Under the pieces are notes generated by a model. That model searched no databases, was not told the DNA's origin, and worked only from the letters and a program-made list of their open reading frames with translations. 64,000 nt of DNA from Methanococcoides seepicolus (lineage in GTDB: Archaea; Halobacteriota; Methanosarcinia; Methanosarcinales; Methanosarcinaceae): the NCBI RefSeq assembly GCF_023684405.1, contig NZ_JAGSOI010000001.1, positions 1 through 64,000 on the forward strand, given 5' to 3'. Of this stretch, positions 1-64,000 are shown one piece after another. The translations under genes were made by a program, and so were the position numbers. Numbering within the stretch: the stretch's first letter is position 1; each line of letters opens with the position of its first letter.

Positions 1-605
1 ACTTCGAATGTCTTTAATGAAGTAGGAGTTGCACTTTCCGTACCATCGGATGCAGTGAATTGGAAGTTATGAGTATCAACTGGAAAACCTCCTACAGTGC
101 GATAATAGTCCTTACCATCTGTAACATCCGTATCCCCCGTATTCACTTCAAACATTGAATAACTGGTACCATTAATAGATACATTGATAGGAGAAGGTAA
201 GTCACCGTCATCATCCGTATAGGTGACAGTAAAATTGAAATCAGTAGAAGGAGTACCACTTGAAGGAGATACTGCATCAACAGACAATGTAGGAACAGTA
301 TTTCCTGAAGCCACTTCGAATGTCTTTAATGAAGTAGGAGTTGCACTTTCCGTACCATCGGATGCAGTGAATTGGAAGTTATGAGTATCAACTGGAAAAC
401 CTCCTACAGTGCGATAATAGTCCTTACCATCTGTAACATCCGTATCCCCCGTATTCACTTCAAACATTGAATAACTGGTACCATTAATAGATACATTGAT
501 AGGAGAAGGTAAGTCACCGTCATCATCCGTATAGGTGACAGTAAAATTGAAATCAGTAGAAGGAGTACCACTTGAAGGAGATACTGCATCAACAGACAAT
601 GCAGG
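1..605. repeat. 312-bp near-perfect tandem repeat inside the surface-protein gene
   Basis: The sequence beginning at base 1 restarts at base 313 and matches it without any difference I can find until about base 600, where the second copy runs into the signal-peptide coding region. The period of 312 bp equals 104 codons, so gain or loss of a unit keeps the frame. Near-identity at synonymous sites points to recent duplication or ongoing gene conversion. Confidence 0.93.
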
Positions 606-683
606 AGCAGTCGCCATCGCCACCCCACAGCTCATTCCCAGAATGAGCAAGCTTATTAGCATAAATTTAAAATGTTTATTCAT
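1..683 (-). CDS. Secreted surface protein with 104-residue tandem repeats (N-terminal part, runs off the window)
   Basis: The minus-strand frame opens with ATG at 683, nine bases after a GGAG ribosome site, and stays open to base 1. The first 25 or so residues are a signal peptide: Lys-His-Lys, then a hydrophobic stretch ending AMA/TAPA. The mature part is a 104-aa unit rich in Asp, Ser, Thr and Gly, of the bacterial-Ig/PKD-like beta-sandwich type found in methanogen surface proteins. One unit is complete and the second is cut by the window edge. The DNA repeats every 312 bp; I see differences only at the junction after the signal peptide. It lies 26 nt downstream of thiL on the same strand. 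The family assignment is by composition only; length, C terminus and anchoring cannot be seen. Confidence 0.8.
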   Translation of the reverse strand, partial: MNKHFKFMLISLLILGMSCGVAMATAPALSVDAVSPSSGTPSTDFNFTVTYTDDDGDLPSPINVSINGTSYSMFEVNTGDTDVTDGKDYYRTVGGFPVDTHNFQFTASDGTESATPTSLKTFEVASGNTVPTLSVDAVSPSSGTPSTDFNFTVTYTDDDGDLPSPINVSINGTSYSMFEVNTGDTDVTDGKDYYRTVGGFPVDTHNFQFTASDGTESATPTSLKTFE

Positions 684-709
684 AGATAATTTCTCCAAAT
701 ATTATATGA

Positions 710-1705
710 TTATAAGTTATCAAATCTCCCCATATGTACATAACCTTTTCGATTTATCGAAACCTCGGACCCATCGCTCTTCTTTATAGATATTAAAGTG
801 TCGTCAATAACTTCGCCTACAACATTTAAATAACAAACGGATTTGATATTGTCCAGCATTGAGGGGGAAACAGTGAACAACAGCTCAAAATCCCCGCCTG
901 TGTAGAGTCCAAGTTCAAGGGCATCATTATTACCGACAAGGGCGATCACCTCATCGTCAATAGGAAGAGCTTCCCCGAATATTTTGAAACCGACACCATT
1001 GACCTCTGCCAGATCATATAATGACATGGCCAGACCATCGCTGGTATCCATCATGGAGGTGACACCACCGGTACTGGCAAGGGCCTGCCCTTCTTTTATA
1101 CGTGGCACAGGTTCCAGTAAAGTATTCAGCAAATTATCGGTTACATCAAGCCCTTGCTGTAAGGCCAGCAGTGCAGCGCCGGCTGAACCGACATTTCCGG
1201 TAACACAGACAAGGTCCCCCGGTCTGGCACCACTTCTTCTCAAAAGCTGTTCCTTTTTCACCCTGCCAAGAGCGGTACCTGTGATGGTAAGTTCATCATG
1301 AAGGTCGATATCGCCGCCTATCACAGAAGTATCGCAAAAGCTTGCACAGGCATCCATGCCGCGTGCGATGTCCTCAGCGAATCCAAGTTCCATATCAGCC
1401 GTGATACCAAGGGCGGAAAGGAAACCCACAGGGGTTGCACCCATGGAAGCCACATCACTTAAGTTCACAGCAGCAGCCATCCAGCCTATCTGCCATGCAC
1501 TCATGACCTCGGGAAAATCGGTCTTGCGATGCAACATATCGGTCGTTATCACCAGACAGTCCTCATCAGAGATATCTATAACAGCGCAATCATCCGAGCC
1601 TGCACCCTCCATAATAGCAGGGCTTTTCCTCGTAGAAAAAACAGAACACAGATGACCTATGAGCTCACGTTCGTTTATCCCGGATATCAGGTCTGACCTT
1701 TCCAT
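710..1705 (-). CDS. thiL: Thiamine-monophosphate kinase
   Basis: ThiL phosphorylates thiamine monophosphate to thiamine diphosphate with ATP, the last step of the cofactor pathway. The 331-aa length is usual. Family motifs run in order: GAGSDDCAV near residue 35 (metal and ATP binding in the AIR-synthase fold), TTDMLHRKTDFP, AVNLSDVASMGA, GGDIDLHDELTITG, and MMDTSDGLA in the second half. The ATG at 1705 gives a natural N terminus. The gene sits between the DUF4349 lipoprotein and the repeat protein on the same strand. Another thiamine gene, thi4, lies at 17.4 kb but not in this operon. No TPP riboswitch is apparent upstream. Confidence 0.93.
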   Translation of the reverse strand: MERSDLISGINERELIGHLCSVFSTRKSPAIMEGAGSDDCAVIDISDEDCLVITTDMLHRKTDFPEVMSAWQIGWMAAAVNLSDVASMGATPVGFLSALGITADMELGFAEDIARGMDACASFCDTSVIGGDIDLHDELTITGTALGRVKKEQLLRRSGARPGDLVCVTGNVGSAGAALLALQQGLDVTDNLLNTLLEPVPRIKEGQALASTGGVTSMMDTSDGLAMSLYDLAEVNGVGFKIFGEALPIDDEVIALVGNNDALELGLYTGGDFELLFTVSPSMLDNIKSVCYLNVVGEVIDDTLISIKKSDGSEVSINRKGYVHMGRFDNL

Positions 1706-1755
1706 AAGCTTATCCTACATTCTTAATATTTATTTGTAATGTCTAAAAGGAAGGA

Positions 1756-2607
1756 TCATCTCCAGACCCTTCTCTTGACAAAAATAAGCATTATTCCCAC
1801 AATACTTGCAAATATCACGATCGGGATAGCAACTCCGATGAACACGATGATACCATTGACACTGCCTATGAAACCACGTACTGAATCGGACAAGGCATCA
1901 CGTAGTCCCCATGAATGCGTAATATTACGAGGCTCACTCACATCGACATTGATGGTCGCAAGATCGATCCTGTCATTAAGATAATTGAGTCTGCCAGTCA
2001 GACTTTCTATCTCACCACGCACACGTCCAAGTTCCTTCTCGACCGCAAGGACCTCTTCCACGGTCGTGGACATCTCAAGGATCTCCCCAAGACGAGTCTC
2101 CTGTTTCTCCAGATTGGAAAGGCGTGCATTCACATCGATATATTCCTCAGTAACATCAGAAGCAGTTGTGCTTTTGGAGGTCACTTTACCAAGGTCACCT
2201 ATCGTCTCGAGCGCCTTGTCAAGTTCAGACGAAGGAACGCGTATAGTGATATAACCATACATACCCTCATCATCATATCGGGTATAAACAGAAGATGAAG
2301 ACACATATCCATCGAACTCATCAGCGATATCGCTTATATTATCCAGCGCATCAGGAGTGTTCTTTACCTCAATGGAAACAGAAGATGTAGTAATTACCTT
2401 ACGTGTAATACTGCTTTGAGATGATGCGCCGTTGTCAGCCAACTTATAAGAGGAGCCGCCATCAAAAGCAGATGTTTCTTCAAGATCATATATCATATCA
2501 CTTTCAGGATAGACAGATTGCGGGCTGGAACTCTCATAGCCCGTGCAACCTGCTGCTATGACCGAAAGAGATAGCAGAATAAAAAGGAATAGATGTGTTC
2601 GTTTCAT
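1756..2607 (-). CDS. DUF4349 membrane-anchored lipoprotein
   Basis: This 283-aa exported protein begins with a basic N terminus and hydrophobic core and has a lipobox ending AAGC, with the lipid-accepting Cys at residue 21. Residues about 70-230 form a DUF4349 domain: a beta-rich part (ITTSSVSIEVKN, VSSSSVYTRYDDEG) and then a long predicted coiled coil (VNARLSNLEKQETRLGEIL, VEEVLAVEKELGRVRGEIE). A single transmembrane helix near 250-277 is followed by the basic tail KRRVWR, so both ends should be at the membrane with the coiled coil outside. Function is unknown; related proteins are widespread in bacteria and methanogens. It lies between nrdG and thiL with short gaps, but nothing suggests a shared role. 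Confidence 0.85.
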   Translation of the reverse strand: MKRTHLFLFILLSLSVIAAGCTGYESSSPQSVYPESDMIYDLEETSAFDGGSSYKLADNGASSQSSITRKVITTSSVSIEVKNTPDALDNISDIADEFDGYVSSSSVYTRYDDEGMYGYITIRVPSSELDKALETIGDLGKVTSKSTTASDVTEEYIDVNARLSNLEKQETRLGEILEMSTTVEEVLAVEKELGRVRGEIESLTGRLNYLNDRIDLATINVDVSEPRNITHSWGLRDALSDSVRGFIGSVNGIIVFIGVAIPIVIFASIVGIMLIFVKRRVWR

Positions 2608-2673
2608 GGATACATTCCCCTTGACTTCATAAACAAAGAGACATCACGAACATATAAAGTTTTTACTTAAACT

Positions 2674-3459
2674 TCAGTTTGATTCGAAGTTAACCTTCTC
2701 ATTACCCTTCTCTTTTGTACGTATCCACACATTATCGACAAATTCATGGGCACGCCCTGCAAGTTCCAGCATCTCATCGCGTGAAAAAGGCACAATATCC
2801 CTCATTTTCTCATCCATTGCGTTTGCAGGTATTCCCTGCTGAATTACATAGGTAGCACCCGACATGGACAGATATGGAGCTATCGAACTTGCGATCTTTG
2901 CAATATCATCCGGCTCGCCTATGAAGCCGCGTATCGCTGTGGTGCGAAGTTCATATTCCATACCTTTTTCAGTAATTATAGAGAGGCTTCTCCTGATATT
3001 TTGTACAACATCGGCAGGATCGGGAACAACAGAATATTCACCATACCCGATAGCCTTTCCGTACATATCAGGATCGTCAAGGGGGGCTTTTACATCAATG
3101 AAGAACTTGTCCACAAGGTCTAGATCCATCAATTCTTCCATAACATCGGGATAATAGCCATTCGTATGGATACCCACGAACAGCTTCTTTTTCTTTGCAT
3201 AGGAAGCAAGATGCATAATTGCATTCTTCTGAGCCAGTGGTTCCCCACCGGAAAAGACAACACTGCTTACAAAAATAAGAGAGTTATCGATCTTTTCCTC
3301 AAGCTCCTTCACATCGACCATATCGGGAACTGTCAATATCTCATAGTTATGACAGTAAGGACACCTGAAAGGGCAGCCACGTAAAAAAAGAACGACTGAC
3401 GCTTTTCCGTGCCAGTCAATAGTTGATATGGGGATGATCTCCCCAAAATTCACATTCAT
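2674..3459 (-). CDS. nrdG: Anaerobic ribonucleoside-triphosphate reductase activating protein (radical SAM)
   Basis: NrdG uses a 4Fe-4S cluster and S-adenosylmethionine to place the glycyl radical on NrdD. The cluster motif is RGCPFRCPYCHN, with Cys at residues 29, 33 and 36 (CX3CX2C). VVFSGGEPLAQ provides the SAM-binding GGEP motif. At 261 aa it is longer than the roughly 155-aa E. coli NrdG and matches the archaeal type. It starts 22 nt after the nrdD stop codon, so the two are translated from one message. The alternative reading, a pyruvate formate-lyase activase relative, is less likely next to nrdD. Confidence 0.92.
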   Translation of the reverse strand: MNVNFGEIIPISTIDWHGKASVVLFLRGCPFRCPYCHNYEILTVPDMVDVKELEEKIDNSLIFVSSVVFSGGEPLAQKNAIMHLASYAKKKKLFVGIHTNGYYPDVMEELMDLDLVDKFFIDVKAPLDDPDMYGKAIGYGEYSVVPDPADVVQNIRRSLSIITEKGMEYELRTTAIRGFIGEPDDIAKIASSIAPYLSMSGATYVIQQGIPANAMDEKMRDIVPFSRDEMLELAGRAHEFVDNVWIRTKEKGNEKVNFESN

Positions 3460-3481
3460 TTGATATCAAGCACCTTGGACT

Positions 3482-5869
3482 TCAGACCATATCGGCTGAG
3501 TTGTAACGCTTCCTGTCTTCCAGTTCCTGCTTCTTTGCAGCATTCCAGCCACTTACAGCCTGAATATAACCGGTGACCCTTGAAAGCTGCTCGATGTTAT
3601 CGGAACCACAGTTCTCACAAACATCTTTCAGACCAGCCATCATATGGAAATCATCCATACAAACGCTCATATCCTTGGTAAAAGCGAAGTATCCCACCTG
3701 AGTGTTCTTCGCAATGTTCATAGCAAAATCTTTCAGACCCTTAGCGTCCGGTGAGCCTTCACCCATCCAGATATGCATGATATCCCCACCATCCACTATA
3801 GGGAAGAACACATGTTCGATATTGATCCTGTCGACCAGTGAAACATCAGCCCCTGGTGGCACATGAGTACCATTAGTGTAATAGATCGGCAGGTCGTGGG
3901 TGTTCTTTATACCTTCAACTGCTGCTTTTACATCACCCTTTACAACTGAGAGGACCTTGTCCCTGAACTCCTCATGAAGCAGATCGGAAACAGAGAACCT
4001 CTGACCAGTGGTCTCGGCAGGGGTCCTTGCAAGAGCGATCTCCATACCGTATTTCTTGGAAAGTTCCTTGCCGTATATATCCATCTCGGTCATTGCCCTG
4101 ATAGCCAGCTTGAAAGCATCTCTGGATTCATGCATCTGTGAACCGGTGTGATATTGGACCATCTCATTGATACCGATAACACCAATGGTGAACACCAGCG
4201 AATCTATATCGACCGCAATCGCACCTTTCTTACCAGTAACAGGGTCCTTTGGCTGCTGTGTTGCGAATGGCATCCTGCCATTATCAATGATAGGCTTTAA
4301 CCACTTGACCTTTGTCTGGAAAACTTCCATTGCCTCATCCATGAGATGTTTAAGATGAGAGAACAATTTCTCATCATCGTTCTCTGCCAGATATGCAGCT
4401 CTTGGACAGTTCAGTGAAATTACCTGCCAGGATCCCATTGAGAAATGTTTTCCCTCATTGAAGTACATTTTCTCATCGAATTCTGAATCTGAATCTGCGT
4501 TTGCTGAGAACTGGTAAGCACAGCACTGGTAACAGGAAATGCCTTCCCCAGCACCACGGTATTCAGGAAGCTGATTATCAAAGTAGGGAGTACCATACTT
4601 TGCGGTCAGTTCGAATGTCATGGTGTAAAGTTCATCATAGGTTGGAAGTTCCGGATTTGCACGGTTGAACATCTCATCCTCTTCCATGAAATCCGGTTCA
4701 ATGGATATCTCAGGTTTCGGGAAGTTGAATGGTTTACCCCAGTAATCACCCTCGAGCATGACGTTCATCATTGCCTTGAAACCAAGCCTAACCTCACGTT
4801 CGTAGTCACCATAGACACGCTTGTCGGTACCATTGGTACCATCCCAGACACGACCCCTGTAAACAACAGGCTTGTCTCTCCACATCTTTGGAACACCTGG
4901 AGATAGCTGTACCGATGAGAACACAAGTTGTCCACCACGGGCAACCATCATCTGTGTCATCTCATAGATGAACATTTGCATTAGCTGTTCGATCTCCTTG
5001 TAGGGTTTGCCCTCGAAGAACGGAGCGCAAAAGGTCAGGAAATTGTAGAATCCCTGTCCGCCAGCGAAGTTGGTCTGGGCACTTCCCAGAGCCTTGACCG
5101 CGTGCAACATTGCGACCTCGGCCTTCATTGCCGGACCTGCAACACTTGCCTTTGCACCTGACCCATCGGGCATCAGACCATAGTAGAAGAAATACCTCAG
5201 GTCCCAATCCTGACAGAAAGCACGAGTACCAAAGTACTCAAGATCGTGAATGTGAAGATCACCATTGAGGTGGAGATCGGCTATCTTTGGAGGAAGCAAT
5301 AGAAGATACTGCTCTTTGGAGATCTTGTCAGCTTTCTTTTTATGGGCGGTTTCCGCATTTTCCTGAAGGTTGGCGTTCTCATTGGCCTCAAAGCCTGAAC
5401 CCTGGTCGATCTCACATGCATCGAAAACAGGTGAACCTACCCTTGTAGAGACATTACGCCATTCAAGATGACCACGTTCGAGCAGGATCAGGTTCACAAG
5501 TTCCCTGATAAGAGGACCAGAGAGGAACTTGATGTTCATGCCACGGATACGCTTTTCCGTTTCCTTTGCGATATCATGCGCCTCATCTTTCGAAATTGAA
5601 GAAATGTTATGATACCACTCACTAAGAGCGGTCTCTTTTAATAGTTGATTGACCACGATGTTGCGGTCCCAGTTCACCATATGACCATCGGTAGTACGAA
5701 CCTTTGGCATGGTCGAAATGAAATGACCGTCAAGTGTCTGCTGCAAAGACTGTGGCTCGGTAAGTGGCATCATTGTAGCCTCTAATGACCCTTTACCCGG
5801 TACAGATCCTGCTGCACCGTTCTCAAATCCCTTATCGGGATCAACTATAGCTTTTGTATCCGATTGCAC
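3482..5869 (-). CDS. nrdD: Anaerobic (class III) ribonucleoside-triphosphate reductase
   Basis: NrdD reduces ribonucleotides to deoxyribonucleotides without oxygen using a glycyl radical. The 795-aa protein has an N-terminal region resembling an ATP-cone, a barrel with the Cys-rich active-site segment ISCYQCCAYQF, and a C-terminal RVTGY motif placing the radical Gly at residue 767. A metal site lies just before it: CENC at 751-754, with Cys737 and His742 upstream instead of the usual four Cys. The start is GTG at 5869; an internal Met at PKVRTTDGH is a possible alternative. The glutaredoxin gene lies immediately upstream and nrdG immediately downstream, giving reductant, reductase and activase in one operon. 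Confidence 0.95.
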   Translation of the reverse strand: MQSDTKAIVDPDKGFENGAAGSVPGKGSLEATMMPLTEPQSLQQTLDGHFISTMPKVRTTDGHMVNWDRNIVVNQLLKETALSEWYHNISSISKDEAHDIAKETEKRIRGMNIKFLSGPLIRELVNLILLERGHLEWRNVSTRVGSPVFDACEIDQGSGFEANENANLQENAETAHKKKADKISKEQYLLLLPPKIADLHLNGDLHIHDLEYFGTRAFCQDWDLRYFFYYGLMPDGSGAKASVAGPAMKAEVAMLHAVKALGSAQTNFAGGQGFYNFLTFCAPFFEGKPYKEIEQLMQMFIYEMTQMMVARGGQLVFSSVQLSPGVPKMWRDKPVVYRGRVWDGTNGTDKRVYGDYEREVRLGFKAMMNVMLEGDYWGKPFNFPKPEISIEPDFMEEDEMFNRANPELPTYDELYTMTFELTAKYGTPYFDNQLPEYRGAGEGISCYQCCAYQFSANADSDSEFDEKMYFNEGKHFSMGSWQVISLNCPRAAYLAENDDEKLFSHLKHLMDEAMEVFQTKVKWLKPIIDNGRMPFATQQPKDPVTGKKGAIAVDIDSLVFTIGVIGINEMVQYHTGSQMHESRDAFKLAIRAMTEMDIYGKELSKKYGMEIALARTPAETTGQRFSVSDLLHEEFRDKVLSVVKGDVKAAVEGIKNTHDLPIYYTNGTHVPPGADVSLVDRINIEHVFFPIVDGGDIMHIWMGEGSPDAKGLKDFAMNIAKNTQVGYFAFTKDMSVCMDDFHMMAGLKDVCENCGSDNIEQLSRVTGYIQAVSGWNAAKKQELEDRKRYNSADMV

Positions 5870-5882
5870 ATGACCACATCCC

Positions 5883-6134
5883 TTATAAAATACTCTTCAG
5901 TGATCCAAGATCGACCCCATCACTGTTGAATAGCTCTTCATACGTAAGAAAGTCATCATCTATCTGTAATACCGGAGCCGTTACAGTGAAAACACCGTTT
6001 AAGCGTAGTTCTGTAAGGGACTCAGGAGTTGACATGTCCGCTTCAGTAAAAGCCACATTGTTGGACTTCAATACATTTTTCAATTGAACGCATTTCGGGC
6101 ATGTTTCCGTTGTATAAATTATAATATCAGACAT
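5883..6134 (-). CDS. Glutaredoxin/NrdH-like redoxin
   Basis: This small thioredoxin-fold protein (83 aa from the start chosen) has the active site CPKC at residues 12-15 after a typical first strand (DIIIYTTET). A cis-Pro region (TVTAPVLQIDDDF) and a glutaredoxin-like C terminus follow. It ends 13 nt before nrdD, so it is probably the dithiol electron donor to NrdD, as NrdH-type redoxins are for methanogen class III reductases. The ATG at 6134 was chosen because GGAAGG precedes it at good distance. A longer frame from 6233 is open, but its first 33 residues look non-coding and overlap an AT-rich promoter-like stretch. Confidence 0.87.
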   Translation of the reverse strand: MSDIIIYTTETCPKCVQLKNVLKSNNVAFTEADMSTPESLTELRLNGVFTVTAPVLQIDDDFLTYEELFNSDGVDLGSLKSIL

Positions 6135-6552
6135 TGATCTTCCTTCCATTAGATTTTGATACGTAAGCGAGAGACCTTTCGCACCCATCCCCCATGAAGA
6201 CATTAAATGATAAACGCCTTCAATAGCCCGCATATAATGCGGAAAAGGTCCCTACTTGAGCAAATTAGCATTATGGACCTCTCACTTAATAATGCTTTTT
6301 GCCCCCATGATTGGATACTAATACATCATACCTGGTAACAAAGCTGGTAATGGACGCAGGGATAACTCATCATTATAATGAGACAAATTGAGTATTGATT
6401 ACCATGTTTGTTACCACATGAAATATCGAATAGATAACCATATTTGTTAAAGAGAAGTACACAACCTACATAACAGAACTAACATAAGAGAACATCCCTT
6501 TGCCAAAAGATGTATATCATAAATTCCACAATAGCATTTAATCCATATCGAG
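6135..6552. other. Intergenic region between the nrd operon and radB, with three TTACCA-type motifs
   Basis: This 418-base divergent region contains no gene I can support. A minus-strand TATA-like stretch (CATTATATGC, about 6231-6240) could drive the nrd operon with a leader near 75 nt. Three related motifs occur at 6331-6353, 6398-6420 and 6433-6450. A 7-bp inverted repeat (AGCATTA at 6267-6273, TAATGCT at 6290-6296) followed by five T could be a terminator on the plus strand, though no plus-strand gene ends here. Confidence 0.55.
6331..6450. promoter_or_regulatory. Three operator-like direct-repeat motifs (TTACCA-N6-TTACCA)
   Basis: 6398-6420 holds TTACCA-TGTTTG-TTACCA, two direct hexamers 12 bp apart. 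6331-6353 holds the same arrangement on the other strand (TGGTAA-CAAAGC-TGGTAA). 6433-6450 holds a weaker copy, AACCA-TATTTG-TTAA, 36 bp after the second. A 12-bp hexamer spacing and a 36-bp motif spacing fit binding along one face of the helix. The motifs lie between nrd and radB, so either or both genes may be controlled. Operator function is inference; no factor is known to me for this sequence. Confidence 0.5.
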
Positions 6553-7230
6553 GTGAAGACAATAAAAGAACAGTTACCATCAAGCTGCAAGCCTCTAGAT
6601 GAGCTCCTGGGAGGCGGTTTTGAAGCAGGGGTTGTTACTCAGATATTCGGAGAAGCAGGTAGCGGAAAGACCAATATTTGCCTGCAACTTGCCATCGAAT
6701 GTGTTAAGAAAGGGAAAAAAGCAATATTCATCGATACTGAAGGCCTCTCTGCAGATCGATTCAAACAGATAGCCGGCGAGAACGCAAGAAAGATCGCCCA
6801 GGACATAATCATTTTTGAGCCCCATAGCTTCGAAGAGCAGTATTCTGCGGTCAGGGAAACCGAGAAGATAAGCACAGAGAACGTCGGGGTCATCATTGTT
6901 GACTCTGCAACAGCATATTATAGGTTCGAACTTGATGATGAGGATTCAAGCATAAGGACCAGAAGAGAGCTCTCAAATCAGATAGGATTCCTCCACAGTC
7001 TCGCACGAAAACGCGACATAGTGGTGGTCATAACCAATCAGGTCTATTCAGATATCAAATCAAATTCATTAAAACCAATAGGCGGCAGTAGTCTTGAGCA
7101 TATCTCGAAAACAATAATTCAGCTTGAGAAGACCGGAACGGGAAGCCGCAGAGCAAAGATATGGAAACATCGCTCCCGCCCGGAAGGAACCACCTGCGAA
7201 TTCACCATAACCGCAGATGGAGTCAGATAA
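6553..7230 (+). CDS. radB: DNA repair and recombination protein RadB
   Basis: RadB is a short archaeal RecA/Rad51 paralogue thought to assist RadA; it lacks the N-terminal DNA-binding domain of RadA. The 225-aa protein starts with the family signature LPSSCKPLDELLGGGFEAG. Walker A (GEAGSGKT) is at residues 33-40, and Walker B is in VGVIIVDSATAYYR near 112. TNQVYSDI corresponds to the L1/L2 region. The start is GTG at 6553; no clear ribosome site precedes it and a promoter-like AT stretch lies about 25 bases upstream, so the message may be nearly leaderless. It is convergent with the tRNA methyltransferase gene. Confidence 0.93.
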   Translation: MKTIKEQLPSSCKPLDELLGGGFEAGVVTQIFGEAGSGKTNICLQLAIECVKKGKKAIFIDTEGLSADRFKQIAGENARKIAQDIIIFEPHSFEEQYSAVRETEKISTENVGVIIVDSATAYYRFELDDEDSSIRTRRELSNQIGFLHSLARKRDIVVVITNQVYSDIKSNSLKPIGGSSLEHISKTIIQLEKTGTGSRRAKIWKHRSRPEGTTCEFTITADGVR

Positions 7231-7235
7231 TATTC

Positions 7236-7988
7236 TCACAATCTGGCAATGGTGATATACCCGGTATGCCCGACCCTGGATGTTGAAGGACGTGTGCCAC
7301 GATCTGAAAAGGACATTGCACGTTCGATACATTCGATCGTCCTCACCTCAAAGAAATCAGCCTCAGCTATTGCTTTTCTGATCTGTGCTGTCTGTTCCAG
7401 GAAAGGCGAATACGTGACAAGGAAACCACCGGGATTCAGTATCGAAGGAATATAAGGCACAATTGTCGCTGAATCGATGGTATCAAGCGTCACAATATCA
7501 AATTTCTCATCGAGTTCCTTAACTTCATCAACGATATTACCGCATCGCACTTCCACATTATCGAGACCTGCACGGCGTATATTTTCACGAGCAACCTCCG
7601 CGAAATCATCCCTTACCTCAAAACTGAGCACCCTTTTTGCAATAGAGCCCAGATACATGGCAAGAATACCGGAGCCTGTGCCGGCATCAAGTACAGTATC
7701 GTTCTTATTGAGACCGGTATAGCCCAATATCATACCAATATCCTTGGGCATGATAGGCGTTCCAGTACGTTTTGCATGCCTGAAGAAATCCGGCATCCTG
7801 GGAAGCTGGATGACAAATGTCTGGCCCATATGAGATTCCACCGTTTCCCCTTCTTTCTTTTCCAGCAACTCTGACATTTCTATCATGCCAAAATCCGAGT
7901 GGAACTTCTCATCAGATACCGATGTGATAAATTCTCTGATCTTACCCTTATGGCTGGTCTTTAACAGCACTATCTCGCCTAATTTCAT
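7236..7988 (-). CDS. trmI: tRNA (adenine-N1)-methyltransferase, TrmI type (m1A57/58)
   Basis: TrmI methylates N1 of adenine 57/58 in the T-loop of tRNA, a modification that stabilises archaeal tRNA. The 250-aa protein has a small N-terminal beta domain (LGEIVLLKTSHKGKIREF) and a Rossmann methyltransferase domain with motif I VLDAGTGSGILAMYLG near residue 98, then a conserved acidic motif (VTLDTID). The start overlaps the stop of the upstream HD hydrolase as ATGA, so the two are translationally coupled. The short C-terminal part (RPSTSRVGHTGYITIAR) is typical of the archaeal family. Confidence 0.9.
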   Translation of the reverse strand: MKLGEIVLLKTSHKGKIREFITSVSDEKFHSDFGMIEMSELLEKKEGETVESHMGQTFVIQLPRMPDFFRHAKRTGTPIMPKDIGMILGYTGLNKNDTVLDAGTGSGILAMYLGSIAKRVLSFEVRDDFAEVARENIRRAGLDNVEVRCGNIVDEVKELDEKFDIVTLDTIDSATIVPYIPSILNPGGFLVTYSPFLEQTAQIRKAIAEADFFEVRTIECIERAMSFSDRGTRPSTSRVGHTGYITIARL

Positions 7989-9835
7989 TTTTTCGCACCT
8001 GATGTTCTCTTTTCCCGATCGCTCTGAAATCTTGCCAATGGCATTGTAACGATATCACGGGGAATGGAATGTTTGTTCATTGTAAGATCGGAAGTAATTA
8101 TTTTATAATCACGTTGATAGGGATCAACAAGATCTGCCGCATATTGCACGCCTGCATCTGTCAGCACATATTCATACCGCTGCCTGAACCTGCCATCCTT
8201 CTCAAAATAACGCAGGTCCTCATCCACGACCCCCATAGCTACCAGCAACTGAATGTCCTCATAGACCTTGTTGCTGTAAAGGAAACCATATCTTGTGTGG
8301 AACTCATAGTCGAACAGGTATTTTAACCTGATGTCCTCTTTGAAAAATGCAACCTTCTTGTACAACCAGGTGATGTTCCTTATACGCGGGATAGAGACAA
8401 AACCATCGTGGACTTCCTCGAACATTTCATGAATAGCATAAAGAAGAAGGATCAAGCCCTCTATGGGAAGATACTGCTCCTCCCTGATGAAGCGAAGCAG
8501 TTTCGGCGAGAGGTCATCCACAATATTATGCATTACCACCTGGGCAGAAGAGAGTTCCGAGGTAATGGCAACATCGGGATGAGTGAAAACGGTCAATGAC
8601 ATCTGCCGGGATATAGCACGGACCAGACCGTTTGCCAGAGCAGACTCATCGTAGAAGAAATTCTCGCTCCCGCCAACCATCACCCTGGCACTTTTAGGGA
8701 CCCCCGTTGCGATGCTCAGATCGACAAGCACATCCCCCAACCTCTTTTCCAGCTCCTTTTCGAACATCCTTGTAGCCTTGCCACTGCGTGCAATGGTCGA
8801 AAGTGCCATCCTTGTACCCGGAGATAGTGTCTTCTGATTGGACCGGGCAACCGGAACATAGATCTGCCCATCACGAATATCCTGCAACAGACCCCTTGCC
8901 ACCTCACCCCCCTTCGCATTGATGAAATTCAGCAGATCCGCATCATTATAAGTAGTAAAGAAATCCGCAACCATGGTTCCAACGGCCTCATCCCCAAATA
9001 ACTCCTTCTGCTGCTGAAGGGTCATCTCCAGCGCATAAAGGAGCATGACCCTGACAGCCTGAGTACGAGGATGATGAATGATCGCAGTGTAATGATGAGA
9101 ACGCGCGATAAGCATCGATTCTGCCGCTGCCAGCGTAAGTTCCTCATCAAAACTGCCCGAACCCGGAGAACCGAACACAACATTATCATTCACAATGCAC
9201 AGACTTTGCATTATCTGATCGACATCGATGAGTCCCAGGGATACCCCAGTATGGTAAGAATCGCGAAGTAGAAAATCGATACGATCGGCATCTATATCCC
9301 CTGACATCAACTGAGAAAGATAGGGCTTTTCAATGGATAGATCACCCGTAGCGATCTTTGACACCTCATTGAAGAACTCAAAGGGATCATACCCCAATTC
9401 ATCACGAACATATCTCGCAATTATGTTGTCCTCAGGAATTACCTCTGATATGATATATTTTGTAAAAGCTTCATGATCAACAAAACAATTCTCACACATC
9501 TTTGGCTGTATCGCAGGATCCCTTTTCAATACACTTTCCACAGCATGTGAAAAAGCGGAATGACCTACATCGTGAAGAAGGCCTGCGAGCCTTAGTTTCA
9601 TAATATCTTCATTGTCGAGTCCTACCGATCTGCCCAGAAGAGATGCCGTATGCATCGTTCCAAGACTATGTTCAAAACGGGAGTGGTTCGCACCCGGAAA
9701 TACCACATCTGCAAGACCAAGCTGCTGAATGCCACGAAGTCTTTGAAGTTGAGGCGTACCGATAAGAAGCTGCTCCAATTCAGAGAGGATGATGGTCTTA
9801 TGAACTGGATCATGAACTACCAGAGGTTTTGTCAT
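7985..9835 (-). CDS. HD-superfamily phosphohydrolase (dGTPase-like)
   Basis: This 616-aa protein has a complete N-terminal HD domain: NHSRFEHSLGTMHTA supplies the first His, LLHDVGHSAFSH the HD pair, and GDIDADRIDFLLRDSYHTG the last Asp region. The family resembles SAMHD1/dGTPase-type enzymes that cleave phosphate from nucleotides; the substrate here is unknown. The C-terminal half is a family-specific extension. The start MTKPLVVHDPVHKTI was chosen because related proteins begin there; an upstream frame to 9910 adds 25 unlikely residues. It overlaps trmI by four bases and may share its message for convenience only. Confidence 0.85.
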   Translation of the reverse strand: MTKPLVVHDPVHKTIILSELEQLLIGTPQLQRLRGIQQLGLADVVFPGANHSRFEHSLGTMHTASLLGRSVGLDNEDIMKLRLAGLLHDVGHSAFSHAVESVLKRDPAIQPKMCENCFVDHEAFTKYIISEVIPEDNIIARYVRDELGYDPFEFFNEVSKIATGDLSIEKPYLSQLMSGDIDADRIDFLLRDSYHTGVSLGLIDVDQIMQSLCIVNDNVVFGSPGSGSFDEELTLAAAESMLIARSHHYTAIIHHPRTQAVRVMLLYALEMTLQQQKELFGDEAVGTMVADFFTTYNDADLLNFINAKGGEVARGLLQDIRDGQIYVPVARSNQKTLSPGTRMALSTIARSGKATRMFEKELEKRLGDVLVDLSIATGVPKSARVMVGGSENFFYDESALANGLVRAISRQMSLTVFTHPDVAITSELSSAQVVMHNIVDDLSPKLLRFIREEQYLPIEGLILLLYAIHEMFEEVHDGFVSIPRIRNITWLYKKVAFFKEDIRLKYLFDYEFHTRYGFLYSNKVYEDIQLLVAMGVVDEDLRYFEKDGRFRQRYEYVLTDAGVQYAADLVDPYQRDYKIITSDLTMNKHSIPRDIVTMPLARFQSDREKRTSGAKK

Positions 9836-9978
9836 CAGATATAATAGGTCAGCTGAGATATATAAATGAAGTGTGGTAAGGAACAGATAAGGTGAATAAA
9901 CAGAAACCATTCAGAACGAACGTTCAAGCTTGAATACTTTTTTATTCGGAAACTTCGTTAAGGTCTTGAGTGATCCAC

Positions 9979-10998
9979 ATGAGAACAATAGACTGGAACG
10001 ATGAATCCAAAAGTGTCGTGATGATCGATCAGACACTCCTGCCAGTAGAACTTAATGTTATTGAATGTAAGAACCTTGCATCCCTTTGTGAAGCCATAAG
10101 GTCCCTTCGGGTAAGAGGTGCTCCGGCACTTGCAGCCGCAGGAGGGTTTGGAATGGCACTTGCAGTCACACTTAGCAGTGCAGACACAATGGAAAAGTTG
10201 CTCAATGACTTGAAAGTCGCTGCTTCCACCCTTATAGCCACACGACCGACAGCAGTGAATCTCGCATGGGCCGTTAAAAGGGTCTTAAAGGCCACAGAAG
10301 ATTCCTACGATCTTGAAAGCATCAAGGACATCGTTATCTTCGAGGCGATCAGGATAGCAGACGAAGATGTGGAGATAAACAAGGCCATAGGAAAGTATGG
10401 ACAGAAGTTGCTGGATGACGGCGACACTGTGATGACACACTGCAATGCAGGAAGAATGGCCTGTGTTGATTGGGGAACTGCCCTTGGAGTAATTCGCTCG
10501 GCAGTTGAGAAAGGAAAGGAGATCAATGTCATAGCCTGCGAGACACGACCCCTGAACCAGGGCGGGCGCATCACCACTTGGGAACTTATGCAGGATAACA
10601 TTCCGGTAAAGCTGATAACTGATTCCATGTCAGGGCATGTAATGAGGCATGGAATGGTCGATAAGATGATAGTGGGTGCCGACAGGATAACACAGGACGT
10701 TGTTTTCAATAAGATAGGAACTTACACCCATTCCATCGTAGCAAGGGAACATGAGATACCATTCTATGTTGCAGCACCGGTCTCGACCTTCGATCCTAAT
10801 GGCTGGGAGGATACCGTGACAATAGAACAGAGAGATGCGGACGAGTTACGATATATTGGTGATGTCCAGATAGCACCTAAGAATGTGGATGTCTATAATC
10901 CGGCCTTTGATGCAACCCCCATGGAGAACATCACAGCACTTATTACTGAAAAGGGCATATTTGAACCACCTGTTCTTATTGATGAGATATTGGCGTAA
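9979..10998 (+). CDS. mtnA: S-methyl-5-thioribose-1-phosphate isomerase
   Basis: MtnA converts methylthioribose-1-phosphate to methylthioribulose-1-phosphate in the salvage of S-adenosylmethionine by-products. It belongs to the eIF2B-like isomerase family. Visible motifs are SLRVRGAPALAAAGGFG near 45, the catalytic-Cys segment THCNAGRMACVDWGTALG near 155, and DSMSGHVM followed by VGADRITQD with the catalytic Asp. ATG at 9979 is preceded by GTGATCC, complementary to the 16S end; a GTG three codons upstream is the alternative. Ribose-1,5-bisphosphate isomerase is a close relative, but the loop motifs favour MtnA. Confidence 0.87.
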   Translation: MRTIDWNDESKSVVMIDQTLLPVELNVIECKNLASLCEAIRSLRVRGAPALAAAGGFGMALAVTLSSADTMEKLLNDLKVAASTLIATRPTAVNLAWAVKRVLKATEDSYDLESIKDIVIFEAIRIADEDVEINKAIGKYGQKLLDDGDTVMTHCNAGRMACVDWGTALGVIRSAVEKGKEINVIACETRPLNQGGRITTWELMQDNIPVKLITDSMSGHVMRHGMVDKMIVGADRITQDVVFNKIGTYTHSIVAREHEIPFYVAAPVSTFDPNGWEDTVTIEQRDADELRYIGDVQIAPKNVDVYNPAFDATPMENITALITEKGIFEPPVLIDEILA

Positions 10999-11040
10999 CG
11001 GGCACAAAGCTTAAAAATTTAAAGAACTAATTGAGGAACT

Positions 11041-11217
11041 ATGACAGAAAAGAAGAAATCAAGTGGAAGTGGATTGATGTCATCTGCAGGTCTTATGACG
11101 TACTATGATGCGGATAAAAGAGCTATTCACGTACAACCAAGGACCGTATTCATCTTTGGCGCAATTAGCGGCATCGTGATCCTTGCACTTAGCGCAGGTT
11201 TTGGCCTCTGGCCCTAA
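11041..11217 (+). CDS. Preprotein translocase subunit Sec61 beta (SecG in older naming)
   Basis: This 58-aa protein is the small tail-anchored subunit of the archaeal Sec translocon. It has a charged start (MTEKKKSSGSG) and the family signature GLMSSAGLMTYYDADKRAI. The sequence HVQPRTVFIFGAISGIV leads into a single C-terminal transmembrane helix ending GFGLWP. Length and layout are typical of Methanosarcinaceae. It begins 42 bases after mtnA behind TTGAGGAACT, and T-rich stretches after the stop (11228-11235, 11247-11253) suggest termination. Confidence 0.92.
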   Translation: MTEKKKSSGSGLMSSAGLMTYYDADKRAIHVQPRTVFIFGAISGIVILALSAGFGLWP

Positions 11218-11227
11218 CCTGACAAGA

Positions 11228-11253
11228 TCTTTTTTTGAATTCGTTCTTTTTTC
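11228..11253 (+). terminator. Poly-T terminator after Sec61 beta
   Basis: Two T-runs of about seven and six bases follow the Sec61 beta stop within 40 bases, without a strong hairpin. Archaeal RNA polymerase terminates at such oligo-T stretches. Confidence 0.55.
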
Positions 11254-11369
11254 ATAATTACTAATTAGCTATCTTCAGATAGAGAGTTGAGACTATCGTA
11301 TTTAAAAGAGCATAAATAATTTTCAACTAAATTTAAAGATTAAAAAAGGCAGTGTACCTGATCCGATGA

Positions 11370-11663
11370 TCAGCCACCACGTGCTCCCTTGATGGCCTTT
11401 GCGATCTTTCTTGCGACCATGGTCTTAGCTTCATTGTTGTCCACAAGGATACGACCGCTTGATTCCCACCATGTACGGGGATACTTTTTATCAGCTTCCA
11501 CTTCAGGGTTCAGGTTCAATTTCTCAGCTGCTGCCGTCAATTCCCTGAGTAGCGGAGCTTCGAGAGAGCTCTTTCTGGAGATTATCCTGCCACCTTTCCG
11601 CGATCGGGACTTGTCCAGGTTTGCAGGCCAAATGACCAGTTTGCCTTTTTCACGCATCATCAT
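11370..11663 (-). CDS. srp19: Signal recognition particle 19 kDa protein
   Basis: SRP19 binds 7S RNA and lets SRP54 assemble on it for membrane targeting. The core reads KLVIWPANLDKSRSRKGGR, LNPEVEADKKYPRTWWESSGRILV and the basic C terminus AKAIKGARGG, all typical. Three ATG codons in a row (11663, 11660, 11657) precede REKGKLVIW. The ATG seven codons further upstream (11684) is rejected because a TATA-like TTTAAATTATAT lies at 11683-11694. That box would start RNA close to 11662, so the message is probably leaderless or nearly so. Confidence 0.9.
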   Translation of the reverse strand: MMMREKGKLVIWPANLDKSRSRKGGRIISRKSSLEAPLLRELTAAAEKLNLNPEVEADKKYPRTWWESSGRILVDNNEAKTMVARKIAKAIKGARGG

Positions 11664-11682
11664 GCTGCATAGATTAGAACTC

Positions 11683-11694
11683 ATATAATTTAAA
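11683..11694 (-). promoter_or_regulatory. Probable TATA box of SRP19
   Basis: TTTAAATTATAT on the minus strand is centred about 26 bases from the first of three in-frame ATG codons of SRP19. This spacing is what is expected for an archaeal TATA box directing a leaderless transcript. Confidence 0.6.
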
Positions 11695-11774
11695 CTTGGT
11701 CAAGTGAGAGGTCTCAAAAATATAAAATAGATTCAGCGACCATACTAGTAAAATATTTGAAGAGGAGATACAAA

Positions 11775-13121
11775 ATGGCTTTTTTTGGAACAAACGGAGT
11801 AAGAGGGATCGCTAACGAATATATCACACCACAGCTTGCGATAGATGTCGCAAAGAGCCTTGGGACATACATGGGTTCAAAGGGTACAGTCGTCGTTGGG
11901 AGAGATACCCGCAAATCAGGAGACATGCTAAAATCGGCTGCTATCGCCGGTGCGTTGTCCACAGGAGTTACTGTAATTGATATCGGAATAGCACCGATAC
12001 CGGCCATCCAGTATTATGTAAGGGAGTATGCCGATGCAGGTATTGGCGTCACTGCATCACACAATCCAAGAGAGTACAACGGAATTAAACTGGTTGCCGG
12101 AGACGGAAGCGAGTTCTCAAGGGAAGGAGAGAGAGAGGTCGAAAAGATCTACATGTCAAAGGATTTCGCAGCAGCCAGCTGGGAAAGGACGGGCGACCTC
12201 TTCAAAGATACGAACGCAAATGAACAATATATCAATGCCATCATCAATTCCGTGGATGCGGAAAGCATACGTGAAAAGCGCTTCAAGGTAGTGGTGGATA
12301 CCGGTTGCGGTGCCGGCTCTTTGACGTTGCCTTTCCTGCTTCAGAAACTTGGATGTGAGGTAATGGCACTCAACGCCCAGATAGACGGAACGTTCCCATG
12401 GCGCAATCCGGAACCTACCGAAGATGTCCTGACCGAGCTTTCCGATATTGTGAAAAGCAGGGGTGCGGACATGGGTGTTGCCCAGGATGGAGATGCGGAT
12501 AGGGCAGTGTTCTTTGACGAGAACGGGAATTTCATCGATGAAGATGTCCTTTTGGCAATGATGGCGAAGTACATCCTCGAAGACAAGAAAGGAGACCTCG
12601 TCACGCCTGTCAGCTCATCACAGCGTATGCTGGATGTGGCAGAGGAGGCAGGAGTGAAACTTCACTGGACGGCTGTCGGTTCTATCAATGTCGCAAGAAA
12701 GATGATGGAAATAGGTGCGGCATTCGGAGGAGAAGGTAATGGAGGACTTATTTTCCCGGAACACCAATATTGTCGCGATGGAGCCATGGCATGTGCAAAA
12801 CTTCTTGAAATAATGGCATCTGGCAGGAAACTTTCACACCTTGCAGAGAACGTACCGGTCTATTTCAATTCAAAGACAAAGGTTCATTGCAGTGACCTGG
12901 ACCCCACGATGGAGAAAATAAAAGAAAGCGTTGTCGGAGGAGAACTGGAAGTAGATACAACCGATGGAGTAAAGATATGGCACCACGACGGCTGGGTGCT
13001 TATACGACCTTCTGGAACTGAACCTATTATAAGGATATTTGCAGAAGCAAAGACACTGGACAGAGCTGAAGCACTTATGGAAGAAGGTGTAAAGCTGGCA
13101 GAGAATTGCATGCAGAAATGA
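11775..13121 (+). CDS. glmM: Phosphoglucosamine mutase (phosphohexomutase family)
   Basis: The enzyme interconverts hexosamine (or hexose) 6- and 1-phosphates for UDP-sugar synthesis. All four loops of the alpha-D-phosphohexomutase family are present in 448 aa: TASHNPREYNG with the phosphoserine at residue 95, the Mg-binding DGDADR near 237, the sugar-binding GGEGNGGLIFP and the phosphate-binding RPSGTEPIIRI near the C terminus. The GEGNGG loop resembles GlmM more than phosphomannomutase, but activity on several sugars is possible in archaea. ATG at 11775 follows GAGGAGAT at good spacing; an upstream TTG reading is rejected. It is convergent with the DUF99 gene. Confidence 0.88.
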   Translation: MAFFGTNGVRGIANEYITPQLAIDVAKSLGTYMGSKGTVVVGRDTRKSGDMLKSAAIAGALSTGVTVIDIGIAPIPAIQYYVREYADAGIGVTASHNPREYNGIKLVAGDGSEFSREGEREVEKIYMSKDFAAASWERTGDLFKDTNANEQYINAIINSVDAESIREKRFKVVVDTGCGAGSLTLPFLLQKLGCEVMALNAQIDGTFPWRNPEPTEDVLTELSDIVKSRGADMGVAQDGDADRAVFFDENGNFIDEDVLLAMMAKYILEDKKGDLVTPVSSSQRMLDVAEEAGVKLHWTAVGSINVARKMMEIGAAFGGEGNGGLIFPEHQYCRDGAMACAKLLEIMASGRKLSHLAENVPVYFNSKTKVHCSDLDPTMEKIKESVVGGELEVDTTDGVKIWHHDGWVLIRPSGTEPIIRIFAEAKTLDRAEALMEEGVKLAENCMQK

Positions 13122-13123
13122 GA

Positions 13124-13708
13124 TCAGGCTTTGCCGCGGGATTCGCCACAGATCATACCTGTGGCGATCATGTGTGCCACCCTGAGAGGTTCCGGAACAT
13201 TGCTCCTTGTTGAAGACAAACGGACGATCTCACCTGCTTTTTCAGTATCGATGCCGGCACACTGGATGAATATAGGATTCAAAGGATCCTTTGAGACCAC
13301 TTTTGTAATTGCACCTGCCCGAAGTATGATCCGAGATCTCTCTCCAGGGTCAGGCAGATTTGACAGGGCATCCTTGATCTTTTCAAGATCAGGGACCTCA
13401 CGCATTATAACAATGACCGGTATTTCAGTTCCTTCATACAGCCTGACGATGTCAACCGGATTGAAACCACCATAGGTCACACCATCAAGCATTATCACTT
13501 TTATCTGACCATAGTGTTTGCTTGAGGTCACCATCTCAGCTATCCTCTCCGTAGCATCCATACCATCACGATGGATGCTGGAATGCATCACGCCATCAAG
13601 CCATTGCCCGCCACGAAAGAAAGCTCCCACTATCAGAATATCATCACTTATCAATGCGGAATCATCGATACCAAGTATCCTGATCTCAGGCTTGATATGA
13701 AATGCCAA
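13124..13708 (-). CDS. DUF99 (UPF0215) family protein
   Basis: This 194-aa protein matches the archaeal DUF99 family, related to the endonuclease V fold. Motifs include KPEIRILGIDDSAL, VGAFFRGGQWLDGVM, VIMLDGVTYGGFNPVDIVRLYE and IPVIVIMRE. In some thermophiles the family is reported as a deoxyuridine-specific endonuclease, but whether that holds here is not known. Asp residues in IDDSA and MLDG are candidate metal ligands. It follows PAN on the same strand with an 18-nt gap, so the two could share a transcript. Confidence 0.85.
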   Translation of the reverse strand: MAFHIKPEIRILGIDDSALISDDILIVGAFFRGGQWLDGVMHSSIHRDGMDATERIAEMVTSSKHYGQIKVIMLDGVTYGGFNPVDIVRLYEGTEIPVIVIMREVPDLEKIKDALSNLPDPGERSRIILRAGAITKVVSKDPLNPIFIQCAGIDTEKAGEIVRLSSTRSNVPEPLRVAHMIATGMICGESRGKA

Positions 13709-13726
13709 TGCAACACGACCTTTTGC

Positions 13727-15007
13727 TCACCAGAACATGTTCTCCGAATGATCGATATTGTTCGCTTTGGGGACCATGACCTTTGTAACTGCATCAAGCA
13801 GGTCAGACATGCCTATGTGGTCACTATCATTGCGTACAGCAAGCATTCCAGCTTCCATGACTATGGCCCCTATATCGGCACCACTTGCCCCTTCTGTAAG
13901 ATCTGCCAGCTTTTTGACATCTACATCGCTGCCAATGTTAAGCCTCTCTGCATGGATACGGAAGATCGTTTCACGACCATCCTGATCAGGCAATGGTATC
14001 TCGATGATACGGTCAAGCCTTCCCGGCCTTACAATTGCCGGGTCTAGCACATCAGATCTGTTGGTGGCAGCAATTATGCGTACGTCACCCCTGTTGTCAA
14101 AGCCATCCATCTCAGCAAGCAGTTGCATGAGGGTTCTTTGAACTTCCCTGTCCGCACCGTTCGTATCTTCCAGACGTGTCGCTGCGATCGCATCCAGCTC
14201 ATCGATAAAGATGATTGCAGGTGCTTTCTTCCTTGCCATCTCGAAAATATCACGAACAAGCTTTGCGCCATCGCCAATATATTTCTGTACAAGTTCAGAA
14301 CCCACCACCCTTATGAAAGTGGCATTCGTCCTGTGCGCCACCGCTTTGGCAAGCAATGTCTTTCCCGTACCAGGTGGTCCGAAAAGCAGGACTCCTTTGG
14401 GAGGAGTTATACCAATGCGTTCAAAAACTTCCGGTTTAGTGATCGGCAATTCGACAGATTCACTTATCTCCATTATCTGTTGGTCCAGACCACCTATCTG
14501 CGAATAGTCAACTTCCTGTGAATCGATTACCTCCATAGCCGTGATAAGCGGTTCGTCTGATTCAGGAATGATGTCGACGACTGCCAGAGTCTGCTGGTTC
14601 AACCCCACCCTGACCCCCGGAACAAGCTGATCATCATCATCGAGGTCCTGTGAAACTTTCACAAGGAACTGAGGACCTGTACTGCTCCTGATCAGAGCTT
14701 TATCGCCATCAAACATATCCACTATACTCGCAACCACAAGTGGAGGAGACTTTAACCTATCAATTTCTGACTGAAGGCGATGCGTCTCACGTTCATACTT
14801 GAGCTTTTGTGATTCGATATAACGCTTATCGGATTCTATCTGTTCACATTGCTCTTTCAGGAGATTGTTTCGCGATTCAAGCTGCTTCATCCGATCCAGC
14901 AGATATTTTGAAAAATCCTCATCGCTTTCGGAAACAAAATCCCCATTACCAATGCCACTGAAGCTATAATCATTGCTTCTTGGCTCATCGTCGATCGTTT
15001 CTGTCAT
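13727..15007 (-). CDS. pan: Proteasome-activating nucleotidase (PAN)
   Basis: PAN is the hexameric AAA ATPase that unfolds proteins and feeds them to the archaeal 20S proteasome. The 426-aa protein has an acidic N terminus, a coiled coil at about residues 30-88, an OB domain at about 90-155 and one AAA module: Walker A GPPGTGKT near 208, Walker [13 protein letters not shown], sensor [21 protein letters not shown] with the arginine fingers. The last three residues, MFW, occupy the place of the HbYX motif that docks into the proteasome and opens its gate, with Phe instead of Tyr. It starts at ATG 15007; MBF1 is divergent. Confidence 0.93.
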
Positions 15008-15090
15008 AGCTCCGAATAATTATTTAAGTAGAGACGGTATATAGCACTTTCGTAAAGAGCAATTAAAATAGCCTTTAAGAGATGATACCG

Positions 15091-15585
15091 ATGCAATGTG
15101 AAATATGTGGTGCAGAGATCAGAGAAAAGCCGATAGACGTCACTATTGACGGAAGCCAGCTTAAGGTGTGCAGTAAGTGTTCACAATACGGAAATGCGGC
15201 AAGAGCACGCTCACCTGTATCCAGAAAGATATCACCTGTATCTCCAAAACCAATTCGGAATGTTCAAAAAAGGACAACATCAAGACGCGATCCTTTTGCT
15301 GAGCTGGATGACGAACTTGTGGACGAGTACGAGACCGTCATACGTGAAGCTCGCGAAAAACGCGGATGGACACAAGAAGTGCTTGCCATTAAGATCAAAG
15401 AGAAGGCTTCCCTGATAAAAAAGATAGAAAGGGGAGAGATAACCCCGGAAGATTCTGTCAGGAAGAAGATAGAAAAAGCACTCAATGTGAATCTTATGGA
15501 GCGGCAGGGCAAAGATGAATGGAATGCTGACCGTTTGAACAGCGGTACAACTCTTGGGGACATCGTCACAATAAAAAGGAAATGA
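15091..15585 (+). CDS. Multiprotein bridging factor 1 homologue (aMBF1)
   Basis: This archaeal MBF1-type factor combines an N-terminal zinc ribbon (Cys at residues 3, 6, 27 and 30 in MQCEICGAEI and KVCSKCSQYG) with a basic linker and a C-terminal cro/C1-type helix-turn-helix (REKRGWTQEVLAIKIKEKAS, KKIERGEITPEDSVRKKIEK). In archaea the protein associates with ribosomes and may link translation to transcription. ATG at 15091 gives the conserved beginning MQCEICGAEI; the in-frame ATG at 15082 adds only three residues and cannot be excluded. Confidence 0.88.
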   Translation: MQCEICGAEIREKPIDVTIDGSQLKVCSKCSQYGNAARARSPVSRKISPVSPKPIRNVQKRTTSRRDPFAELDDELVDEYETVIREAREKRGWTQEVLAIKIKEKASLIKKIERGEITPEDSVRKKIEKALNVNLMERQGKDEWNADRLNSGTTLGDIVTIKRK

Positions 15586-15663
15586 AAATGTGGTCTCAGC
15601 CAACTATGGCTGGAATGAACTATTGCACACTGCCCATATCAAGAGACAGAAAAGGGAACTAAA

Positions 15664-16473
15664 ATGCATCTTACAGAAAAAAGGATCGGATTCATAGGCA
15701 CAGGCAAGATGGGAGAATCACTTATAAGAGGAATTCTCGCATCACATAGCGAAATAACTCTGAATGCAAGTGATGTTTACAAGCCTGCTCTTGAAAGACT
15801 CAACAATGAATTGGGTATTAATGTCTCAACTGACAATACTGAGACCATAGGAGACTCTGATGTTGTTGTGCTTGCGGTCAAGCCACAGATACTAAAAAGC
15901 GTGCTTGCAGCCATCAAGGACAGCATTACCGCTGACAAGCTAGTTATCTCCATCGCAGCAGGAGTTCCAGTAGCAGCAATTGAAGATGAACTGAATGAGG
16001 GCACAAGGGTCGTACGGGTCATGCCAAACATCGCAGCAACCGTTGCAGAAGCTGCATCTGCTGTTTGCGCAGGTACGAATGCCACTGACGAGGATATGGT
16101 GATCGCACTTGAGATGTTCCAGTCCATTGGAAGTGCAATAACGATCCCTGAGAAGCTCATGGATGCGGTCACCGGTCTATCCGGAAGCGGACCTGCATAC
16201 ATATTCCCAGTTATAGAAGCATTAGCTGACGGAGCAGTCCATGAAGGACTTGACCGTGCAAATGCGATCACACTGGCAGCACAGACAGTTCTTGGTGCTG
16301 CAAAAATGGTACTGGAGACAGGAATGCACCCAGGAGAACTTAAGGACATGGTAACATCCCCTGCAGGAACGACCATCAGAGCAATACGCACTCTTGAAGA
16401 GAGCGGGATAAGAGCTGCTTTTATGAATGCGGTCATTGAATCTTCAACGCGTTCAAAGGAACTTGGGAACTAA
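15664..16473 (+). CDS. proC: Pyrroline-5-carboxylate reductase
   Basis: ProC makes proline from pyrroline-5-carboxylate using NAD(P)H. The 269-aa protein has the dinucleotide-binding start IGFIGTGKMGESLIRGI, the VVVLAVKPQ strand, RVMPNIAATV, and the family signature in the dimerisation domain: VTGLSGSGPAYIF and GELKDMVTSPAGTTIRAI. Length is standard. The gene starts 78 bases after MBF1 and is followed by an AT-rich promoter region for the DUF356 gene. The nearby pyrrolysine pathway does not use this enzyme. Confidence 0.94.
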   Translation: MHLTEKRIGFIGTGKMGESLIRGILASHSEITLNASDVYKPALERLNNELGINVSTDNTETIGDSDVVVLAVKPQILKSVLAAIKDSITADKLVISIAAGVPVAAIEDELNEGTRVVRVMPNIAATVAEAASAVCAGTNATDEDMVIALEMFQSIGSAITIPEKLMDAVTGLSGSGPAYIFPVIEALADGAVHEGLDRANAITLAAQTVLGAAKMVLETGMHPGELKDMVTSPAGTTIRAIRTLEESGIRAAFMNAVIESSTRSKELGN

Positions 16474-16592
16474 TCCCAATGATCTTTTTTGAAAAACGTA
16501 ACAAAATACCATACAGTATCCAAACATTAATATAATTGGAAACCTTAAATAGTTCCATTAAATTTTAATTAAGTTTGGTGTGGGGACAAAAA

Positions 16593-16940
16593 ATGAAATC
16601 TTTTGCTGTAATTCGAGCGGAGGACCCGAACAAGGTCAAAATCGCTTTGCACGACCTAGAACACTATGGAAGTATGAAATTCGGATCGAACCCGAAAAGG
16701 ATCGAGCCTAATTATGCAGATCAACTTCTTGTAAGTGTCTCAGGAGTACCACTTAAAACTAAATGTAATTCTGCAGCTTTGGTAGAACTTGATACGAATG
16801 CTGGTGCCGCAATAAGCAAGTTGAGAAAGATACACCCTCCTGCACATGTTGTGATCGTAAGTCCAAGGCACGATGCATTTGAAGAACTTCTGGAAAGCTC
16901 TGAACTTTATCCAGAGTTTGATAGAACATTCGACATCTAA
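16593..16940 (+). CDS. DUF356 family protein of methanogens
   Basis: This 115-aa protein matches the methanogen DUF356 family by FAVIRAEDPNKVKIALHDLEHYGSM, by the segment RIEPNYADQLLVSVSG and by KLRKIHPPAHVVIVSPRHDAF. The function is unknown. The fold looks alpha/beta, with three VVIV-type strands and no enzymatic motif. ATG at 16593 follows GTGGGG; the longer reading from a TTG at 16575 is rejected. A CTTAAATAG TATA-like box lies about 50 bases upstream. T-rich sequence follows the stop. Confidence 0.82.
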   Translation: MKSFAVIRAEDPNKVKIALHDLEHYGSMKFGSNPKRIEPNYADQLLVSVSGVPLKTKCNSAALVELDTNAGAAISKLRKIHPPAHVVIVSPRHDAFEELLESSELYPEFDRTFDI

Positions 16941-17241
16941 AAAGGAAATAAGAGATCTTTTATTTTCTTTATTTCAGTGATCTGCGGATCTTTTTAGCAA
17001 ACATATAGAATTTTGTCCCGGACCCATGGACCACGAGGCTATTGTAACAATTACAATTCCATAGAGATGTACTTGTAAGATCCCATAAGACCACGAGACA
17101 ATTGTACATTCAAAGCTGAACAAGCGATAGTAGAACAATGACAATGTGGCAACTTATTTAGAGATAACATGAGCTCTAAAACTTGTTACAATCCCTAAAA
17201 AGTACCAGTAGTGATAATCAGATCAAACAGAAGAATCAGAA
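16941..17241. other. Intergenic region with a 60-bp-spaced direct repeat
   Basis: About 300 bases lie between the DUF356 stop and the 3' end of tRNA-His, with no supportable gene. T-rich stretches near 16960-16995 look like a terminator for the DUF356 gene. Two copies of GACCACGAGRCWATTGTA start at 17029 and 17089, preceded by CCCAT in both; the second differs by a few bases. Confidence 0.5.
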
Positions 17242-17244
17242 TGG

Positions 17245-17316
<72 letters not shown>

Positions 17317-17403
17317 ACGGAATAGGTGGTGCTTCACTATGAAGCACCTTATACTAGTATTTTTATTAGATAAACTTTTTGGCTCAAATCAGCCATAGAA
17401 AGA

Positions 17404-18180
17404 TTATCCAAGCCTTTCGATGATAAGCTCTGCAACCTGTTTGCCTGAAAGAAGCATTCCACCAAAGACAGGACCCATACGAGGTGCACCTGCAACAGCA
17501 TTAGCAGCCATCCCTGCAACGTAAAGGTTTGGATATACCTCCTTTGTGGTCTCAAGGAGCATCTTTTCCCCGACATCCGCCCACATTGGCTTCTCACCCA
17601 CTACACCGAGTTCGCCGAGCTTTGCCCCGGGAACCTTGCGCTGGACAGTGGAGCAAACGACTGCAGGATGGCCAGTACCATCGACAACGACCTTAGAACG
17701 TATTGCCAGAGGATCAACATGCAATTTCCCGATCTCAACAGCAGTCCAATTGATAACAAGACCACATATCTCATCATTTTCCCGGATCATAACATCCTCG
17801 ACATTTACGAGGTTGAATATCTCAGCACCTGCAGATGTTGCACCACTGATGAGCTTACCAACAGATTCCACAGAATTTGCGATATAATAGCCCTTTTCGT
17901 ACTCACGGTATGAGATACCGAACTCATCAAGGATGTGACGTGCATCTTCCTGTACGACAATACGCGGGAACATCATACCGCCAGCCCACATGCCGCCGCC
18001 AACAGCCAGTTTCTTCTCGTAGATGACCGTCTTCAGGCCTGCTTCTGCGAGATATTTTGCTGCTACAAGGTTAGCAGGGCCGCCGCCCACAAGTGCTACA
18101 TCAACATCGGTGTAATCAAGGAAGACCTTTGAGAACTCGTCTATAATCGCTCTTGAAATCGTGACCTCATCCAGTTTCAT
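17404..18180 (-). CDS. thi4: Thi4-family thiamine thiazole synthase
   Basis: Thi4 proteins make the thiazole half of thiamine from NAD, glycine and a sulfur source. The 258-aa protein has an FAD/NAD-type fold beginning VDVALVGGGPANLVAAKYLAEAG, then IYEKKLAVGGGMWAGGMMFPRIVVQEDARHIL, VVDGTGHPAVVC and the C-terminal VAGMAANAVAGAPRMGPVFGGMLLSGK. Yeast Thi4 gives up an active-site Cys sulfur, whereas studied methanogen enzymes carry His there and use sulfide. A Cys does occur in the GHPAVVC segment, but I cannot align it by eye with the donor site. An older name is ribose-1,5-bisphosphate isomerase. Confidence 0.9.
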   Translation of the reverse strand: MKLDEVTISRAIIDEFSKVFLDYTDVDVALVGGGPANLVAAKYLAEAGLKTVIYEKKLAVGGGMWAGGMMFPRIVVQEDARHILDEFGISYREYEKGYYIANSVESVGKLISGATSAGAEIFNLVNVEDVMIRENDEICGLVINWTAVEIGKLHVDPLAIRSKVVVDGTGHPAVVCSTVQRKVPGAKLGELGVVGEKPMWADVGEKMLLETTKEVYPNLYVAGMAANAVAGAPRMGPVFGGMLLSGKQVAELIIERLG

Positions 18181-18312
18181 ATTAGTACCTCATGATAAAT
18201 TGAAAGCAAAAGCTCATTGCATGCATGTATCTTAAAGTTATTGGAATCGGCAATTTCAGTATACAAACCGGATAATGAAAAGAATGACACGAACTAAAAA
18301 ACACAAGAGATA

Positions 18313-18334
18313 AATGATCCCGAAAGATCATGCC
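18313..18334 (-). terminator. Small hairpin at the 3' end of the sensor kinase gene
   Basis: On the minus strand ATGATC-TTTCGG-GATCAT spans the stop codon of the kinase. T-rich sequence follows about 20 bases downstream. The stem is short, so the terminator reading is tentative. Confidence 0.35.
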
Positions 18335-19806
18335 TTATTAAGGGTCACCCAGAACACACTTCCTTTTTCGTAAGGATTGTCACCCACCCCAACTTTGCCA
18401 CCATGCAGGTCAACTATTCTCTTGACTATCGCAAGACCCAGACCCGAACCTTTAATGCCGCCTTTATCCAGCCTCTTGAACCGTTCGAAGACCAACGGTT
18501 TATCTTCATCGGAGATACCGAATCCCTGGTCCAGAACCTTTACCTTCCACTCCTTGCCAAGATCATCTATTCCCACAGTAATACGAGTGTCCTCTGGACT
18601 ATATTTTACTGCATTGGAAAGCAGATTAAAGAACACCTCTTCTATCGTCGTATCAACTGATGCAGAATAAACACCCTCTTGTGGCAGAGATATCTCAATA
18701 CCAGCCCCTTTCAACTGTGGCTCAAGGGAGTGTACAACATTTCTTAATATTACAGCCAGGTCCATTGGCCTTAGCTTCACCTGTGAAACCGACTCCACCT
18801 TTGCAAATGCAGCTGCACTCTCGATCATATCAATAAGTTTGGAATTTGCACGTTTTATGGCCTGGAGCATCTTAAGGTTCTCACCTTCAAAATTACCCCT
18901 TTTTAGAAGGATATCGGTAAAACCTTTGACACCACCCGCCGGATTCATCAGGTCATGCCTGATAATGTCAATAAAGAGATCCTTTAGCTCATTGGAATGT
19001 TCAAGTTCCTCCGCATACCCCTTTAAAGCAACTTCTGCCCTCCTACGTTCGGTAACATCTTCACCAGAACCCAAAATAGAGGTATTTTCCCCCCCTTCAT
19101 CCCATATAAGGACATGATGCCAACTGATAAGACGTGCTTCGCCATCAAGGGTACGGATCGGTATTTCGGTGTACTCATAGGTATTTGGATCGCCTTCGAG
19201 CAAACTGGAAAAAATAGCCTTTGAACTTTCAACATGGTCTTCAGGAATGAAAGTATCAAACCAATTCTTACCAAGGATCTCATCTTCACTGCCCCCAAGG
19301 ATCTCACAGCCTTTTTTGTTGATAAGAGTGATATTTTGGGATTTATCAACTACCATGAGAATTACGCCTGCAACATCAAGATAGTTCTGTGCCTGATCCC
19401 TTTGTTGCACCAACCTGTCATTCAACTGCCTTATCCTTAAAAGAGAACGCACCCGTGTTGCAAGTTCCAGCCTGTCGACCGGTTTAGAAAGAAAATCATC
19501 CGCCCCCGCATCAATGCTCCGGATCTTATCATCCTTACCGGAAAGTGCGGTAACCATTATAATAGGTATCAATTGATAACGCGGATCGGCCTTCAACTGT
19601 TCGCATACTTCAAAACCACTAACATCCGGCATCATTATATCAAGAAGTATAAGGTCCACATCTTCAGTTGCAACCTTCTCAAGACCTTCCAGACCACCAT
19701 ATGCAGAAATTATTTCATAATCAGGGGAGAGATATATCTCCATCAGTTCCACATTCAAAGGTTCGTCATCAACGACCAGTATCCTCGGAGCGGCATCACC
19801 GCGCAT
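18328..19806 (-). CDS. Receiver-PAS-histidine kinase
   Basis: This 492-aa soluble signalling protein has three modules. A receiver domain (residues 1-125) has phospho-acceptor Asp56 in LILLDIMMPD. A PAS domain (about 135-260) includes GKNWFDTFIPEDH. The kinase core has an H-box variant, FIDIIRHDLMNPAGG, near 285, and the ATP-binding N, G1 and G2 boxes (FFNLLSNAVKYSP, VLDQGFGIS, GSGLGLAIVKRIVDLHGG). No transmembrane segment is visible, so sensing is cytoplasmic, perhaps through PAS. The start lies 21 nt after the stop of the single-domain receiver, so the two form an operon. The output and signal are unknown. Confidence 0.9.
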   Translation of the reverse strand: MRGDAAPRILVVDDEPLNVELMEIYLSPDYEIISAYGGLEGLEKVATEDVDLILLDIMMPDVSGFEVCEQLKADPRYQLIPIIMVTALSGKDDKIRSIDAGADDFLSKPVDRLELATRVRSLLRIRQLNDRLVQQRDQAQNYLDVAGVILMVVDKSQNITLINKKGCEILGGSEDEILGKNWFDTFIPEDHVESSKAIFSSLLEGDPNTYEYTEIPIRTLDGEARLISWHHVLIWDEGGENTSILGSGEDVTERRRAEVALKGYAEELEHSNELKDLFIDIIRHDLMNPAGGVKGFTDILLKRGNFEGENLKMLQAIKRANSKLIDMIESAAAFAKVESVSQVKLRPMDLAVILRNVVHSLEPQLKGAGIEISLPQEGVYSASVDTTIEEVFFNLLSNAVKYSPEDTRITVGIDDLGKEWKVKVLDQGFGISDEDKPLVFERFKRLDKGGIKGSGLGLAIVKRIVDLHGGKVGVGDNPYEKGSVFWVTLNKA

Positions 19807-19827
19807 TATTACACCAAACTCCTCTGA

Positions 19828-20199
19828 TCAAGCAGTTTTACCGAGGTATTCCGGAATTTGCTTCTTGAACTCGTGGATGTCGATAGGTTTTGAAATATAG
19901 CCAGTACACCCGGCATCAAGGAATTTGGCCTCATCCCCTGCCATTGAGTGAGCAGTAAGAGCTACAACCGAAATATCTGCAGTATCAGGGTCCTCCTTTA
20001 AGTGAGAAAGCACCTCAAGTCCATCCATTCTCGGAAGTTGCATGTCCAGAAGAATAAGATCGTATTTAGCCTCTTTTACTTTATCAAGAGCTTCCGGACC
20101 ATCTTCTGCCTGACCTACTTCATACCCCCAGGATTCTAAAAGATCAACTGTTAATTCCATGTTCATGGGATTATCTTCTACAACCAATATTTGAGCCAT
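19828..20199 (-). CDS. Single-domain response regulator (CheY-like)
   Basis: This 123-aa stand-alone receiver starts MAQILVVEDNPMNMEL and has the phospho-acceptor Asp in LILLDMQLPRMDG. The switch Thr lies in VVALTAHSM and the Lys in GYISKPID. No output domain follows. It is the first gene of a pair with the receiver-PAS-kinase and could take part in a phosphorelay with it. ATG at 20199 was chosen because GGTGGC lies just upstream; a GTG at 20208 overlaps that ribosome site and is unlikely. Confidence 0.92.
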   Translation of the reverse strand: MAQILVVEDNPMNMELTVDLLESWGYEVGQAEDGPEALDKVKEAKYDLILLDMQLPRMDGLEVLSHLKEDPDTADISVVALTAHSMAGDEAKFLDAGCTGYISKPIDIHEFKKQIPEYLGKTA

Positions 20200-20556
20200 T
20201 ATTGCCACCTTATTAATAATCTTGATTTAAATTCCGTTGAGTTTTCTATTGCACACAGCCTTGAGTGCCGCATTTAGAAAAATAAACAATAAATTAGCAG
20301 GAATGTGGATAAAGGGATCATGACCATGATCAACCAACTCCCAGCAATTTATATTTGATAAATGATATTATAACATAATATATTTACCAACTCAATATAT
20401 ATTAATTATCCCGTTAAAGTCATATATTGAGATGTTATAGTTCGCATCCTTAGAAATAATAATTTGAAACGGACCTTCGGTAGAATTCGCAGACCATCAG
20501 GAAACAGATTCGATCCAATAGATCTCTTACATTTATAACAAAAAAGAGCTGATAAC
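20200..20556. other. Divergent promoter region with two inverted repeats
   Basis: The region separates the response regulator from the AAA ATPase gene and holds no gene I can support. GATCATG-AC-CATGATC at 20316-20331 is a perfect 16-bp palindrome with a 2-bp centre. CTCAATATAT at 20391-20400 is matched by ATATATTGAG at 20422-20431. The AT-rich stretch 20360-20410 contains several possible TATA boxes for either direction. Confidence 0.5.
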
Positions 20557-21672
20557 ATGGTCAGATCAACCCAGAAGACCACACAAAAAAGAGATAGGGA
20601 AGAGAATGCAGACCCTACTGAACACACTGCAGAGCTAGTCATATTGAAACCGCAGGGATATCCACTTAGCAGCATGCTTGATGAATATCCGGAGATAGAC
20701 AACGCAGAGGTCTTTGAACACTATGCAAGGAAACAGTGGAACGGTTTTGTGGCAAATGAAGGAGAATATTTGTTCGACCGCCGGATGTACCCGGATTTTG
20801 CGTATAAGATAATCGAAGTAGTACCACCTGGTTCTGCCATAGGAATAAAAACCACCATAGTCATCAATGACGAAGAAAAAGCATCGATCATTCCCAGACT
20901 CAAGTCAGATGTCACTTTTGATGATGTGGTGGGGCAGAGCTCAGCACGACAGAAATGTAAACTCATCGAGAGGTTCTTGGAAGAGCCAGAGAAGTTTGGC
21001 AAATGGGCCCCCAGGAACGTACTGTTCTTCGGACCATCCGGCACAGGGAAGACAATGCTTGCAAAGGCCCTTGCAAATAAAACGGACGTTCCATTGCTAC
21101 CCATCAAAGCAACCCAACTGATAGGAGAGTTCGTAGGAGAAGGTGCCCGACAGATCCATCAGCTTTACGAAAGGGCTGAAGAGATGCAGCCATGCATCAT
21201 TTTTATCGATGAGCTGGATGCAATAGCACTGGACAGGCGAAATCAGGAATTAAGAGGCGATGTCGCAGAGATAGTCAATGCATTGCTTACGGAAATGGAT
21301 GGGATCGTGGAACGCCGGGGAGTTTGCACCATTGGCGCGACCAACCGCCCCAACAGCCTTGATCCAGCAGTTAGGAGCAGGTTTGAGGAAGAGATAGAGT
21401 TTGCACTTCCTGATGAGCAGAACCGTTATGCGATAATAGAGAAGAACATCAGTACGTTCCCGCTACCCGCAGAGGATATTGATATGAAAAAGATAGCAAA
21501 ACTCACAGCGGGGCTTTCAGGAAGAGATATTGTTGAGAAGGTTCTGAAAACCGCATTGCACCAGGCAATAATGAATGATGAAGAAGTTGTAAGGCAGGAT
21601 TATTTTGAGGGAGTCATTTCCAAACTGACTAAAAAAGGAGACACTGCTGCCTTGGATAGACTTTATATATGA
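20557..21672 (+). CDS. PAN/CDC48-like AAA ATPase of unknown role
   Basis: This 371-aa protein has one AAA module: Walker A GPSGTGKT at 159-166, Walker [12 protein letters not shown] with DELD at 218-221, and sensor IGATNRPNSLDPAVRSRFEEEIEF with an arginine finger. The C-terminal helical lid contains LTAGLSGRDIVEKVL. The first 120 residues lack the coiled coil of PAN and contain a polar start plus a small beta-rich region, so it is not a second PAN. The C terminus DRLYI has Tyr next to last, loosely like the proteasome-docking HbYX. A small unknown gene follows on the same strand. AAA proteins of this kind in methanogens are uncharacterised as far as I know. Confidence 0.85.
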   Translation: MVRSTQKTTQKRDREENADPTEHTAELVILKPQGYPLSSMLDEYPEIDNAEVFEHYARKQWNGFVANEGEYLFDRRMYPDFAYKIIEVVPPGSAIGIKTTIVINDEEKASIIPRLKSDVTFDDVVGQSSARQKCKLIERFLEEPEKFGKWAPRNVLFFGPSGTGKTMLAKALANKTDVPLLPIKATQLIGEFVGEGARQIHQLYERAEEMQPCIIFIDELDAIALDRRNQELRGDVAEIVNALLTEMDGIVERRGVCTIGATNRPNSLDPAVRSRFEEEIEFALPDEQNRYAIIEKNISTFPLPAEDIDMKKIAKLTAGLSGRDIVEKVLKTALHQAIMNDEEVVRQDYFEGVISKLTKKGDTAALDRLYI

Positions 21673-21712
21673 AAGATGGAACTTTCAACCATTATAACTC
21701 AAATGTGATATC

Positions 21713-21982
21713 ATGAGCACCATAGAGGAAACTGACAGGTTTGAATGCAAGATCGTGAACATAATTGATAACCTGAAACAATGGAAAGGTGTCGTTGTCG
21801 AAGATATTGACTCCGGCGGACGTGTCTATTTTGCCAGGGTCAAAGCAGAAGGATTCACCAAGGAGATAGGAGATTCACTCTTTCTTAGCGTGAAGGAACT
21901 ACCATACGATATTGAAGAGATGTCCATTGAGGTCCACCTTTACGATGAGAATGATACCGAAATTGACTGGACCATACTTTGA
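21713..21982 (+). CDS. Small unknown protein downstream of the AAA ATPase
   Basis: I do not recognise this 89-aa protein. It is acidic and predicted mostly beta (KGVVVEDIDSGGRVYFARVKA, SLFLSVKELPYD, SIEVHLYDENDTEIDW), which would suit a small barrel or OB-like domain. It has no Cys-pair motif and no transmembrane helix. It starts 40 bases after the AAA gene on the same strand and probably shares its transcript, so it may be an adaptor or partner. That role is inference from position alone. Confidence 0.6.
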   Translation: MSTIEETDRFECKIVNIIDNLKQWKGVVVEDIDSGGRVYFARVKAEGFTKEIGDSLFLSVKELPYDIEEMSIEVHLYDENDTEIDWTIL

Positions 21983-21999
21983 ACATATGAGAACAGATC

Positions 22000-22728
22000 T
22001 TATTCATCGATCTCATAAGTGTGCATGATACCTTTCTCATCCACACTACTTATTTTTTGGACAGTGTGTTTCATTAGCAGATCGAAGCAGGCCGGATCGA
22101 AGAGGTTGAGACCACCACCCCATTCCAGAATAAGTGAATCCATATCAAAAAACTCATTGATGTTCACAACTCCTGCATTTGATCCATATTCCAGTCCTGC
22201 AGGAAGCATTTCCGGTGCCAGTTCAAATCTTGGTCTTGTGCTAAGCTCAAACCATTCGTGATTTATGACCAGGTTCCATTTATCCTGAGAAGCTTGCTGT
22301 GCAAAAAAAGCTTCAATGGCATAATTGATGTTTATACCAAGTTTCTTGTTCTCCGGTACTTTACGGAGAACGAGATCTTTTTTACGATTCATATCATAAC
22401 GGAACTTTTCAGGATAGTGGAACATCTCCCCCAAATTCATCTTTTCGGATATCATCCTGTTAATATCATGTTCTATTTCCTTCGAATTGGCAAAATTCAG
22501 AGTGATAGCCTGATCGATAAGATTTAAAGGAATATCATCAGCTTCTTTTGCAAGTTTTACCGCAGTATTACAGACTTTGACAGTAAGTTTATTGATGCCT
22601 TTTGAGATTCTGGATATCTCTGCCCCCCATAGATGCCATCTTTGAGATGATATCGTTGAACTCATCTATATAATAAGGATCGATCTTCTGCTTTCGAATC
22701 GTTTCCCCATTGCCTCCCTCAACTCCAT
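22000..22728 (-). pseudogene. Unknown gene with two apparent single-base frameshifts in G-runs
   Basis: The open frame 22000-22665 begins with an unnatural sequence (MSSTISSQRWHLWG), but other frames upstream give sensible protein. From ATG at 22728 the reading MELREAMG leads, after one extra G in the GGGG run near 22708, into ETIRKQKIDPYYIDEFND and ISKMASMG. After loss of one G in the six-G run at 22623-22628 it continues into AEISRISKGINKLTVKVCN and the long 3' frame. The restored protein would be about 240 aa, helical at the N terminus, of unknown function. Two opposite homopolymer indels suggest a decaying gene, phase variation or sequencing errors. I recognise no family. Confidence 0.6.
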
Positions 22729-22845
22729 TTTGAATATTTTTAGACTAACACGTATGATCTTCATTTAGCATAGGCTGCCCCCCAACCAATCCCTGATACT
22801 TTATTGGGCAGTCTAGTAAAAAAGTTTTATCCGCATCCCCACGTA

Positions 22846-23763
22846 TCAATCATCACTAAGGGGAACTTCGATCACCAGAAGGTCTTCGGCAAGTATCACG
22901 TCTTTGAATAACGCTTTTGCATCATTTAGGAGCGGAGTTGCATCGTCTGAATATCTTGAACTCAGGTGAGTCAGGACAAGCTTTTTGACACCGGCCTTCT
23001 TTGCCAGGGCAGCGGCTTCACCTGCAGTCGAATGCATGGACTCTTTTGCCCAGTCGATCATATTGTCAGCAAGGGTGCTGTCATGTATCAACAGGTCAGC
23101 GCCATCACTTGCTTTGAGAACGCCAAGACACGGGCGCGTATCACCAGAATAAACGATCGTCCTACCAGGCCGTGGATCACCTACTACATCCTCAGCTGAT
23201 ATAACCCTGCCACCTACCTCGACCGATCCACCATGGTGCAGTTTTGAAAAGAGAGGACCCACAGGAACGCCAAGCTCAATGGCCTTATCACGATCGAACC
23301 TTCCGGGGCGCTCAGCCTCCACAAGAGCATAGCCGATGCTTGGAACGTTATGCTCGGTATTTAAAGCTACAATGGAATAACCATCACGCTTTATGGACTC
23401 TCCACTTTTGAGCCTTATTGCATTTATTTCGAACTTCAATTTGTAATAACCCATTGCAGTGAGAAATTTCACGAATTCTTCCACCCATTCAGGACCATAT
23501 ATGGTAAGGGGTTCGGTACGCCCCTGAAAAGACATAGTCTGGACCAGACCGGGTATCCCGAGTATGTGGTCTGCGTGGAAATGAGTTATGAATATGGAAG
23601 ATAAATTCATCATTCCGGTCTTTGCACGCATCATCTGCTGTTGGGCACCCTCACCGCAATCGAACATTATAAGTTCCCCATCCCTGTTGACCATGATCGC
23701 GGAAGGATTGCGGTTCGTTGTCGGCAAAGAGCCACCGGTACCTAAGAATGTAACTTTGAGCAT
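22846..23763 (-). CDS. rnz: Ribonuclease Z (tRNA 3' endonuclease)
   Basis: RNase Z trims the 3' trailer of precursor tRNAs. The 305-aa short-form protein carries the metal-binding HFHADH motif at residues 61-66. Further ligand segments are NTEHNVPSIGYALV, YSGDTRPC with the bridging Asp, and LTHLSSRY. The start MLKVTFLGTGGSLPTTNRNPSA is typical. A family substrate for it nearby would be tRNA-His, though that gene encodes CCA. The gene is divergent from S8e across about 180 AT-rich bases. Confidence 0.95.
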   Translation of the reverse strand: MLKVTFLGTGGSLPTTNRNPSAIMVNRDGELIMFDCGEGAQQQMMRAKTGMMNLSSIFITHFHADHILGIPGLVQTMSFQGRTEPLTIYGPEWVEEFVKFLTAMGYYKLKFEINAIRLKSGESIKRDGYSIVALNTEHNVPSIGYALVEAERPGRFDRDKAIELGVPVGPLFSKLHHGGSVEVGGRVISAEDVVGDPRPGRTIVYSGDTRPCLGVLKASDGADLLIHDSTLADNMIDWAKESMHSTAGEAAALAKKAGVKKLVLTHLSSRYSDDATPLLNDAKALFKDVILAEDLLVIEVPLSDD

Positions 23764-23944
23764 GTAAAGATAAATATGCGATAGAATTATTTAGCTGTTA
23801 TCACATAAATGGAATGCTCAATTGAATGGACAAAGCCGCTGGCTCGAAAAGTTCATATAGAATCCTATTAGTAAAGGAAATCCTATTAACCTATATTATA
23901 ATAATAAAAATTCACATTACTTATAATAAATAAGAGGACTAATC

Positions 23945-24322
23945 ATGCAATTCCAGGGAAGATCAAAAAGGAAATACACAGGAGCAAAGATCAAATCCGC
24001 ACGCGGAAAGAGGAAGTTCGAGCTTGGCCGTGAGCCTGCAGCTACCCACGTGAACGACACAAAGAGGAAGAACGTTCCAACACGTGGCGGAAACAGAAAA
24101 GTAAGGCTCCTTCAGGCAAACATCGCAAATGTGACAAACCCAGCTGATGGGAAAACAGTTGTATCTGCTATCGAAACCGTTGTAGAGAACGCAGCAAGCG
24201 GGCACTACGTCAGGCGTAACATCATCACAAAGGGAGCAGTCATCAAGACCGCTGCTGGCAATGCACGTGTCACAAGCCGTCCAGGTCAGGACGGAGTGAT
24301 CAACGCAGTATTGATCGAGTAA
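23945..24322 (+). CDS. rps8e: 30S ribosomal protein S8e
   Basis: This 125-aa basic protein has the archaeal/eukaryotic S8e pattern: [24 protein letters not shown], then [23 protein letters not shown]-type sequence and [14 protein letters not shown]-like sequence (here [20 protein letters not shown]), ending [16 protein letters not shown]. The start follows AGAGGA, and TATA-like sequence lies near 23890-23905. A perfect hairpin overlaps its stop codon. Confidence 0.96.
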
Positions 24323-24344
24323 ATTACTCGATCATTCTTTTTTT
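24313..24344 (+). terminator. Hairpin terminator after S8e
   Basis: GATCGAGTAA (24313-24322) pairs with TTACTCGATC (24324-24333), ten perfect base pairs across the S8e stop codon. A run of seven T follows at 24338-24344. This looks like an intrinsic terminator. A second small hairpin, ACACC-CGAA-GGTGT, follows before the Lrp gene. Confidence 0.75.
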
Positions 24345-24365
24345 ACACCCGAAGGTGTTCAAGGC

Positions 24366-24857
24366 ATGGACGAGCAAACACGCAACATACTGGATATCCT
24401 TGAGGACGATGCAAGGACAAGCTCAGAAGAAATAGCAACACTCACTGGCATGACAGCCGATGAGGTCAGTAGGAAGATCGAGCAACTTGAGAAAGCAAAG
24501 ATCATTCGCAAATACAAGACCATCATCGATTGGGACCTGGCAGGGGATGACTATGTGTACGCCATTATCGAGCTTAAGATAAGCCTTGAACGCAAACTGG
24601 GATATCAGGCAATTGCCGAGAGACTTTACAAGTTCCCCGAAGTACGTTCAGTAAGATTACTTTCGGGTGAAAATGACATAGCAATGACAGTGCGAGGCAA
24701 ATCCATGAAACGGGTCGCCTTCTTTGTAGCAGAGAAAATAGCGACACAGGAACAGGTCCAGAGCACTTCCACACACTTTGTTTTGAAGACCTACAAGGAA
24801 GACGGAGTGATCCTTGATGAACCAGAGCAAGTGAAAAAGCTCGTTGTCTCACCATAA
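24366..24857 (+). CDS. Lrp/AsnC-family transcriptional regulator
   Basis: This 163-aa feast/famine regulator has an N-terminal winged helix (DILEDDARTSSEEIATLTGMTADEVSRKIEQLEKAKIIRKYKTIID) and a C-terminal ligand-binding RAM domain (YVYAIIELKISLER, FPEVRSVRLLSGENDIAMTVRG). Family members sense amino acids. It lies 48 bases upstream of an aminotransferase on the same strand, so it may control amino-acid metabolism through that gene. This linkage is common in methanogens, and the ligand is not known. Confidence 0.9.
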   Translation: MDEQTRNILDILEDDARTSSEEIATLTGMTADEVSRKIEQLEKAKIIRKYKTIIDWDLAGDDYVYAIIELKISLERKLGYQAIAERLYKFPEVRSVRLLSGENDIAMTVRGKSMKRVAFFVAEKIATQEQVQSTSTHFVLKTYKEDGVILDEPEQVKKLVVSP

Positions 24858-24905
24858 GATCTCCCCGCAGATCTGCTTTTTCTAATTAGATCGGAGGAAT
24901 CGATC

Positions 24906-26081
24906 TTGAGAACACAATGCAAACCCTCTCAATTCATAGCAAACAGTATGCAAAAGGTACCACCATCGGGTATCCGAAAGTTCTTTGACCTAGTATCAGA
25001 TAGCGAAGACGTGATCACCCTAGGAGTGGGAGAACCGGATTATGTGACACCATGGCACATAAGGGAAGCGTGCATACATTCCATCGAGCATGGAGAAACA
25101 TCCTACACTTCCAACTATGGACTTATGGAACTTCGCGAAGAGCTCTCAAAACACTATACCCGAAGACATAATGTTTATTATGAACCTGAGACTGAGATCC
25201 TTGTCACCACTGGAGTCAGCGAAGGACTCGACCTTGCGATCAGAGCTATAGTCAACCCCGGAGACGAGGTAATAGTCGTACAGCCTTCATATGTCGCCTA
25301 CGTGCCATCTATCATCTTTGCAGGCGGAGTCCCTGTGACCCTTGGGGCCAGGCCAGAGAATGACTTCAAGATTACAGCAGATGAGATAAGAGCCGCAATA
25401 ACGAACAAGACAAAAGCGGTCATCATCAATTATCCCAATAACCCTACCGGCGCTACAATGGACAGAAGTGACCTCGAGGCCATCGCAGACGTCATTGTGG
25501 AACACGACATCCTGATGATATCAGATGAAGTGTATGAAAGGCTTACCTACGAAGGAACCCATACCTGCTTCTCCTCACTTGAAGGCATGCGCGACCGTAC
25601 CATCCTACTCAACGGATTTTCAAAAGCATATGCAATGACAGGATTCAGGATGGCATACGCCCTTGCGCCGAAAGAGATCATTGATGCAATGATGCTTATC
25701 CACCAGTACACCATGCTTTGTGCCCCGATAACTGCCCAGGTAGGAGCGATTGAAGCCCTTCGCAATGGTGAAGAAGAAGTGGAAAAAATGGCCAGAGAAT
25801 ACAACCGCCGCAGAAAACTTATCGTAGGTGGTCTGAACAAGATCGGACTCGATTGCTTCAACCCTAGAGGTGCATTCTATGCATTCCCGGCAATAAGCAG
25901 CACAGGACTTTCAGCTGATGAATTTGCAGAAAGGCTGCTTAATGAGTATAAGGTCGTAACCATCCCAGGAAATATCTTTGGGGATACAGGAGATGGCTTC
26001 CTCAGATGTGCATACGCAGCATCAAGAGAAGATATAAAGGAAGCACTTGAAAGAATCGGCAATTTTGTCGATGGATTATGA
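24906..26081 (+). CDS. PLP-dependent class I/II aminotransferase
   Basis: This 391-aa fold-type I aminotransferase has LGVGEPDYVTPWHIREA at the substrate end, YPNNPTGATM for PLP contacts, the Asp-Tyr pair in MISDEVYERL, and the Schiff-base Lys in NGFSKAYAMTGFRMAYA. It resembles the archaeal aspartate/aromatic aminotransferase group (often annotated AspC/AraT-like), and substrate cannot be settled by eye. The TTG start at 24906 is supported by GGAGG about eight bases upstream. The Lrp-type gene just upstream probably regulates it. Confidence 0.88.
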   Translation: MRTQCKPSQFIANSMQKVPPSGIRKFFDLVSDSEDVITLGVGEPDYVTPWHIREACIHSIEHGETSYTSNYGLMELREELSKHYTRRHNVYYEPETEILVTTGVSEGLDLAIRAIVNPGDEVIVVQPSYVAYVPSIIFAGGVPVTLGARPENDFKITADEIRAAITNKTKAVIINYPNNPTGATMDRSDLEAIADVIVEHDILMISDEVYERLTYEGTHTCFSSLEGMRDRTILLNGFSKAYAMTGFRMAYALAPKEIIDAMMLIHQYTMLCAPITAQVGAIEALRNGEEEVEKMAREYNRRRKLIVGGLNKIGLDCFNPRGAFYAFPAISSTGLSADEFAERLLNEYKVVTIPGNIFGDTGDGFLRCAYAASREDIKEALERIGNFVDGL

Positions 26082-26153
26082 ATTGACCCATCTTTTTTTC
26101 AACAACGTCCTTTTCCAATAATTTGTTACAATAATTTCTTCTAACTACCCAGA

Positions 26154-26528
26154 TCACTCACCCAGGAGTTCCTTATCAATATTTGCGACCAGACCGGTCA
26201 CTTTTTCATACCACTTATCGATATTTTCCTGGATCATTTCTTTGACCCTTGTGGGATCAACAGCCACATATTCATAGAAATAGCCACCTATATCGATGGT
26301 CTTGGTCTCACGATAAACAAGACCACATGAGATGAGGTTCTGCAGTGAACGATAAGCTGTACTGCGCTCCCGGTTAAGGAACTCACCGAGGTTTTCAGCT
26401 GTCATTGGGCCGTTTGCAAGAAGGGATTTATATGCCTCCATATCAAGTGTTTTAAGCCCCAATATACACTTTGCCACATCGTCACATTGACAATTGGCCC
26501 TTAACATTTCCCGGATCGATGTCGTCAT
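26154..26528 (-). CDS. TrmB-like winged-helix transcriptional regulator
   Basis: This 124-aa protein has a winged helix of the TrmB/MarR kind: LDMEAYKSLLANGPMTAENLGEFLNRERSTAYRSLQNLISCGLVYRETK. A wing (GGYFYEYVAVDP) and a C-terminal helix (VKEMIQENIDKWYEKVTGLVANIDKELL) suited to dimerisation follow. There is no sugar-binding TrmB domain. Two Cys pairs in CQCDDVAKCILG near the N terminus could bind metal or sense redox. It is divergent from the DUF5591 gene, and a perfect 9-bp inverted repeat lies between them, which suggests autoregulation. Confidence 0.82.
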   Translation of the reverse strand: MTTSIREMLRANCQCDDVAKCILGLKTLDMEAYKSLLANGPMTAENLGEFLNRERSTAYRSLQNLISCGLVYRETKTIDIGGYFYEYVAVDPTRVKEMIQENIDKWYEKVTGLVANIDKELLGE

Positions 26529-26564
26529 TTTTTACCACTTGATAAATTAGAACTTAGAAATTAC

Positions 26565-26585
26565 TTTTGTATAGTTTATACAAAA
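26565..26585. promoter_or_regulatory. Perfect inverted repeat TTTTGTATA-GTT-TATACAAAA, candidate operator
   Basis: Two 9-bp arms with a 3-bp spacer form a 21-bp perfect palindrome, 37 bases upstream of the TrmB-like start and 52 upstream of the DUF5591 start. A partial copy (TATAGTTTAT) recurs at 26614-26623 beside the TATA region of the plus-strand gene. The arrangement fits a self-regulating divergent pair. Binding by the adjacent regulator is inference. Confidence 0.6.
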
Positions 26586-26636
26586 CCATAACATTCACGT
26601 CGTTAATTATATATATAGTTTATCAGAATCCATCAC

Positions 26637-27323
26637 ATGTTGAAAACTATAATCCCTGAAGATGAACGCTCCAATGAGCCCCTTGATACCGAACGCCTGA
26701 TATATCACCCGGATATGATACGTGCCAATGAATGGGTATTATCAGAATATAAGCCACCGACAAGGGATTTTTGTATATTTGTCCCATGTGCAATGAGAAA
26801 ACCATACCATACTAGTCCGTCACACAAAATGTATGACCGCATAATCTTTGGAATTCTCGAACAGGAAAATGCACATGTGGTCGTTTTCGGGACCTGCGGG
26901 ATAACCCCCAGAGAGATCGATACAGAATATCCATTCACAGACTATAAGTTCATGATGGGAAAATGCAATGTGGCAAAGATAAAACGGGATTTTATAAAGA
27001 TGGAAAGCGAGAGGCTTGCAAGATATCTCGAAAAAACACGTGATAACTACAAGCACAGGGTCGCCTACTGCATAGGAGATTTCAGAACAGCAATGGAAAA
27101 AGCTGTTAAGATGACAAATATAGAAGTCTCAATTATTCCTAAAAAAGAAACAATGGAAGAACTTGCCAACCCTGACAAGCGTTTCGTCTATGGCAGCCTG
27201 AGCCAGCAACAGTACCTTCAGGACTTTTCAGATTCCATCACAGAAAAAATGAACATCGACGCACGCACTGTTGGCGTTCACGAAGACCTGTCCACCAATG
27301 ATATGGACTGGTACCTTTTGTAA
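26637..27323 (+). CDS. DUF5591 protein related to the archaeosine synthase ArcS core
   Basis: The 228-aa protein carries the DUF5591 signature FVPCAMRKPYHTSPSHKMYDRI, then HVVVFGTCGITPREID. ArcS, which makes archaeosine at tRNA position 15, has an equivalent PCSxRKPYxxSxSH segment. This protein lacks the large transglycosylase and PUA regions of full ArcS, so it is a stand-alone core. Whether it acts in archaeosine synthesis with a partner is unknown. TATATATA centred near 26612 would start RNA close to the ATG, so the message may be leaderless. A TrmB-like regulator is divergent from it. Confidence 0.72.
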   Translation: MLKTIIPEDERSNEPLDTERLIYHPDMIRANEWVLSEYKPPTRDFCIFVPCAMRKPYHTSPSHKMYDRIIFGILEQENAHVVVFGTCGITPREIDTEYPFTDYKFMMGKCNVAKIKRDFIKMESERLARYLEKTRDNYKHRVAYCIGDFRTAMEKAVKMTNIEVSIIPKKETMEELANPDKRFVYGSLSQQQYLQDFSDSITEKMNIDARTVGVHEDLSTNDMDWYLL

Positions 27324-27356
27324 AGCAGATCAATTATCAAAAAAAGTTTAAAATTA

Positions 27357-27374
27357 GGTACCTTAAAAGGTACC
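27357..27374. terminator. Palindrome between convergent genes (GGTACCTT-AA-AAGGTACC)
   Basis: A perfect 8-bp inverted repeat with a 2-bp centre lies between the convergent ends of the DUF5591 and KaiC-like genes. It could form a terminator hairpin for both strands. T-richness downstream is modest. A third copy of GGTACCTT lies inside the DUF5591 gene end at 27310-27317. Confidence 0.5.
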
Positions 27375-27392
27375 TTCTTGTTCTGTAAAATA

Positions 27393-28124
27393 TTATTTCT
27401 CGAGGTATGGAGACTGCGGAAGTACTGCCATTCCGCTGTCGGAAATGTTGAGCACCCTTACTTCATTGATAGTGCCTGAACCCCTGAGCTTCATGACATA
27501 GACAGTACGCTGCAAGTTGCTTCCAATAATCTCACGACCGAGCTTGATAACAGAATCAGCACCATACTCGACCATCTCATCAAGACCGAACATTGAGCCT
27601 ACTGTGACAAGGGCAGTGACCTCGCGTTTCCTGAAGACACCGAAGACATCATCGATCAATGTGCGGAGCTTATAATTGGACTCGATAGCAAGGAACATTG
27701 CCTCAACGGAATCGATAAAGACCCTGTCAGGTTTTACTTCCTCAAGCTTGCTCTCAATAAGCTTCTTGAAGCTCTTGATAAGTTCCGTAGGAGCGATCTC
27801 CACACTTTTCTGAAGACGAAGACTTGGGTCTGTAATATCCACAAATACAAGTTTTCCATCATTTACCAGACCATCAAGATCCCATCCGAAAGAAGATTGC
27901 ATTTCACGTACAAGAGACTTTGACTCTTCAGAGGTGATTATACACATCGTTGTTTCGCCCTTGTTGACACCTTCCATCAGGAACTGTGTGCCAAAAATTG
28001 TTTTGCCGGTACCGGACTTTCCTGAAACTACGTTAGCAGTCCCTTTGAAAAAACCACCTTTCAACATCTCATCCAGACCACGAATTCCCGTACTGACCCT
28101 TTCTTGAATTACTTCATCAGCCAT
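27393..28124 (-). CDS. KaiC-like RecA-superfamily ATPase
   Basis: This single KaiC/RAD55-type domain (243 aa) begins STGIRGLDEMLKGGFFKGTANVV. Walker A GKSGTGKT is at 35-42, catalytic Glu pair in ITSEESK, and Walker B in DRVFIDSVEAMFL. The ending VYVMKLRGSGTINEVRVLNISDSGMAV is typical of archaeal KaiC-like proteins that act in signalling or gene regulation. No partner gene is adjacent on the same strand; promoter-like AT-rich sequence lies upstream. The role is unknown. Confidence 0.86.
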   Translation of the reverse strand: MADEVIQERVSTGIRGLDEMLKGGFFKGTANVVSGKSGTGKTIFGTQFLMEGVNKGETTMCIITSEESKSLVREMQSSFGWDLDGLVNDGKLVFVDITDPSLRLQKSVEIAPTELIKSFKKLIESKLEEVKPDRVFIDSVEAMFLAIESNYKLRTLIDDVFGVFRKREVTALVTVGSMFGLDEMVEYGADSVIKLGREIIGSNLQRTVYVMKLRGSGTINEVRVLNISDSGMAVLPQSPYLEK

Positions 28125-28305
28125 ATTTACACCTGATAGTTATATTAGATTATGTTGAATATTTTTAAAAGAATTTTGAGAACCATACAGCAATGAAAAG
28201 ATGCACCTCAATCGATCGAACATCTTAGAAACAACTGTATTGAAACATCAATATGTCTTGTTATGATATAAAAAATGATTTATGCCATGTAAAAATGATT
28301 GGAAC

Positions 28306-28677
28306 TTAGCCCTCCACAACTTCTTCCTCCCCTTCCCGTAGAACCTCAAGGAAAATATCCCTGAACAACAATTTCTCGACCGTCCTCGCAACATATCCGC
28401 GATGCTGGTGTTTCTGTATATCCTCATTAAGACGAAGATCAGAATCCACCTGAATACGTATCAGACATAATCTGAATCCTTCAGCATCCTTTAGTTCAAG
28501 GGAATAAAAACGATCCAATAAATAAGGAAGTATATATGGATCATCTATAGCTTCACAAAGAAGCAATTGCTCCTCAGATATCCCAGTAACATCCGCAGCT
28601 AAGGACAGATCACCTGTTATCAATCGGAGACTTTTCAAAGAATATTTCTTATTATCAATAGTTATATATTCGACCAT
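28306..28677 (-). CDS. Unknown protein at the end of the cob operon
   Basis: I do not recognise this 123-aa protein. It is acidic and helical; residues 30-60 (DVTGISEEQLLLCEAIDDPYILPYLLDRFYSL) could be a helix-turn-helix-like or protein-interaction segment, and the tail LREGEEEVVEG is strongly acidic. It starts 14 bases after the cobY stop on the same strand, so it is probably the last gene of the cobD-cbiB-cobZ-cobS-cobY operon. Involvement in cobamide synthesis is inferred from position only. Confidence 0.65.
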   Translation of the reverse strand: MVEYITIDNKKYSLKSLRLITGDLSLAADVTGISEEQLLLCEAIDDPYILPYLLDRFYSLELKDAEGFRLCLIRIQVDSDLRLNEDIQKHQHRGYVARTVEKLLFRDIFLEVLREGEEEVVEG

Positions 28678-28691
28678 ATGACCCCGACCTA

Positions 28692-29312
28692 TCAGTTAGA
28701 GAACAAATTCTTCATAAGGAGATCTTCACACCGCTTCATATCATCCACCGTATTGATGTTCAATGCGATCTCAGGATCATCCAGCATATAATTGTGATAT
28801 TCCTGCTCCTCGTTAATGAATTTCCCATCAAGAATATTGATGCCTGCAGGCACAATAAGATTTCCCTCCCAATTAAATACGGTATCAGGCCTGATACCAA
28901 CTTCCTTACAAAGAGAGATAGGAACGAAAACAGACATCGAAGAACTATCACAGTCCTGATAAGCCTCAATGATGGAATCAATTAATTTAGGAGTCACCAT
29001 TGGCAGATCAGACATGATTATCATCACAGGTTCCCTGATATTGGAACTCTCCACTGCATATACCATGTCACCCACGTAATTGTCACCATTGGTATTGATC
29101 GCCTGGATGTGATCCCCATATTTTTCATTCACAAGTTCTTCGGTAGCAGGGGTTGAGGGGGAGACCGCCACAAATATACGTTCAATGTAGGAGGATCTCT
29201 CAAGCGAGTCGATCACATAACTTATGAGAGGCTTACCGAGAAGCTCGACACATGGTTTTTCACCCATACCGAGCCGAAGTCCCTGGCCACCGGCCATTAT
29301 AACGGCATCCAA
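28692..29312 (-). CDS. cobY: Adenosylcobinamide-phosphate guanylyltransferase CobY (copy 1)
   Basis: CobY is the archaeal enzyme that transfers GMP from GTP to adenosylcobinamide phosphate, replacing bacterial CobU. The 206-aa nucleotidyltransferase starts MDAVIMAGGQGLRLGMGEKPCVELLGKPLI. It has VMIIMSDLPMV for metal binding and ends with ALNINTVDDMKRCEDLL. The start overlaps the cobS end by 16 bases. A second copy at 33.4 kb shares most motifs, so the genome has two. Confidence 0.9.
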   Translation of the reverse strand: MDAVIMAGGQGLRLGMGEKPCVELLGKPLISYVIDSLERSSYIERIFVAVSPSTPATEELVNEKYGDHIQAINTNGDNYVGDMVYAVESSNIREPVMIIMSDLPMVTPKLIDSIIEAYQDCDSSSMSVFVPISLCKEVGIRPDTVFNWEGNLIVPAGINILDGKFINEEQEYHNYMLDDPEIALNINTVDDMKRCEDLLMKNLFSN

Positions 29313-30112
29313 AAGAGACCCCCGTAACCATTATTGACCGCAGTGATAGCAACTGTAAGCACCATCAATACGATGATCCTTGCAATTTCATTTGCTGTAC
29401 CGATACAATCCCCATTTATGCCCTTGAAATGGCGGTTGGAAATATTCAATATTACAAAAGCTGTAACAATTGCAGAGATATAACCTATGATACCAAGGGT
29501 TCCAAATGCCAGCACACATGCCAATGCACCAAGCACGAAGGATACAACATACCTTGCAAATGTAGTATTATTGATTATCATGGAACCAAGACCTTCATGG
29601 ATAGGCTTGCCAAATGCAGCCAGTGTCAGCATAGCCTGTTTTGCACTGATCTCAGCTATAAGAAGAGAGATGGGAACGATGAGTGCAGCATTGTCCGAGA
29701 AGAACAGGACCTCTGCCTGCAGGGAAGATATCGATGCATACAAAGCGATCAATGCCAAAACCGTATAACTGACTCCCCCGATACCGAGAGACAGATCTTT
29801 AAGGGCATTGACCTTCTTTTCCAAAGAACCGTGTGCTGTTGCACCATCGCCGAAATCACCCAGACCATCAAGATGATTCAATCCTGTAATATAATAGATG
29901 AACACCATTATCAGTACAGCGCTTATGGTCGAAGGGAGGAAAGATTCGGTCAAATATGCAAAAATGCCTATCATAGCCCCAAGGACAATGCCTGCAAAGG
30001 TCTGGAGATAACTGCGCTTTACAAGTTCATCAAGCCCTTCCATGGACATACCCACAGGTATTGTGGAAAGGAAACCAAAGCTTGTTCTAAGGGCAAGTAA
30101 AAATCCGCTCAT
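29297..30112 (-). CDS. cobS: Adenosylcobinamide-GDP ribazoletransferase
   Basis: CobS joins adenosylcobinamide-GDP to alpha-ribazole (phosphate) at the membrane, completing the lower loop. The 271-aa protein is hydrophobic with about six or seven transmembrane stretches. It has the family acidic motif LNHLDGLGDFGDGATAHGS near residue 80 and a late FKGINGDCIGTANEIAR segment. It begins at an ATGA overlap with cobZ and overlaps cobY downstream. The product of CobY is its substrate. Confidence 0.93.
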   Translation of the reverse strand: MSGFLLALRTSFGFLSTIPVGMSMEGLDELVKRSYLQTFAGIVLGAMIGIFAYLTESFLPSTISAVLIMVFIYYITGLNHLDGLGDFGDGATAHGSLEKKVNALKDLSLGIGGVSYTVLALIALYASISSLQAEVLFFSDNAALIVPISLLIAEISAKQAMLTLAAFGKPIHEGLGSMIINNTTFARYVVSFVLGALACVLAFGTLGIIGYISAIVTAFVILNISNRHFKGINGDCIGTANEIARIIVLMVLTVAITAVNNGYGGLFWMPL

Positions 30113-30696
30113 CCTGCTATCACACCACTATTATCGAGATTCTTCTTTGGCTTCCTTTCATTTTCAGCCGCTTCTGCCATGCCCCTTGTGTACATGTTGG
30201 CAGAAACACCACCAATAAGACCTCCAATGACATCATCCATGAAAGGTCCCAGTTTTGAAAGGATACCAGGTTTTTGTTTGTCGAACCTCACAAACTCGAA
30301 AATGCCCTTATCCCCACTGATATATTTAGCAATGCTCATTCCCATGACCTCATCGGCGATGATGAACGTCAGATCCTTCTCATAAGAACTTCTGCTGATA
30401 TTCGGAAGTTTGCCTTTTTCACCCTCCCGCTCCAGCAGTATACCGGAATATATCAGAAGACACAGGTTAGCATCGGAGATAGCAATATCCAGTTCCCTCC
30501 TGAAGCGTTCCTCTGCAATCTCACGGGTCTCAAGCCCGGGATGGGGAGCATAAAGCTCAAGAGCAGTATCAACAAGCATATCCACGGTGATACCTTCTTC
30601 TTCCAGTATTTCGATGATATTATGATTAATATCGCCTTCCAATTCCTTTGGTTGGTCTTTTTTGAGATCCTGAGAGTCTATATCTGACAATTTCAT
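30109..30696 (-). CDS. cobZ: Alpha-ribazole-5'-phosphate phosphatase CobZ
   Basis: CobZ, characterised in Methanosarcina mazei, removes the phosphate from alpha-ribazole 5'-phosphate and is unrelated to bacterial CobC. The 195-aa protein has the phosphatidylglycerophosphatase-A-like parts expected: GITVDMLVDTALELYAPHPGLETREIAEERF, TFIIADEVMGMSIAKYI and GPFMDDVIGGLIGGVSANMY. The ATG at 30696 is preferred over a GTG at 30705 because GTGAT there looks like the ribosome site. It sits between cbiB (22-nt gap) and cobS (4-bp overlap). Confidence 0.9.
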   Translation of the reverse strand: MKLSDIDSQDLKKDQPKELEGDINHNIIEILEEEGITVDMLVDTALELYAPHPGLETREIAEERFRRELDIAISDANLCLLIYSGILLEREGEKGKLPNISRSSYEKDLTFIIADEVMGMSIAKYISGDKGIFEFVRFDKQKPGILSKLGPFMDDVIGGLIGGVSANMYTRGMAEAAENERKPKKNLDNSGVIAG

Positions 30697-30718
30697 AATT
30701 ATCACTTACAAGGTTCGA

Positions 30719-31714
30719 TTATAGATAGTTGATTAAATTCGATATAATATAGATTAACGCCACAGATATTATTACAACAAGTATTGAAGACATACCGATA
30801 ACTTCTGCTGCCTTTTTAATATCTTCTGCCTTTGGCAATGAGAGGCCCTTACCTATAACATAGGTATTGGGTTTCTCAAGCCGGACACCAAGAGTCCCTG
30901 CAATTGCAGCCATCGGATAACCGGAATTAGGAGAAGGCGTTGTCATGCAGTCTGTTGATGCACACCTGAACGCCCCAATATGGTCCAGTCCTTTGCTCTT
31001 CAAGAGAACACTTGAAAGGAAAGAACCTGCCATGATGAACACCACACAGATACGTGCAGGTATCCAGTTAAGCACATCATCGGTCTTTGCTGAGAAATAA
31101 CCAATGTCCCTGTACTTCTCATTCATGTAGCCCACCATTGAATCAAGCGTACTTACCGCTTTGAAGATGTAAGCACCTATAAGGCCGTAAGGGCCGAATA
31201 TCACATAGTAGAACAACGGGCTCAATATACCGTCAACGAAGTTCTCGGAGCAGGTCTCAATGACAGAAGAGGACACCTGCCCTTCGGTTAACTGTGAAGT
31301 ATCCCTGCTCACATACATTGAGAGCTTTTTACGTGCAGATACAAGATCACCTTTTTCCAGTTCACCATAGACTTCCATTGCAGCTTCCAGTAATCTGCGA
31401 ATGGCGAACGTGGATTTCAGGAAATAGGCCTCAATGAGAAGCACTACGAATTCCGGAATGAACGATAGATTTGCGATAAGAAGCACAACATAAGCTATAG
31501 AAGCTGCAAATAAGATGACAATGAGAGCAAATACCACACCATATGCTTTTTTATGTGTGGCTGGCACTTTTTTCTTGAAGAATCCAATAAGATTGCCTAT
31601 CCAGACAACTGGATGCAATGCTGTGGGTGGCTCACCTATCAACAGATCAAAACCTGTTGCCAGAAGGAGCACGAATATCAGATGCCCCGTGTCAGGCAGG
31701 AAAGGTTCGATCAT
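30719..31714 (-). CDS. cbiB: Adenosylcobinamide-phosphate synthase
   Basis: This membrane protein attaches aminopropanol phosphate to cobyric acid. The 331-aa sequence has the family start (FDLLIGEPPTALHPVVWIGNLIGFF), then RKKLSMYVSRDTSQL and FVDGILSPLFYYVIFGPYGLIGAYIFKAVSTLDSMVGY. Late segments are TPSPNSGYPMAAIAGTLGVRLEKP and a hydrophobic tail. Its ATG overlaps the cobD stop as ATGA. Archaeal databases often call it CobD, which should not be confused with the decarboxylase next to it. Confidence 0.93.
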   Translation of the reverse strand: MIEPFLPDTGHLIFVLLLATGFDLLIGEPPTALHPVVWIGNLIGFFKKKVPATHKKAYGVVFALIVILFAASIAYVVLLIANLSFIPEFVVLLIEAYFLKSTFAIRRLLEAAMEVYGELEKGDLVSARKKLSMYVSRDTSQLTEGQVSSSVIETCSENFVDGILSPLFYYVIFGPYGLIGAYIFKAVSTLDSMVGYMNEKYRDIGYFSAKTDDVLNWIPARICVVFIMAGSFLSSVLLKSKGLDHIGAFRCASTDCMTTPSPNSGYPMAAIAGTLGVRLEKPNTYVIGKGLSLPKAEDIKKAAEVIGMSSILVVIISVALIYIISNLINYL

Positions 31715-33204
31715 AAACGAGGCTCCAGCACCTTATCCCACGCTTTTTTCAATTTAATGTCCATATCGCCAGCCTCTGAAAGCACATAGAGAAGCTCTTC
31801 CACAACATCCTTTTCATGAACGAGAACACAATCCTCACAACTCCAGACCTGACCGCCACTGGAGCGGTCGACCCACTTGCCCCCTGTACGTTCATCCTCA
31901 CATCCATAGAAAGGACAGAAACAGAAAGTGCAATCCTGACCGCTGAAATGACATGGGTAATAAGGGCAATCAAGGTTCCCACCAGAAGGAGCTGCATTTC
32001 CACTTTCAAGCATTGAAACAAGATCAGCTTTTGCATCGTCCCTTGCTTTTTCAACAACGACCTTTCCTATTGCCTGTGACAGTCTGTCAGTCTCCTCCTT
32101 GGGACGGACAGCGATACGGACAAAGTCCTCACCCAGGGATGGGAAAGAACTGCAATCCCTTATAAGCACCCCATGTGCAGCCAGACGCTGCGTGAGTTCA
32201 ACAGAATCAAGGGGGGAGGCACTGATATCAACAAGGATATAGTTCACGGTGCTTTGAAGCGGTGTGAACTTGCGTATCCCTGAGATGCGCTCAGTAAGAT
32301 AATTACGGTCGTTTTCAATGGCCTTACGTGATGCCACAAGATACGGACTGTTGCAACCGCCTTCCATGTTAAGCATTGCTATTCCGATCTCCTCGGGAAT
32401 GGAACCGAGATTCCACGAAAGTCTTGCAGTGTTCAATGCATTTGCAATTGTTTTTGAAGCCACACCGAACCCGAGACGGACACCAGGGATAGCAAAATCC
32501 TTAGTAAGAGAGCGAAGAATGAAAAGATGATCGTTATCGATCACAGTATCAGTGATAGTTTGTGAAGGATCGTCCGTAAGTTCGATGAAGGCTTCATCTA
32601 CGAACAAGAGAGTGTTATTGATAACACATCTTTTTGCGAGTGACAGAATATCATCCCTTTTATGAAGCTTACCGGTAGGGTTGTTCGGATTACATACGAA
32701 AAGGATCTTTGCACCCCCAAGCACATCGTCGGAGAGATCAAAGATATCATCCTGTCCTATGTAACGAACATCTGCGCCTGCTACGTTGCATTGTTGTTCA
32801 TATTCGACAAACGTAGGGTGGGGTATCAGTACAATATCGCCCTGATCCACTATCGCCTCTGCCACAAGCCTGATTATCTCACAGGAACCATTGCCCGGAA
32901 CTATGTTCTCGATAGACAGCCCGTTACCCAGAAACCGAACAGCGGCCTTTCTAAATTCAAGATAACGGTTATCAGGATATTGCCCAAATCGCCCCATGGC
33001 ATGCTCTAGCAAGCTGTCAAGGTCAAGCCCGCCTAAAGGATGGTCGAAGGGACTTCCGAGGGGGTTAAGGCTGGCGCTCAGGTCCAGCATCTCCGATGCC
33101 GGGATGCCATACTTGTCAGCCATTTCACGAATAAGCCCGCCATGTGAGGGACAGGCCAATTCTATAATGTTTTCTTTCAGAGGGAGTTCTTTTTCTTGTG
33201 ACAC
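31711..33204 (-). CDS. cobD: L-threonine-O-3-phosphate decarboxylase with C-terminal Cys-rich domain (copy 1)
   Basis: The PLP-dependent N-terminal 380 residues belong to the histidinol-phosphate aminotransferase-like CobD family. They have CNPNNPTGKL, LFVDEAFIELTDD and the PLP Lys in LRSLTKDFAIPGVRLGFG. The last 110 residues hold a Cys/His cluster (CPYYPCHFSGQDCTFCFCPFYGC, WSCEDC), a likely metal site. The equivalent Methanosarcina mazei protein was reported to phosphorylate threonine as well as decarboxylate it, giving the aminopropanol arm. The start is GTG at 33204 with a TATA box close upstream. A paralogue lies at 34-35.5 kb. Confidence 0.9.
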   Translation of the reverse strand: MSQEKELPLKENIIELACPSHGGLIREMADKYGIPASEMLDLSASLNPLGSPFDHPLGGLDLDSLLEHAMGRFGQYPDNRYLEFRKAAVRFLGNGLSIENIVPGNGSCEIIRLVAEAIVDQGDIVLIPHPTFVEYEQQCNVAGADVRYIGQDDIFDLSDDVLGGAKILFVCNPNNPTGKLHKRDDILSLAKRCVINNTLLFVDEAFIELTDDPSQTITDTVIDNDHLFILRSLTKDFAIPGVRLGFGVASKTIANALNTARLSWNLGSIPEEIGIAMLNMEGGCNSPYLVASRKAIENDRNYLTERISGIRKFTPLQSTVNYILVDISASPLDSVELTQRLAAHGVLIRDCSSFPSLGEDFVRIAVRPKEETDRLSQAIGKVVVEKARDDAKADLVSMLESGNAAPSGGNLDCPYYPCHFSGQDCTFCFCPFYGCEDERTGGKWVDRSSGGQVWSCEDCVLVHEKDVVEELLYVLSEAGDMDIKLKKAWDKVLEPRL

Positions 33205-33228
33205 GCTGATCGAATAATGTAAAGAACC

Positions 33229-33260
33229 GAAAATATATTAAGTTATTCAATTTAGCTTTC
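33229..33260 (-). promoter_or_regulatory. Promoter-like box upstream of cobD copy 1
   Basis: Minus-strand ATAACTTAATATATT lies about 27-42 bases from the GTG start and matches the box upstream of cobD copy 2 (35587-35600) almost base for base. TATA at this distance would give a leader of under ten bases. The shared box suggests that the duplication included the promoter. Confidence 0.5.
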
Positions 33261-33368
33261 TTTAACGAAATACATAATTGAATAAAAACCAATGCTGCGA
33301 ACATAAAAAGGTAACATTATAAATAAAATAATAAAAAAAGAAAATCAGGTTGGTTTGATTCGATCCCT

Positions 33369-33983
33369 TTATACCATTCTGGCCAATAGCATTTCCTCAC
33401 ACTTTGCCAGTTCAACGACCGAGTCCACATTGATCGCAACTTCAGGAATATGAGTCAGATAATCGGAATCCACCTGCTCTTCCTCTATCTTAGCAGAATC
33501 AAGGACATTTATACCCACCGGGACCAGCATTTCACCGTTCTTGTTGAACACTGTACCCGGCCGCAACCCCAGCTCCCGGAAAAGCCCAATAGGAGCATAA
33601 ACTGACATTGCCGGAATGGAACGTTCCTCATAGCTTTCAACTATGGCATCAATATGTTCTGATCCGACCAGAGGGAGGTCCGGCATCAATATCATGACAG
33701 GACCGGTGCTGCCAGCATCTTTGACAGCATTTACCATATCCCCAACATAATTATCACCAGGGGTACGGAGAATGAGAACGTCATCCCCATAGCGATCCCT
33801 GACACACGATTCGGTTTCAGGAGAATATGGAGAGGTCTGAACGAAAACACGTCCTATGTGTTCTGCACCAAGAAGCGAGTCAAGAAGATAACTGATAAGT
33901 GGCCTGTCGATAAGCATCACACATGCTTTTTCCTCCACGCCAAGCCTCTGGGCAAGACCGCCTGCCATAACGATAGCATCCAT
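33369..33983 (-). CDS. cobY: CobY-like guanylyltransferase (copy 2)
   Basis: This 204-aa paralogue of the CobY at 28.7 kb shares MDAIVMAGGLAQRLGVEEKACVMLIDRPLISYLLDSLL, GDNYVGDMVNAVKDA, VMILMPDLPLVGSEHIDAIVESYEE and VAINVDSVVELAKCEEMLL. The catalytic segments appear intact. It starts at ATG 33983 behind GGTGGATGA; a start three codons earlier is possible. It follows cobD copy 2 by 71 bases on the same strand. Whether it works on adenosylcobinamide phosphate or on a variant nucleotide substrate is unknown. Confidence 0.83.
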   Translation of the reverse strand: MDAIVMAGGLAQRLGVEEKACVMLIDRPLISYLLDSLLGAEHIGRVFVQTSPYSPETESCVRDRYGDDVLILRTPGDNYVGDMVNAVKDAGSTGPVMILMPDLPLVGSEHIDAIVESYEERSIPAMSVYAPIGLFRELGLRPGTVFNKNGEMLVPVGINVLDSAKIEEEQVDSDYLTHIPEVAINVDSVVELAKCEEMLLARMV

Positions 33984-34054
33984 TTTAGTCATCCACCATC
34001 AAGAATATGAGACCGATATCTAAAGACATCGGCGCTTAGAACACTAGAAACACA

Positions 34055-35551
34055 TCAAAAATGTGGCACTACTACCTGTTCCCAAGATACTTTGAGGTTA
34101 TCCTCGGTTTCACTGTCGCTCATGAGGATCTTTAGAATCTCCTGAACGACTTCAGGTTTATGCAATATATTGCACTTCTCACAGCTCCAAACTTCACTGC
34201 CCGTGGTACTTTCGATCCAGCGACCACCTGTTTGAGGATCTTCGCAGGGGTAGAAAGGACAGAAACAGAAAGTACAATCCTGACCGCTGAAATGGCAGGG
34301 GTAATATTCACAGGTATTCCTGCAGGCAGGCATGCCAGCCCCGGCACTCTCTATGGTCTCTTTCAGGCGTTCCTCTGCATAATCCTTGCCTGACTCGGTA
34401 AGGACATCACCTATGGCCTGTATGAGATGATCGGTCTCCCCCCTTGTGCGGACCGCGATCCTGATATAGTCATTGTCAAGCAGGTAGAAGGAACTACAAT
34501 CCCTCACAAGGATACCATGAGAAGCAAGACGGGATGTCAGCTCCTGGGAATCCATAAGAAGTTCCCTTATGTCCACAAGAACATAATTGACAGTACTTGG
34601 AAGCGGTTCGAACCCATATATCCCGGACAGGCGTTCTATGAGATATTCCCGCTCTTCTGCGATCATTTCACGAGATGCCACGAGATATTTACTGTAGCAA
34701 CCGCCCTCCATGTTCAACAGAGCAGTACCTACAACATCAGGCACTGAGCCCAGATTCCACGATAGCCGGGCAGTATTGAGTGCTTTTGCCATCTCCAGGG
34801 ACGCAACACCGAAACCCAGACGTATACCGGGGATAGCGAAGTTCTTGGTAAGGGAACGGAGGACAAATAAATAGTTATTAGTGGCTGCTACGTCCGCAAC
34901 GCTCTGGGACGGGTCGGCAAGTTCACTGAACGCCTCATCAACGAACAATAAGGTGGAGTTCATCTCACACCTTTTGGCAAGTTCAAGAATAGAATCCCTT
35001 GAAAGCAGTTTGCCTGTAGGATTATTTGGATTGCATACGAAAAGGATCTTTACATCATTCAGTGCCTCGTCGGTAATATCCATCAGCCCTTCATGCTCAA
35101 AATAACGGATACTGGCACCCATAATCCTGCACTGCTGCTCATATTCATCGAAAGTTGGCTGCGGAATACCTACAACATCACCGCTATTGATCATGCATTC
35201 TGCAACAAGACGGATGGTCTCACATGAGCCATTACCGGGTATGATGTTATCAGCACTTATCCCATCGCCCAGAAAACCGGCTGCAGCTTCCCTGTAGTCG
35301 AGATAGCGGTTGTCAGGATAATTGTACATCCCGTCCCTTGCACTGATAAAAAGTGCCTTGAGGTCAAGACCGTATTCGGGATGTTCGAACGGGCTGCCAT
35401 ACGGATTGAGGCTTGCGCTCATATCGATAATATCAGATTCAGCGATCCCGTATTCCTGCGAAGCCTTGCGGACAAGACCGCCATGGGATGCAGGCACAAG
35501 ACCGATTATGTGCTTTTTGAGGGGTAAATTGATTTTTTTGTCCACATTCAT
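34055..35551 (-). CDS. cobD: CobD-like threonine-phosphate decarboxylase with Cys-rich domain (copy 2)
   Basis: This 498-aa paralogue of the protein at 31.7 kb aligns with it along the whole length. It keeps CNPNNPTGKL, LFVDEAFSELADPSQ, LRSLTKNFAIPGIRLGFG with the PLP Lys, and the C-terminal Cys cluster CEYYPCHFSGQDCTFCFCPFYPC and WSCEKC. It therefore looks functional, not decaying. ATG at 35551 was chosen; a GTG two codons earlier is the alternative. With cobY copy 2 it forms a separate two-gene operon without cbiB, cobS or cobZ. Confidence 0.87.
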   Translation of the reverse strand: MNVDKKINLPLKKHIIGLVPASHGGLVRKASQEYGIAESDIIDMSASLNPYGSPFEHPEYGLDLKALFISARDGMYNYPDNRYLDYREAAAGFLGDGISADNIIPGNGSCETIRLVAECMINSGDVVGIPQPTFDEYEQQCRIMGASIRYFEHEGLMDITDEALNDVKILFVCNPNNPTGKLLSRDSILELAKRCEMNSTLLFVDEAFSELADPSQSVADVAATNNYLFVLRSLTKNFAIPGIRLGFGVASLEMAKALNTARLSWNLGSVPDVVGTALLNMEGGCYSKYLVASREMIAEEREYLIERLSGIYGFEPLPSTVNYVLVDIRELLMDSQELTSRLASHGILVRDCSSFYLLDNDYIRIAVRTRGETDHLIQAIGDVLTESGKDYAEERLKETIESAGAGMPACRNTCEYYPCHFSGQDCTFCFCPFYPCEDPQTGGRWIESTTGSEVWSCEKCNILHKPEVVQEILKILMSDSETEDNLKVSWEQVVVPHF

Positions 35552-35586
35552 CGCCACGCTTTATCGTGCAAAGATAGGAAGAAAAC

Positions 35587-35600
35587 ATATATTAAGTTAT
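35587..35600 (-). promoter_or_regulatory. Promoter-like box upstream of cobD copy 2
   Basis: Minus-strand ATAACTTAATATAT sits 36-49 bases before the ATG. The same 14 bases occur upstream of cobD copy 1. It is a likely TATA element; regulation beyond that is not visible. Confidence 0.5.
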
Positions 35601-35881
35601 GTAAAGTTTGCTTTAGGAGAGATGACAAACAAATTACTGAATAGCACAATAAGATACAAAAACGAGGGGAATAGGCACATTGATCAGTAATTCCCTTTCA
35701 ATATATGATCATCACCATAAATGCTTCATAGGCAATATTACAAGATGTCTTATCGATTAGCCCGAAATTCTTAAATATGGACCGCATCTATCAAAGATAC
35801 TACAAACGTGGTGGCACATGTATGACCTTATACAGAGTGTTTGCCATTATGTCAGGAAAGCCGATGTTCCCATAACTACAT
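35601..35881. other. Region between cobD copy 2 and tRNA-Pyl
   Basis: No gene can be supported. It contains a 9-bp inverted repeat (AATTACTGA 35632-35640, TCAGTAATT 35684-35692) and, for the pyl side, a TATA-like TTAAATATG near 35770-35779. The last 36 bases pair with sequence downstream of the tRNA (separate entry). Confidence 0.5.
35766..35780 (+). promoter_or_regulatory. pylT: Probable pylT promoter
   Basis: AATTCTTAAATATGG resembles an archaeal BRE-TATA element. Initiation about 26 bases downstream would give a precursor with roughly an 80-base 5' leader, which includes the leader half of the helix that brackets the tRNA. Confidence 0.5.
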
Positions 35882-35983
35882 GGAGACTTGATCATGTAGA
35901 TCGAACGGACTCTAAATCCGTTCAGCCGGGTTAGATTCCCGGAGTTTCCGCCAAATGGACATGGCTTTCCATTAAGACATTAT
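35846..35983 (+). other. Complementary leader and trailer bracketing tRNA-Pyl (processing helix candidate)
   Basis: Leader GGAAAGCC (35855-35862) pairs perfectly with trailer GGCTTTCC (35963-35970). Going inward, after a bulged G, ATGT (35864-35867) pairs with ACAT (35959-35962), and CC (35869-35870) with GG (35957-35958). Going outward, ATGTC (35849-35853) pairs with GACAT (35976-35980). About 19 base pairs therefore close around the tRNA, leaving 11 bases on its 5' side and 3 after CCA. This is seen directly; a role in processing or protection is inference. Confidence 0.65.
35882..35953 (+). tRNA. pylT: tRNA-Pyl (CUA)
   Basis: This 72-nt tRNA (CCA encoded at 35951-35953) reads UAG as pyrrolysine. 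Its unusual traits are all present: acceptor GGAGACT, only one base between acceptor and D stems, a short D loop, six-base-pair anticodon stem, anticodon CTA at 35912-35914, a 3-base variable loop and a T arm without the usual TTC (GGTTAGATTCCC). Charged directly by PylS, it decodes in-frame UAG in methylamine methyltransferases. pylS follows 114 bases downstream. Confidence 0.98.
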
Positions 35984-36012
35984 ATTTTATTTATGATGAT
36001 GGACACCCATCA

Positions 36013-36023
36013 ATTTTTAAAAG
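36013..36023 (+). promoter_or_regulatory. pylS: Probable pylS promoter
   Basis: ATTTTTAAAAGG resembles a TATA element about 48 bases before the pylS ATG. It suggests that pylSBCD can be transcribed separately from pylT. GGAG at 36054-36057 is the likely ribosome site. Confidence 0.45.
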
Positions 36024-36054
36024 GAAGATGATAGAATGAAGTGTTTCGCAATAG

Positions 36055-37317
<1,263 letters not shown>

Positions 37318-37327
37318 GGTGAACATC

Positions 37328-38380
37328 TTGTTTGAAAAAATGGACCAAAATGATCTGGAAGACTATGCTGAGCAGATAATTTCCGGATCAGAGATTTCCG
37401 ATGAGAACCTCAGGGAAATGCTGCAGATAAGCGATCCTTCTGAAATAGAAAAACTGCATTATGTGGCACGCCACATACGGGATAATTTCTTCGGGAACAA
37501 AGTGTTCATGTACAGTTTCGTGTACTTTTCCACACACTGCAAGAACAATTGTGCTTTCTGCTATTACAACCGTGAGAATGACATCGAGAGGTATCGCCTG
37601 ACACTTGAGGACATAAAGAAGATATGCCAGGTCCTCAAGACAGAAGAGATACACATGGTAGACCTCACCATGGGAGAGGACCCCTATTTCCATAACAATC
37701 CTGAACGTCTGGTAGAACTTGTCAGAACAGTGAAGGAAGAAGTAGAAAAACCAATAATGGTATCCCCGGGAGTTGTTGATAATGAGACCCTTATGCTGTT
37801 GAAGGAGAACGGGGCAGACTTCCTTGCACTATACCAGGAGACCTATGATAAGGACCTTTATGGAAAGCTGAGGGTGGAACAATCCTTTGAAGAGAGGATC
37901 AACTCCAGGAACCATGCAAAGAGGATAGGTTATTGCGTTGAGGACGGCATACTGACAGCAGTGGAACCGGACATAGAATCAACCCTTATCTCACTTAGAG
38001 GACTTGGAACATCCGATCCAGATATGGTAAGGGTCATGACATTCCTGCCTCAAAAGGGCACACCCCTGGAAGGAAAGGATGTTGAGGGAAGTGAAGCGGA
38101 ACTCAAGATGATCTCAATACTTCGATTGATGTATCCAAACCTGCTCATTCCGGCATCACTGGACCTTGAAGGTATTGACGGAATGGTGCACAGGCTAAAC
38201 TCCGGTGCCAATGTGGTCACCTCCATAATCTCATCCAATTCAGCCCTTGAAGGCGTTGTGAACTACGACAGAGAACATGCCGAGAGGGACAGGGATGTTA
38301 AGAGCGTTGTCGCCCGTCTGAAGACAATGGGAATGGAACCTGCCGAACAAAGCGATTTCGAGAAGTTGTTGGGGCAATAG
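37328..38380 (+). CDS. pylB: Methylornithine synthase PylB (radical SAM), ending in UAG
   Basis: PylB converts lysine to 3-methylornithine, the first step of pyrrolysine synthesis. The radical-SAM Cys triad is at residues 71, 75 and 78 (THCKNNCAFCYYN). The start is TTG at 37328: GAGGTGA at 37316-37322 is correctly spaced, the first residues MFEKM line up with the M. barkeri start as I recall it, and the length becomes 350 aa, equal to that enzyme. Longer readings overlap pylS. The stop codon is TAG (38378-38380), the codon decoded by this operon's tRNA, and the pylC ATG follows after one base. I found no other gene in the window ending in TAG. Confidence 0.95.
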   Translation: MFEKMDQNDLEDYAEQIISGSEISDENLREMLQISDPSEIEKLHYVARHIRDNFFGNKVFMYSFVYFSTHCKNNCAFCYYNRENDIERYRLTLEDIKKICQVLKTEEIHMVDLTMGEDPYFHNNPERLVELVRTVKEEVEKPIMVSPGVVDNETLMLLKENGADFLALYQETYDKDLYGKLRVEQSFEERINSRNHAKRIGYCVEDGILTAVEPDIESTLISLRGLGTSDPDMVRVMTFLPQKGTPLEGKDVEGSEAELKMISILRLMYPNLLIPASLDLEGIDGMVHRLNSGANVVTSIISSNSALEGVVNYDREHAERDRDVKSVVARLKTMGMEPAEQSDFEKLLGQ

Positions 38381-38381
38381 G

Positions 38382-39470
38382 ATGACGACAGTATGTCTTA
38401 TAGGGGGGAAACTTCAGGGCTTCGAAGTGACATATCTTGCGAAGAAAGCGGGGATGAGAGTTGTTCTGATAGACAGGAACAAGAAGCCCCTTATTTGCAA
38501 TGTTGTTGATGAGCTTTTCTGCTTTGACATAACCCAGGAACCGGACAGGTTCATCGAGATATCAAAGAATGTCGATGCCATTATTCCGGTAAATGAGAAC
38601 CTTGATACACTGAACTTTATAAGGGACATCAGCAACAAGCTTGATTGCCCTGTTCTTTTTGATTTTGATGCGTATCACATCAGCATGGATAAGAAGCGCT
38701 CGAAGGAATATTTTGTTTCCATCGACATACCGACCCCTGGCGACAGACCTTCGCAACCACCTTATTTTGTAAAACCACCCTGCGAGAGCAGCAGTATTGG
38801 CACACGCATAATCTATGATGATAGCGAACTTGCCGATGTCGGACCGGATATGCTTGTTGAGGAGTACCTTGAAGGCGATGTTATCTCACTTGAGATCATC
38901 GGGGATGGAAAACGTTTTGCAGTAGTGAAGGAAACGAAGGTGCATATCGATGATACTTATGACTGTCACAGGATAACCCCGGTAGAGCATGACCCGAAGT
39001 TCAGGGAAATATCATACAAGCTTGCCCAAGGGCTTAACCTTAAGGGTATCATGGATGTGGAAGCCATTGCTTCTGAAAAAGGATTGAAGGTCCTTGAGAT
39101 AGATGCACGTTTCCCAAGCCAGACACCTACGGCAGTCTACCATTCAAGTGGAATCAACCTTGTCGCATTACTTATGCAGGCGTTCACCGAAGGTGTGACC
39201 GAGATAGAAAAGGCGCCTGAGAAAGGATATTGTATCTTCGAACATCTGAAATGGGATAGTTCAGGATTGATACCTGCGGGAGAGCACATACTCTCCATGG
39301 GCGAGCGATACGAACTATTCTATGAGGAAGAGAACCTTGAGATATTCCATTCAAGTGGGGAGAACGATGTATTCACCCTTATCTCAAGGGGCAAGGATAT
39401 AGAAAGTACAGAAGAGGTCCGCAGCAGAGGCATAATGCGGATCGAGGATCATTTTAATGGGGAGTGGTGA
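38382..39470 (+). CDS. pylC: 3-methylornithine-lysine ligase PylC
   Basis: PylC is an ATP-grasp enzyme joining 3-methylornithine to the side-chain amine of a second lysine. The 362-aa protein has an N-terminal Rossmann-like domain (TTVCLIGGKLQGFEVTYLAKKAGMRVVLID). Its ATP-grasp core includes YFVKPPCESSSIGTRII, MLVEEYLEGDVISLEIIG and MDVEAIASEKGLKVLEIDARFPSQTP. It begins one base after the amber stop of pylB and lies in a different frame, so its translation should depend on how ribosomes behave at that stop. It ends just inside the ribosome-site region of pylD. Confidence 0.97.
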   Translation: MTTVCLIGGKLQGFEVTYLAKKAGMRVVLIDRNKKPLICNVVDELFCFDITQEPDRFIEISKNVDAIIPVNENLDTLNFIRDISNKLDCPVLFDFDAYHISMDKKRSKEYFVSIDIPTPGDRPSQPPYFVKPPCESSSIGTRIIYDDSELADVGPDMLVEEYLEGDVISLEIIGDGKRFAVVKETKVHIDDTYDCHRITPVEHDPKFREISYKLAQGLNLKGIMDVEAIASEKGLKVLEIDARFPSQTPTAVYHSSGINLVALLMQAFTEGVTEIEKAPEKGYCIFEHLKWDSSGLIPAGEHILSMGERYELFYEEENLEIFHSSGENDVFTLISRGKDIESTEEVRSRGIMRIEDHFNGEW

Positions 39471-39475
39471 GTTTT

Positions 39476-40255
39476 ATGGCATTATTAACACCTGAGGATC
39501 TGGAAGATCTTTTGAACAAACTTAGACAGAGCAATGAAACGATCAAGGCATCTACCGGAAAGAGTATCACGGAAATATGTGAAGAGGTCTATGGCACACG
39601 CCCAGCCTCGCAAAAGGTTGCAATAGTGCCCATAACAGCAGGCAATGGGATAATAGGCAATTTTTCTTCATCATTGCTCGCAATAACCGAATATTTCGGA
39701 CTTGAAGGTTATATTACAGACCATCCCGACATAACCGGGTATCATCAGGCAGTTTCCGATGGTGCGGACATACTTCTAATGGCGGATGACCACATGTTCA
39801 TCGCCCACAACCTGAAGAATGGAAAGATAGCGGCCAACCATGTATGCACAGGTGTGATCTATTCAGAGATAGCCTCAAGGTTCATCCATGCAGGATCAAA
39901 GGATGTGCTGGTAATCGGCCTTGGCCGTGTAGGTTACGCAGGTGCCGAACATCTGGTGAAGAAAGGGTTCAATGTATATGCCTATGACCCGAACACCGAA
40001 TTCATGGAAAAGGCAATTGGAGAGCTTGGAGTGAACGCTTATGATATGAACGGACCCAAACAGTTCTCCATGGTCTTTGAGGCTACCCCTAACGCCAATA
40101 CAATATCAGAAGGAATGATCGCAGAAAGATGTCTTGTATCGACTCCGGGAATACCCTGCGCGCTTCCACCCGAACTCGCTGAGAACGGTGATATCGACCT
40201 GGTCATGGAACCACTGGTCATAGGTGCCGCAGCAATGCTCTATTCAGTGTTCTGA
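39476..40255 (+). CDS. pylD: Pyrrolysine synthase dehydrogenase PylD
   Basis: PylD oxidises lysine-N-methylornithine to a semialdehyde that closes to the pyrroline ring, giving pyrrolysine. The 259-aa length from ATG 39476 equals the known enzyme; GGTGAG overlapping the pylC stop is the ribosome site. The NAD-binding segment DVLVIGLGRVGYAGAEHLVKKG is in the middle, after a helical N-terminal domain, and ATPNANTIS and STPGIPCALPPELA follow. Four extra upstream residues (start 39464) are rejected. It is the last gene of the operon. Confidence 0.97.
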   Translation: MALLTPEDLEDLLNKLRQSNETIKASTGKSITEICEEVYGTRPASQKVAIVPITAGNGIIGNFSSSLLAITEYFGLEGYITDHPDITGYHQAVSDGADILLMADDHMFIAHNLKNGKIAANHVCTGVIYSEIASRFIHAGSKDVLVIGLGRVGYAGAEHLVKKGFNVYAYDPNTEFMEKAIGELGVNAYDMNGPKQFSMVFEATPNANTISEGMIAERCLVSTPGIPCALPPELAENGDIDLVMEPLVIGAAAMLYSVF

Positions 40256-40294
40256 AAAAGAGAGGAATATTTCACGTTCACAAACGGGAAGAAA

Positions 40295-40423
40295 GCTTGC
40301 AAAAAACTCAAAGAAAACTTTGACAGGACAAAACCAAAAAACTTGTCTAAAGCGACTATTGCAAGCGTTTTTTCCAAATAAAAAGGTATATATATGCTAA
40401 GTACATAGCCTAAGTACCTTTTT
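40295..40423 (+). promoter_or_regulatory. mtbA: mtbA promoter region with nested inverted and direct repeats
   Basis: TATA element GGTATATATATG lies at 40385-40396. It is enclosed by AAAAAGGTA (40380-40388) and TACCTTTTT (40415-40423), nine perfect base pairs 26 bases apart. Between them are two CTAAGTAC copies, at 40397-40404 and 40410-40417. Further upstream GCTTGCAA (40295-40302) faces TTGCAAGC (40359-40366), after which six T could end the pyl transcript. RNA start is expected near 40416. mtbA begins at 40462 behind AGGAGAAT. Regulation is likely but not shown. Confidence 0.55.
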
Positions 40424-40461
40424 AGTGATTATAAAGGATTGATCAATAGGAGAATATTTAA

Positions 40462-41496
40462 ATGACTGAATACACACCAAAGACAAGATTAGCAGCTGTA
40501 CTTAATCAGACCGAGAAAGTTGACAGGATGCCAGCTATCTGTGTTACACAGACCGGTACCGTAGACCAGATGGACGCAACCGGAATATCTTGGCCAGAAG
40601 CAAACTATGACGCTAAAATGCTTGCAGGACTTGCAGAAGCTGGACACACAGAAGTCGGATTCGAAGCTGTACGTGTCCCATTCGACATCACCGCAGAAGC
40701 TGAGTTCTTCGGCTGTGGCATCAAGGACGGTACAAGAGTACAGCAGCCATCCGTCATCAACCACGTTGTAAACAGCCTTGATGACCTCAAGCAGTTCGAA
40801 GGCTACGATGTAACTGACTCATCAAAGAGAATCTCAGTTATCCTCGAGTCCGTCAAGATCCTTGCTGAAAAGTATGGAAATGAGCTTCCAATCATCGGCA
40901 GTATGATCGGTCCTTTCTCTCTTGCACAGCACATCACCGGAGACTCCTGGTTCATGGACATCATGACAAAGGGCGATTACGGTCTTGCGATCATGGAGTT
41001 CACAACCGAGTTCGGGATCGCATACGCAAATGCACAGGTCGACAACGGTGCAGACACATTGTCCATCATCGACCCAACAGCAAGCTACCAGCTCATTGGC
41101 GGAGAATTCTACAAGAAATTCGTTGTACCATTCCATGCAAAGCTCGTTGAAGCAATGCACGCACGCAATGTTCCTGTAGTTCTCCACGTCTGTGGTGACA
41201 CAACCGAAGGTCTTGCGATCATGGAGACCGCAGGCATAGACGCGATCAGTGTTGACCAGAACGTAAATGCAGCAACTGCTGTATCAAAAGTAGAGAAAAC
41301 ACTCATTGTCGGTAACCTCGACCCAGTAAACTGTCTCTGGAACACAGATGTTGAGACAGTCACAGCAGAGTCCGAAAAAGTACTCAAGGAACTCGACGGC
41401 AAGGGACTTCTCGCACCTGGATGCGGTATCGTAAGCCAGACCCCAACTGCACACCTTCGTGCAATGATCGAAGTAGCAAAGAGCTACAAATACTAA
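40462..41496 (+). CDS. mtbA: Methylcobamide:CoM methyltransferase, MtbA type
   Basis: MtbA moves the methyl group from methylated corrinoid proteins of methylamine metabolism to coenzyme M. The 344-aa protein belongs to the uroporphyrinogen decarboxylase-like family. The zinc ligands are His242 and Cys244 in VLHVCGDT and Cys321 in APGCG. The start MTEYTPKTRL and the segments FEAVRVPFDITAEAEFFGCGIK and IGSMIGPFSLAQHITGD agree with known MtbA as I recall it, more than with methanol-specific MtaA. It lies 200 bases after pylD, which fits a methylamine regulon. Codon use looks like that of a highly expressed gene. Confidence 0.9.
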   Translation: MTEYTPKTRLAAVLNQTEKVDRMPAICVTQTGTVDQMDATGISWPEANYDAKMLAGLAEAGHTEVGFEAVRVPFDITAEAEFFGCGIKDGTRVQQPSVINHVVNSLDDLKQFEGYDVTDSSKRISVILESVKILAEKYGNELPIIGSMIGPFSLAQHITGDSWFMDIMTKGDYGLAIMEFTTEFGIAYANAQVDNGADTLSIIDPTASYQLIGGEFYKKFVVPFHAKLVEAMHARNVPVVLHVCGDTTEGLAIMETAGIDAISVDQNVNAATAVSKVEKTLIVGNLDPVNCLWNTDVETVTAESEKVLKELDGKGLLAPGCGIVSQTPTAHLRAMIEVAKSYKY

Positions 41497-41520
41497 TCAT
41501 ACCATATTCTGAAAAGTAGA

Positions 41521-41567
41521 GAATTGGACTTAATAAGTCCAATTCTTTTTCTTTTCTTTCTTTTTTT
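41521..41567 (+). terminator. Hairpin terminator after mtbA
   Basis: GAATTGGACTT and AAGTCCAATTC form eleven perfect base pairs around AAT (41521-41545). Long T-rich sequence follows to 41567, a strong terminator layout. The uppP gene converges from the other side. Confidence 0.85.
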
Positions 41568-41617
41568 AGACGGTCAAAACTTGTTTAACCCTGAGCTTTG
41601 CCTTTTGAAGGCTGACA

Positions 41618-42415
41618 TTAAAGGAAAATGGCCAGAACACTCAGAACCCCAAGCCCGATGCAAAAATAAGAGAAATCTACTTTCTTCGCAACTTTAAGGA
41701 ACAGGTCGATGGTGACCAGACCGAAAGCAAAAGCGAAGAACAGAGCTACAAAAGAATAGACATCCAGTTCGACCATATCCATCAGTCCAACTCCTATCTC
41801 TGCCACAAGGACAGCAGGGATGCTCATGAAAAAGCTCAACCTTATGGCATCCGCAGCATCGAATTTACGCAGCAATAGTGCGGACATCGTGATACCGGAT
41901 CTGCTAATTCCAGGGATTGCTGCAAATCCCTGTGCAACCCCCGAGACCAAAGAATCTGACATTCCGGGAACTCTGGAAAGTGATACGTCCTTTGAGATAG
42001 TCCTCTGTAGAAGACCTGTAACTATCAACATTATACCGATCACAGCTGTTGCAGAGCCACCGGACATCTCAGCCTTGTCGGTGACGAACAATACCAAAGG
42101 AAGTCCCACGATCCCTGTAAGTGCCGTCGAGATAAGGAGAAAACTGATGATCGGGTCATGAGGCTCTTTTTTAGAAAAGCTACGAACATAATCAGGTATC
42201 CCGGAAAGGAGCTTTTTCACATCATCTCTGAAATAAACAGTAGCTGCAAGCAATGTTCCCAGATGAAGCCAGATAGAGATAGGAATGGCTTCAGAAAGGG
42301 AACGGTCAAAGAAAGTGACCATAACAAGCGAGGTCATACCTTCACTGCTTATTGGGAGCCACTCTGCCAGACCCTGTACAATGCCAAGAATGATAGCTTC
42401 AGAGAGGGATAACAT
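41618..42415 (-). CDS. uppP: Undecaprenyl-diphosphatase family protein (UppP/BacA)
   Basis: UppP-type enzymes hydrolyse polyprenyl diphosphates to recycle the lipid carrier of surface glycans. The 265-aa membrane protein has both family motifs: GLAEWLPISSEGMTSLV near residue 15 and IPGISRSGITMSALLLRKF near 165, with about seven or eight transmembrane stretches. In an archaeon without murein the carrier is probably used for S-layer or N-glycan assembly. It is divergent from the NifX cluster. Substrate is inferred from the family. Confidence 0.9.
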   Translation of the reverse strand: MLSLSEAIILGIVQGLAEWLPISSEGMTSLVMVTFFDRSLSEAIPISIWLHLGTLLAATVYFRDDVKKLLSGIPDYVRSFSKKEPHDPIISFLLISTALTGIVGLPLVLFVTDKAEMSGGSATAVIGIMLIVTGLLQRTISKDVSLSRVPGMSDSLVSGVAQGFAAIPGISRSGITMSALLLRKFDAADAIRLSFFMSIPAVLVAEIGVGLMDMVELDVYSFVALFFAFAFGLVTIDLFLKVAKKVDFSYFCIGLGVLSVLAIFL

Positions 42416-42483
42416 GAGAAGTAATCAGACTTCATATGTATAAGTAATATCCGTTGTTTGGTAAAAGAAGAGTTATTACTCCC

Positions 42484-42525
42484 ATTGGGAATAAATATAT
42501 AAATATATCCCAATAAGTTTAAATA
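42484..42525 (+). promoter_or_regulatory. Inverted repeat ATTGGGA-N17-TCCCAAT over an AT-rich promoter core
   Basis: ATTGGGA (42484-42490) and TCCCAAT (42508-42514) are perfect inverted copies around a purely A/T 17-base spacer. TTTAAATAATTT follows at 42518-42529 as a likely TATA element. The first NifX-like gene starts at 42575 behind GGTGAG. A dimeric regulator could bind here; none is identified. Confidence 0.5.
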
Positions 42526-42574
42526 ATTTCTCATCTATGTGCACAATACATTAAGATCAAAGTGGTGAGAAATA

Positions 42575-42973
42575 ATGAAAATATGTATAACATCCAGAGG
42601 AACTGACCTTTTCAGCCAGTGTGACCCTCGTTTTGGCAGATGTTCTTACTTTGTCATTGTAGATGATGATACCATGAACTTTGAGACTCTTCAAAACCCA
42701 GGGCCTTTGGCAGAAGGAGGTGCAGGAATAGAGGCTGCACAGGCATTGATAGGCCTTAATATTGATGCAATTCTCACAGGAAATATTGGACCAAATGCAT
42801 TTGCAGTACTGAATGCAGCTGGAATTAAAGTATTTACAGGCATCAATGGTGCAGTCGAAGACACAGTTGTACAATATGTAGAAGGACAGCTAAGCATTAT
42901 AGAGGATGCCAACACTTCTGCTCAACACAAAGTTAACTCAGGATCGAGACCAGAACTTTCTGGACCAAAATAA
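42575..42973 (+). CDS. NifX/NafY-like dinitrogenase iron-molybdenum cofactor domain protein (1)
   Basis: This 132-aa protein has the cofactor-binding domain of the NifB-C/NifX/ORP family: MKICITSRGTDLFSQCDPRFGRCSYFVIVDDD, then GAGIEAAQALIGLNIDAILTGNIGPNAFAVLNAAGIKVFTG. Such domains carry metal-sulfur clusters. The gene is not near nif structural genes; it heads a cluster with two more copies and ferredoxin-MinD ATPases, as in bacterial orange-protein clusters. Here Cys16 in SQCDPRFGRC and Cys22 are candidate ligands. Cargo is unknown. Confidence 0.87.
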   Translation: MKICITSRGTDLFSQCDPRFGRCSYFVIVDDDTMNFETLQNPGPLAEGGAGIEAAQALIGLNIDAILTGNIGPNAFAVLNAAGIKVFTGINGAVEDTVVQYVEGQLSIIEDANTSAQHKVNSGSRPELSGPK

Positions 42974-42990
42974 AATAAGAGGCAAATAAA

Positions 42991-43365
42991 ATGAAAATAT
43001 GCGTACCTTCTGCAAATAATGGCGGATTAGATGATATGGTAGGTCAGCACTTTGGAATGGTCCCTACATACACCGTGATGGACATTGAGCACAACTTAGT
43101 AGAGATAGTGGGAAACACAAGCGAGCATAATGGTGGTGTAGGATTACCACCAGAACTTCTCTCAAAAAAAGGCGTGAACATAATGCTTTGTGGCGGCCTT
43201 GGACAAAAAGCTGTAGACATGTTCAATGAATATGGAATTGATGTTTTTATCGGTGCACAGGGAACTGTGGAGACAGCTATCAATGACTGGAAAGAAGGAA
43301 ATCTTGTCAACCCGACCAGCGAAAATGTCTGTCAGGGCCATGGGCATGATGAAGACCAACACTGA
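42991..43365 (+). CDS. NifX-like protein with His-rich tail (2)
   Basis: The domain is the same as in the previous gene (124 aa): MKICVPSANNGGLDDMVGQHFGMVPTYTVMDIE, GVGLPPELLSKKGVNIMLCGGLGQKAVDMFNEYGIDVFIGAQG. The tail CQGHGHDEDQH is rich in metal-binding residues and could bind nickel, zinc or another soft metal. It starts 17 bases after the first copy and ends seven bases before the MinD-type gene, so it is cotranscribed with both. It is more similar to copy 3 than to copy 1. Confidence 0.88.
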   Translation: MKICVPSANNGGLDDMVGQHFGMVPTYTVMDIEHNLVEIVGNTSEHNGGVGLPPELLSKKGVNIMLCGGLGQKAVDMFNEYGIDVFIGAQGTVETAINDWKEGNLVNPTSENVCQGHGHDEDQH

Positions 43366-43372
43366 AACACAT

Positions 43373-44218
43373 ATGAAAATTGCTATCGCAAGTGGAAAAG
43401 GCGGCACCGGTAAAACCACCGTTGCCGTAAACCTTGCACTTTCAATACCTGATGCACAGCTGATCGACTGCGATGTCGAAGAACCCAATTGCAATCTATT
43501 TTTGAACAAAGAACTGGAGCGCATCGCTGAATCAAAGATCACTGTTCCGAATATCGATGAGGAACTTTGCACACACTGCGGAAAATGTTCCGAAATGTGC
43601 CGTTTCAATGCAATTGCGACCCTACCAGAAAAAGTTATCCTATTCCCAACTCTCTGCCACAGCTGTGGAGGGTGTATTCTAGCTTGCCCGGAATATGCCA
43701 TTTCCGGAAAGGAAAAGATTACAGGCATCATCAGCAGATCCTCCAATAAGAAAGATCACCCCATGCTCTATGAAGGAGTACTAAATATTGGAGAAAGCAT
43801 GGCATCCCCGGTCATAACTGAACTAAAGAGAAGCATTGAACCGGGAATTCCAACAATAATCGATTCCCCACCTGGAACTGGGTGCCCTGTTATGACCACA
43901 TTAGAAGATACGGATCACTGTATACTCGTAACAGAACCAACTCCATTTGGATTACATGACCTGAAACTTGCAGTGAAAATGGTAAAAATTATGAATATAC
44001 CATTCGGAGTCATCATAAACCGAAGTGAACAAGAAAATTGTATCATAGATGAATATTGCGATCAGGAAAACATTGAGGTCCTAATGAGAATACCCCTCAA
44101 TAAACGCATTGCAGAACTATATTCAGATGGAATTCCCTTTGTTGAGGAAATGCCTGAGTGGAAAGAAAGATTCACTAATTTATTTGAGAGAATAGTCAAC
44201 AAAAAGGAGCTGGCATGA
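43373..44218 (+). CDS. MinD/Mrp-type ATPase with inserted ferredoxin domain (1)
   Basis: This 281-aa deviant-Walker P-loop ATPase starts MKIAIASGKGGTGKTTVAVNLALS. After the first 60 residues there is a 2x[4Fe-4S] ferredoxin insert (CTHCGKCSEMCRFNAI, CHSCGGCILACPEYAI), then IIDSPPGTGCPVMTTLEDTD and LVTEPTPFGLHDL. Proteins of this kind work in pairs with NifX/ORP-like proteins, probably loading or reducing a cluster using ATP. ATG at 43373 is chosen because the conserved P-loop start lies there; longer readings overlap the previous gene. The next ATPase overlaps it by four bases. Confidence 0.9.
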   Translation: MKIAIASGKGGTGKTTVAVNLALSIPDAQLIDCDVEEPNCNLFLNKELERIAESKITVPNIDEELCTHCGKCSEMCRFNAIATLPEKVILFPTLCHSCGGCILACPEYAISGKEKITGIISRSSNKKDHPMLYEGVLNIGESMASPVITELKRSIEPGIPTIIDSPPGTGCPVMTTLEDTDHCILVTEPTPFGLHDLKLAVKMVKIMNIPFGVIINRSEQENCIIDEYCDQENIEVLMRIPLNKRIAELYSDGIPFVEEMPEWKERFTNLFERIVNKKELA

Positions 44219-45081
44219 AGGAACTCGTAGTTATCAGTGGAAAAGGTGGAACCGGTAAAACCACAATAACAGCTTCATTTGCAGCAATGGCACAAAATGC
44301 AGTGATAGCTGACTGTGATGTCGATGCACCGAACCTTCATCTTGTTCTAAGACCAAGGATTGTAGAAACGAACCCTTTCTATGGCATGGATAAAGCAGAA
44401 ATATGCCTTGACAGATGTATCAAATGTTACAAATGTCAAACTGCCTGTAAATTTAATGCTATCGATGATGACCTGATCGTAAATCAACATAAATGTGAAG
44501 GCTGCGGAGTATGTGAATATGTTTGCAAAGCCAGTGCTATAAATATGATCAAAAGCCGATCAGGCGATGTTCATTCATCCATCACTGACCATGGAACAAT
44601 GGTCCACGCAGAACTGGAGATTGGGGAAGAAGCAAGCGGAAAACTTGTAAGTGCTGTCAAAGAACGTACACGTTCGATAGCACTGGAAAATAAAGCCGAA
44701 CTTATAATAACGGACGGCCCACCCGGCACAGGTTGCCCTGTACTTGCAACAATAACAGGAGCTAGCCTTGCATTGATCGTGACCGAACCCAGCTTATCAG
44801 GGATGCATGATCTCGAAAGGGTCTTGCAGGTTACAGAACACTTCGACATTCCTTCCATTGTCTGCATCAACAAGTACGATATCAATGAGAAGAACGCAGG
44901 GAAAATAGAAGAGTTCTGTCACAAAAGAGAGATAGAAGTTGCAGGAAAGCTTCCTTATGACCCATCGCCCAATATGGCAATGAGGGAAGAGACAACCGTT
45001 GTTGAATACAGGAAGAATGTTCTTTCAGAAGGGATCAAAGCATTATGGGAACGTGTTGTTTCAGAGCTTGAGAAACAGTAA
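44215..45081 (+). CDS. MinD/Mrp-type ATPase with inserted ferredoxin domain (2)
   Basis: This is the 288-aa sister of the preceding gene: MKELVVISGKGGTGKTTITASFAAMAQ, ferredoxin insert CIKCYKCQTACKFNAI and CEGCGVCEYVCKASAI, then IITDGPPGTGCPVLATITGASLALIVTEPSLSGMHDLERV. All eight cluster Cys are present. The pair probably forms a heterodimer, as MinD-like ATPases dimerise on ATP. It starts at an ATGA overlap. ORP-cluster ATPases of Desulfovibrio have the same fused layout. Confidence 0.9.
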   Translation: MKELVVISGKGGTGKTTITASFAAMAQNAVIADCDVDAPNLHLVLRPRIVETNPFYGMDKAEICLDRCIKCYKCQTACKFNAIDDDLIVNQHKCEGCGVCEYVCKASAINMIKSRSGDVHSSITDHGTMVHAELEIGEEASGKLVSAVKERTRSIALENKAELIITDGPPGTGCPVLATITGASLALIVTEPSLSGMHDLERVLQVTEHFDIPSIVCINKYDINEKNAGKIEEFCHKREIEVAGKLPYDPSPNMAMREETTVVEYRKNVLSEGIKALWERVVSELEKQ

Positions 45082-45113
45082 AGGAACCTCACTGATTTAA
45101 ACGAGATGATAAT

Positions 45114-45689
45114 ATGAGATGTGCTGATTGTGACAGTAAGGATTGTTACCAGGGGAAGAATTGTGCCCCAAAGGAGATTCTTGCAGATTATGAAGGCGAG
45201 GACCTGGAGATCATGAAAGTTGCTTCAGGAATAGAAGCAAAATACTACATGCAGAAAACAAGGCTTGAAGAGATTCTCCTTTTTACAAAAGAACTTGGAT
45301 ATGAAAGAATCGGAGTTGCTTTTTGCATAGGGCTTGAAAAGGAAGCGAAGTCATTCTGTGAGATAATGGAGAAACACCTTAAAGTGGAATCTGTTTGTTG
45401 CAAGGTATGTGGCGTGGAGAAAGATACCTATGGACTGGATAAGATACGGGAAGAAAGTATAGAGATAGCCTGCAACCCTATAGCCCAGGCAAATGTGCTG
45501 AACCGTGCAGGGACACAACTGAACATCATAATTGGCCTGTGTCTTGGTCACGACATACTTTTCAACAAGTACAGTGAAGCACCTGTTACAACATTCATCG
45601 TTAAGGACAGGGTACTTGCACACAACCCCGCAGGAGCCCTTTATTCAAAATATTATATGAAGAACGTATTTGAAATGGGGAAGCAATAA
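45114..45689 (+). CDS. DUF1847 Cys-rich protein
   Basis: This 191-aa protein has many Cys: MRCADCDSKDCYQGKNCAPKE at the start, VESVCCKVCGVEKD in the middle, then EIACNPIAQANVLNRAGTQLNIIIGLCLGHDILFNKYS. The DUF1847 family is found in anaerobes and is presumed to bind metal or iron-sulfur clusters. The gene lies 32 bases after the second ATPase and overlaps the start of the MBL gene (taATG), so it belongs to the same transcript. Function unknown. Confidence 0.87.
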   Translation: MRCADCDSKDCYQGKNCAPKEILADYEGEDLEIMKVASGIEAKYYMQKTRLEEILLFTKELGYERIGVAFCIGLEKEAKSFCEIMEKHLKVESVCCKVCGVEKDTYGLDKIREESIEIACNPIAQANVLNRAGTQLNIIIGLCLGHDILFNKYSEAPVTTFIVKDRVLAHNPAGALYSKYYMKNVFEMGKQ

Positions 45690-46345
45690 TGGAGATCACT
45701 GTTGTCTATGACAACAATGCCGGAAGAGGATTGGGAAAAGGCTGGGGATTTTCCTGTTCCATCGAGACTGATGAACAGAAGATTTTGTTCGATACCGGCT
45801 GGGATGGCGGGCTTTTGTTAGAGAACATGGCAGCTCTTGGAATCGATATAAGAGAATACAATATTCTGCTATTATCTCACCAGCACTGGGACCATATCGG
45901 AGGATTACCGGCTGTTCTGAATGCGAATCCCGAAATAAAGGTATACGCATTGGCATCGTTCTCTAAAAAGCTCAAGAACGAGATACAAAAGCGTGCAAAA
46001 CTCAATGAGATAAACGGAATGTGCAAGATCGCAGAAGGAGTATATTCCACCGGAGAACTGGGAGACAGCATCAAGGAACAGGCACTATTGCTGGATACTG
46101 ACAAAGGCGTCTATATCATAAGCGGCTGTGCACATCCCGGCTTATCAGCGATAATAGAGGTTGCATCTTCAATTGGAAATGTTCGTGGCATCATCGGAGG
46201 ATTACACGACTGCCAGGATATTGAAGCGATGCAGGATCTCGAACTCATAGGTGCAGGACACTGTACATCGAACATTGATGCCATTAAAGAGAAGTATAAG
46301 AAAAGTTTTGTTCATATTGAAGCAGGCTATCGTATAACCATCTGA
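45689..46345 (+). CDS. Metallo-beta-lactamase-fold hydrolase
   Basis: This 218-aa protein of the MBL superfamily has the metal motif LLLSHQHWDHIGGLPAVL near residue 55, an early GRGLGKGWGFSCSIE, FDTGWDGGLLLENM, and a late IISGCAHPGLSAII and IIGGLHDCQ. It resembles the archaeal group annotated as similar to the dihydropterin-aminobenzene-phosphate synthase of methanopterin synthesis, but the substrate is open. It is coupled to the DUF1847 gene by a one-base stop-start overlap. Confidence 0.87.
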   Translation: MEITVVYDNNAGRGLGKGWGFSCSIETDEQKILFDTGWDGGLLLENMAALGIDIREYNILLLSHQHWDHIGGLPAVLNANPEIKVYALASFSKKLKNEIQKRAKLNEINGMCKIAEGVYSTGELGDSIKEQALLLDTDKGVYIISGCAHPGLSAIIEVASSIGNVRGIIGGLHDCQDIEAMQDLELIGAGHCTSNIDAIKEKYKKSFVHIEAGYRITI

Positions 46346-46427
46346 ATGATGCCCATATCCTGAATAAGCAGAGCATTAGTGAGGTATATCATTTAGGTTT
46401 TCCATATTGATATGAAGAGTTGAAAAT

Positions 46428-46808
46428 ATGAAAGTTGCCATACCATCTTCAGAGACCGGGGGATTAGAGGACTACGTTGAACTTCATTTTGGAAAAGCCC
46501 CTACATATACCATATATGATACTGAGACCGAAACTGTCGAGATAATTAAGAATACAAGCGTACATATGGGTGGAAAAAGGAGACCTCCCGAACTGCTAAA
46601 AGATGCAGGAGTGGATATTGTCCTCTGTTCAGGTGTCGGACAGAAGATCGTTGACCTTCTTGACAAGAACGGGATAGAGATATTCGTGGGTGCTGATGAA
46701 ACTGTGCAGGAGGCCATCACATCGTGGAAAGCGGGAAAGCTCTACAAGCCAAAGACCATAAATCTTGAAAAGGAACACGGCCTTGGAATGACAAAGAATC
46801 AATTGTGA
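46428..46808 (+). CDS. NifX-like dinitrogenase iron-molybdenum cofactor domain protein (3)
   Basis: This third cofactor-binding domain (126 aa) reads MKVAIPSSETGGLEDYVELHFGKAPTYTIYDTE, then KRRPPELLKDAGVDIVLCSGVGQKIVDLLDKNGIEIFVGADET. It has a single Cys (VLCSG), matching copy 2 in position. It starts 82 bases after the MBL gene and ends next to a T-rich pentanucleotide repeat. Its cargo and partner are unknown. Confidence 0.88.
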   Translation: MKVAIPSSETGGLEDYVELHFGKAPTYTIYDTETETVEIIKNTSVHMGGKRRPPELLKDAGVDIVLCSGVGQKIVDLLDKNGIEIFVGADETVQEAITSWKAGKLYKPKTINLEKEHGLGMTKNQL

Positions 46809-46810
46809 CC

Positions 46811-46850
46811 TTTTTATTTTTTATTTTATTTTATTTTATTTTATTTTTGT
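46811..46850. repeat. TTTTA pentanucleotide repeat between convergent genes
   Basis: About five units of TTTTA plus longer T-runs lie after the third NifX-like gene and reach into the 3' end of the MBL-rhodanese gene, whose last codons and stop (on the minus strand AAAATAAAATAA) are part of it. It can serve as a poly-T terminator for the plus-strand cluster. Unit-number changes would alter the C-terminal tail of the other gene. Confidence 0.7.
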
Positions 46851-48258
46851 CACCTGAACCTGTCCAGGGGAGGGAACACATAATACATTCAGGCCCATAG
46901 CCTGCAGCATTATAACCAGTCATTCCGCCAGCTACATTGTAGACATCACTAGATCCATTCTGCTGTAAGATACTGGCACCCATACTTGAACGCTGACCAC
47001 TTCCACATATCACAACGGTCTTTGTATCGGGATCAAGGTCTTTGTGGGAATTCCGCAGTTCATGAACAGGGATATTGATAGAGTTTTGTATATGTCCTTC
47101 CCGGTGTTCTGCTTCCGACCTTACATCTATCAGTACCAGTTCTTCACCACTGAAGAGAAGGTCATGGAGCTCTTCAGCTGAAAGCTGGCAAACATGTTGC
47201 GTTGAGAGACCAGCCAGGGACCATGCGGCCATTCCACCTTCAAGGAAATATCCAATTCTGTCAAGTCCTACCCTGTGAAGCCAAAGGGATGCTTGGCTCA
47301 CCTGCTCCGGAGAATCAACCACCAACATAATGGTCCTGTCCTCAGGCAAAAGCCAGCCCGAAAATGTTGCAAAATTGCTGTTAATATCAATACTGTATGC
47401 ACCCGGAATATGCCTGCCACCAAATGCTTCATAGCACCTGGTATCAATAACTATATTTTCAGTATCTTCACTTATTTTTTTGAACTCAAGAGGAGGTAAC
47501 GCTTCAGCATGCCCAAGCTGCGAAAGAAGAACGGGACCCATAGCATTCACTTTACTACAACGTTTGAAGTGATCCGGCGTAGGAGGCATCTCATTGGTCA
47601 AGGATGAAATGAACTCGGCCTTTTCACCGATGTTGAGAGCATGATTGTAAAGGCGTTCATAACCGATGGTAGAACTTCTTTTTGCAGCCATTGCCCTGCC
47701 ACAGAGAGAGCCTGCTCCGTGTGCAGGGTATACCTCACAAAAATCAGGGAGAGAGAGAAGTTTGTCATGAAGACTATCATAGAGTTCTGAAGCCAGTTCA
47801 TCAGCTTTTCCAGGGAACAGATCAGGCCTGCCCACATCCCCAACAAAAAGAGCGTCACCGCAAAAAACACACACAGGGTCAGCCCCCCTTGTGCGGTCGG
47901 TCACCACATAGGAAACGTGTTCAGGAGTGTGACCGGGAGTTTCCATTACTCGAATGGACATATCCTCGATCTCGAATATATCGCCCTCTGAAACAACCAC
48001 TGCATCGAATTCACACCCTGCAGAACCGGGAACAAAAATGTTCGCACCAATCCTTTGCATCAGATCCATATGCCCGGAGATGAAATCCGCATGAAGATGT
48101 GTTTCCAGTATGTGAGTTATTTTCCATCCCATATCAAAGGCCATATCGAGATATACGTCGACATCCCTGGACGGATCGATCACTGCACAGAATTTATCGC
48201 CACCAAGCAAATAGGAACTGTGCGCAATTCCTTTTACGAATACCTGCTGAACTATCAA
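46831..48258 (-). CDS. MBL-fold hydrolase fused to two rhodanese domains
   Basis: The N-terminal 230 residues are a glyoxalase II/ETHE1-like MBL domain with THLHADFISGH and CGDALFVGDVGRPDL, of the persulfide dioxygenase or thiol hydrolase type. Two rhodanese domains follow: the first (about 265-360) has VVDSPEQ where the active-site Cys is expected and looks inactive, the second has VICGSGQRSS with Cys in place. Together they suggest sulfane-sulfur or low-molecular-weight thiol handling. The TTG at 48258 is my start, giving MIVQQVFVKGIAHSSY; a longer TTG reading from 48318 is less likely. Confidence in the start is low. Confidence 0.83.
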   Translation of the reverse strand: MIVQQVFVKGIAHSSYLLGGDKFCAVIDPSRDVDVYLDMAFDMGWKITHILETHLHADFISGHMDLMQRIGANIFVPGSAGCEFDAVVVSEGDIFEIEDMSIRVMETPGHTPEHVSYVVTDRTRGADPVCVFCGDALFVGDVGRPDLFPGKADELASELYDSLHDKLLSLPDFCEVYPAHGAGSLCGRAMAAKRSSTIGYERLYNHALNIGEKAEFISSLTNEMPPTPDHFKRCSKVNAMGPVLLSQLGHAEALPPLEFKKISEDTENIVIDTRCYEAFGGRHIPGAYSIDINSNFATFSGWLLPEDRTIMLVVDSPEQVSQASLWLHRVGLDRIGYFLEGGMAAWSLAGLSTQHVCQLSAEELHDLLFSGEELVLIDVRSEAEHREGHIQNSINIPVHELRNSHKDLDPDTKTVVICGSGQRSSMGASILQQNGSSDVYNVAGGMTGYNAAGYGPECIMCSLPWTGSGDKNKIK

Positions 48259-48447
48259 ATTACAACCCCATCTTTCCTTTGAACTGTATAAAGAATTAAT
48301 ATTCGGAACAAGCAACAAATGTTAAAAAATAATATAAAGGTTCATGAGATATATATTTGTACATACAAGAAAGCATATCACAGAACAATAGATGGCTGTT
48401 CTTTCGGAAAACTGATAATATGAATATTTATGAAGGAGGTCGTAACA

Positions 48448-49737
48448 GTGTTGGCATTTGATCTGGGCATAGACCCGATACTGTATGATTTCCTCACAAA
48501 GGTCGTGCTGTCTTTAATGATAGGCATCCTTATAGGAATTGAACGTGAACACCACCGCCAGGACCAGGAAGTGTTTGCAGGAGTACGTACTTTCGCAATA
48601 GTATGTATCTGTGGCATGCTTGCGACATTTGTAGCCCAAATGATAGATATAATGATCCTCCTAATAACTACAGTACTCATTGCAGTATCCTGTTTTTTCC
48701 TGATATACAGGGTATATATGATCAGTGGTAAGCTGGGAATGACAAGTTCCATCGCCCTTTTTCTGACCTACCTTCTGGGTGTGCTCGTAGCAATGGGACA
48801 TTATCTCTTTGCCATAATCATAGGGGTCATAATAACATTCCTGCTTATCGAGAAGAAGCCTTTGCATTCTTTTGCCGAACATCTTACAGATGAGGAGATA
48901 ATCAATGGTGTTCAGTTCCTTGCAGTTGCTTTTATTCTATACCCACTCATGCCGGAAGAGCCAGTAATGGGCGTACTGAACCTTAAATCCGCCATACTCA
49001 TTGTGGTACTTGTGATGTTCATAGGATTCATCAGCTATGTATCGCTCAAGAGATTCGGTACTAAAGGCGGGATGTCCTATTCAGGTCTTTTTGGAGGTTT
49101 TGTCAGCAGCGAAGCCACCACTGCTGCACTGGCTGCAATGTCGAAGAACCAATCCAGCCTTATCCATGCCCTTTACATCGGCATCCTCATGTCGAACATA
49201 TCAATGATAATCAGTAACACCCTTATTGCATTGATAGTCGACCCCACCGGAAGAACTATGTTGGCAATGATACCCCCACAGATCGCCATGCTTGTTATTG
49301 TTCTGATAATCATAGCAATACGAAGGGAGAGCTATGATATAATGACAGAACCACTGGAAATAGGTTCACCGTTCGCATTGAAACCTGCCTTCAAGTTCGG
49401 CGCCTTGTTCTCCATCCTTCTGGTGATCACAAGTCTTGCAGGAGAGTTTGCAGGAAGTACCGGTATCTACATTACAGCACTTGGAGGACTGGTAAGCAGT
49501 TCCGCTGTTGTAGCATCCGTTGCAGCATTGGCCTTTACAGGCAATGTTCCCTATACTGTGGCTGCCCAGACCGCTGTGATGGCAGGGATCATCAGCACCC
49601 TTAATAAGATAATGCTTATAAGAGTGTCAGGTTCAAAGGAACTTTATTACCATTCAAGGAATACCTTTGTCCTTATAGCAATAGTTGGAACGGTCGTGCT
49701 CTACCTCTGGAGCTACTTCGATCTTGCCGGCCTTTAA
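48448..49737 (+). CDS. MgtC/SapB-DUF4010 membrane protein
   Basis: This membrane protein of about 429 aa has an N-terminal MgtC/SapB domain (SLMIGILIGIEREHHRQDQEVFAGVRTFAIVCICGML) and a C-terminal DUF4010 domain with GGFVSSEATTAALAAMSKNQ and LGGLVSSSAVVASVAALAF. There are about twelve transmembrane stretches. Proteins of this layout are found in many archaea; ion transport or magnesium homeostasis is suggested by the name only. GTG at 48448 is preferred because AGGAGGT lies eight bases before it, inside the longer frame that starts at 48430. Confidence 0.85.
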   Translation: MLAFDLGIDPILYDFLTKVVLSLMIGILIGIEREHHRQDQEVFAGVRTFAIVCICGMLATFVAQMIDIMILLITTVLIAVSCFFLIYRVYMISGKLGMTSSIALFLTYLLGVLVAMGHYLFAIIIGVIITFLLIEKKPLHSFAEHLTDEEIINGVQFLAVAFILYPLMPEEPVMGVLNLKSAILIVVLVMFIGFISYVSLKRFGTKGGMSYSGLFGGFVSSEATTAALAAMSKNQSSLIHALYIGILMSNISMIISNTLIALIVDPTGRTMLAMIPPQIAMLVIVLIIIAIRRESYDIMTEPLEIGSPFALKPAFKFGALFSILLVITSLAGEFAGSTGIYITALGGLVSSSAVVASVAALAFTGNVPYTVAAQTAVMAGIISTLNKIMLIRVSGSKELYYHSRNTFVLIAIVGTVVLYLWSYFDLAGL

Positions 49738-49802
49738 GGAGCTTTTACCGAAAGGCTATAGTCCAGAGACCGGGCTTCTATGAGCCATACAGGTGTGAAT
49801 CT

Positions 49803-50648
49803 ATGAAACCATATTATAATCCTTCTTTTGCTACCGAAGAACTCGAATTTCACGGTTTGGAAGATAATTCAGAAGGCAAAGCCCTATATTTCCCGGTACG
49901 AAGCCGGAAGGTGCTGGTCGAGAACGGTATCGATGCTGAAGAATATTTTAAGTACATCCCTGAAAGAAGTGTTCTTGAGAGTACAGAGGTCATCTACATC
50001 GGAACGCTTGGTGACATACCCTGCCATTGTTTTGAAATACCGGAAGGAGCAGAGTTCGAGGATATGGAATTCCTTGAACTGAATGATCTGTATGGCATCA
50101 TCGATGAAGAGATGCTTGGCATCATTTCAAGAGCGGTACAGATGGCAGATTTCTACCGCACACACCAATACTGCGGGCTCTGTGGAAATTTCACACATTA
50201 TGTGCCCGAAGAAACAGGGATGCAATGCGGTAGTTGTGCACATATAGCATATCCAAGGATAAGTCCTGCTGTTGTGGTCCTTATAGAAAAGGAAGAGGAA
50301 TTGCTCATGGCAAGGTCACATCATTTCAAGGAAGGTATGTACGGCCTTGTTGCAGGATTTGTGGAAGCTGGAGAGACCATAGAACACGCAGTACACCGGG
50401 AGGTCAAAGAAGAGGTTGGTGTATCCATAAAGGAACTTTCATATTTTGGGAGCCAGCCCTGGCCATTTCCTTCCTCTTTAATGATAGGATTCACTGCGAC
50501 CTATGAAAGCGGAGATATAGAGATAGATGCCAATGAGATAGAGGATGCAAAATGGTTCCCCATAGATAAAATCCCCACACCCCCTTCGAAAAGAAGCATT
50601 ACGGGGTCGCTCATCGAGCTGTTCATTGAAAAGCATGGTCCAAAATGA
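49803..50648 (+). CDS. nudC: NAD(+) diphosphatase NudC-like Nudix hydrolase
   Basis: NudC cleaves NADH to NMNH and AMP. The 281-aa protein has an N-terminal beta domain, a zinc ribbon (YCGLCGNFTHYVPEETGMQCGSCAH) and the Nudix box GFVEAGETIEHAVHREVKEEVGV. The NudC-specific SQPWPFPSSLMIGF follows. Its role in this methanogen is presumably turnover of pyridine nucleotides or removal of NAD caps from RNA. It is followed at 58 bases by a DtxR-type regulator on the same strand, without a visible link. Confidence 0.93.
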   Translation: MKPYYNPSFATEELEFHGLEDNSEGKALYFPVRSRKVLVENGIDAEEYFKYIPERSVLESTEVIYIGTLGDIPCHCFEIPEGAEFEDMEFLELNDLYGIIDEEMLGIISRAVQMADFYRTHQYCGLCGNFTHYVPEETGMQCGSCAHIAYPRISPAVVVLIEKEEELLMARSHHFKEGMYGLVAGFVEAGETIEHAVHREVKEEVGVSIKELSYFGSQPWPFPSSLMIGFTATYESGDIEIDANEIEDAKWFPIDKIPTPPSKRSITGSLIELFIEKHGPK

Positions 50649-50706
50649 GAATGCCAATTTTTGGTATGTACGCAAATTTTAAATAAAGAAGGGATCAATC
50701 AGGTCT

Positions 50707-51144
50707 ATGGAGAACATTACAGGGCTTGAGCTATCTCCGAAAAAGATAGAGTACCTGAAATTCCTGCTTGAGAAAGGCGATAATGTGCGAACTACGGATA
50801 TTTCCAGGCACATGAAAGTAGATCCCTCAACGACAACGAAAGCTATCAGTGAACTGGATTCCACAGGATATGTGAAACATATACCTTACAGAGGTGTCAG
50901 CCTTACTGAGAAAGGGAAGGAATACACACATTTCATTCTGAGAAGACACCGTATTTTAAGCCTTATGTTAAACCATTATGGACTTTCACCGGAAGAATCC
51001 TGTAAAGAGGTTGCACGTTTTGAAGGTTTTGTGTCAAAAGATGCCATTGATGCGATCTGCAATTCAATGGGACATCCAACTTTCGGGGTCTGTGGCAGGA
51101 TAGAACATGATGGCTGCGGACTTGACCACGAAGGCCACGCATGA
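50707..51144 (+). CDS. DtxR/MntR-like metal-dependent regulator
   Basis: The 145-aa protein has a winged helix (KIEYLKFLLEKGDNVRTTDISRHMKVDPSTTTKAISELDSTGYVKHIPYRGVSLTEKGKEY) followed by the HxxxxxxLxxHYGL segment (LRRHRILSLMLNHYGL) of the DtxR metal-binding and dimer domain. A late CGRIEHDGCGLDHEGHA tail adds Cys and His ligands. It probably represses metal uptake genes. No target gene is adjacent. The gene converges with tfuA, two bases apart. Confidence 0.87.
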   Translation: MENITGLELSPKKIEYLKFLLEKGDNVRTTDISRHMKVDPSTTTKAISELDSTGYVKHIPYRGVSLTEKGKEYTHFILRRHRILSLMLNHYGLSPEESCKEVARFEGFVSKDAIDAICNSMGHPTFGVCGRIEHDGCGLDHEGHA

Positions 51145-51146
51145 GC

Positions 51147-51791
51147 TTACTTTTTTATAAGCTCTTTTATGGTTTCAAGAACGAGTATAGCATCAGCTCT
51201 TTTGACATCGGTCTCGTTGTTCAGACAATAATCCAATAACGGCTCTTTTTCAGGAATTACACCTTTATCAACCGCTGTTTTCACAATACCAAGATAACTT
51301 CTGAGAGGATAGTGCAGCTCCATTGCTATATTAAGCACAGAGAGACGGGTACTCTCATCGATGATACCTTCATCGCATGCTGCCTGTAAGGTCTCCCTGA
51401 TGTTAACAAGGGGAACAGATACAGGTTCAAAGGTTTCGGGATTTGTGGTGACAGCCACCTCATCGTCAGACTCGAGGATACCGTCACGATACCATTCATA
51501 GACCTTGCCGACACCTATCATGCCATGTACATCAAGTTCGGATGCACGTAGCGCCCCCATGCTGCAACCACCTACTACGGTGATACCTTTCTTCATTGCA
51601 TGGAGTATCTCTTTGTGTGCAACGGCAGCCCTATCGAAGAACATGCCATCGATGATGCCGATGATATCATAGCCCTGTGATGAGACATTTTCCACATCAC
51701 CCCTTGCTACCGGAGGCAGGTAAACAGCATCAAGTATAGCTTTTGCATCTTCGTGGCAGATACTTGTACCTGCAAATATCACCGCTCTCAT
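51147..51791 (-). CDS. tfuA: TfuA-related McrA-glycine thioamidation protein
   Basis: TfuA assists the YcaO enzyme that converts a backbone amide of methyl-CoM reductase (the Gly near the active site of McrA) to thioglycine. The 214-aa protein reads MRAVIFAGTSICHEDAKAIL, IIGIIDGMFFDRAAVAHKEILHAMKKGITVVGGCSMGALRASELD. Its start ATG 51791 lies five bases after the ycaO stop behind GTGATCC; the upstream extension to 51860 reads through ycaO in another frame and is rejected. TfuA is proposed to supply or help to handle sulfur. Confidence 0.92.
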   Translation of the reverse strand: MRAVIFAGTSICHEDAKAILDAVYLPPVARGDVENVSSQGYDIIGIIDGMFFDRAAVAHKEILHAMKKGITVVGGCSMGALRASELDVHGMIGVGKVYEWYRDGILESDDEVAVTTNPETFEPVSVPLVNIRETLQAACDEGIIDESTRLSVLNIAMELHYPLRSYLGIVKTAVDKGVIPEKEPLLDYCLNNETDVKRADAILVLETIKELIKK

Positions 51792-51795
51792 AGGA

Positions 51796-53076
51796 TCACT
51801 TGTTACGACCGAACTTTCTCTTCCAGGGCTTTTCAGATGAAGCTGAGGACTTGCGGCCATGCCTTAAACGTTTACCCACACGTTCGCGGTCAAGGGTATA
51901 TTGTTCGAATCCGGGAATGATGACCCTTACTACAGGAACACCGATACTTTCGCGGGACAGGTCCACCACTATTGCACTGTCGGTCACTTTACGTAGCTCA
52001 TTGAGGACCACGTCAATGTTCTCAGCAGGAGTTGATGCGGAGATATCATTTATCTGGTCAAGTGTTATGGCCTCACCATCGTCATACCAGAACCGGTTCA
52101 TCCTTTTCATACGCTCATATCCGATCTGCCTCACAAATGATTCCCTGTCAGTATCCTCACGTGCACCGTGTATCTGTACGACCCTTGATTGTGCAGCTTC
52201 TGTGATTGCCCTTCGTACAGCGATCTCCGGCTTGAGATGGGAGCCTGCACCCATGACAAGCAATGCGGCATCTTTCAGTTCAAGGTCATCGGTTGCCGCT
52301 AAGATGGTGGTGATAGCAGTATCATGTTGCAGATACCATAATTTTATCTGCACTCCGGCATTTTCGAACTTCTTTACGAGCTCATAGTTGATACCATCAT
52401 TTTCAGTAAGAACGAGTTCCTTGCCGGGATTCCTGTTAAACTCAGATATGCTCAGAGCATCACGTTCGATCACTTCAAGCAAGCCGTGGAGAATGGCCTC
52501 CTCGATAACGTTACCGGAAGCAAGTCCATTGGTATTGCTTCGGAAAAGTTTTGCTGACATTCCCGGTGAATCGTATGGGTGATGGACAGCATTTGAGGGA
52601 ACATAGATCTCCTTCTCCTGCAACATATCCCAGCCTTTGGTCCATTCGACCAGTTTATCAGAGGCTATCGGTTCAAAGAGAAGTAAAGAATCTACGTCCA
52701 GTAGCTCATACCCTTCACTTGCTTTATCTGAGCTCTCGATAAATTCATCTGCTGTGATCTCTTCATCGATATCCGCATTTACACTCACACGTTCAGCAAG
52801 ACATCTTTCGAAGCTTTCCATCATGGCCGAGATCCTTGCCTGTGCCTCTGAAGCTCCTTTACCGGAATAGATGGATATCGCACCATCTGCTGCGGAAGGT
52901 CTTATAGCTGAAAAAACAGGTATTCCGATACGATCAAGCTCGGTTATGCTTGCGATCCTGGTGACACCTATTCTTTTAAGATGAGGTTGCGTATTCTCAA
53001 GAGTAGCCCCCTCATCGAGAACACGCTGCGTACCTTCTATATATTGCAATGATCGATCGATCAGGATGTGACACAT
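51796..53076 (-). CDS. ycaO: YcaO-related McrA-glycine thioamidation protein
   Basis: This ATP-dependent YcaO cyclodehydratase-like enzyme activates a peptide amide in McrA for sulfur insertion. The 426-aa protein shows the YcaO signature: SGKGASEAQARISAMMESFERCLAE near residue 75 and FRSNTNGLASGNVIEEAILHGLLEVIERDA with the ATP/Mg Glu residues. Next come ITEAAQSRVVQIHGARED and a basic tail KRLRHGRKSSASSEKPWKRKFGRNK. It is the first gene of a pair with tfuA. The short distance to a divergent ORF and cysteine desulfurase may be relevant. Confidence 0.94.
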   Translation of the reverse strand: MCHILIDRSLQYIEGTQRVLDEGATLENTQPHLKRIGVTRIASITELDRIGIPVFSAIRPSAADGAISIYSGKGASEAQARISAMMESFERCLAERVSVNADIDEEITADEFIESSDKASEGYELLDVDSLLLFEPIASDKLVEWTKGWDMLQEKEIYVPSNAVHHPYDSPGMSAKLFRSNTNGLASGNVIEEAILHGLLEVIERDALSISEFNRNPGKELVLTENDGINYELVKKFENAGVQIKLWYLQHDTAITTILAATDDLELKDAALLVMGAGSHLKPEIAVRRAITEAAQSRVVQIHGAREDTDRESFVRQIGYERMKRMNRFWYDDGEAITLDQINDISASTPAENIDVVLNELRKVTDSAIVVDLSRESIGVPVVRVIIPGFEQYTLDRERVGKRLRHGRKSSASSEKPWKRKFGRNK

Positions 53077-53244
53077 GGTAAGGGGAACTCTTTTGCAACA
53101 TTATATTCCTTACGACAATAACAACACAAAAGTTCTTATTTCAATCGAAAAACATAAATAATATTAACTCGTTATTGAGAGTTTGGCTCTGCTATGCAGG
53201 TCAAATTCTATAACTAGAATTGAAGAGACAAGAGGAATTAAATT

Positions 53245-53394
53245 ATGAGAAATATCATGAGAATAGATGATATATCTGCCAGAAATGGAGAAGACAGGTA
53301 CTTTGCGGTTGTAAGTGGTCAGACCACTGAAAGACTGGATGCTGATGAGCGGGAACTTTGCAATTTCATGCTCGGTGGATTTCTATCTAAATAA
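53245..53394 (+). CDS. Small unknown protein (49 aa) upstream of cysteine desulfurase
   Basis: I do not recognise this ORF. From ATG 53245, with GAGGAATT at good spacing, it reads through 49 codons to TAA with no rare features. Residues 1-24 are MRNIMRIDDISARNGEDRYFAVVS-like in two parts (MRNIMRIDDI, RYFAVVSGQTTERL), with a single Cys in RELCNFMLGGF. It sits between ycaO (divergent) and a cysteine desulfurase 42 bases downstream. Good ribosome site and spacing favour a real gene; a function in sulfur transfer is only a guess. Confidence 0.55.
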   Translation: MRNIMRIDDISARNGEDRYFAVVSGQTTERLDADERELCNFMLGGFLSK

Positions 53395-53436
53395 GCTGCA
53401 AAACCTATTTTTAGCAATCTTGCGTATGAAACGAAT

Positions 53437-54615
53437 ATGTATGATATTCTTTCTGTACGCAAAGATTTCCCAGTTCTTGAGGAAGTTATCTACCTTGATA
53501 GCGGTGCCACAACACAGACACCTGTGCAAGCCGTCAACTCCATGAACGATTATTTTTTCAAATATGCTGCAAATCATGGCAGAGGAGCTCACAGGCTTGC
53601 CCGGCAGACCACTGACCACTATGAGGATGCAAGGGATACAGTTGCTGAATTCCTGAACACCGGGTCAGATGGTACCGTATTCACCAAAAATGCCACTGAA
53701 GGCATCAATATGGTATCACTTGGACTGAAATGGGAAACTGGCGACCATGTGGTGACAACTGTTGTCGAACATCATTCAAATCTTCTCCCATGGATGAGGC
53801 TAAGAGAACAGGGGGTTGAAGTCACAGTCGTCGGATCGGACAGGGAAGGACGTGTCGATCCAAAGGATATCGATGAAGCCATTACGGACAGAACAAGACT
53901 GGTAAGTGTCAACCATGTTTCAAATGTATTCGGTTCTGTCAGGGATGTCAAGAAGATAACTCAGATAGCACACCGATCCGATGTATTGACACTTGTTGAC
54001 GGCTCACAGTCTGCCGGACATATGCCAGTGGACATCAAAGATATCGGGTGTGACTTTTTCATTACCCCAGGTCATAAAGGATTACTCGGACCACAGGGGA
54101 CTGGCGTGCTTTGCATAAAGGACCCGGACATCCTTGAGCCCGTTTATGTAGGTGGCGGAACCGTTCATGCAGTGACCACTGAAAGTTATGAGCTTGAGCC
54201 ATCCCCATCAAAGTTCGAAGCCGGGACCCCCAATATCCCAGGGGTCATAGGTCTTGGACGAGCCGTGGAATATGTGAAGGACATTGGGGTGGAAGCCATA
54301 GAGAAACATGAGAAAGAGCTGGCACAGGATACTGCAACGCGCCTTGCAGAGATAGAGGGAGTGGAGGTATACGGACCAAAGGACAGGACCGGAGTCGTGC
54401 CTTTCAATGTGCAGGGCATGAACCCGCATGATGTCGCCATGATCCTTGATGAGACCCGAAATATATGTGTTCGAAGCGGTTACCATTGCGCCATGCCATC
54501 AGTGGACCTGATCGGTGTCGAAGGTACCGTACGGGCTTCATTTGCACTGTACAATACCAAAGAAGAGGTAGATTCTTTGATAAAAGGGGTTGAGCAGATC
54601 ACAATGCTGGCATGA
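53437..54615 (+). CDS. Cysteine desulfurase, SufS type
   Basis: This class V aminotransferase-fold enzyme takes sulfur from cysteine and passes it on as a persulfide. The 392-aa protein has VIYLDSGATTQTPVQAV, TVVEHHSNLLPW and the PLP Lys in TPGHKGLLGPQGTG. The catalytic Cys lies in CVRSGYHCAMP near residue 360, in the short-loop SufS arrangement. It follows the 49-aa ORF by 42 bases and is divergent from the McrA thioamidation genes. General Fe-S or tRNA thiolation supply is equally possible. A hairpin follows its stop. Confidence 0.92.
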   Translation: MYDILSVRKDFPVLEEVIYLDSGATTQTPVQAVNSMNDYFFKYAANHGRGAHRLARQTTDHYEDARDTVAEFLNTGSDGTVFTKNATEGINMVSLGLKWETGDHVVTTVVEHHSNLLPWMRLREQGVEVTVVGSDREGRVDPKDIDEAITDRTRLVSVNHVSNVFGSVRDVKKITQIAHRSDVLTLVDGSQSAGHMPVDIKDIGCDFFITPGHKGLLGPQGTGVLCIKDPDILEPVYVGGGTVHAVTTESYELEPSPSKFEAGTPNIPGVIGLGRAVEYVKDIGVEAIEKHEKELAQDTATRLAEIEGVEVYGPKDRTGVVPFNVQGMNPHDVAMILDETRNICVRSGYHCAMPSVDLIGVEGTVRASFALYNTKEEVDSLIKGVEQITMLA

Positions 54616-54632
54616 TCCCAGCATCCTCTTTT
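54604..54632 (+). terminator. Hairpin terminator after cysteine desulfurase
   Basis: ATGCTGG (54604-54610) pairs with CCAGCAT (54618-54624) around a 7-base loop that contains the stop codon. CCTCTTTTATT follows. It fits a simple terminator; purL converges beyond it. Confidence 0.6.
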
Positions 54633-54776
54633 ATTAATGGCAGGACCTTGGTCCATATAAGGTAGATTATCTTATTTTATCCTATTCTGCACATAAATGA
54701 ATGCATACAGTGGGAAGTTTTACAAAAAGAGAACTTCAACATAAAGTTTTAAAATAAAAAAGAGGGAGATGGGAGA

Positions 54777-56924
54777 TTATCCCAGCATCAATCTTGTAAG
54801 AGATGCCCTTGCATCTGATATCTCCTCAAGGGAGAGGGAGATGTCAAATCCATTTCCTTTGATGCCCAGGTTATTGCCGCCTACGGTTCCAATGACAGTG
54901 TAAGGGATACCGGCAAGCATTTCTTTTACCTTTTCAGGAGAGGATGTTACAAGAATTGCTCTTGCATGGGATTCGGAGAAAAGGACATCGTCAGCACGCA
55001 GGTTGTCGCCTACAGAGGTCAGATCGACATTTGCACCGATGGAGTCACACATCTCAGAGAGGGCCACGGCCAGACCACCGGCAGATACATCGTGAGCAGC
55101 CACTACATTTCCACCCCTCACCACATTGATGAGCGTTTCAATGACCTTTACTGAATCATCGGTTACCTTTGGCACATGACCGTTGAGCCTTAGCCCGGCC
55201 ATGTTGTAATATTCCGAGCCACCCATTTCATCAAGGGTGTTGCCCACGAGGATGATGGTGTTGCCCTCCCCTGCAAAGTGGCTTTGAGGAACTGTTTCGA
55301 GTTCACCTGTGATGCCGATAAGACCAATGGACGGTGTTGGTGCGATGGCAGTTCCGTATTCCCCGCTTTCGTTGTAAAGGGAGACGTTCCCTCCGACCAC
55401 CGGAATGGACAGGCTTCTTGCAGCGTCACCGAGACCGAGGATGGCCTGTTTGAACTGCCAGTAGATGTCCGGTCTTTCAGGGTTTCCGAAGTTCAGGCAA
55501 TCCACGAGTGCGATACCTTCTGCACCTTTTACTGCAAGGTTCATACTGTTCTCGATGAGTGTGCCCTTTCCACCTTCGTACGGGTCAAGGAGTGTATGGC
55601 GCGGGTTGCATCCGCATGACATGGCAAGTCCCTTTCCATCGCCTATGCGAAGAACTGCTGCATCGGAACCGGGTTTTTCCACGGTACGTATCTGCACTTC
55701 GTGGTCATACTGGCGATAGATCCATTCTTTTGAAGCGATGTTGTGGGAGGAGAGGATATCGAGAACGACCTTTTTCAGGTCTGCAGGAAGGTCTGGTTTT
55801 TCACCGATCTCACGCTCTGGAGGAGCAGTGGATGGGCGTTCGAACGTTGGCGCACCTTCGGTGAGCAGCATTACCGGAATGTCAGCTACCATTTCACCTT
55901 CGAACTCAACAGTATAATAGAGACGTTCTGTAAGTTCACCTATCATGCTTGCATGGAGATCGTACTTCTTTCCGATCGCAAGGACAGCATCGACATTTTC
56001 AGGTTCGACTTCCATTAGTATGCGTTCCTGAGATTCGGCGATCATGATCTCGTAAGGGGTCATGCCGTCTTCCCTGAGGATAACCTTGTCAGCTTCAAGA
56101 CGCATACCGAGTTTACCTTTTGATGCCATTTCAGAACTTGCACCTGCAAGCCCTGCTGCACCAAGGTCCCTGCATGAGAGAACATAGCCCGCGCCTATAG
56201 CTTCCAGGGTTGCTTCGATCGCAAGTTTTTCGGTGAATGGATCGCCAATCTGTATACTGGGACGGTCTTCTGCTTCAGCTTCTTCGGAAAGGTCGCGGGA
56301 CGCAAAGGATGCACCGCCAAGACCGTCACGGCCTGTGGTAGAACCTATGAGGACGAGCTTATTGCCTGCTTTCTGTGCACATGCGGTCACGATGTTCTCT
56401 TCGCGTGCCAGACCCACACAAACAACGTTCACCAGAGGATTTCCACTGTATGATTCATCGAAGTAGGTTTCACCCCTGACAACAGGAACACCAATGCAGT
56501 TACCGTAACCTGCGATACCTTCAATGATGTGCTCAAAAAGGTAAAGGTTCTTGGGGGTGTCCAGAGGACCGAAATACAACGGGTCCATAAGTGCTATTGG
56601 GCGAGCACCCATGGATATGATATCACGCACAATTCCGCCGACACCTGTTGCTGATCCGTTATAAGGATCAACATATGAAGGATGGTTGTGGCTTTCCATT
56701 CCAATGGCAAGTACCCAGCCTTCTCCGAAGCGGATTATCGCTGCATCGTCGCCAGGACCTATGATAACACGATCTCCCACGGTGGTAAACGTTTTCAGCA
56801 GGGGAGCACTGGAACGGTAGGAGCAGTGTTCGCTCCAAAGATTCAAAAAGCATCCCTGTTCAACAAGGTTTGGTTCTCTGCCCATCTCTTCTGTTATGAT
56901 CTTCAGGTCATTTTCAGGTAACAT
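54777..56924 (-). CDS. purL: Phosphoribosylformylglycinamidine synthase II
   Basis: PurL (FGAM synthase large subunit) makes FGAM from FGAR using ammonia from the PurQ glutaminase and ATP. The 715-aa small-type protein starts [39 protein letters not shown]. It has the two AIR-synthase-like halves ([12 protein letters not shown]..., [11 protein letters not shown]...), [23 protein letters not shown] for ATP/Mg, and [18 protein letters not shown] late on. PurQ and PurS are not in the window. purC, another purine gene, is at the right edge. No operon partner is close. Confidence 0.96.
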
Positions 56925-57006
56925 TTGTGCGCCTCATTATATAAGGAGTATGATTTAGGCTTAAATAAACCATAGATTAGATAAAGATTTCCAACGAGAA
57001 CGAAGT

Positions 57007-57381
57007 TCAAGGTTCATCGAACATCAGATCATCCCCAACCTTGAGGTCGTTGGAAGCGATGGCACCTGAAGGTAGTTCTATGACGTGCCTGATCTTTTCA
57101 CCGGAATCAGTAATACCGATCCAGGGCCTGAGAGTAGTGGTCTTGACTATCCTTTTATCTTCATTGAGAAAAAGGACATCCAGAGGAAATGGTACAAACA
57201 GCATGTGGAGAGATATTTTCTTGAGAGAGGAAAAGATAAAGACCATAGCATAGCTATCAGGGACCGAGCGTCTGAACATAAGGCCTTTAGCCTGCTTGAA
57301 CATGCTTTTTGCATATTCGACATCAGATGATATAACATCACCATTAGATTTTAATAGCATAGTGGGATACATAAAAGACAT
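57007..57381 (-). CDS. DUF192 family protein
   Basis: This 124-aa protein has the DUF192 features: YAKSMFKQAKGLMFRRSVPDSYAMVFIFSSLKKISLHMLFVPFPLDVLFLNEDKRIVKTTTLRPWIG, then HVIELPSGAIASNDLKVGDDLMF. The family has a small beta-barrel fold and is of unknown function; bacterial relatives are secreted, but no signal peptide is visible here. It is divergent from aIF1 across about 80 AT-rich bases. Confidence 0.88.
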   Translation of the reverse strand: MSFMYPTMLLKSNGDVISSDVEYAKSMFKQAKGLMFRRSVPDSYAMVFIFSSLKKISLHMLFVPFPLDVLFLNEDKRIVKTTTLRPWIGITDSGEKIRHVIELPSGAIASNDLKVGDDLMFDEP

Positions 57382-57461
57382 CTATTTATTACGTATAGAT
57401 AGCATACATTATAATAATTTATGGTTATAACGCAATCAATTTGCGGAGGAAAAACTAGAAG

Positions 57462-57770
57462 ATGAGTTCAGAAATGTGCCCGGTTTGTGGTTTGCCATCA
57501 GAGCTATGTATCTGTGAAGAAGTGGCAAAAGAGCAACAAAGAATTACAGTGAAAGTGAACAGACGAAGATACGGCAAAGAAGTTACAGTTGTAGAAGGAT
57601 TCGATGCTAATGAGATCGACCTCCACGAACTGTCCACATACCTTAAATCAAAGTTTGCATGTGGCGGAACTGTAAAGGGTAGTGCCGTAGAATTGCAGGG
57701 CAACCATCTGAGTCGCATGAAAGCCGTTCTTGTAAAGAAAGGGTTCTCTCCCGAGCAGATCAAGGACTGA
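57462..57770 (+). CDS. Translation initiation factor aIF1 (SUI1)
   Basis: This archaeal SUI1/eIF1 homologue (102 aa) governs start-site fidelity on the 30S subunit. It starts with a zinc-type cluster (Cys 6, 9, 16 and 18 in [16 protein letters not shown]), followed by [48 protein letters not shown] and [12 protein letters not shown] at 57462 has GGAGG about 12 bases upstream. It probably acts with the many leaderless or short-leader mRNAs seen here. Confidence 0.95.
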
Positions 57771-57971
57771 AATTGACTTTGAATAACAGGACTGCCAGAC
57801 AGACCTGATGTTCGTATTAAAAACCTAATAATGAACGGAACATGGCCATACCAATGCTGGTATTGAATACCATGTCCTTTTTTTGAATTGTGAGCGTCCG
57901 TTCGAGTGCAGATTTGCTCATCACCAATACTGCCAAAAAAATCAAATAGGACGAGTGAAGGATATAATATT

Positions 57972-58331
57972 ATGAAACCTACCTGCGAGATAATGGTTCA
58001 GAGGGTTTTACCAGCAATACGAGCCGGACTTGCACGCACCATGATGATCGACCATGGATGTACACAGCAACAGGTGGCAGACATTCTCGGATTGTCCAGA
58101 GCTGCCGTTTCCCAGTACGTGAGTGAGAAAAGAGGAGCAGAAGTAGGATTTTCAGAGGAGACCAATGAAGAGATCCGTAAATTTGCTACCGACCTTGTCA
58201 ATGACATGTCTGCAAAGGCCATGAACAAGGGGATGTGCAAGGTATGCAAGTTCGTGCAGCGTTCGGGTTGGTTGTTCAAAAATGCACCGGAAGCAGAATA
58301 TTGCATACTATGTAAAGATGATGAAGATTGA
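57972..58331 (+). CDS. Helix-turn-helix protein with CxxC pairs
   Basis: This 119-aa protein has an N-terminal helix-turn-helix (LARTMMIDHGCTQQQVADILGLSRAAVSQYVSEKRG) and a C-terminal metal-binding-like part with MCKVCKFVQRSG and YCILCKDDED. The layout is that of archaeal regulators annotated as predicted transcriptional regulators. It starts at ATG 57972 inside a longer frame from 57906. It overlaps the start of the nre gene by four bases (TTGA), so the two are coupled, and it may control nre. Confidence 0.83.
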   Translation: MKPTCEIMVQRVLPAIRAGLARTMMIDHGCTQQQVADILGLSRAAVSQYVSEKRGAEVGFSEETNEEIRKFATDLVNDMSAKAMNKGMCKVCKFVQRSGWLFKNAPEAEYCILCKDDED

Positions 58332-59548
58332 GCAAAAGTCTATGCATCCAATGTAAAGGAAAAGGGCTTTGCGGAAGACCTCTGTGCCCTATTCTTGAGA
58401 AGTTCAGGTCTGCTGAGAACACTGCAACTTCGATATCTTCAGACGGTTCTATTTTTGGTGCATCCCCACCAGCGGTATTTGTGGGAAGATATGGTTACCC
58501 ACAGGTCAAGGCCGGACCCATGATCCCACCTCAGGTGGATTCTAAGGATGCAATGGCACTGGAAGACCCCAAGCATTGGCTTTCCATGGATATCCGGGAC
58601 ATCATATCTGCCAGATGCCAGCTTGTCCGTGCAAATACGACCATGGATGTGAAAAATGCGAACAGACCGGATAAACTCCTGGAAAAATCACAGGAGCTCG
58701 CACTGTCAAAGTCACCCATCGATACAGAAGCGTGGTTCACCAAACCATTGAAACAGGACCTGAAGTTCGACAGCGTACTTACCCCCATGGGCCCTTCCGG
58801 AACAATGACGGACTTTGATATTGCAGAGAATCCGAAGGTCCCGAAAAAAGTGGACCATCTGGCGTACGACACTGATGCCCTTGCAAAGGATGCTGTGTGT
58901 GAACTTTTTAAAGGGGATATCCCCACAGAACATATTACAAGATTGCTTTCCATAGGCTTGTTGGGACAAGAACGGAAACTTGTACCTACCCGCTGGGCAA
59001 TTACCGCCACGGATGATATGGTCGGGAAGGATATCACCGACCGTGTGATAGACCTGCCTCTTATCAGTGAGATATCCGTGTTCAGCGGAGGATGTTTCGG
59101 GAACTATTTTGAGATACTCATGACCCCCCGCAGATATTCTTACGAGCTGCTCGAGATATGGATGAAAAGTTCGGTCTGGTCCGGAGATTCTTCATGGATA
59201 GGGCAGGACATGGAAGATATTAACGGTAAAAAGGGATATTCGAACCTTGCCGGAGGATATTATGCCGCCCGTATAGCCGCCCTGGAACATCTTGAGAAGA
59301 TACAAAGGCAAGCATCGGTATTCATGATAAGGGAAATAACACCTGAATACTGGGCACCGCTTGGGGTATGGGTGGTTCGCGAGGCTGCCAGAAATGCATT
59401 GTCCTCCATACCACGCACGTTCGAGACCATTGAAGAAGCACTGGATGACATGGCAACGCGAGTGAGAACGCCTTCGGAGCAATGGAAGGCAAAGGCCAAG
59501 ATGCTATCAGACATACGTTTCCAGAGAACGCTGGACTCTTTTTTCTGA
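58328..59548 (+). CDS. nreA: Nre family DNA repair protein
   Basis: NreA/Nre proteins interact with PCNA and affect tolerance to DNA damage in haloarchaea. The 406-aa protein has an N-terminal zinc-like cluster (CIQCKGKGLCGRPLC) and family segments GASPPAVFVGRYGYPQVKAGP and LVPTRWAITATDDMVGK. It ends in the PCNA-interacting peptide FQRTLDSFF (Q-x-x-L-x-x-F-F). The start is TTG 58328, overlapping the HTH gene stop as TTGA. Being coupled to a regulator suggests a shared stress control. Confidence 0.92.
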   Translation: MSKSLCIQCKGKGLCGRPLCPILEKFRSAENTATSISSDGSIFGASPPAVFVGRYGYPQVKAGPMIPPQVDSKDAMALEDPKHWLSMDIRDIISARCQLVRANTTMDVKNANRPDKLLEKSQELALSKSPIDTEAWFTKPLKQDLKFDSVLTPMGPSGTMTDFDIAENPKVPKKVDHLAYDTDALAKDAVCELFKGDIPTEHITRLLSIGLLGQERKLVPTRWAITATDDMVGKDITDRVIDLPLISEISVFSGGCFGNYFEILMTPRRYSYELLEIWMKSSVWSGDSSWIGQDMEDINGKKGYSNLAGGYYAARIAALEHLEKIQRQASVFMIREITPEYWAPLGVWVVREAARNALSSIPRTFETIEEALDDMATRVRTPSEQWKAKAKMLSDIRFQRTLDSFF

Positions 59549-59591
59549 ATCCTCCGCAAGACATTAAAATGGTATTGCACAATTGGTGATT

Positions 59592-60539
59592 ATGTCCGAA
59601 CCTAAAAGTGATATGTCGCCTCAAGAACTGGCAGATTTTCTGATAAACAAAGTAATGTCATTGTGCAGGGAAAGCCACCTCGATCAGGCACTGGAAGTTG
59701 TGGAACAGGCGATCAACCATGCACCTGATCCAACTCATGCCCTGCTTATCAAAGCGCGGATACTCACCGGACTTCATCTTTATGATGACGCCCTTAAAAC
59801 CACCAATGAGGCATTGGACCTTAGAGAAGATATCGAGGCACTCAAATTAAAAGGTAATATCCTTGCTATCAAGGATGACCTTGAGGGCGCCCTTGAGATA
59901 TTTACAAATATCACAGAGATGGCTCCTAAGGACGCTGAAAGCTATTTCCTTAAAGGCGGGATCCTTGCGGAAATGGGAAGGGCGCAAGAGGGTATTGAGG
60001 AATTTGAACGCTCCATAGAGATAGACCCGAGCATTGCACATGTATGGCACAGCAAAGGAATGCTACTTCTTGAATCTGAAAGATATGGTGCTGCCATTTC
60101 AGCTTTTGAGAAGACAATGGAACTGACAGAAGACTTTGTCGAGCCCCTCTTCTTCACAGGTATTGCTCACAGGAAGCTTGGGCAGGCAAAGGAAGCAGTA
60201 AAATGTTTCCATGCAGCAGCTGAGATGTGGGAGTTGAAAGCCCTTATGAGCAGGAACACTGAGACATATGAGAAAGCACTCGGAGCGATCGAGAATGCCC
60301 TTGAGCTCGATGTTTCCAACATCGACATGTGGAGAACAAGAGGTAAACTGCTTTACAAGCTTGGGCACAAACAGGAAGCAAAAGCAATACTGACAAATGC
60401 TGCCGAACTCAGTGTACAGGAAGATAATTACAATGATGCCATTAAGACATACGATATGCTGATCGAGCTGGACCCTGAGGATGAGGAAGTGAAAAAGGCA
60501 CGTGAAGAGATTATTTCCATGACAAAAAATAATGATTGA
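59592..60539 (+). CDS. Tetratricopeptide-repeat protein
   Basis: This 315-aa soluble helical protein has about seven TPR units, for example DQALEVVEQAINHAPDPTHALLIKARIL, DDALKTTNEALDLREDIEALKLKGNIL, and EGIEEFERSIEIDPSIAHVWHSKGMLL. There is no catalytic domain, so it is probably a scaffold. Start ATG 59592 follows GGTGATT. It lies 43 bases after nreA on the same strand and 57 before the phosphate permease. Partner unknown. Confidence 0.87.
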   Translation: MSEPKSDMSPQELADFLINKVMSLCRESHLDQALEVVEQAINHAPDPTHALLIKARILTGLHLYDDALKTTNEALDLREDIEALKLKGNILAIKDDLEGALEIFTNITEMAPKDAESYFLKGGILAEMGRAQEGIEEFERSIEIDPSIAHVWHSKGMLLLESERYGAAISAFEKTMELTEDFVEPLFFTGIAHRKLGQAKEAVKCFHAAAEMWELKALMSRNTETYEKALGAIENALELDVSNIDMWRTRGKLLYKLGHKQEAKAILTNAAELSVQEDNYNDAIKTYDMLIELDPEDEEVKKAREEIISMTKNND

Positions 60540-60596
60540 TACATTTATCACATATGTGACATTATCAGCCTTAATACTTGATCAAAGGAAGGAAAT

Positions 60597-61637
60597 ATGA
60601 TAGACCTATTTAATCCAATTGTGGTTCTTTTGGTAATCGCAGGCCTCTATATGGCGTGGAATATCGGAGCGAACGATCTTGCTAATGCAATGGGAACTTC
60701 AGTGGGAAGTGGAGCACTCTCAATTAAACAGGTAATACTTGTGGCAGGTGTCTTCGAATTCGTTGGTGCTGTCTTTTTTGGTAAGAAGGTCACATCGACC
60801 ATTGCAAAAGGAATCGTACCTATTGACAGTATTAAGCTGTTAGATCCGAACCTTGTAGCAGTGGGAATGCTGGCAGCGATCCTTGCAGCCGGTTTCTGGA
60901 TCACTTTCGCTACATTTTACAACCTGCCTGTCTCTACCACGCACTCGATAGTGGGATCAGTACTTGGTTTCGGACTTGTATCTGCATACCAGGGAATTAT
61001 CGCATATGGTGATATAAACTGGGTAGTACTTGCAAAGATCGTGGGCAGCTGGCTGGTCTCACCCATATTGGGTGCCGTTCTAGCATACATAATATTCACG
61101 ATCATACGGTTGACATTATTACAAAAGACGGACAATCCATATAATATAGAAAAGAAATTTGTGATACTTCAGATAGGTACTGCATGTTTTATTGCATTCG
61201 CACATGGTTCTAACGATGTAGCAAACGCTGTCGGGCCACTCTACGCAGGACTTAACGCCCTGGGACTCGCTGACCTGACCATACCTATATGGGTCTTAAT
61301 GGTCGGTGGTGTCGGAATGGTCATCGGACTTGCTACATGGGGATACCGCGTTATAGAGACGATAGGCACAAAGATAACTGAACTGACACCTACAAGGGGA
61401 TTCTCTGCAGAACTCGCTACAGCATCTGTTGTTGTCCTTCATAGCTACAGTTCACTACCCATATCTACAACACATACCCTTGTTGGTTCTGTGATAGGGG
61501 TCGGACTTGCAGGCGGTCTTGCTGCGGTCGATCTTAGTGTTATCGGAAAGATAGCCATGTCATGGATAATCACTGTGCCAATAGCAGCAGTAACATCAGC
61601 ACTTATATTCCTAGCATTAAGGGGGGTTGGATTATAA
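60597..61637 (+). CDS. pit: Inorganic phosphate transporter, PiT family
   Basis: This 346-aa permease takes up phosphate with a cation. It has about nine transmembrane stretches and the duplicated PiT signature: [19 protein letters not shown] in the first half and [20 protein letters not shown] in the second, each followed by a [16 protein letters not shown] or [16 protein letters not shown] motif. Its stop overlaps the DUF47 gene start by one base. The substrate could also be sulfate in some relatives, but the DUF47 partner supports phosphate. Confidence 0.94.
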
Positions 61638-62323
61638 TGAAAAGGGAATACATTCGTTCGGTACTTAACGTATTTGCAAGATCGCCTTTTAAACCGCTTT
61701 ACCTGCACGCATCAAAAGGTGTGGAGACGGTAAGAAAGCTCGATCAGGCGGTCAATGCATATTGCACTAATATGCCACTTGTTGAAGAGCTGAGCCATGA
61801 GATCGACAACATCGAGCATGAAGCGGACATTATCAAACAGACGATAAGAGGACAGCTTTCATCTTCGATAATGCTGCCTGTGAACGCAGAGGACCTGCTG
61901 AACTTTTTAAAGCCACAGGACTCCATCGCTGATGTGGCACAGGAAGCTGCATATATGCTTACTCTGAGACAATGCGACATGCCCGAGGGGATAAAGGACC
62001 AGATCTGTCAACTGAGTGCAGAGACATTGAAAACAGTGGAAATATACGAAACGCTGGTAGATTCGTTGAGCGAGCTCCTTGAAACATCATTTAGCAAACG
62101 AGATGTCGATGAAGCTCTGTCACTCGTTCCGCAGATAGAAGAGATGGAGCATATCACAGACCTTATAGAGAAGGACCTTATCAAAGACATATATGCCCAT
62201 GAAAAGGAACTTGGTGCTGTCGGAGTGTTCTATCTTATCGAACTTGTCAGAACTATTGCAGATATTGCAGATAAGACCGAACATGCAGCCGACAGGCTCA
62301 GAACAATGATAATCAGACGGTGA
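61637..62323 (+). CDS. DUF47/PhoU-like phosphate transport regulator
   Basis: This 228-aa helical protein is of the DUF47 family, which accompanies PiT permeases and resembles PhoU. It shows an acidic helix pattern (VEELSHEIDNIEHEADIIKQTIRGQL, VNAEDLLNFLKPQDSIADVAQEAAYML, LVPQIEEMEHITDLIEKDL). PhoU-type metal clusters use ExxxD patterns as seen in EIDNIEHEAD. Coupled to pit by TAATG overlap. ATG 61637 is chosen; an earlier frame from 61562 lies in the pit gene. Confidence 0.92.
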   Translation: MKREYIRSVLNVFARSPFKPLYLHASKGVETVRKLDQAVNAYCTNMPLVEELSHEIDNIEHEADIIKQTIRGQLSSSIMLPVNAEDLLNFLKPQDSIADVAQEAAYMLTLRQCDMPEGIKDQICQLSAETLKTVEIYETLVDSLSELLETSFSKRDVDEALSLVPQIEEMEHITDLIEKDLIKDIYAHEKELGAVGVFYLIELVRTIADIADKTEHAADRLRTMIIRR

Positions 62324-63754
62324 TCAGTGAAGATTACCGTCCTCGTTCAACACTTTTAACATTTCAAGTATAGAATATGCAGCCCGGGTCACTCCCATGC
62401 TGCGTTTATCGGTATCCGTCCCTGCAACATAAAGATTCTTTACTGGAGTACGGATATCGGCAAATTTTCCATTGAGCGTCACTGCAGCTTTTTCAGGAAC
62501 GATCACCTGATGATGCTTCATTTCTATGCGATCCTCGATGTTTGGAATGGCGCGGAAGATCGTCTCATAGGCGTTCTTTATATCCTTGGACTCATCATTG
62601 TCCTCATCCATGAAGAAAGCAAAACCTATCAACTGTTTTCCTTTAGGTGCAAGGGAAGGATCATAATTGCTTGTGGGCATCGCCCAGTAAGGGGTGTCCT
62701 TGAACCATATCTCAGACCCGACATATTTGAACTCATCCATCATCCTGTCAAGGCCAAGCCATAATGTGAGACTTTTAGAATGAACGATACCGTCAAGCAG
62801 CTCTTTGTAAGATGCCGGAAGGTCTTCGACCAGAGTGGGAAGGGATGTTGCAAATCCTGTGTATATCACAAGATCAGCACTATAGGCATTGTCCGCTTCG
62901 ACACCCCAAGCCTTTCCATTATCAGTGAATATCTTATGGACCTCACATCCGGTCTTAATTTCCACGGTCGAGGGAAGAGAATAAAGAATTGCATTGAGCA
63001 GGGATTTTAGGCCTTTTCGCGGATATCCCTGGGAAAGACTGACCTTGTTGGAAGCAAGTCTTCCGAGGCAGGATAGGTTTATCCTTGAATGAAGTGAGAG
63101 ATGGAGATTGGATGGGAGGACAGACTGAAGTATGGATTCGGTTTGAGGAGTGGATTCCTGTTTGATGATCTCTTCGAACTGTTCCTGAGTCACACTATCC
63201 CTTACAAAACTGCTTCCTGCCAGCACCCTCTGTGCAGATGTCTCTTTCATACAACGTCCGGAAAGGAAGTAGGATATAGCATCTGCGAAGTCGTAAGTGT
63301 CCTTTGAAAGGTTTGCAGGAAGGGAATCATAGACCGATTGGTCCGAGAGATCGATACCAAAGGAAGCCATTGTGAGAGACTTTGTGATGGCCTGAGTAAT
63401 TGCAAGGCGGTCAAGTTTGGGAAAAACGTCAAATGTGACGAATTCTTTGATCGTTGAGGGAACTTTTACAAAACGTTCCTCGGTCCTTACATAATACTGA
63501 CCGTAGTCCTCGAATACCGGCTGATAATCAAAATAGTTATCCATAAGCCGCCTGAGCGGACCTTCCGCAAGATGGGTGATCGCATGCGGACCGGTGTCTA
63601 CCTGATAACCATCCACTGTGTAACTGTTGCAGTTTCCCCCAACAGAGTCCTGCTTTTCAAGCACCAGCACTTTTTTGCCATGCTTTGATAATGTAAGTGC
63701 GGCCAGAAGACCGGTCACGCCGGCTCCGACCACGATAACATCATATTTATCCAT
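62324..63754 (-). CDS. FAD-dependent oxidoreductase, phytoene-desaturase-like
   Basis: The 476-aa flavoprotein has an N-terminal dinucleotide site VIVVGAGVTGLLAALTLSKHGKKVLVLEKQ, followed by GGNCNSYTVDGYQVDTGPHAIT. The C-terminal FAD motif reads KNLYVAGTDTDKRSMGVTRAAYSIL. It belongs to the amine-oxidase/phytoene-desaturase group, which in archaea includes carotenoid and isoprenoid-chain enzymes. The substrate cannot be stated. The start lies directly after the purC stop, with no gap, so they are cotranscribed. Confidence 0.87.
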   Translation of the reverse strand: MDKYDVIVVGAGVTGLLAALTLSKHGKKVLVLEKQDSVGGNCNSYTVDGYQVDTGPHAITHLAEGPLRRLMDNYFDYQPVFEDYGQYYVRTEERFVKVPSTIKEFVTFDVFPKLDRLAITQAITKSLTMASFGIDLSDQSVYDSLPANLSKDTYDFADAISYFLSGRCMKETSAQRVLAGSSFVRDSVTQEQFEEIIKQESTPQTESILQSVLPSNLHLSLHSRINLSCLGRLASNKVSLSQGYPRKGLKSLLNAILYSLPSTVEIKTGCEVHKIFTDNGKAWGVEADNAYSADLVIYTGFATSLPTLVEDLPASYKELLDGIVHSKSLTLWLGLDRMMDEFKYVGSEIWFKDTPYWAMPTSNYDPSLAPKGKQLIGFAFFMDEDNDESKDIKNAYETIFRAIPNIEDRIEMKHHQVIVPEKAAVTLNGKFADIRTPVKNLYVAGTDTDKRSMGVTRAAYSILEMLKVLNEDGNLH

Positions 63755-64000
63755 TTACTCCTCGAATATATCAGGGACAAGCCTGCGTGCAACCTTTTCA
63801 TATGCTTTTGAAAGGTCACCTTTATCGAACCTGAACAGGTCCTTGTCCATGGATTCACCGGTCTCAACGTCCCAGAACCTGCAGGTGTCACAGGATATCT
63901 CATCAGCAAGGACGATCTCGCCGTCCACCCTGCCGAACTCAAGTTTGAAGTCAGGAAGCAGGAAACCATTGCTCTCAAGATAGCCCTTGAGGATATCGTT
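63755..64000 (-). CDS. purC: SAICAR synthetase, C-terminal part (cut by window edge)
   Basis: The last 81 residues of PurC, phosphoribosylaminoimidazole-succinocarboxamide synthase. They read [37 protein letters not shown], then [23 protein letters not shown] and end DIFEE. The DEISxDTCRxWD motif is diagnostic of the family. The N-terminal part and start are beyond the window. It is followed without a gap by the FAD oxidoreductase gene. Confidence 0.93.

Follow-up and report, generated by a model that had tools for sequence, protein, structure and literature searches.

A retained UAG codon at the end of pylB in the Methanosarcinaceae and its possible role as a pyrrolysine sensor ahead of pylC

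Introduction

The closest described case is pylB itself. According to those parts of a review that deal with the pyl genes (PMC2933860), the pylB of M. barkeri ends in TAA, whereas that of Methanosarcina mazei, M. acetivorans and Methanococcoides burtonii ends in TAG; a version of the M. acetivorans gene carrying TAA instead is reported, from another paper that the review cites, to be functional in E. coli. The same pages give 20-30% as the level at which M. acetivorans reads through a UAG in a reporter. The bare fact of a TAG-ending pylB is therefore known and in print, although the relevant parts of that review hold no discussion of the spacing to pylC, of an open tail or of regulation. A second body of work concerns the coupling of neighboring genes. 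Archaeal ribosomes are able to terminate and reinitiate across gaps that include one of a single base and, in Haloferax, a native +1 pair is coupled, a gap of 13 nt costs 60%, and one of 22 nt abolishes reinitiation, as set out in the sections of PMC10666635 on spacing.

The DNA considered here, referred to as the window, is the whole stretch of 64,000 nucleotides from Methanococcoides seepicolus that was analyzed. It contains a pylB gene that closes with TAG one base ahead of pylC. We computed here the family-wide count of such ends, how they differ from the ends of pylS and pylC, and the open tail beyond the codon, and found no earlier statement of them; control of pylC by UAG is absent from the titles and abstract openings of the matches listed, a set that covers only a minority of subscription papers. 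The junction bears on how archaea balance UAG as a stop against UAG as pyrrolysine, and on how they set their supply of pyrrolysine. It combines a UAG kept in a biosynthetic gene over several genera, a spacing that fits coupling, and a tail that is open in one branch.

The pyl locus and its pylB-pylC junction

The genes in the window lie in the order tRNA-Pyl, pylS, pylB, pylC and pylD (Table 1), and the prerequisites for decoding UAG as pyrrolysine, namely pylT, pylS and pylBCD, are all present in the genome. The NCBIfam matches of PylS, PylB, PylC and PylD all exceed their cut-offs. The match of PylB (cut-off 348.2 bits) runs over residues 7-348 and covers the whole of the model, and the 350 residues that precede the UAG correspond to the length of a solved relative, 3t7v.

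The initial annotation had described a CAA-TAG end with the pylC ATG one base beyond it, and had calculated that reading UAG as pyrrolysine would add this residue and 42 more before a TGA inside pylC. Both descriptions are confirmed when the sequence is read in the pylB frame. The closing TGA is a by-product of the Val-Asp codons of pylC, which is why it was set aside as independent evidence.

Table 1. Coordinates of the pyl genes and of the elements of the pylB-pylC junction in the window.
Feature	Coordinates	Strand	Basis
pylT, tRNA-Pyl (anticodon CTA), UAG-decoding	35882..35953	+	ARAGORN
pylS, pyrrolysyl-tRNA synthetase, TGA end	36067..37317	+	NF007083, 728.5 bits
pylB, methylornithine synthase, TTG start, 350 codons, then TAG	37328..38380	+	TIGR03910, 583.6 bits
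GGGG, perhaps a Shine-Dalgarno-like core for pylC	38371..38374	+	column counts, 53 genomes; function inferred
CAA, last sense codon of pylB	38375-38377	+	sequence read
UAG codon closing pylB, stop or pyrrolysine	38378..38380	+	sequence read; kept in 51/53 +1-spaced genomes
Single G between TAG and pylC start	38381	+	sequence read
42-codon readthrough tail, pylB frame, overlapping pylC out of frame	38381..38506	+	
TGA closing the extended PylB (393 residues)	38507..38509	+	sequence read
pylC, 3-methylornithine--L-lysine ligase, ATG (38382-38384) 1 base past TAG	38382..39470	+	TIGR03909, 586.9 bits
pylD, 3-methylornithyl-N6-L-lysine dehydrogenase	39479..40255	+	TIGR03911, 403.8 bits, scan from 39464

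The surroundings of the locus hold some further genes. Two similar CobD/HisC-like aminotransferases, both on the minus strand (31711-33204 and 34055-35557), flank a MobA-like nucleotidyltransferase (33369-33992), and both carry a C-terminal Cys-rich zf-like domain. On the plus strand, two adjoining dinitrogenase iron-molybdenum cofactor (NifX-like) proteins are encoded at 42575-43365; next comes a MinD/ParA-like ATPase that bears 4Fe-4S motifs, and a second such ATPase is seen by eye at 44215-45081.

pylB ends among relatives

A search for pylB in 111 Methanosarcinaceae genomes gave some match in 104. With the 7 genomes without a match and a further 6 whose matches were all weak (E of 3e-8 or higher) left out, 98 readable pylB ends remain, of which 53 are TAG, 35 TGA and 10 TAA. 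The stop lies one base ahead of pylC in 53 of the 98 genomes, and at this +1 spacing it is TAG in 51, TAA in two (G071 and G078) and TGA in none. TAG at +1 is found in all 11 Methanococcoides, all 8 Methanohalophilus, 24 of 25 Methanosarcina and one of two genomes of genus g12, the rest of the 53 being G003, two genomes of genus g4 and four of g5. At other spacings TAG occurs in just two genomes, G052 and G065, and no +1-spaced genome has a sense codon at the UAG position. The comparison of stop codons and spacing that the initial annotation had called for across the family is thus in hand; the TAA or TGA ends at the same spacing that it had named as evidence against its idea are limited to the two TAA genomes, neither of which belongs to the genus.

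The 45 genomes without +1 spacing differ in their arrangement. PylB extends 1-29 residues further in 42 of them, mostly by 2 or 13, and in 32 the gene overlaps pylC in an ATGA-type junction with a UGA stop. Methanolobus and its kin close pylB with UGA in such an overlap and therefore lack a UAG sensor of the kind considered below. Among the PylB ends that were compared with the tail by eye, no likeness to it was evident. Beyond the family, 61 of 392 genomes drawn from the phylum pass the cut-off for pylB, and the only one from outside the Methanosarcinaceae is G128, which has two copies that both end in TAA; no match to pylC was found in the 5-7 kb around these copies.

Around the codon itself, the 53 +1-spaced genomes show an uneven pattern. 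The sequence CTGGG just 5' of the stop is strongly conserved, and columns -7 to -5 are nearly invariant. The bases between GGG and TAG vary, as does the base 3' of TAG, whereas TAG itself hardly does. The start codon of pylC is ATG in 31 of these genomes, TTG in 15, CTG in 5 and GTG in 2, while the UAG hardly changes. In Methanosarcina, the pylC start is TTG or CTG in 20 of 25 loci; such non-ATG starts might favor restart by a terminating ribosome over free initiation.

Since 51 of the 53 genomes keep TAG at the same spacing, the codon is not a one-off accident. How far its retention goes beyond drift was gauged by parsimony on a tree of pylB and pylC. The pylB stop requires 2 changes (51 +1 genomes with long enough sequence), against 9 for the stop of pylS and 7 for that of pylC (50 genomes). 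At 39 two-fold sites of pylB the third base requires 2-14 changes, so that the pylB stop ties with the slowest of these sites and is no slower. By this yardstick, which takes no account of TAG being disfavored, retention of the stop is at the slow edge of neutral. All in all, we consider that the UAG is probably kept by selection.

Rarity of TAG as a stop codon

The pylB end stands out against a background in which TAG is seldom used. It had been claimed that every other gene called ends in TAA or TGA, and this holds for 61 of the 62 open reading frames (ORFs) of at least 100 amino acids that a simple ORF caller finds in the window, pylB being the sole exception. On the whole 116-kb contig TAG closes 2 of 110 ORFs, and in 1.04 Mb of genome G017, with the same minimum length of 100 amino acids, it closes 32 of 894, several of which are by eye methyltransferase reading frames with in-frame Pyl codons, antisense ORFs or transposases. 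The accompanying argument, that avoidance of UAG makes chance an unlikely source of the pylB codon, is in keeping with this rarity taken with the retention in 51 of 53 genomes. Within the same pyl loci, TAG ends pylS in 0 of 95 cases, pylC in 0 of 95 and pylD in 3 of 47.

The +1 spacing can be dismissed as a cause of TAG, as all 19 other +1-spaced pairs from the window and a G017 sample end in TGA or TAA, a count that takes the nearest possible start and includes the pylS-pylB pair twice. Near pyl in 12 Methanosarcina loci, TAG occurs in 2 of 15 gene groups that are each present in at least 4 loci. One is pylB, of which the caller grouped 4 copies, each ending in TAG; the second has TAG in 3 of 5 copies. 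The only control stop common to the whole genus is that of a DUF167-like gene, which is TAG in 3 of 11 genomes compared with 11 of 11 for pylB. In our contig this gene lies outside the window (contig C1, 110807-111190), and its TAG is followed immediately by a TAA back-up stop. Two other candidate controls were dropped: a phosphoglycerate-mutase-like gene, which turned up in 1 of 11 genomes, and a NeuC-like gene, for which no clear set shared between genomes emerged. These three gene names are presumed, having been assigned by eye.

The open tail beyond the codon

In the frame that follows the UAG, the first base of each tail codon is the wobble base of a pylC codon, and a T at that place creates a stop wherever AA, AG or GA comes next. 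The tail runs without a stop for 42 codons in Methanococcoides (11 genomes) and G003 and for 39 in Methanohalophilus (8 genomes), and not one of the 20 genomes in these three groups has a stop within the first 38 tail codons. Synonymous redraws of codons for 11 of the 20 sequences, with G017 and window codon usage, produce equally long tails in 0.9-3.5% of draws. For a single genome this length is not exceptional. Of 786 genes, 5.3% stay open for 42 codons or more in the tail frame, and comparable gene pairs have a tail of at least 39 codons in 2 of 35 cases (median 6). The weight of the open tail lies in its retention over 20 related genomes rather than in its length in any one of them.

That retention can be followed column by column. 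Of the danger columns, those in which T at the wobble base would create a stop, the first 7 carry no T in any of the 20 genomes. The share of columns that never carry T is 9 of 51 for the rest of pylC, 12 of 57 for pylB and 7 of 19 for the harmless columns of the tail, and the chance of a 7-column run is accordingly 5e-6 at the rate for the rest of pylC, 1e-5 for pylC and pylB pooled, and 9e-4 for the harmless columns. The longest never-T run elsewhere is 3 in later pylC and 2 in pylB. If only places that would make UAA or UGA are counted, over codons 2-38, T occurs at 0 of 117 in contrast to 48 of 131 in Methanosarcina, while at harmless places of the tail it is common (109 of 263 in Methanococcoides). 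Simply counting stop-making T within the tail gives 0 of 161, compared with 473 of 1488 in later pylC, but this count and Fisher tests were set aside, as a tail by definition contains no stops; the run-length chance is used in their place.

Outside the three groups the picture is different. Methanosarcina tails are 14-23 codons long, and stop-making T is found at 55 of 167 places over codons 2-41, which amounts to no avoidance of stops. No tail among the 53 +1-spaced genomes is shorter than 14 codons. GGT at the first danger point is absent from all 52 +1 genomes with a Gly-Gly-Lys-type motif and is found elsewhere in 13 of 36 (g2, g10, g11 and g14) and 2 of 9 (g6-g8), although these counts ignore shared ancestry. 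Because an open run of this kind across 20 genomes is unlikely, the sequences suggest translation of the tail in the three groups that keep it open.

Probable use of UAG as a sense codon in Methanococcoides

The decoding of UAG seems to reach beyond the methyltransferases. Three genes were picked from the 32 TAG ORFs of G017 for a frame that continues past the TAG. In a VWA-domain gene (L191:13643-15268) and a HerA-like gene (L192:7748-9031), orthologues have a sense codon at the TAG position in 9 of 9 cases each, and in a short gene that we take to encode an HTH protein they do so in 4 of 4. The codons found in these genus relatives specify Ser, Ala, Glu or Trp, and in the VWA and HerA genes the C-terminal domain matches span the TAG positions. 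The HerA-like gene of G016, another Methanococcoides genome (C3:135616-136899, L211), also has one in-frame TAG, in a different place from that of G017. The TAGs of the VWA-domain and HerA-like genes are likely to be non-catalytic pyrrolysine sites and, from the comparison of in-frame TAG with orthologous sense codons, UAG is therefore probably read as pyrrolysine beyond the methyltransferases in this genus. An archaeal "Pyl code", in which all TAG codons stand for pyrrolysine, was reportedly described in 2025, and the use of UAG as sense in some archaea would fit the in-frame TAGs of the G017 and G016 genes.

Readthrough of the pylB UAG at a meaningful level in Methanococcoides is, in our estimation, very likely. 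Because UAG seems to be sense in some ordinary genes of the genus, reading through the codon may be what normally happens there, and not something triggered by an excess of pyrrolysine.

A possible switch and its alternatives

The explanation that we favor treats the pylB UAG as an old, ambiguous codon that is probably kept by selection. Where the release factor wins, translation would stop after 350 residues with a complete PylB enzyme, and the ribosome, standing one base ahead of the pylC start, could reinitiate there. Where Pyl-tRNA wins, pyrrolysine would be inserted and the ribosome would move 42 codons into pylC out of frame, ending 129 bases on, from where restart at the beginning of pylC is not expected. 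The pool of charged tRNA-Pyl would then set the share of stopping and reading through, yielding a product-sensing setting of PylC relative to PylB in which pylC output would drop as pyrrolysine rises. The +1 gap, present here and in 52 more of the 98 genomes, is within the short range of termination-reinitiation pairs. The codon, its spacing and its retention are read directly from the sequences, and translation of the tail in the three groups has statistical backing; we infer the reinitiation at pylC, the reduction of PylC by readthrough, and this as the reason for the UAG. The switch as a whole is put forward tentatively, as a possibility that falls somewhat short of an even chance, and that control of pylC is why the codon has been kept is, if anything, slightly more doubtful. 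The combined proposal, in which PylB, the first enzyme of pyrrolysine synthesis, would carry pyrrolysine itself in Methanococcoides and Methanohalophilus and the UAG at its end would act as a translational sensor, with pyrrolysine supply choosing between short PylB with coupled PylC and tailed PylB without it, would be more doubtful again.

This feedback between stop-and-restart and readthrough had been suggested in the initial annotation, and it fares unevenly. In its favor are the retention of TAG at the same spacing, a gap that falls in the reinitiation range given in the spacing sections of PMC10666635, and a tail that has stayed open in Methanococcoides, G003 and Methanohalophilus, as would be expected if it is translated. 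Against it, the genera with an ATGA overlap manage without the codon, readthrough in Methanococcoides may be the usual outcome, Methanosarcina keeps TAG in 24 of 25 genomes yet has short tails without stop avoidance, and G071 and G078 have TAA at the same spacing. Also against it are third-base retention that merely ties with the slowest two-fold sites, long tails that are not rare in single genomes, and the reported function in E. coli of the M. acetivorans gene carrying TAA (PMC2933860). Were UAG read as sense almost every time in Methanococcoides, the PylC:PylB ratio could hardly respond.

In a rival explanation, the extended PylB is the purpose of the arrangement. UAG would be a plain sense codon in Methanococcoides, G003 and Methanohalophilus, giving a protein of 390-393 residues with pyrrolysine at position 351 and a polar tail with its own job in regulation, stability or partner binding. 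The open tail in 20 of 20 genomes and the TAGs inside ordinary G017 genes agree with this, as does the fact that in genomes with other spacings PylB mostly (42 of 45) continues 1-29 residues past this point. Synonymous change in pylC is also lower under the tail across the three groups (0.363 versus 0.464, p 0.011), with no such drop in Methanosarcina or Methanolobus. The Methanococcoides rate taken separately (0.213 versus 0.339) was not relied on, since the low zone in this genus extends past the tail to about codon 100. Residues R359, G364, R366, S367, C371 and C379 do not vary among the 12 sequences from Methanococcoides and G003, but the pylC protein partly fixes the residues of the tail, C379 is missing from 6 of 8 Methanohalophilus tails, and tail length varies among genera. 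The solved enzyme 3t7v is a 350-residue form, and a structure model of the extended protein, built from 12 close sequences, is too poor to judge the tail (mean pLDDT 55.8, tail about 24-34). On balance, we regard this explanation as unlikely. A little less unlikely, though still improbable, is that the UAG is simply tolerated, readthrough being harmless with a tail that ends inside pylC, so that selection never removed the codon. This is near the published reading of UAG as serving as a stop, in the pylB passages of PMC2933860; it would also accommodate the TAA of G071 and G078, the borderline third-base retention by parsimony, and the roughly 5% of genes that have long tails by chance. It sits less well with the rarity of TAG elsewhere, with the 3 of 11 TAG at the genus-wide control stop against 11 of 11 at pylB, and with an open-column run over 20 genomes that is unlikely to have arisen fortuitously. 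The strong conservation of CTGGG ahead of the stop raises one more alternative, in which the bases are held for some other function, for instance as a Shine-Dalgarno site or an RNA element acting on pylC, with the UAG arising as a side effect. However, the flanking bases (the GGG-TAG gap and the next base) vary when TAG hardly does, and TAG is absent from the 19 other +1 pairs. A search for a PYLIS-type element after the UAG gave no Rfam match at the gathering score, the only one there being at chance level (E 3.1), and no stable RNA structure is predicted there in the window sequence (folding z -0.58). We consider this alternative very improbable.

To return to the switch, the junction reduces the question to a single base, TAG or TAA in the genetically tractable Methanosarcina, and to a single peptide in Methanococcoides.

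Comparison with known systems

The published account of pylB, in the parts of PMC2933860 that cover it, concerns the same gene, codon and position, and its M. burtonii belongs to the same genus; it differs in treating UAG as a plain stop and in comparing four species. The archaeal termination-reinitiation pairs, as presented in the relevant sections of PMC6728339 and PMC10666635, share the +1 spacing of Haloferax HVO_0685/HVO_0686 with pylB-pylC, but no recoding of the stop is described in those sections and the coupling of pylB to pylC is a prediction. In the Haloferax tests of coupling the stop was shifted upstream, whereas readthrough of pylB shifts it downstream (PMC10666635, same sections); by analogy, a stop moved downstream into the next gene would presumably also prevent restart.

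The methyltransferase genes mtmB, mtbB and mttB, as described in reviews, resemble pylB as UAG-containing genes of pyrrolysine-using archaea that are decoded by tRNA-Pyl. Their pyrrolysine is in the active site, whereas the PylB enzyme is complete before the UAG and its tail overlaps the next gene. The frameshift of release factor 2 is an example of autoregulatory recoding, in which the frequency of a decoding event reports on the product. The proposed pylB switch would be alike in this respect, but unlike release factor 2 it would have the product amino acid itself decode a terminal stop and act on the next gene. This arrangement is hypothetical; if true, it would be a pyrrolysine feedback loop written in the recoded codon.
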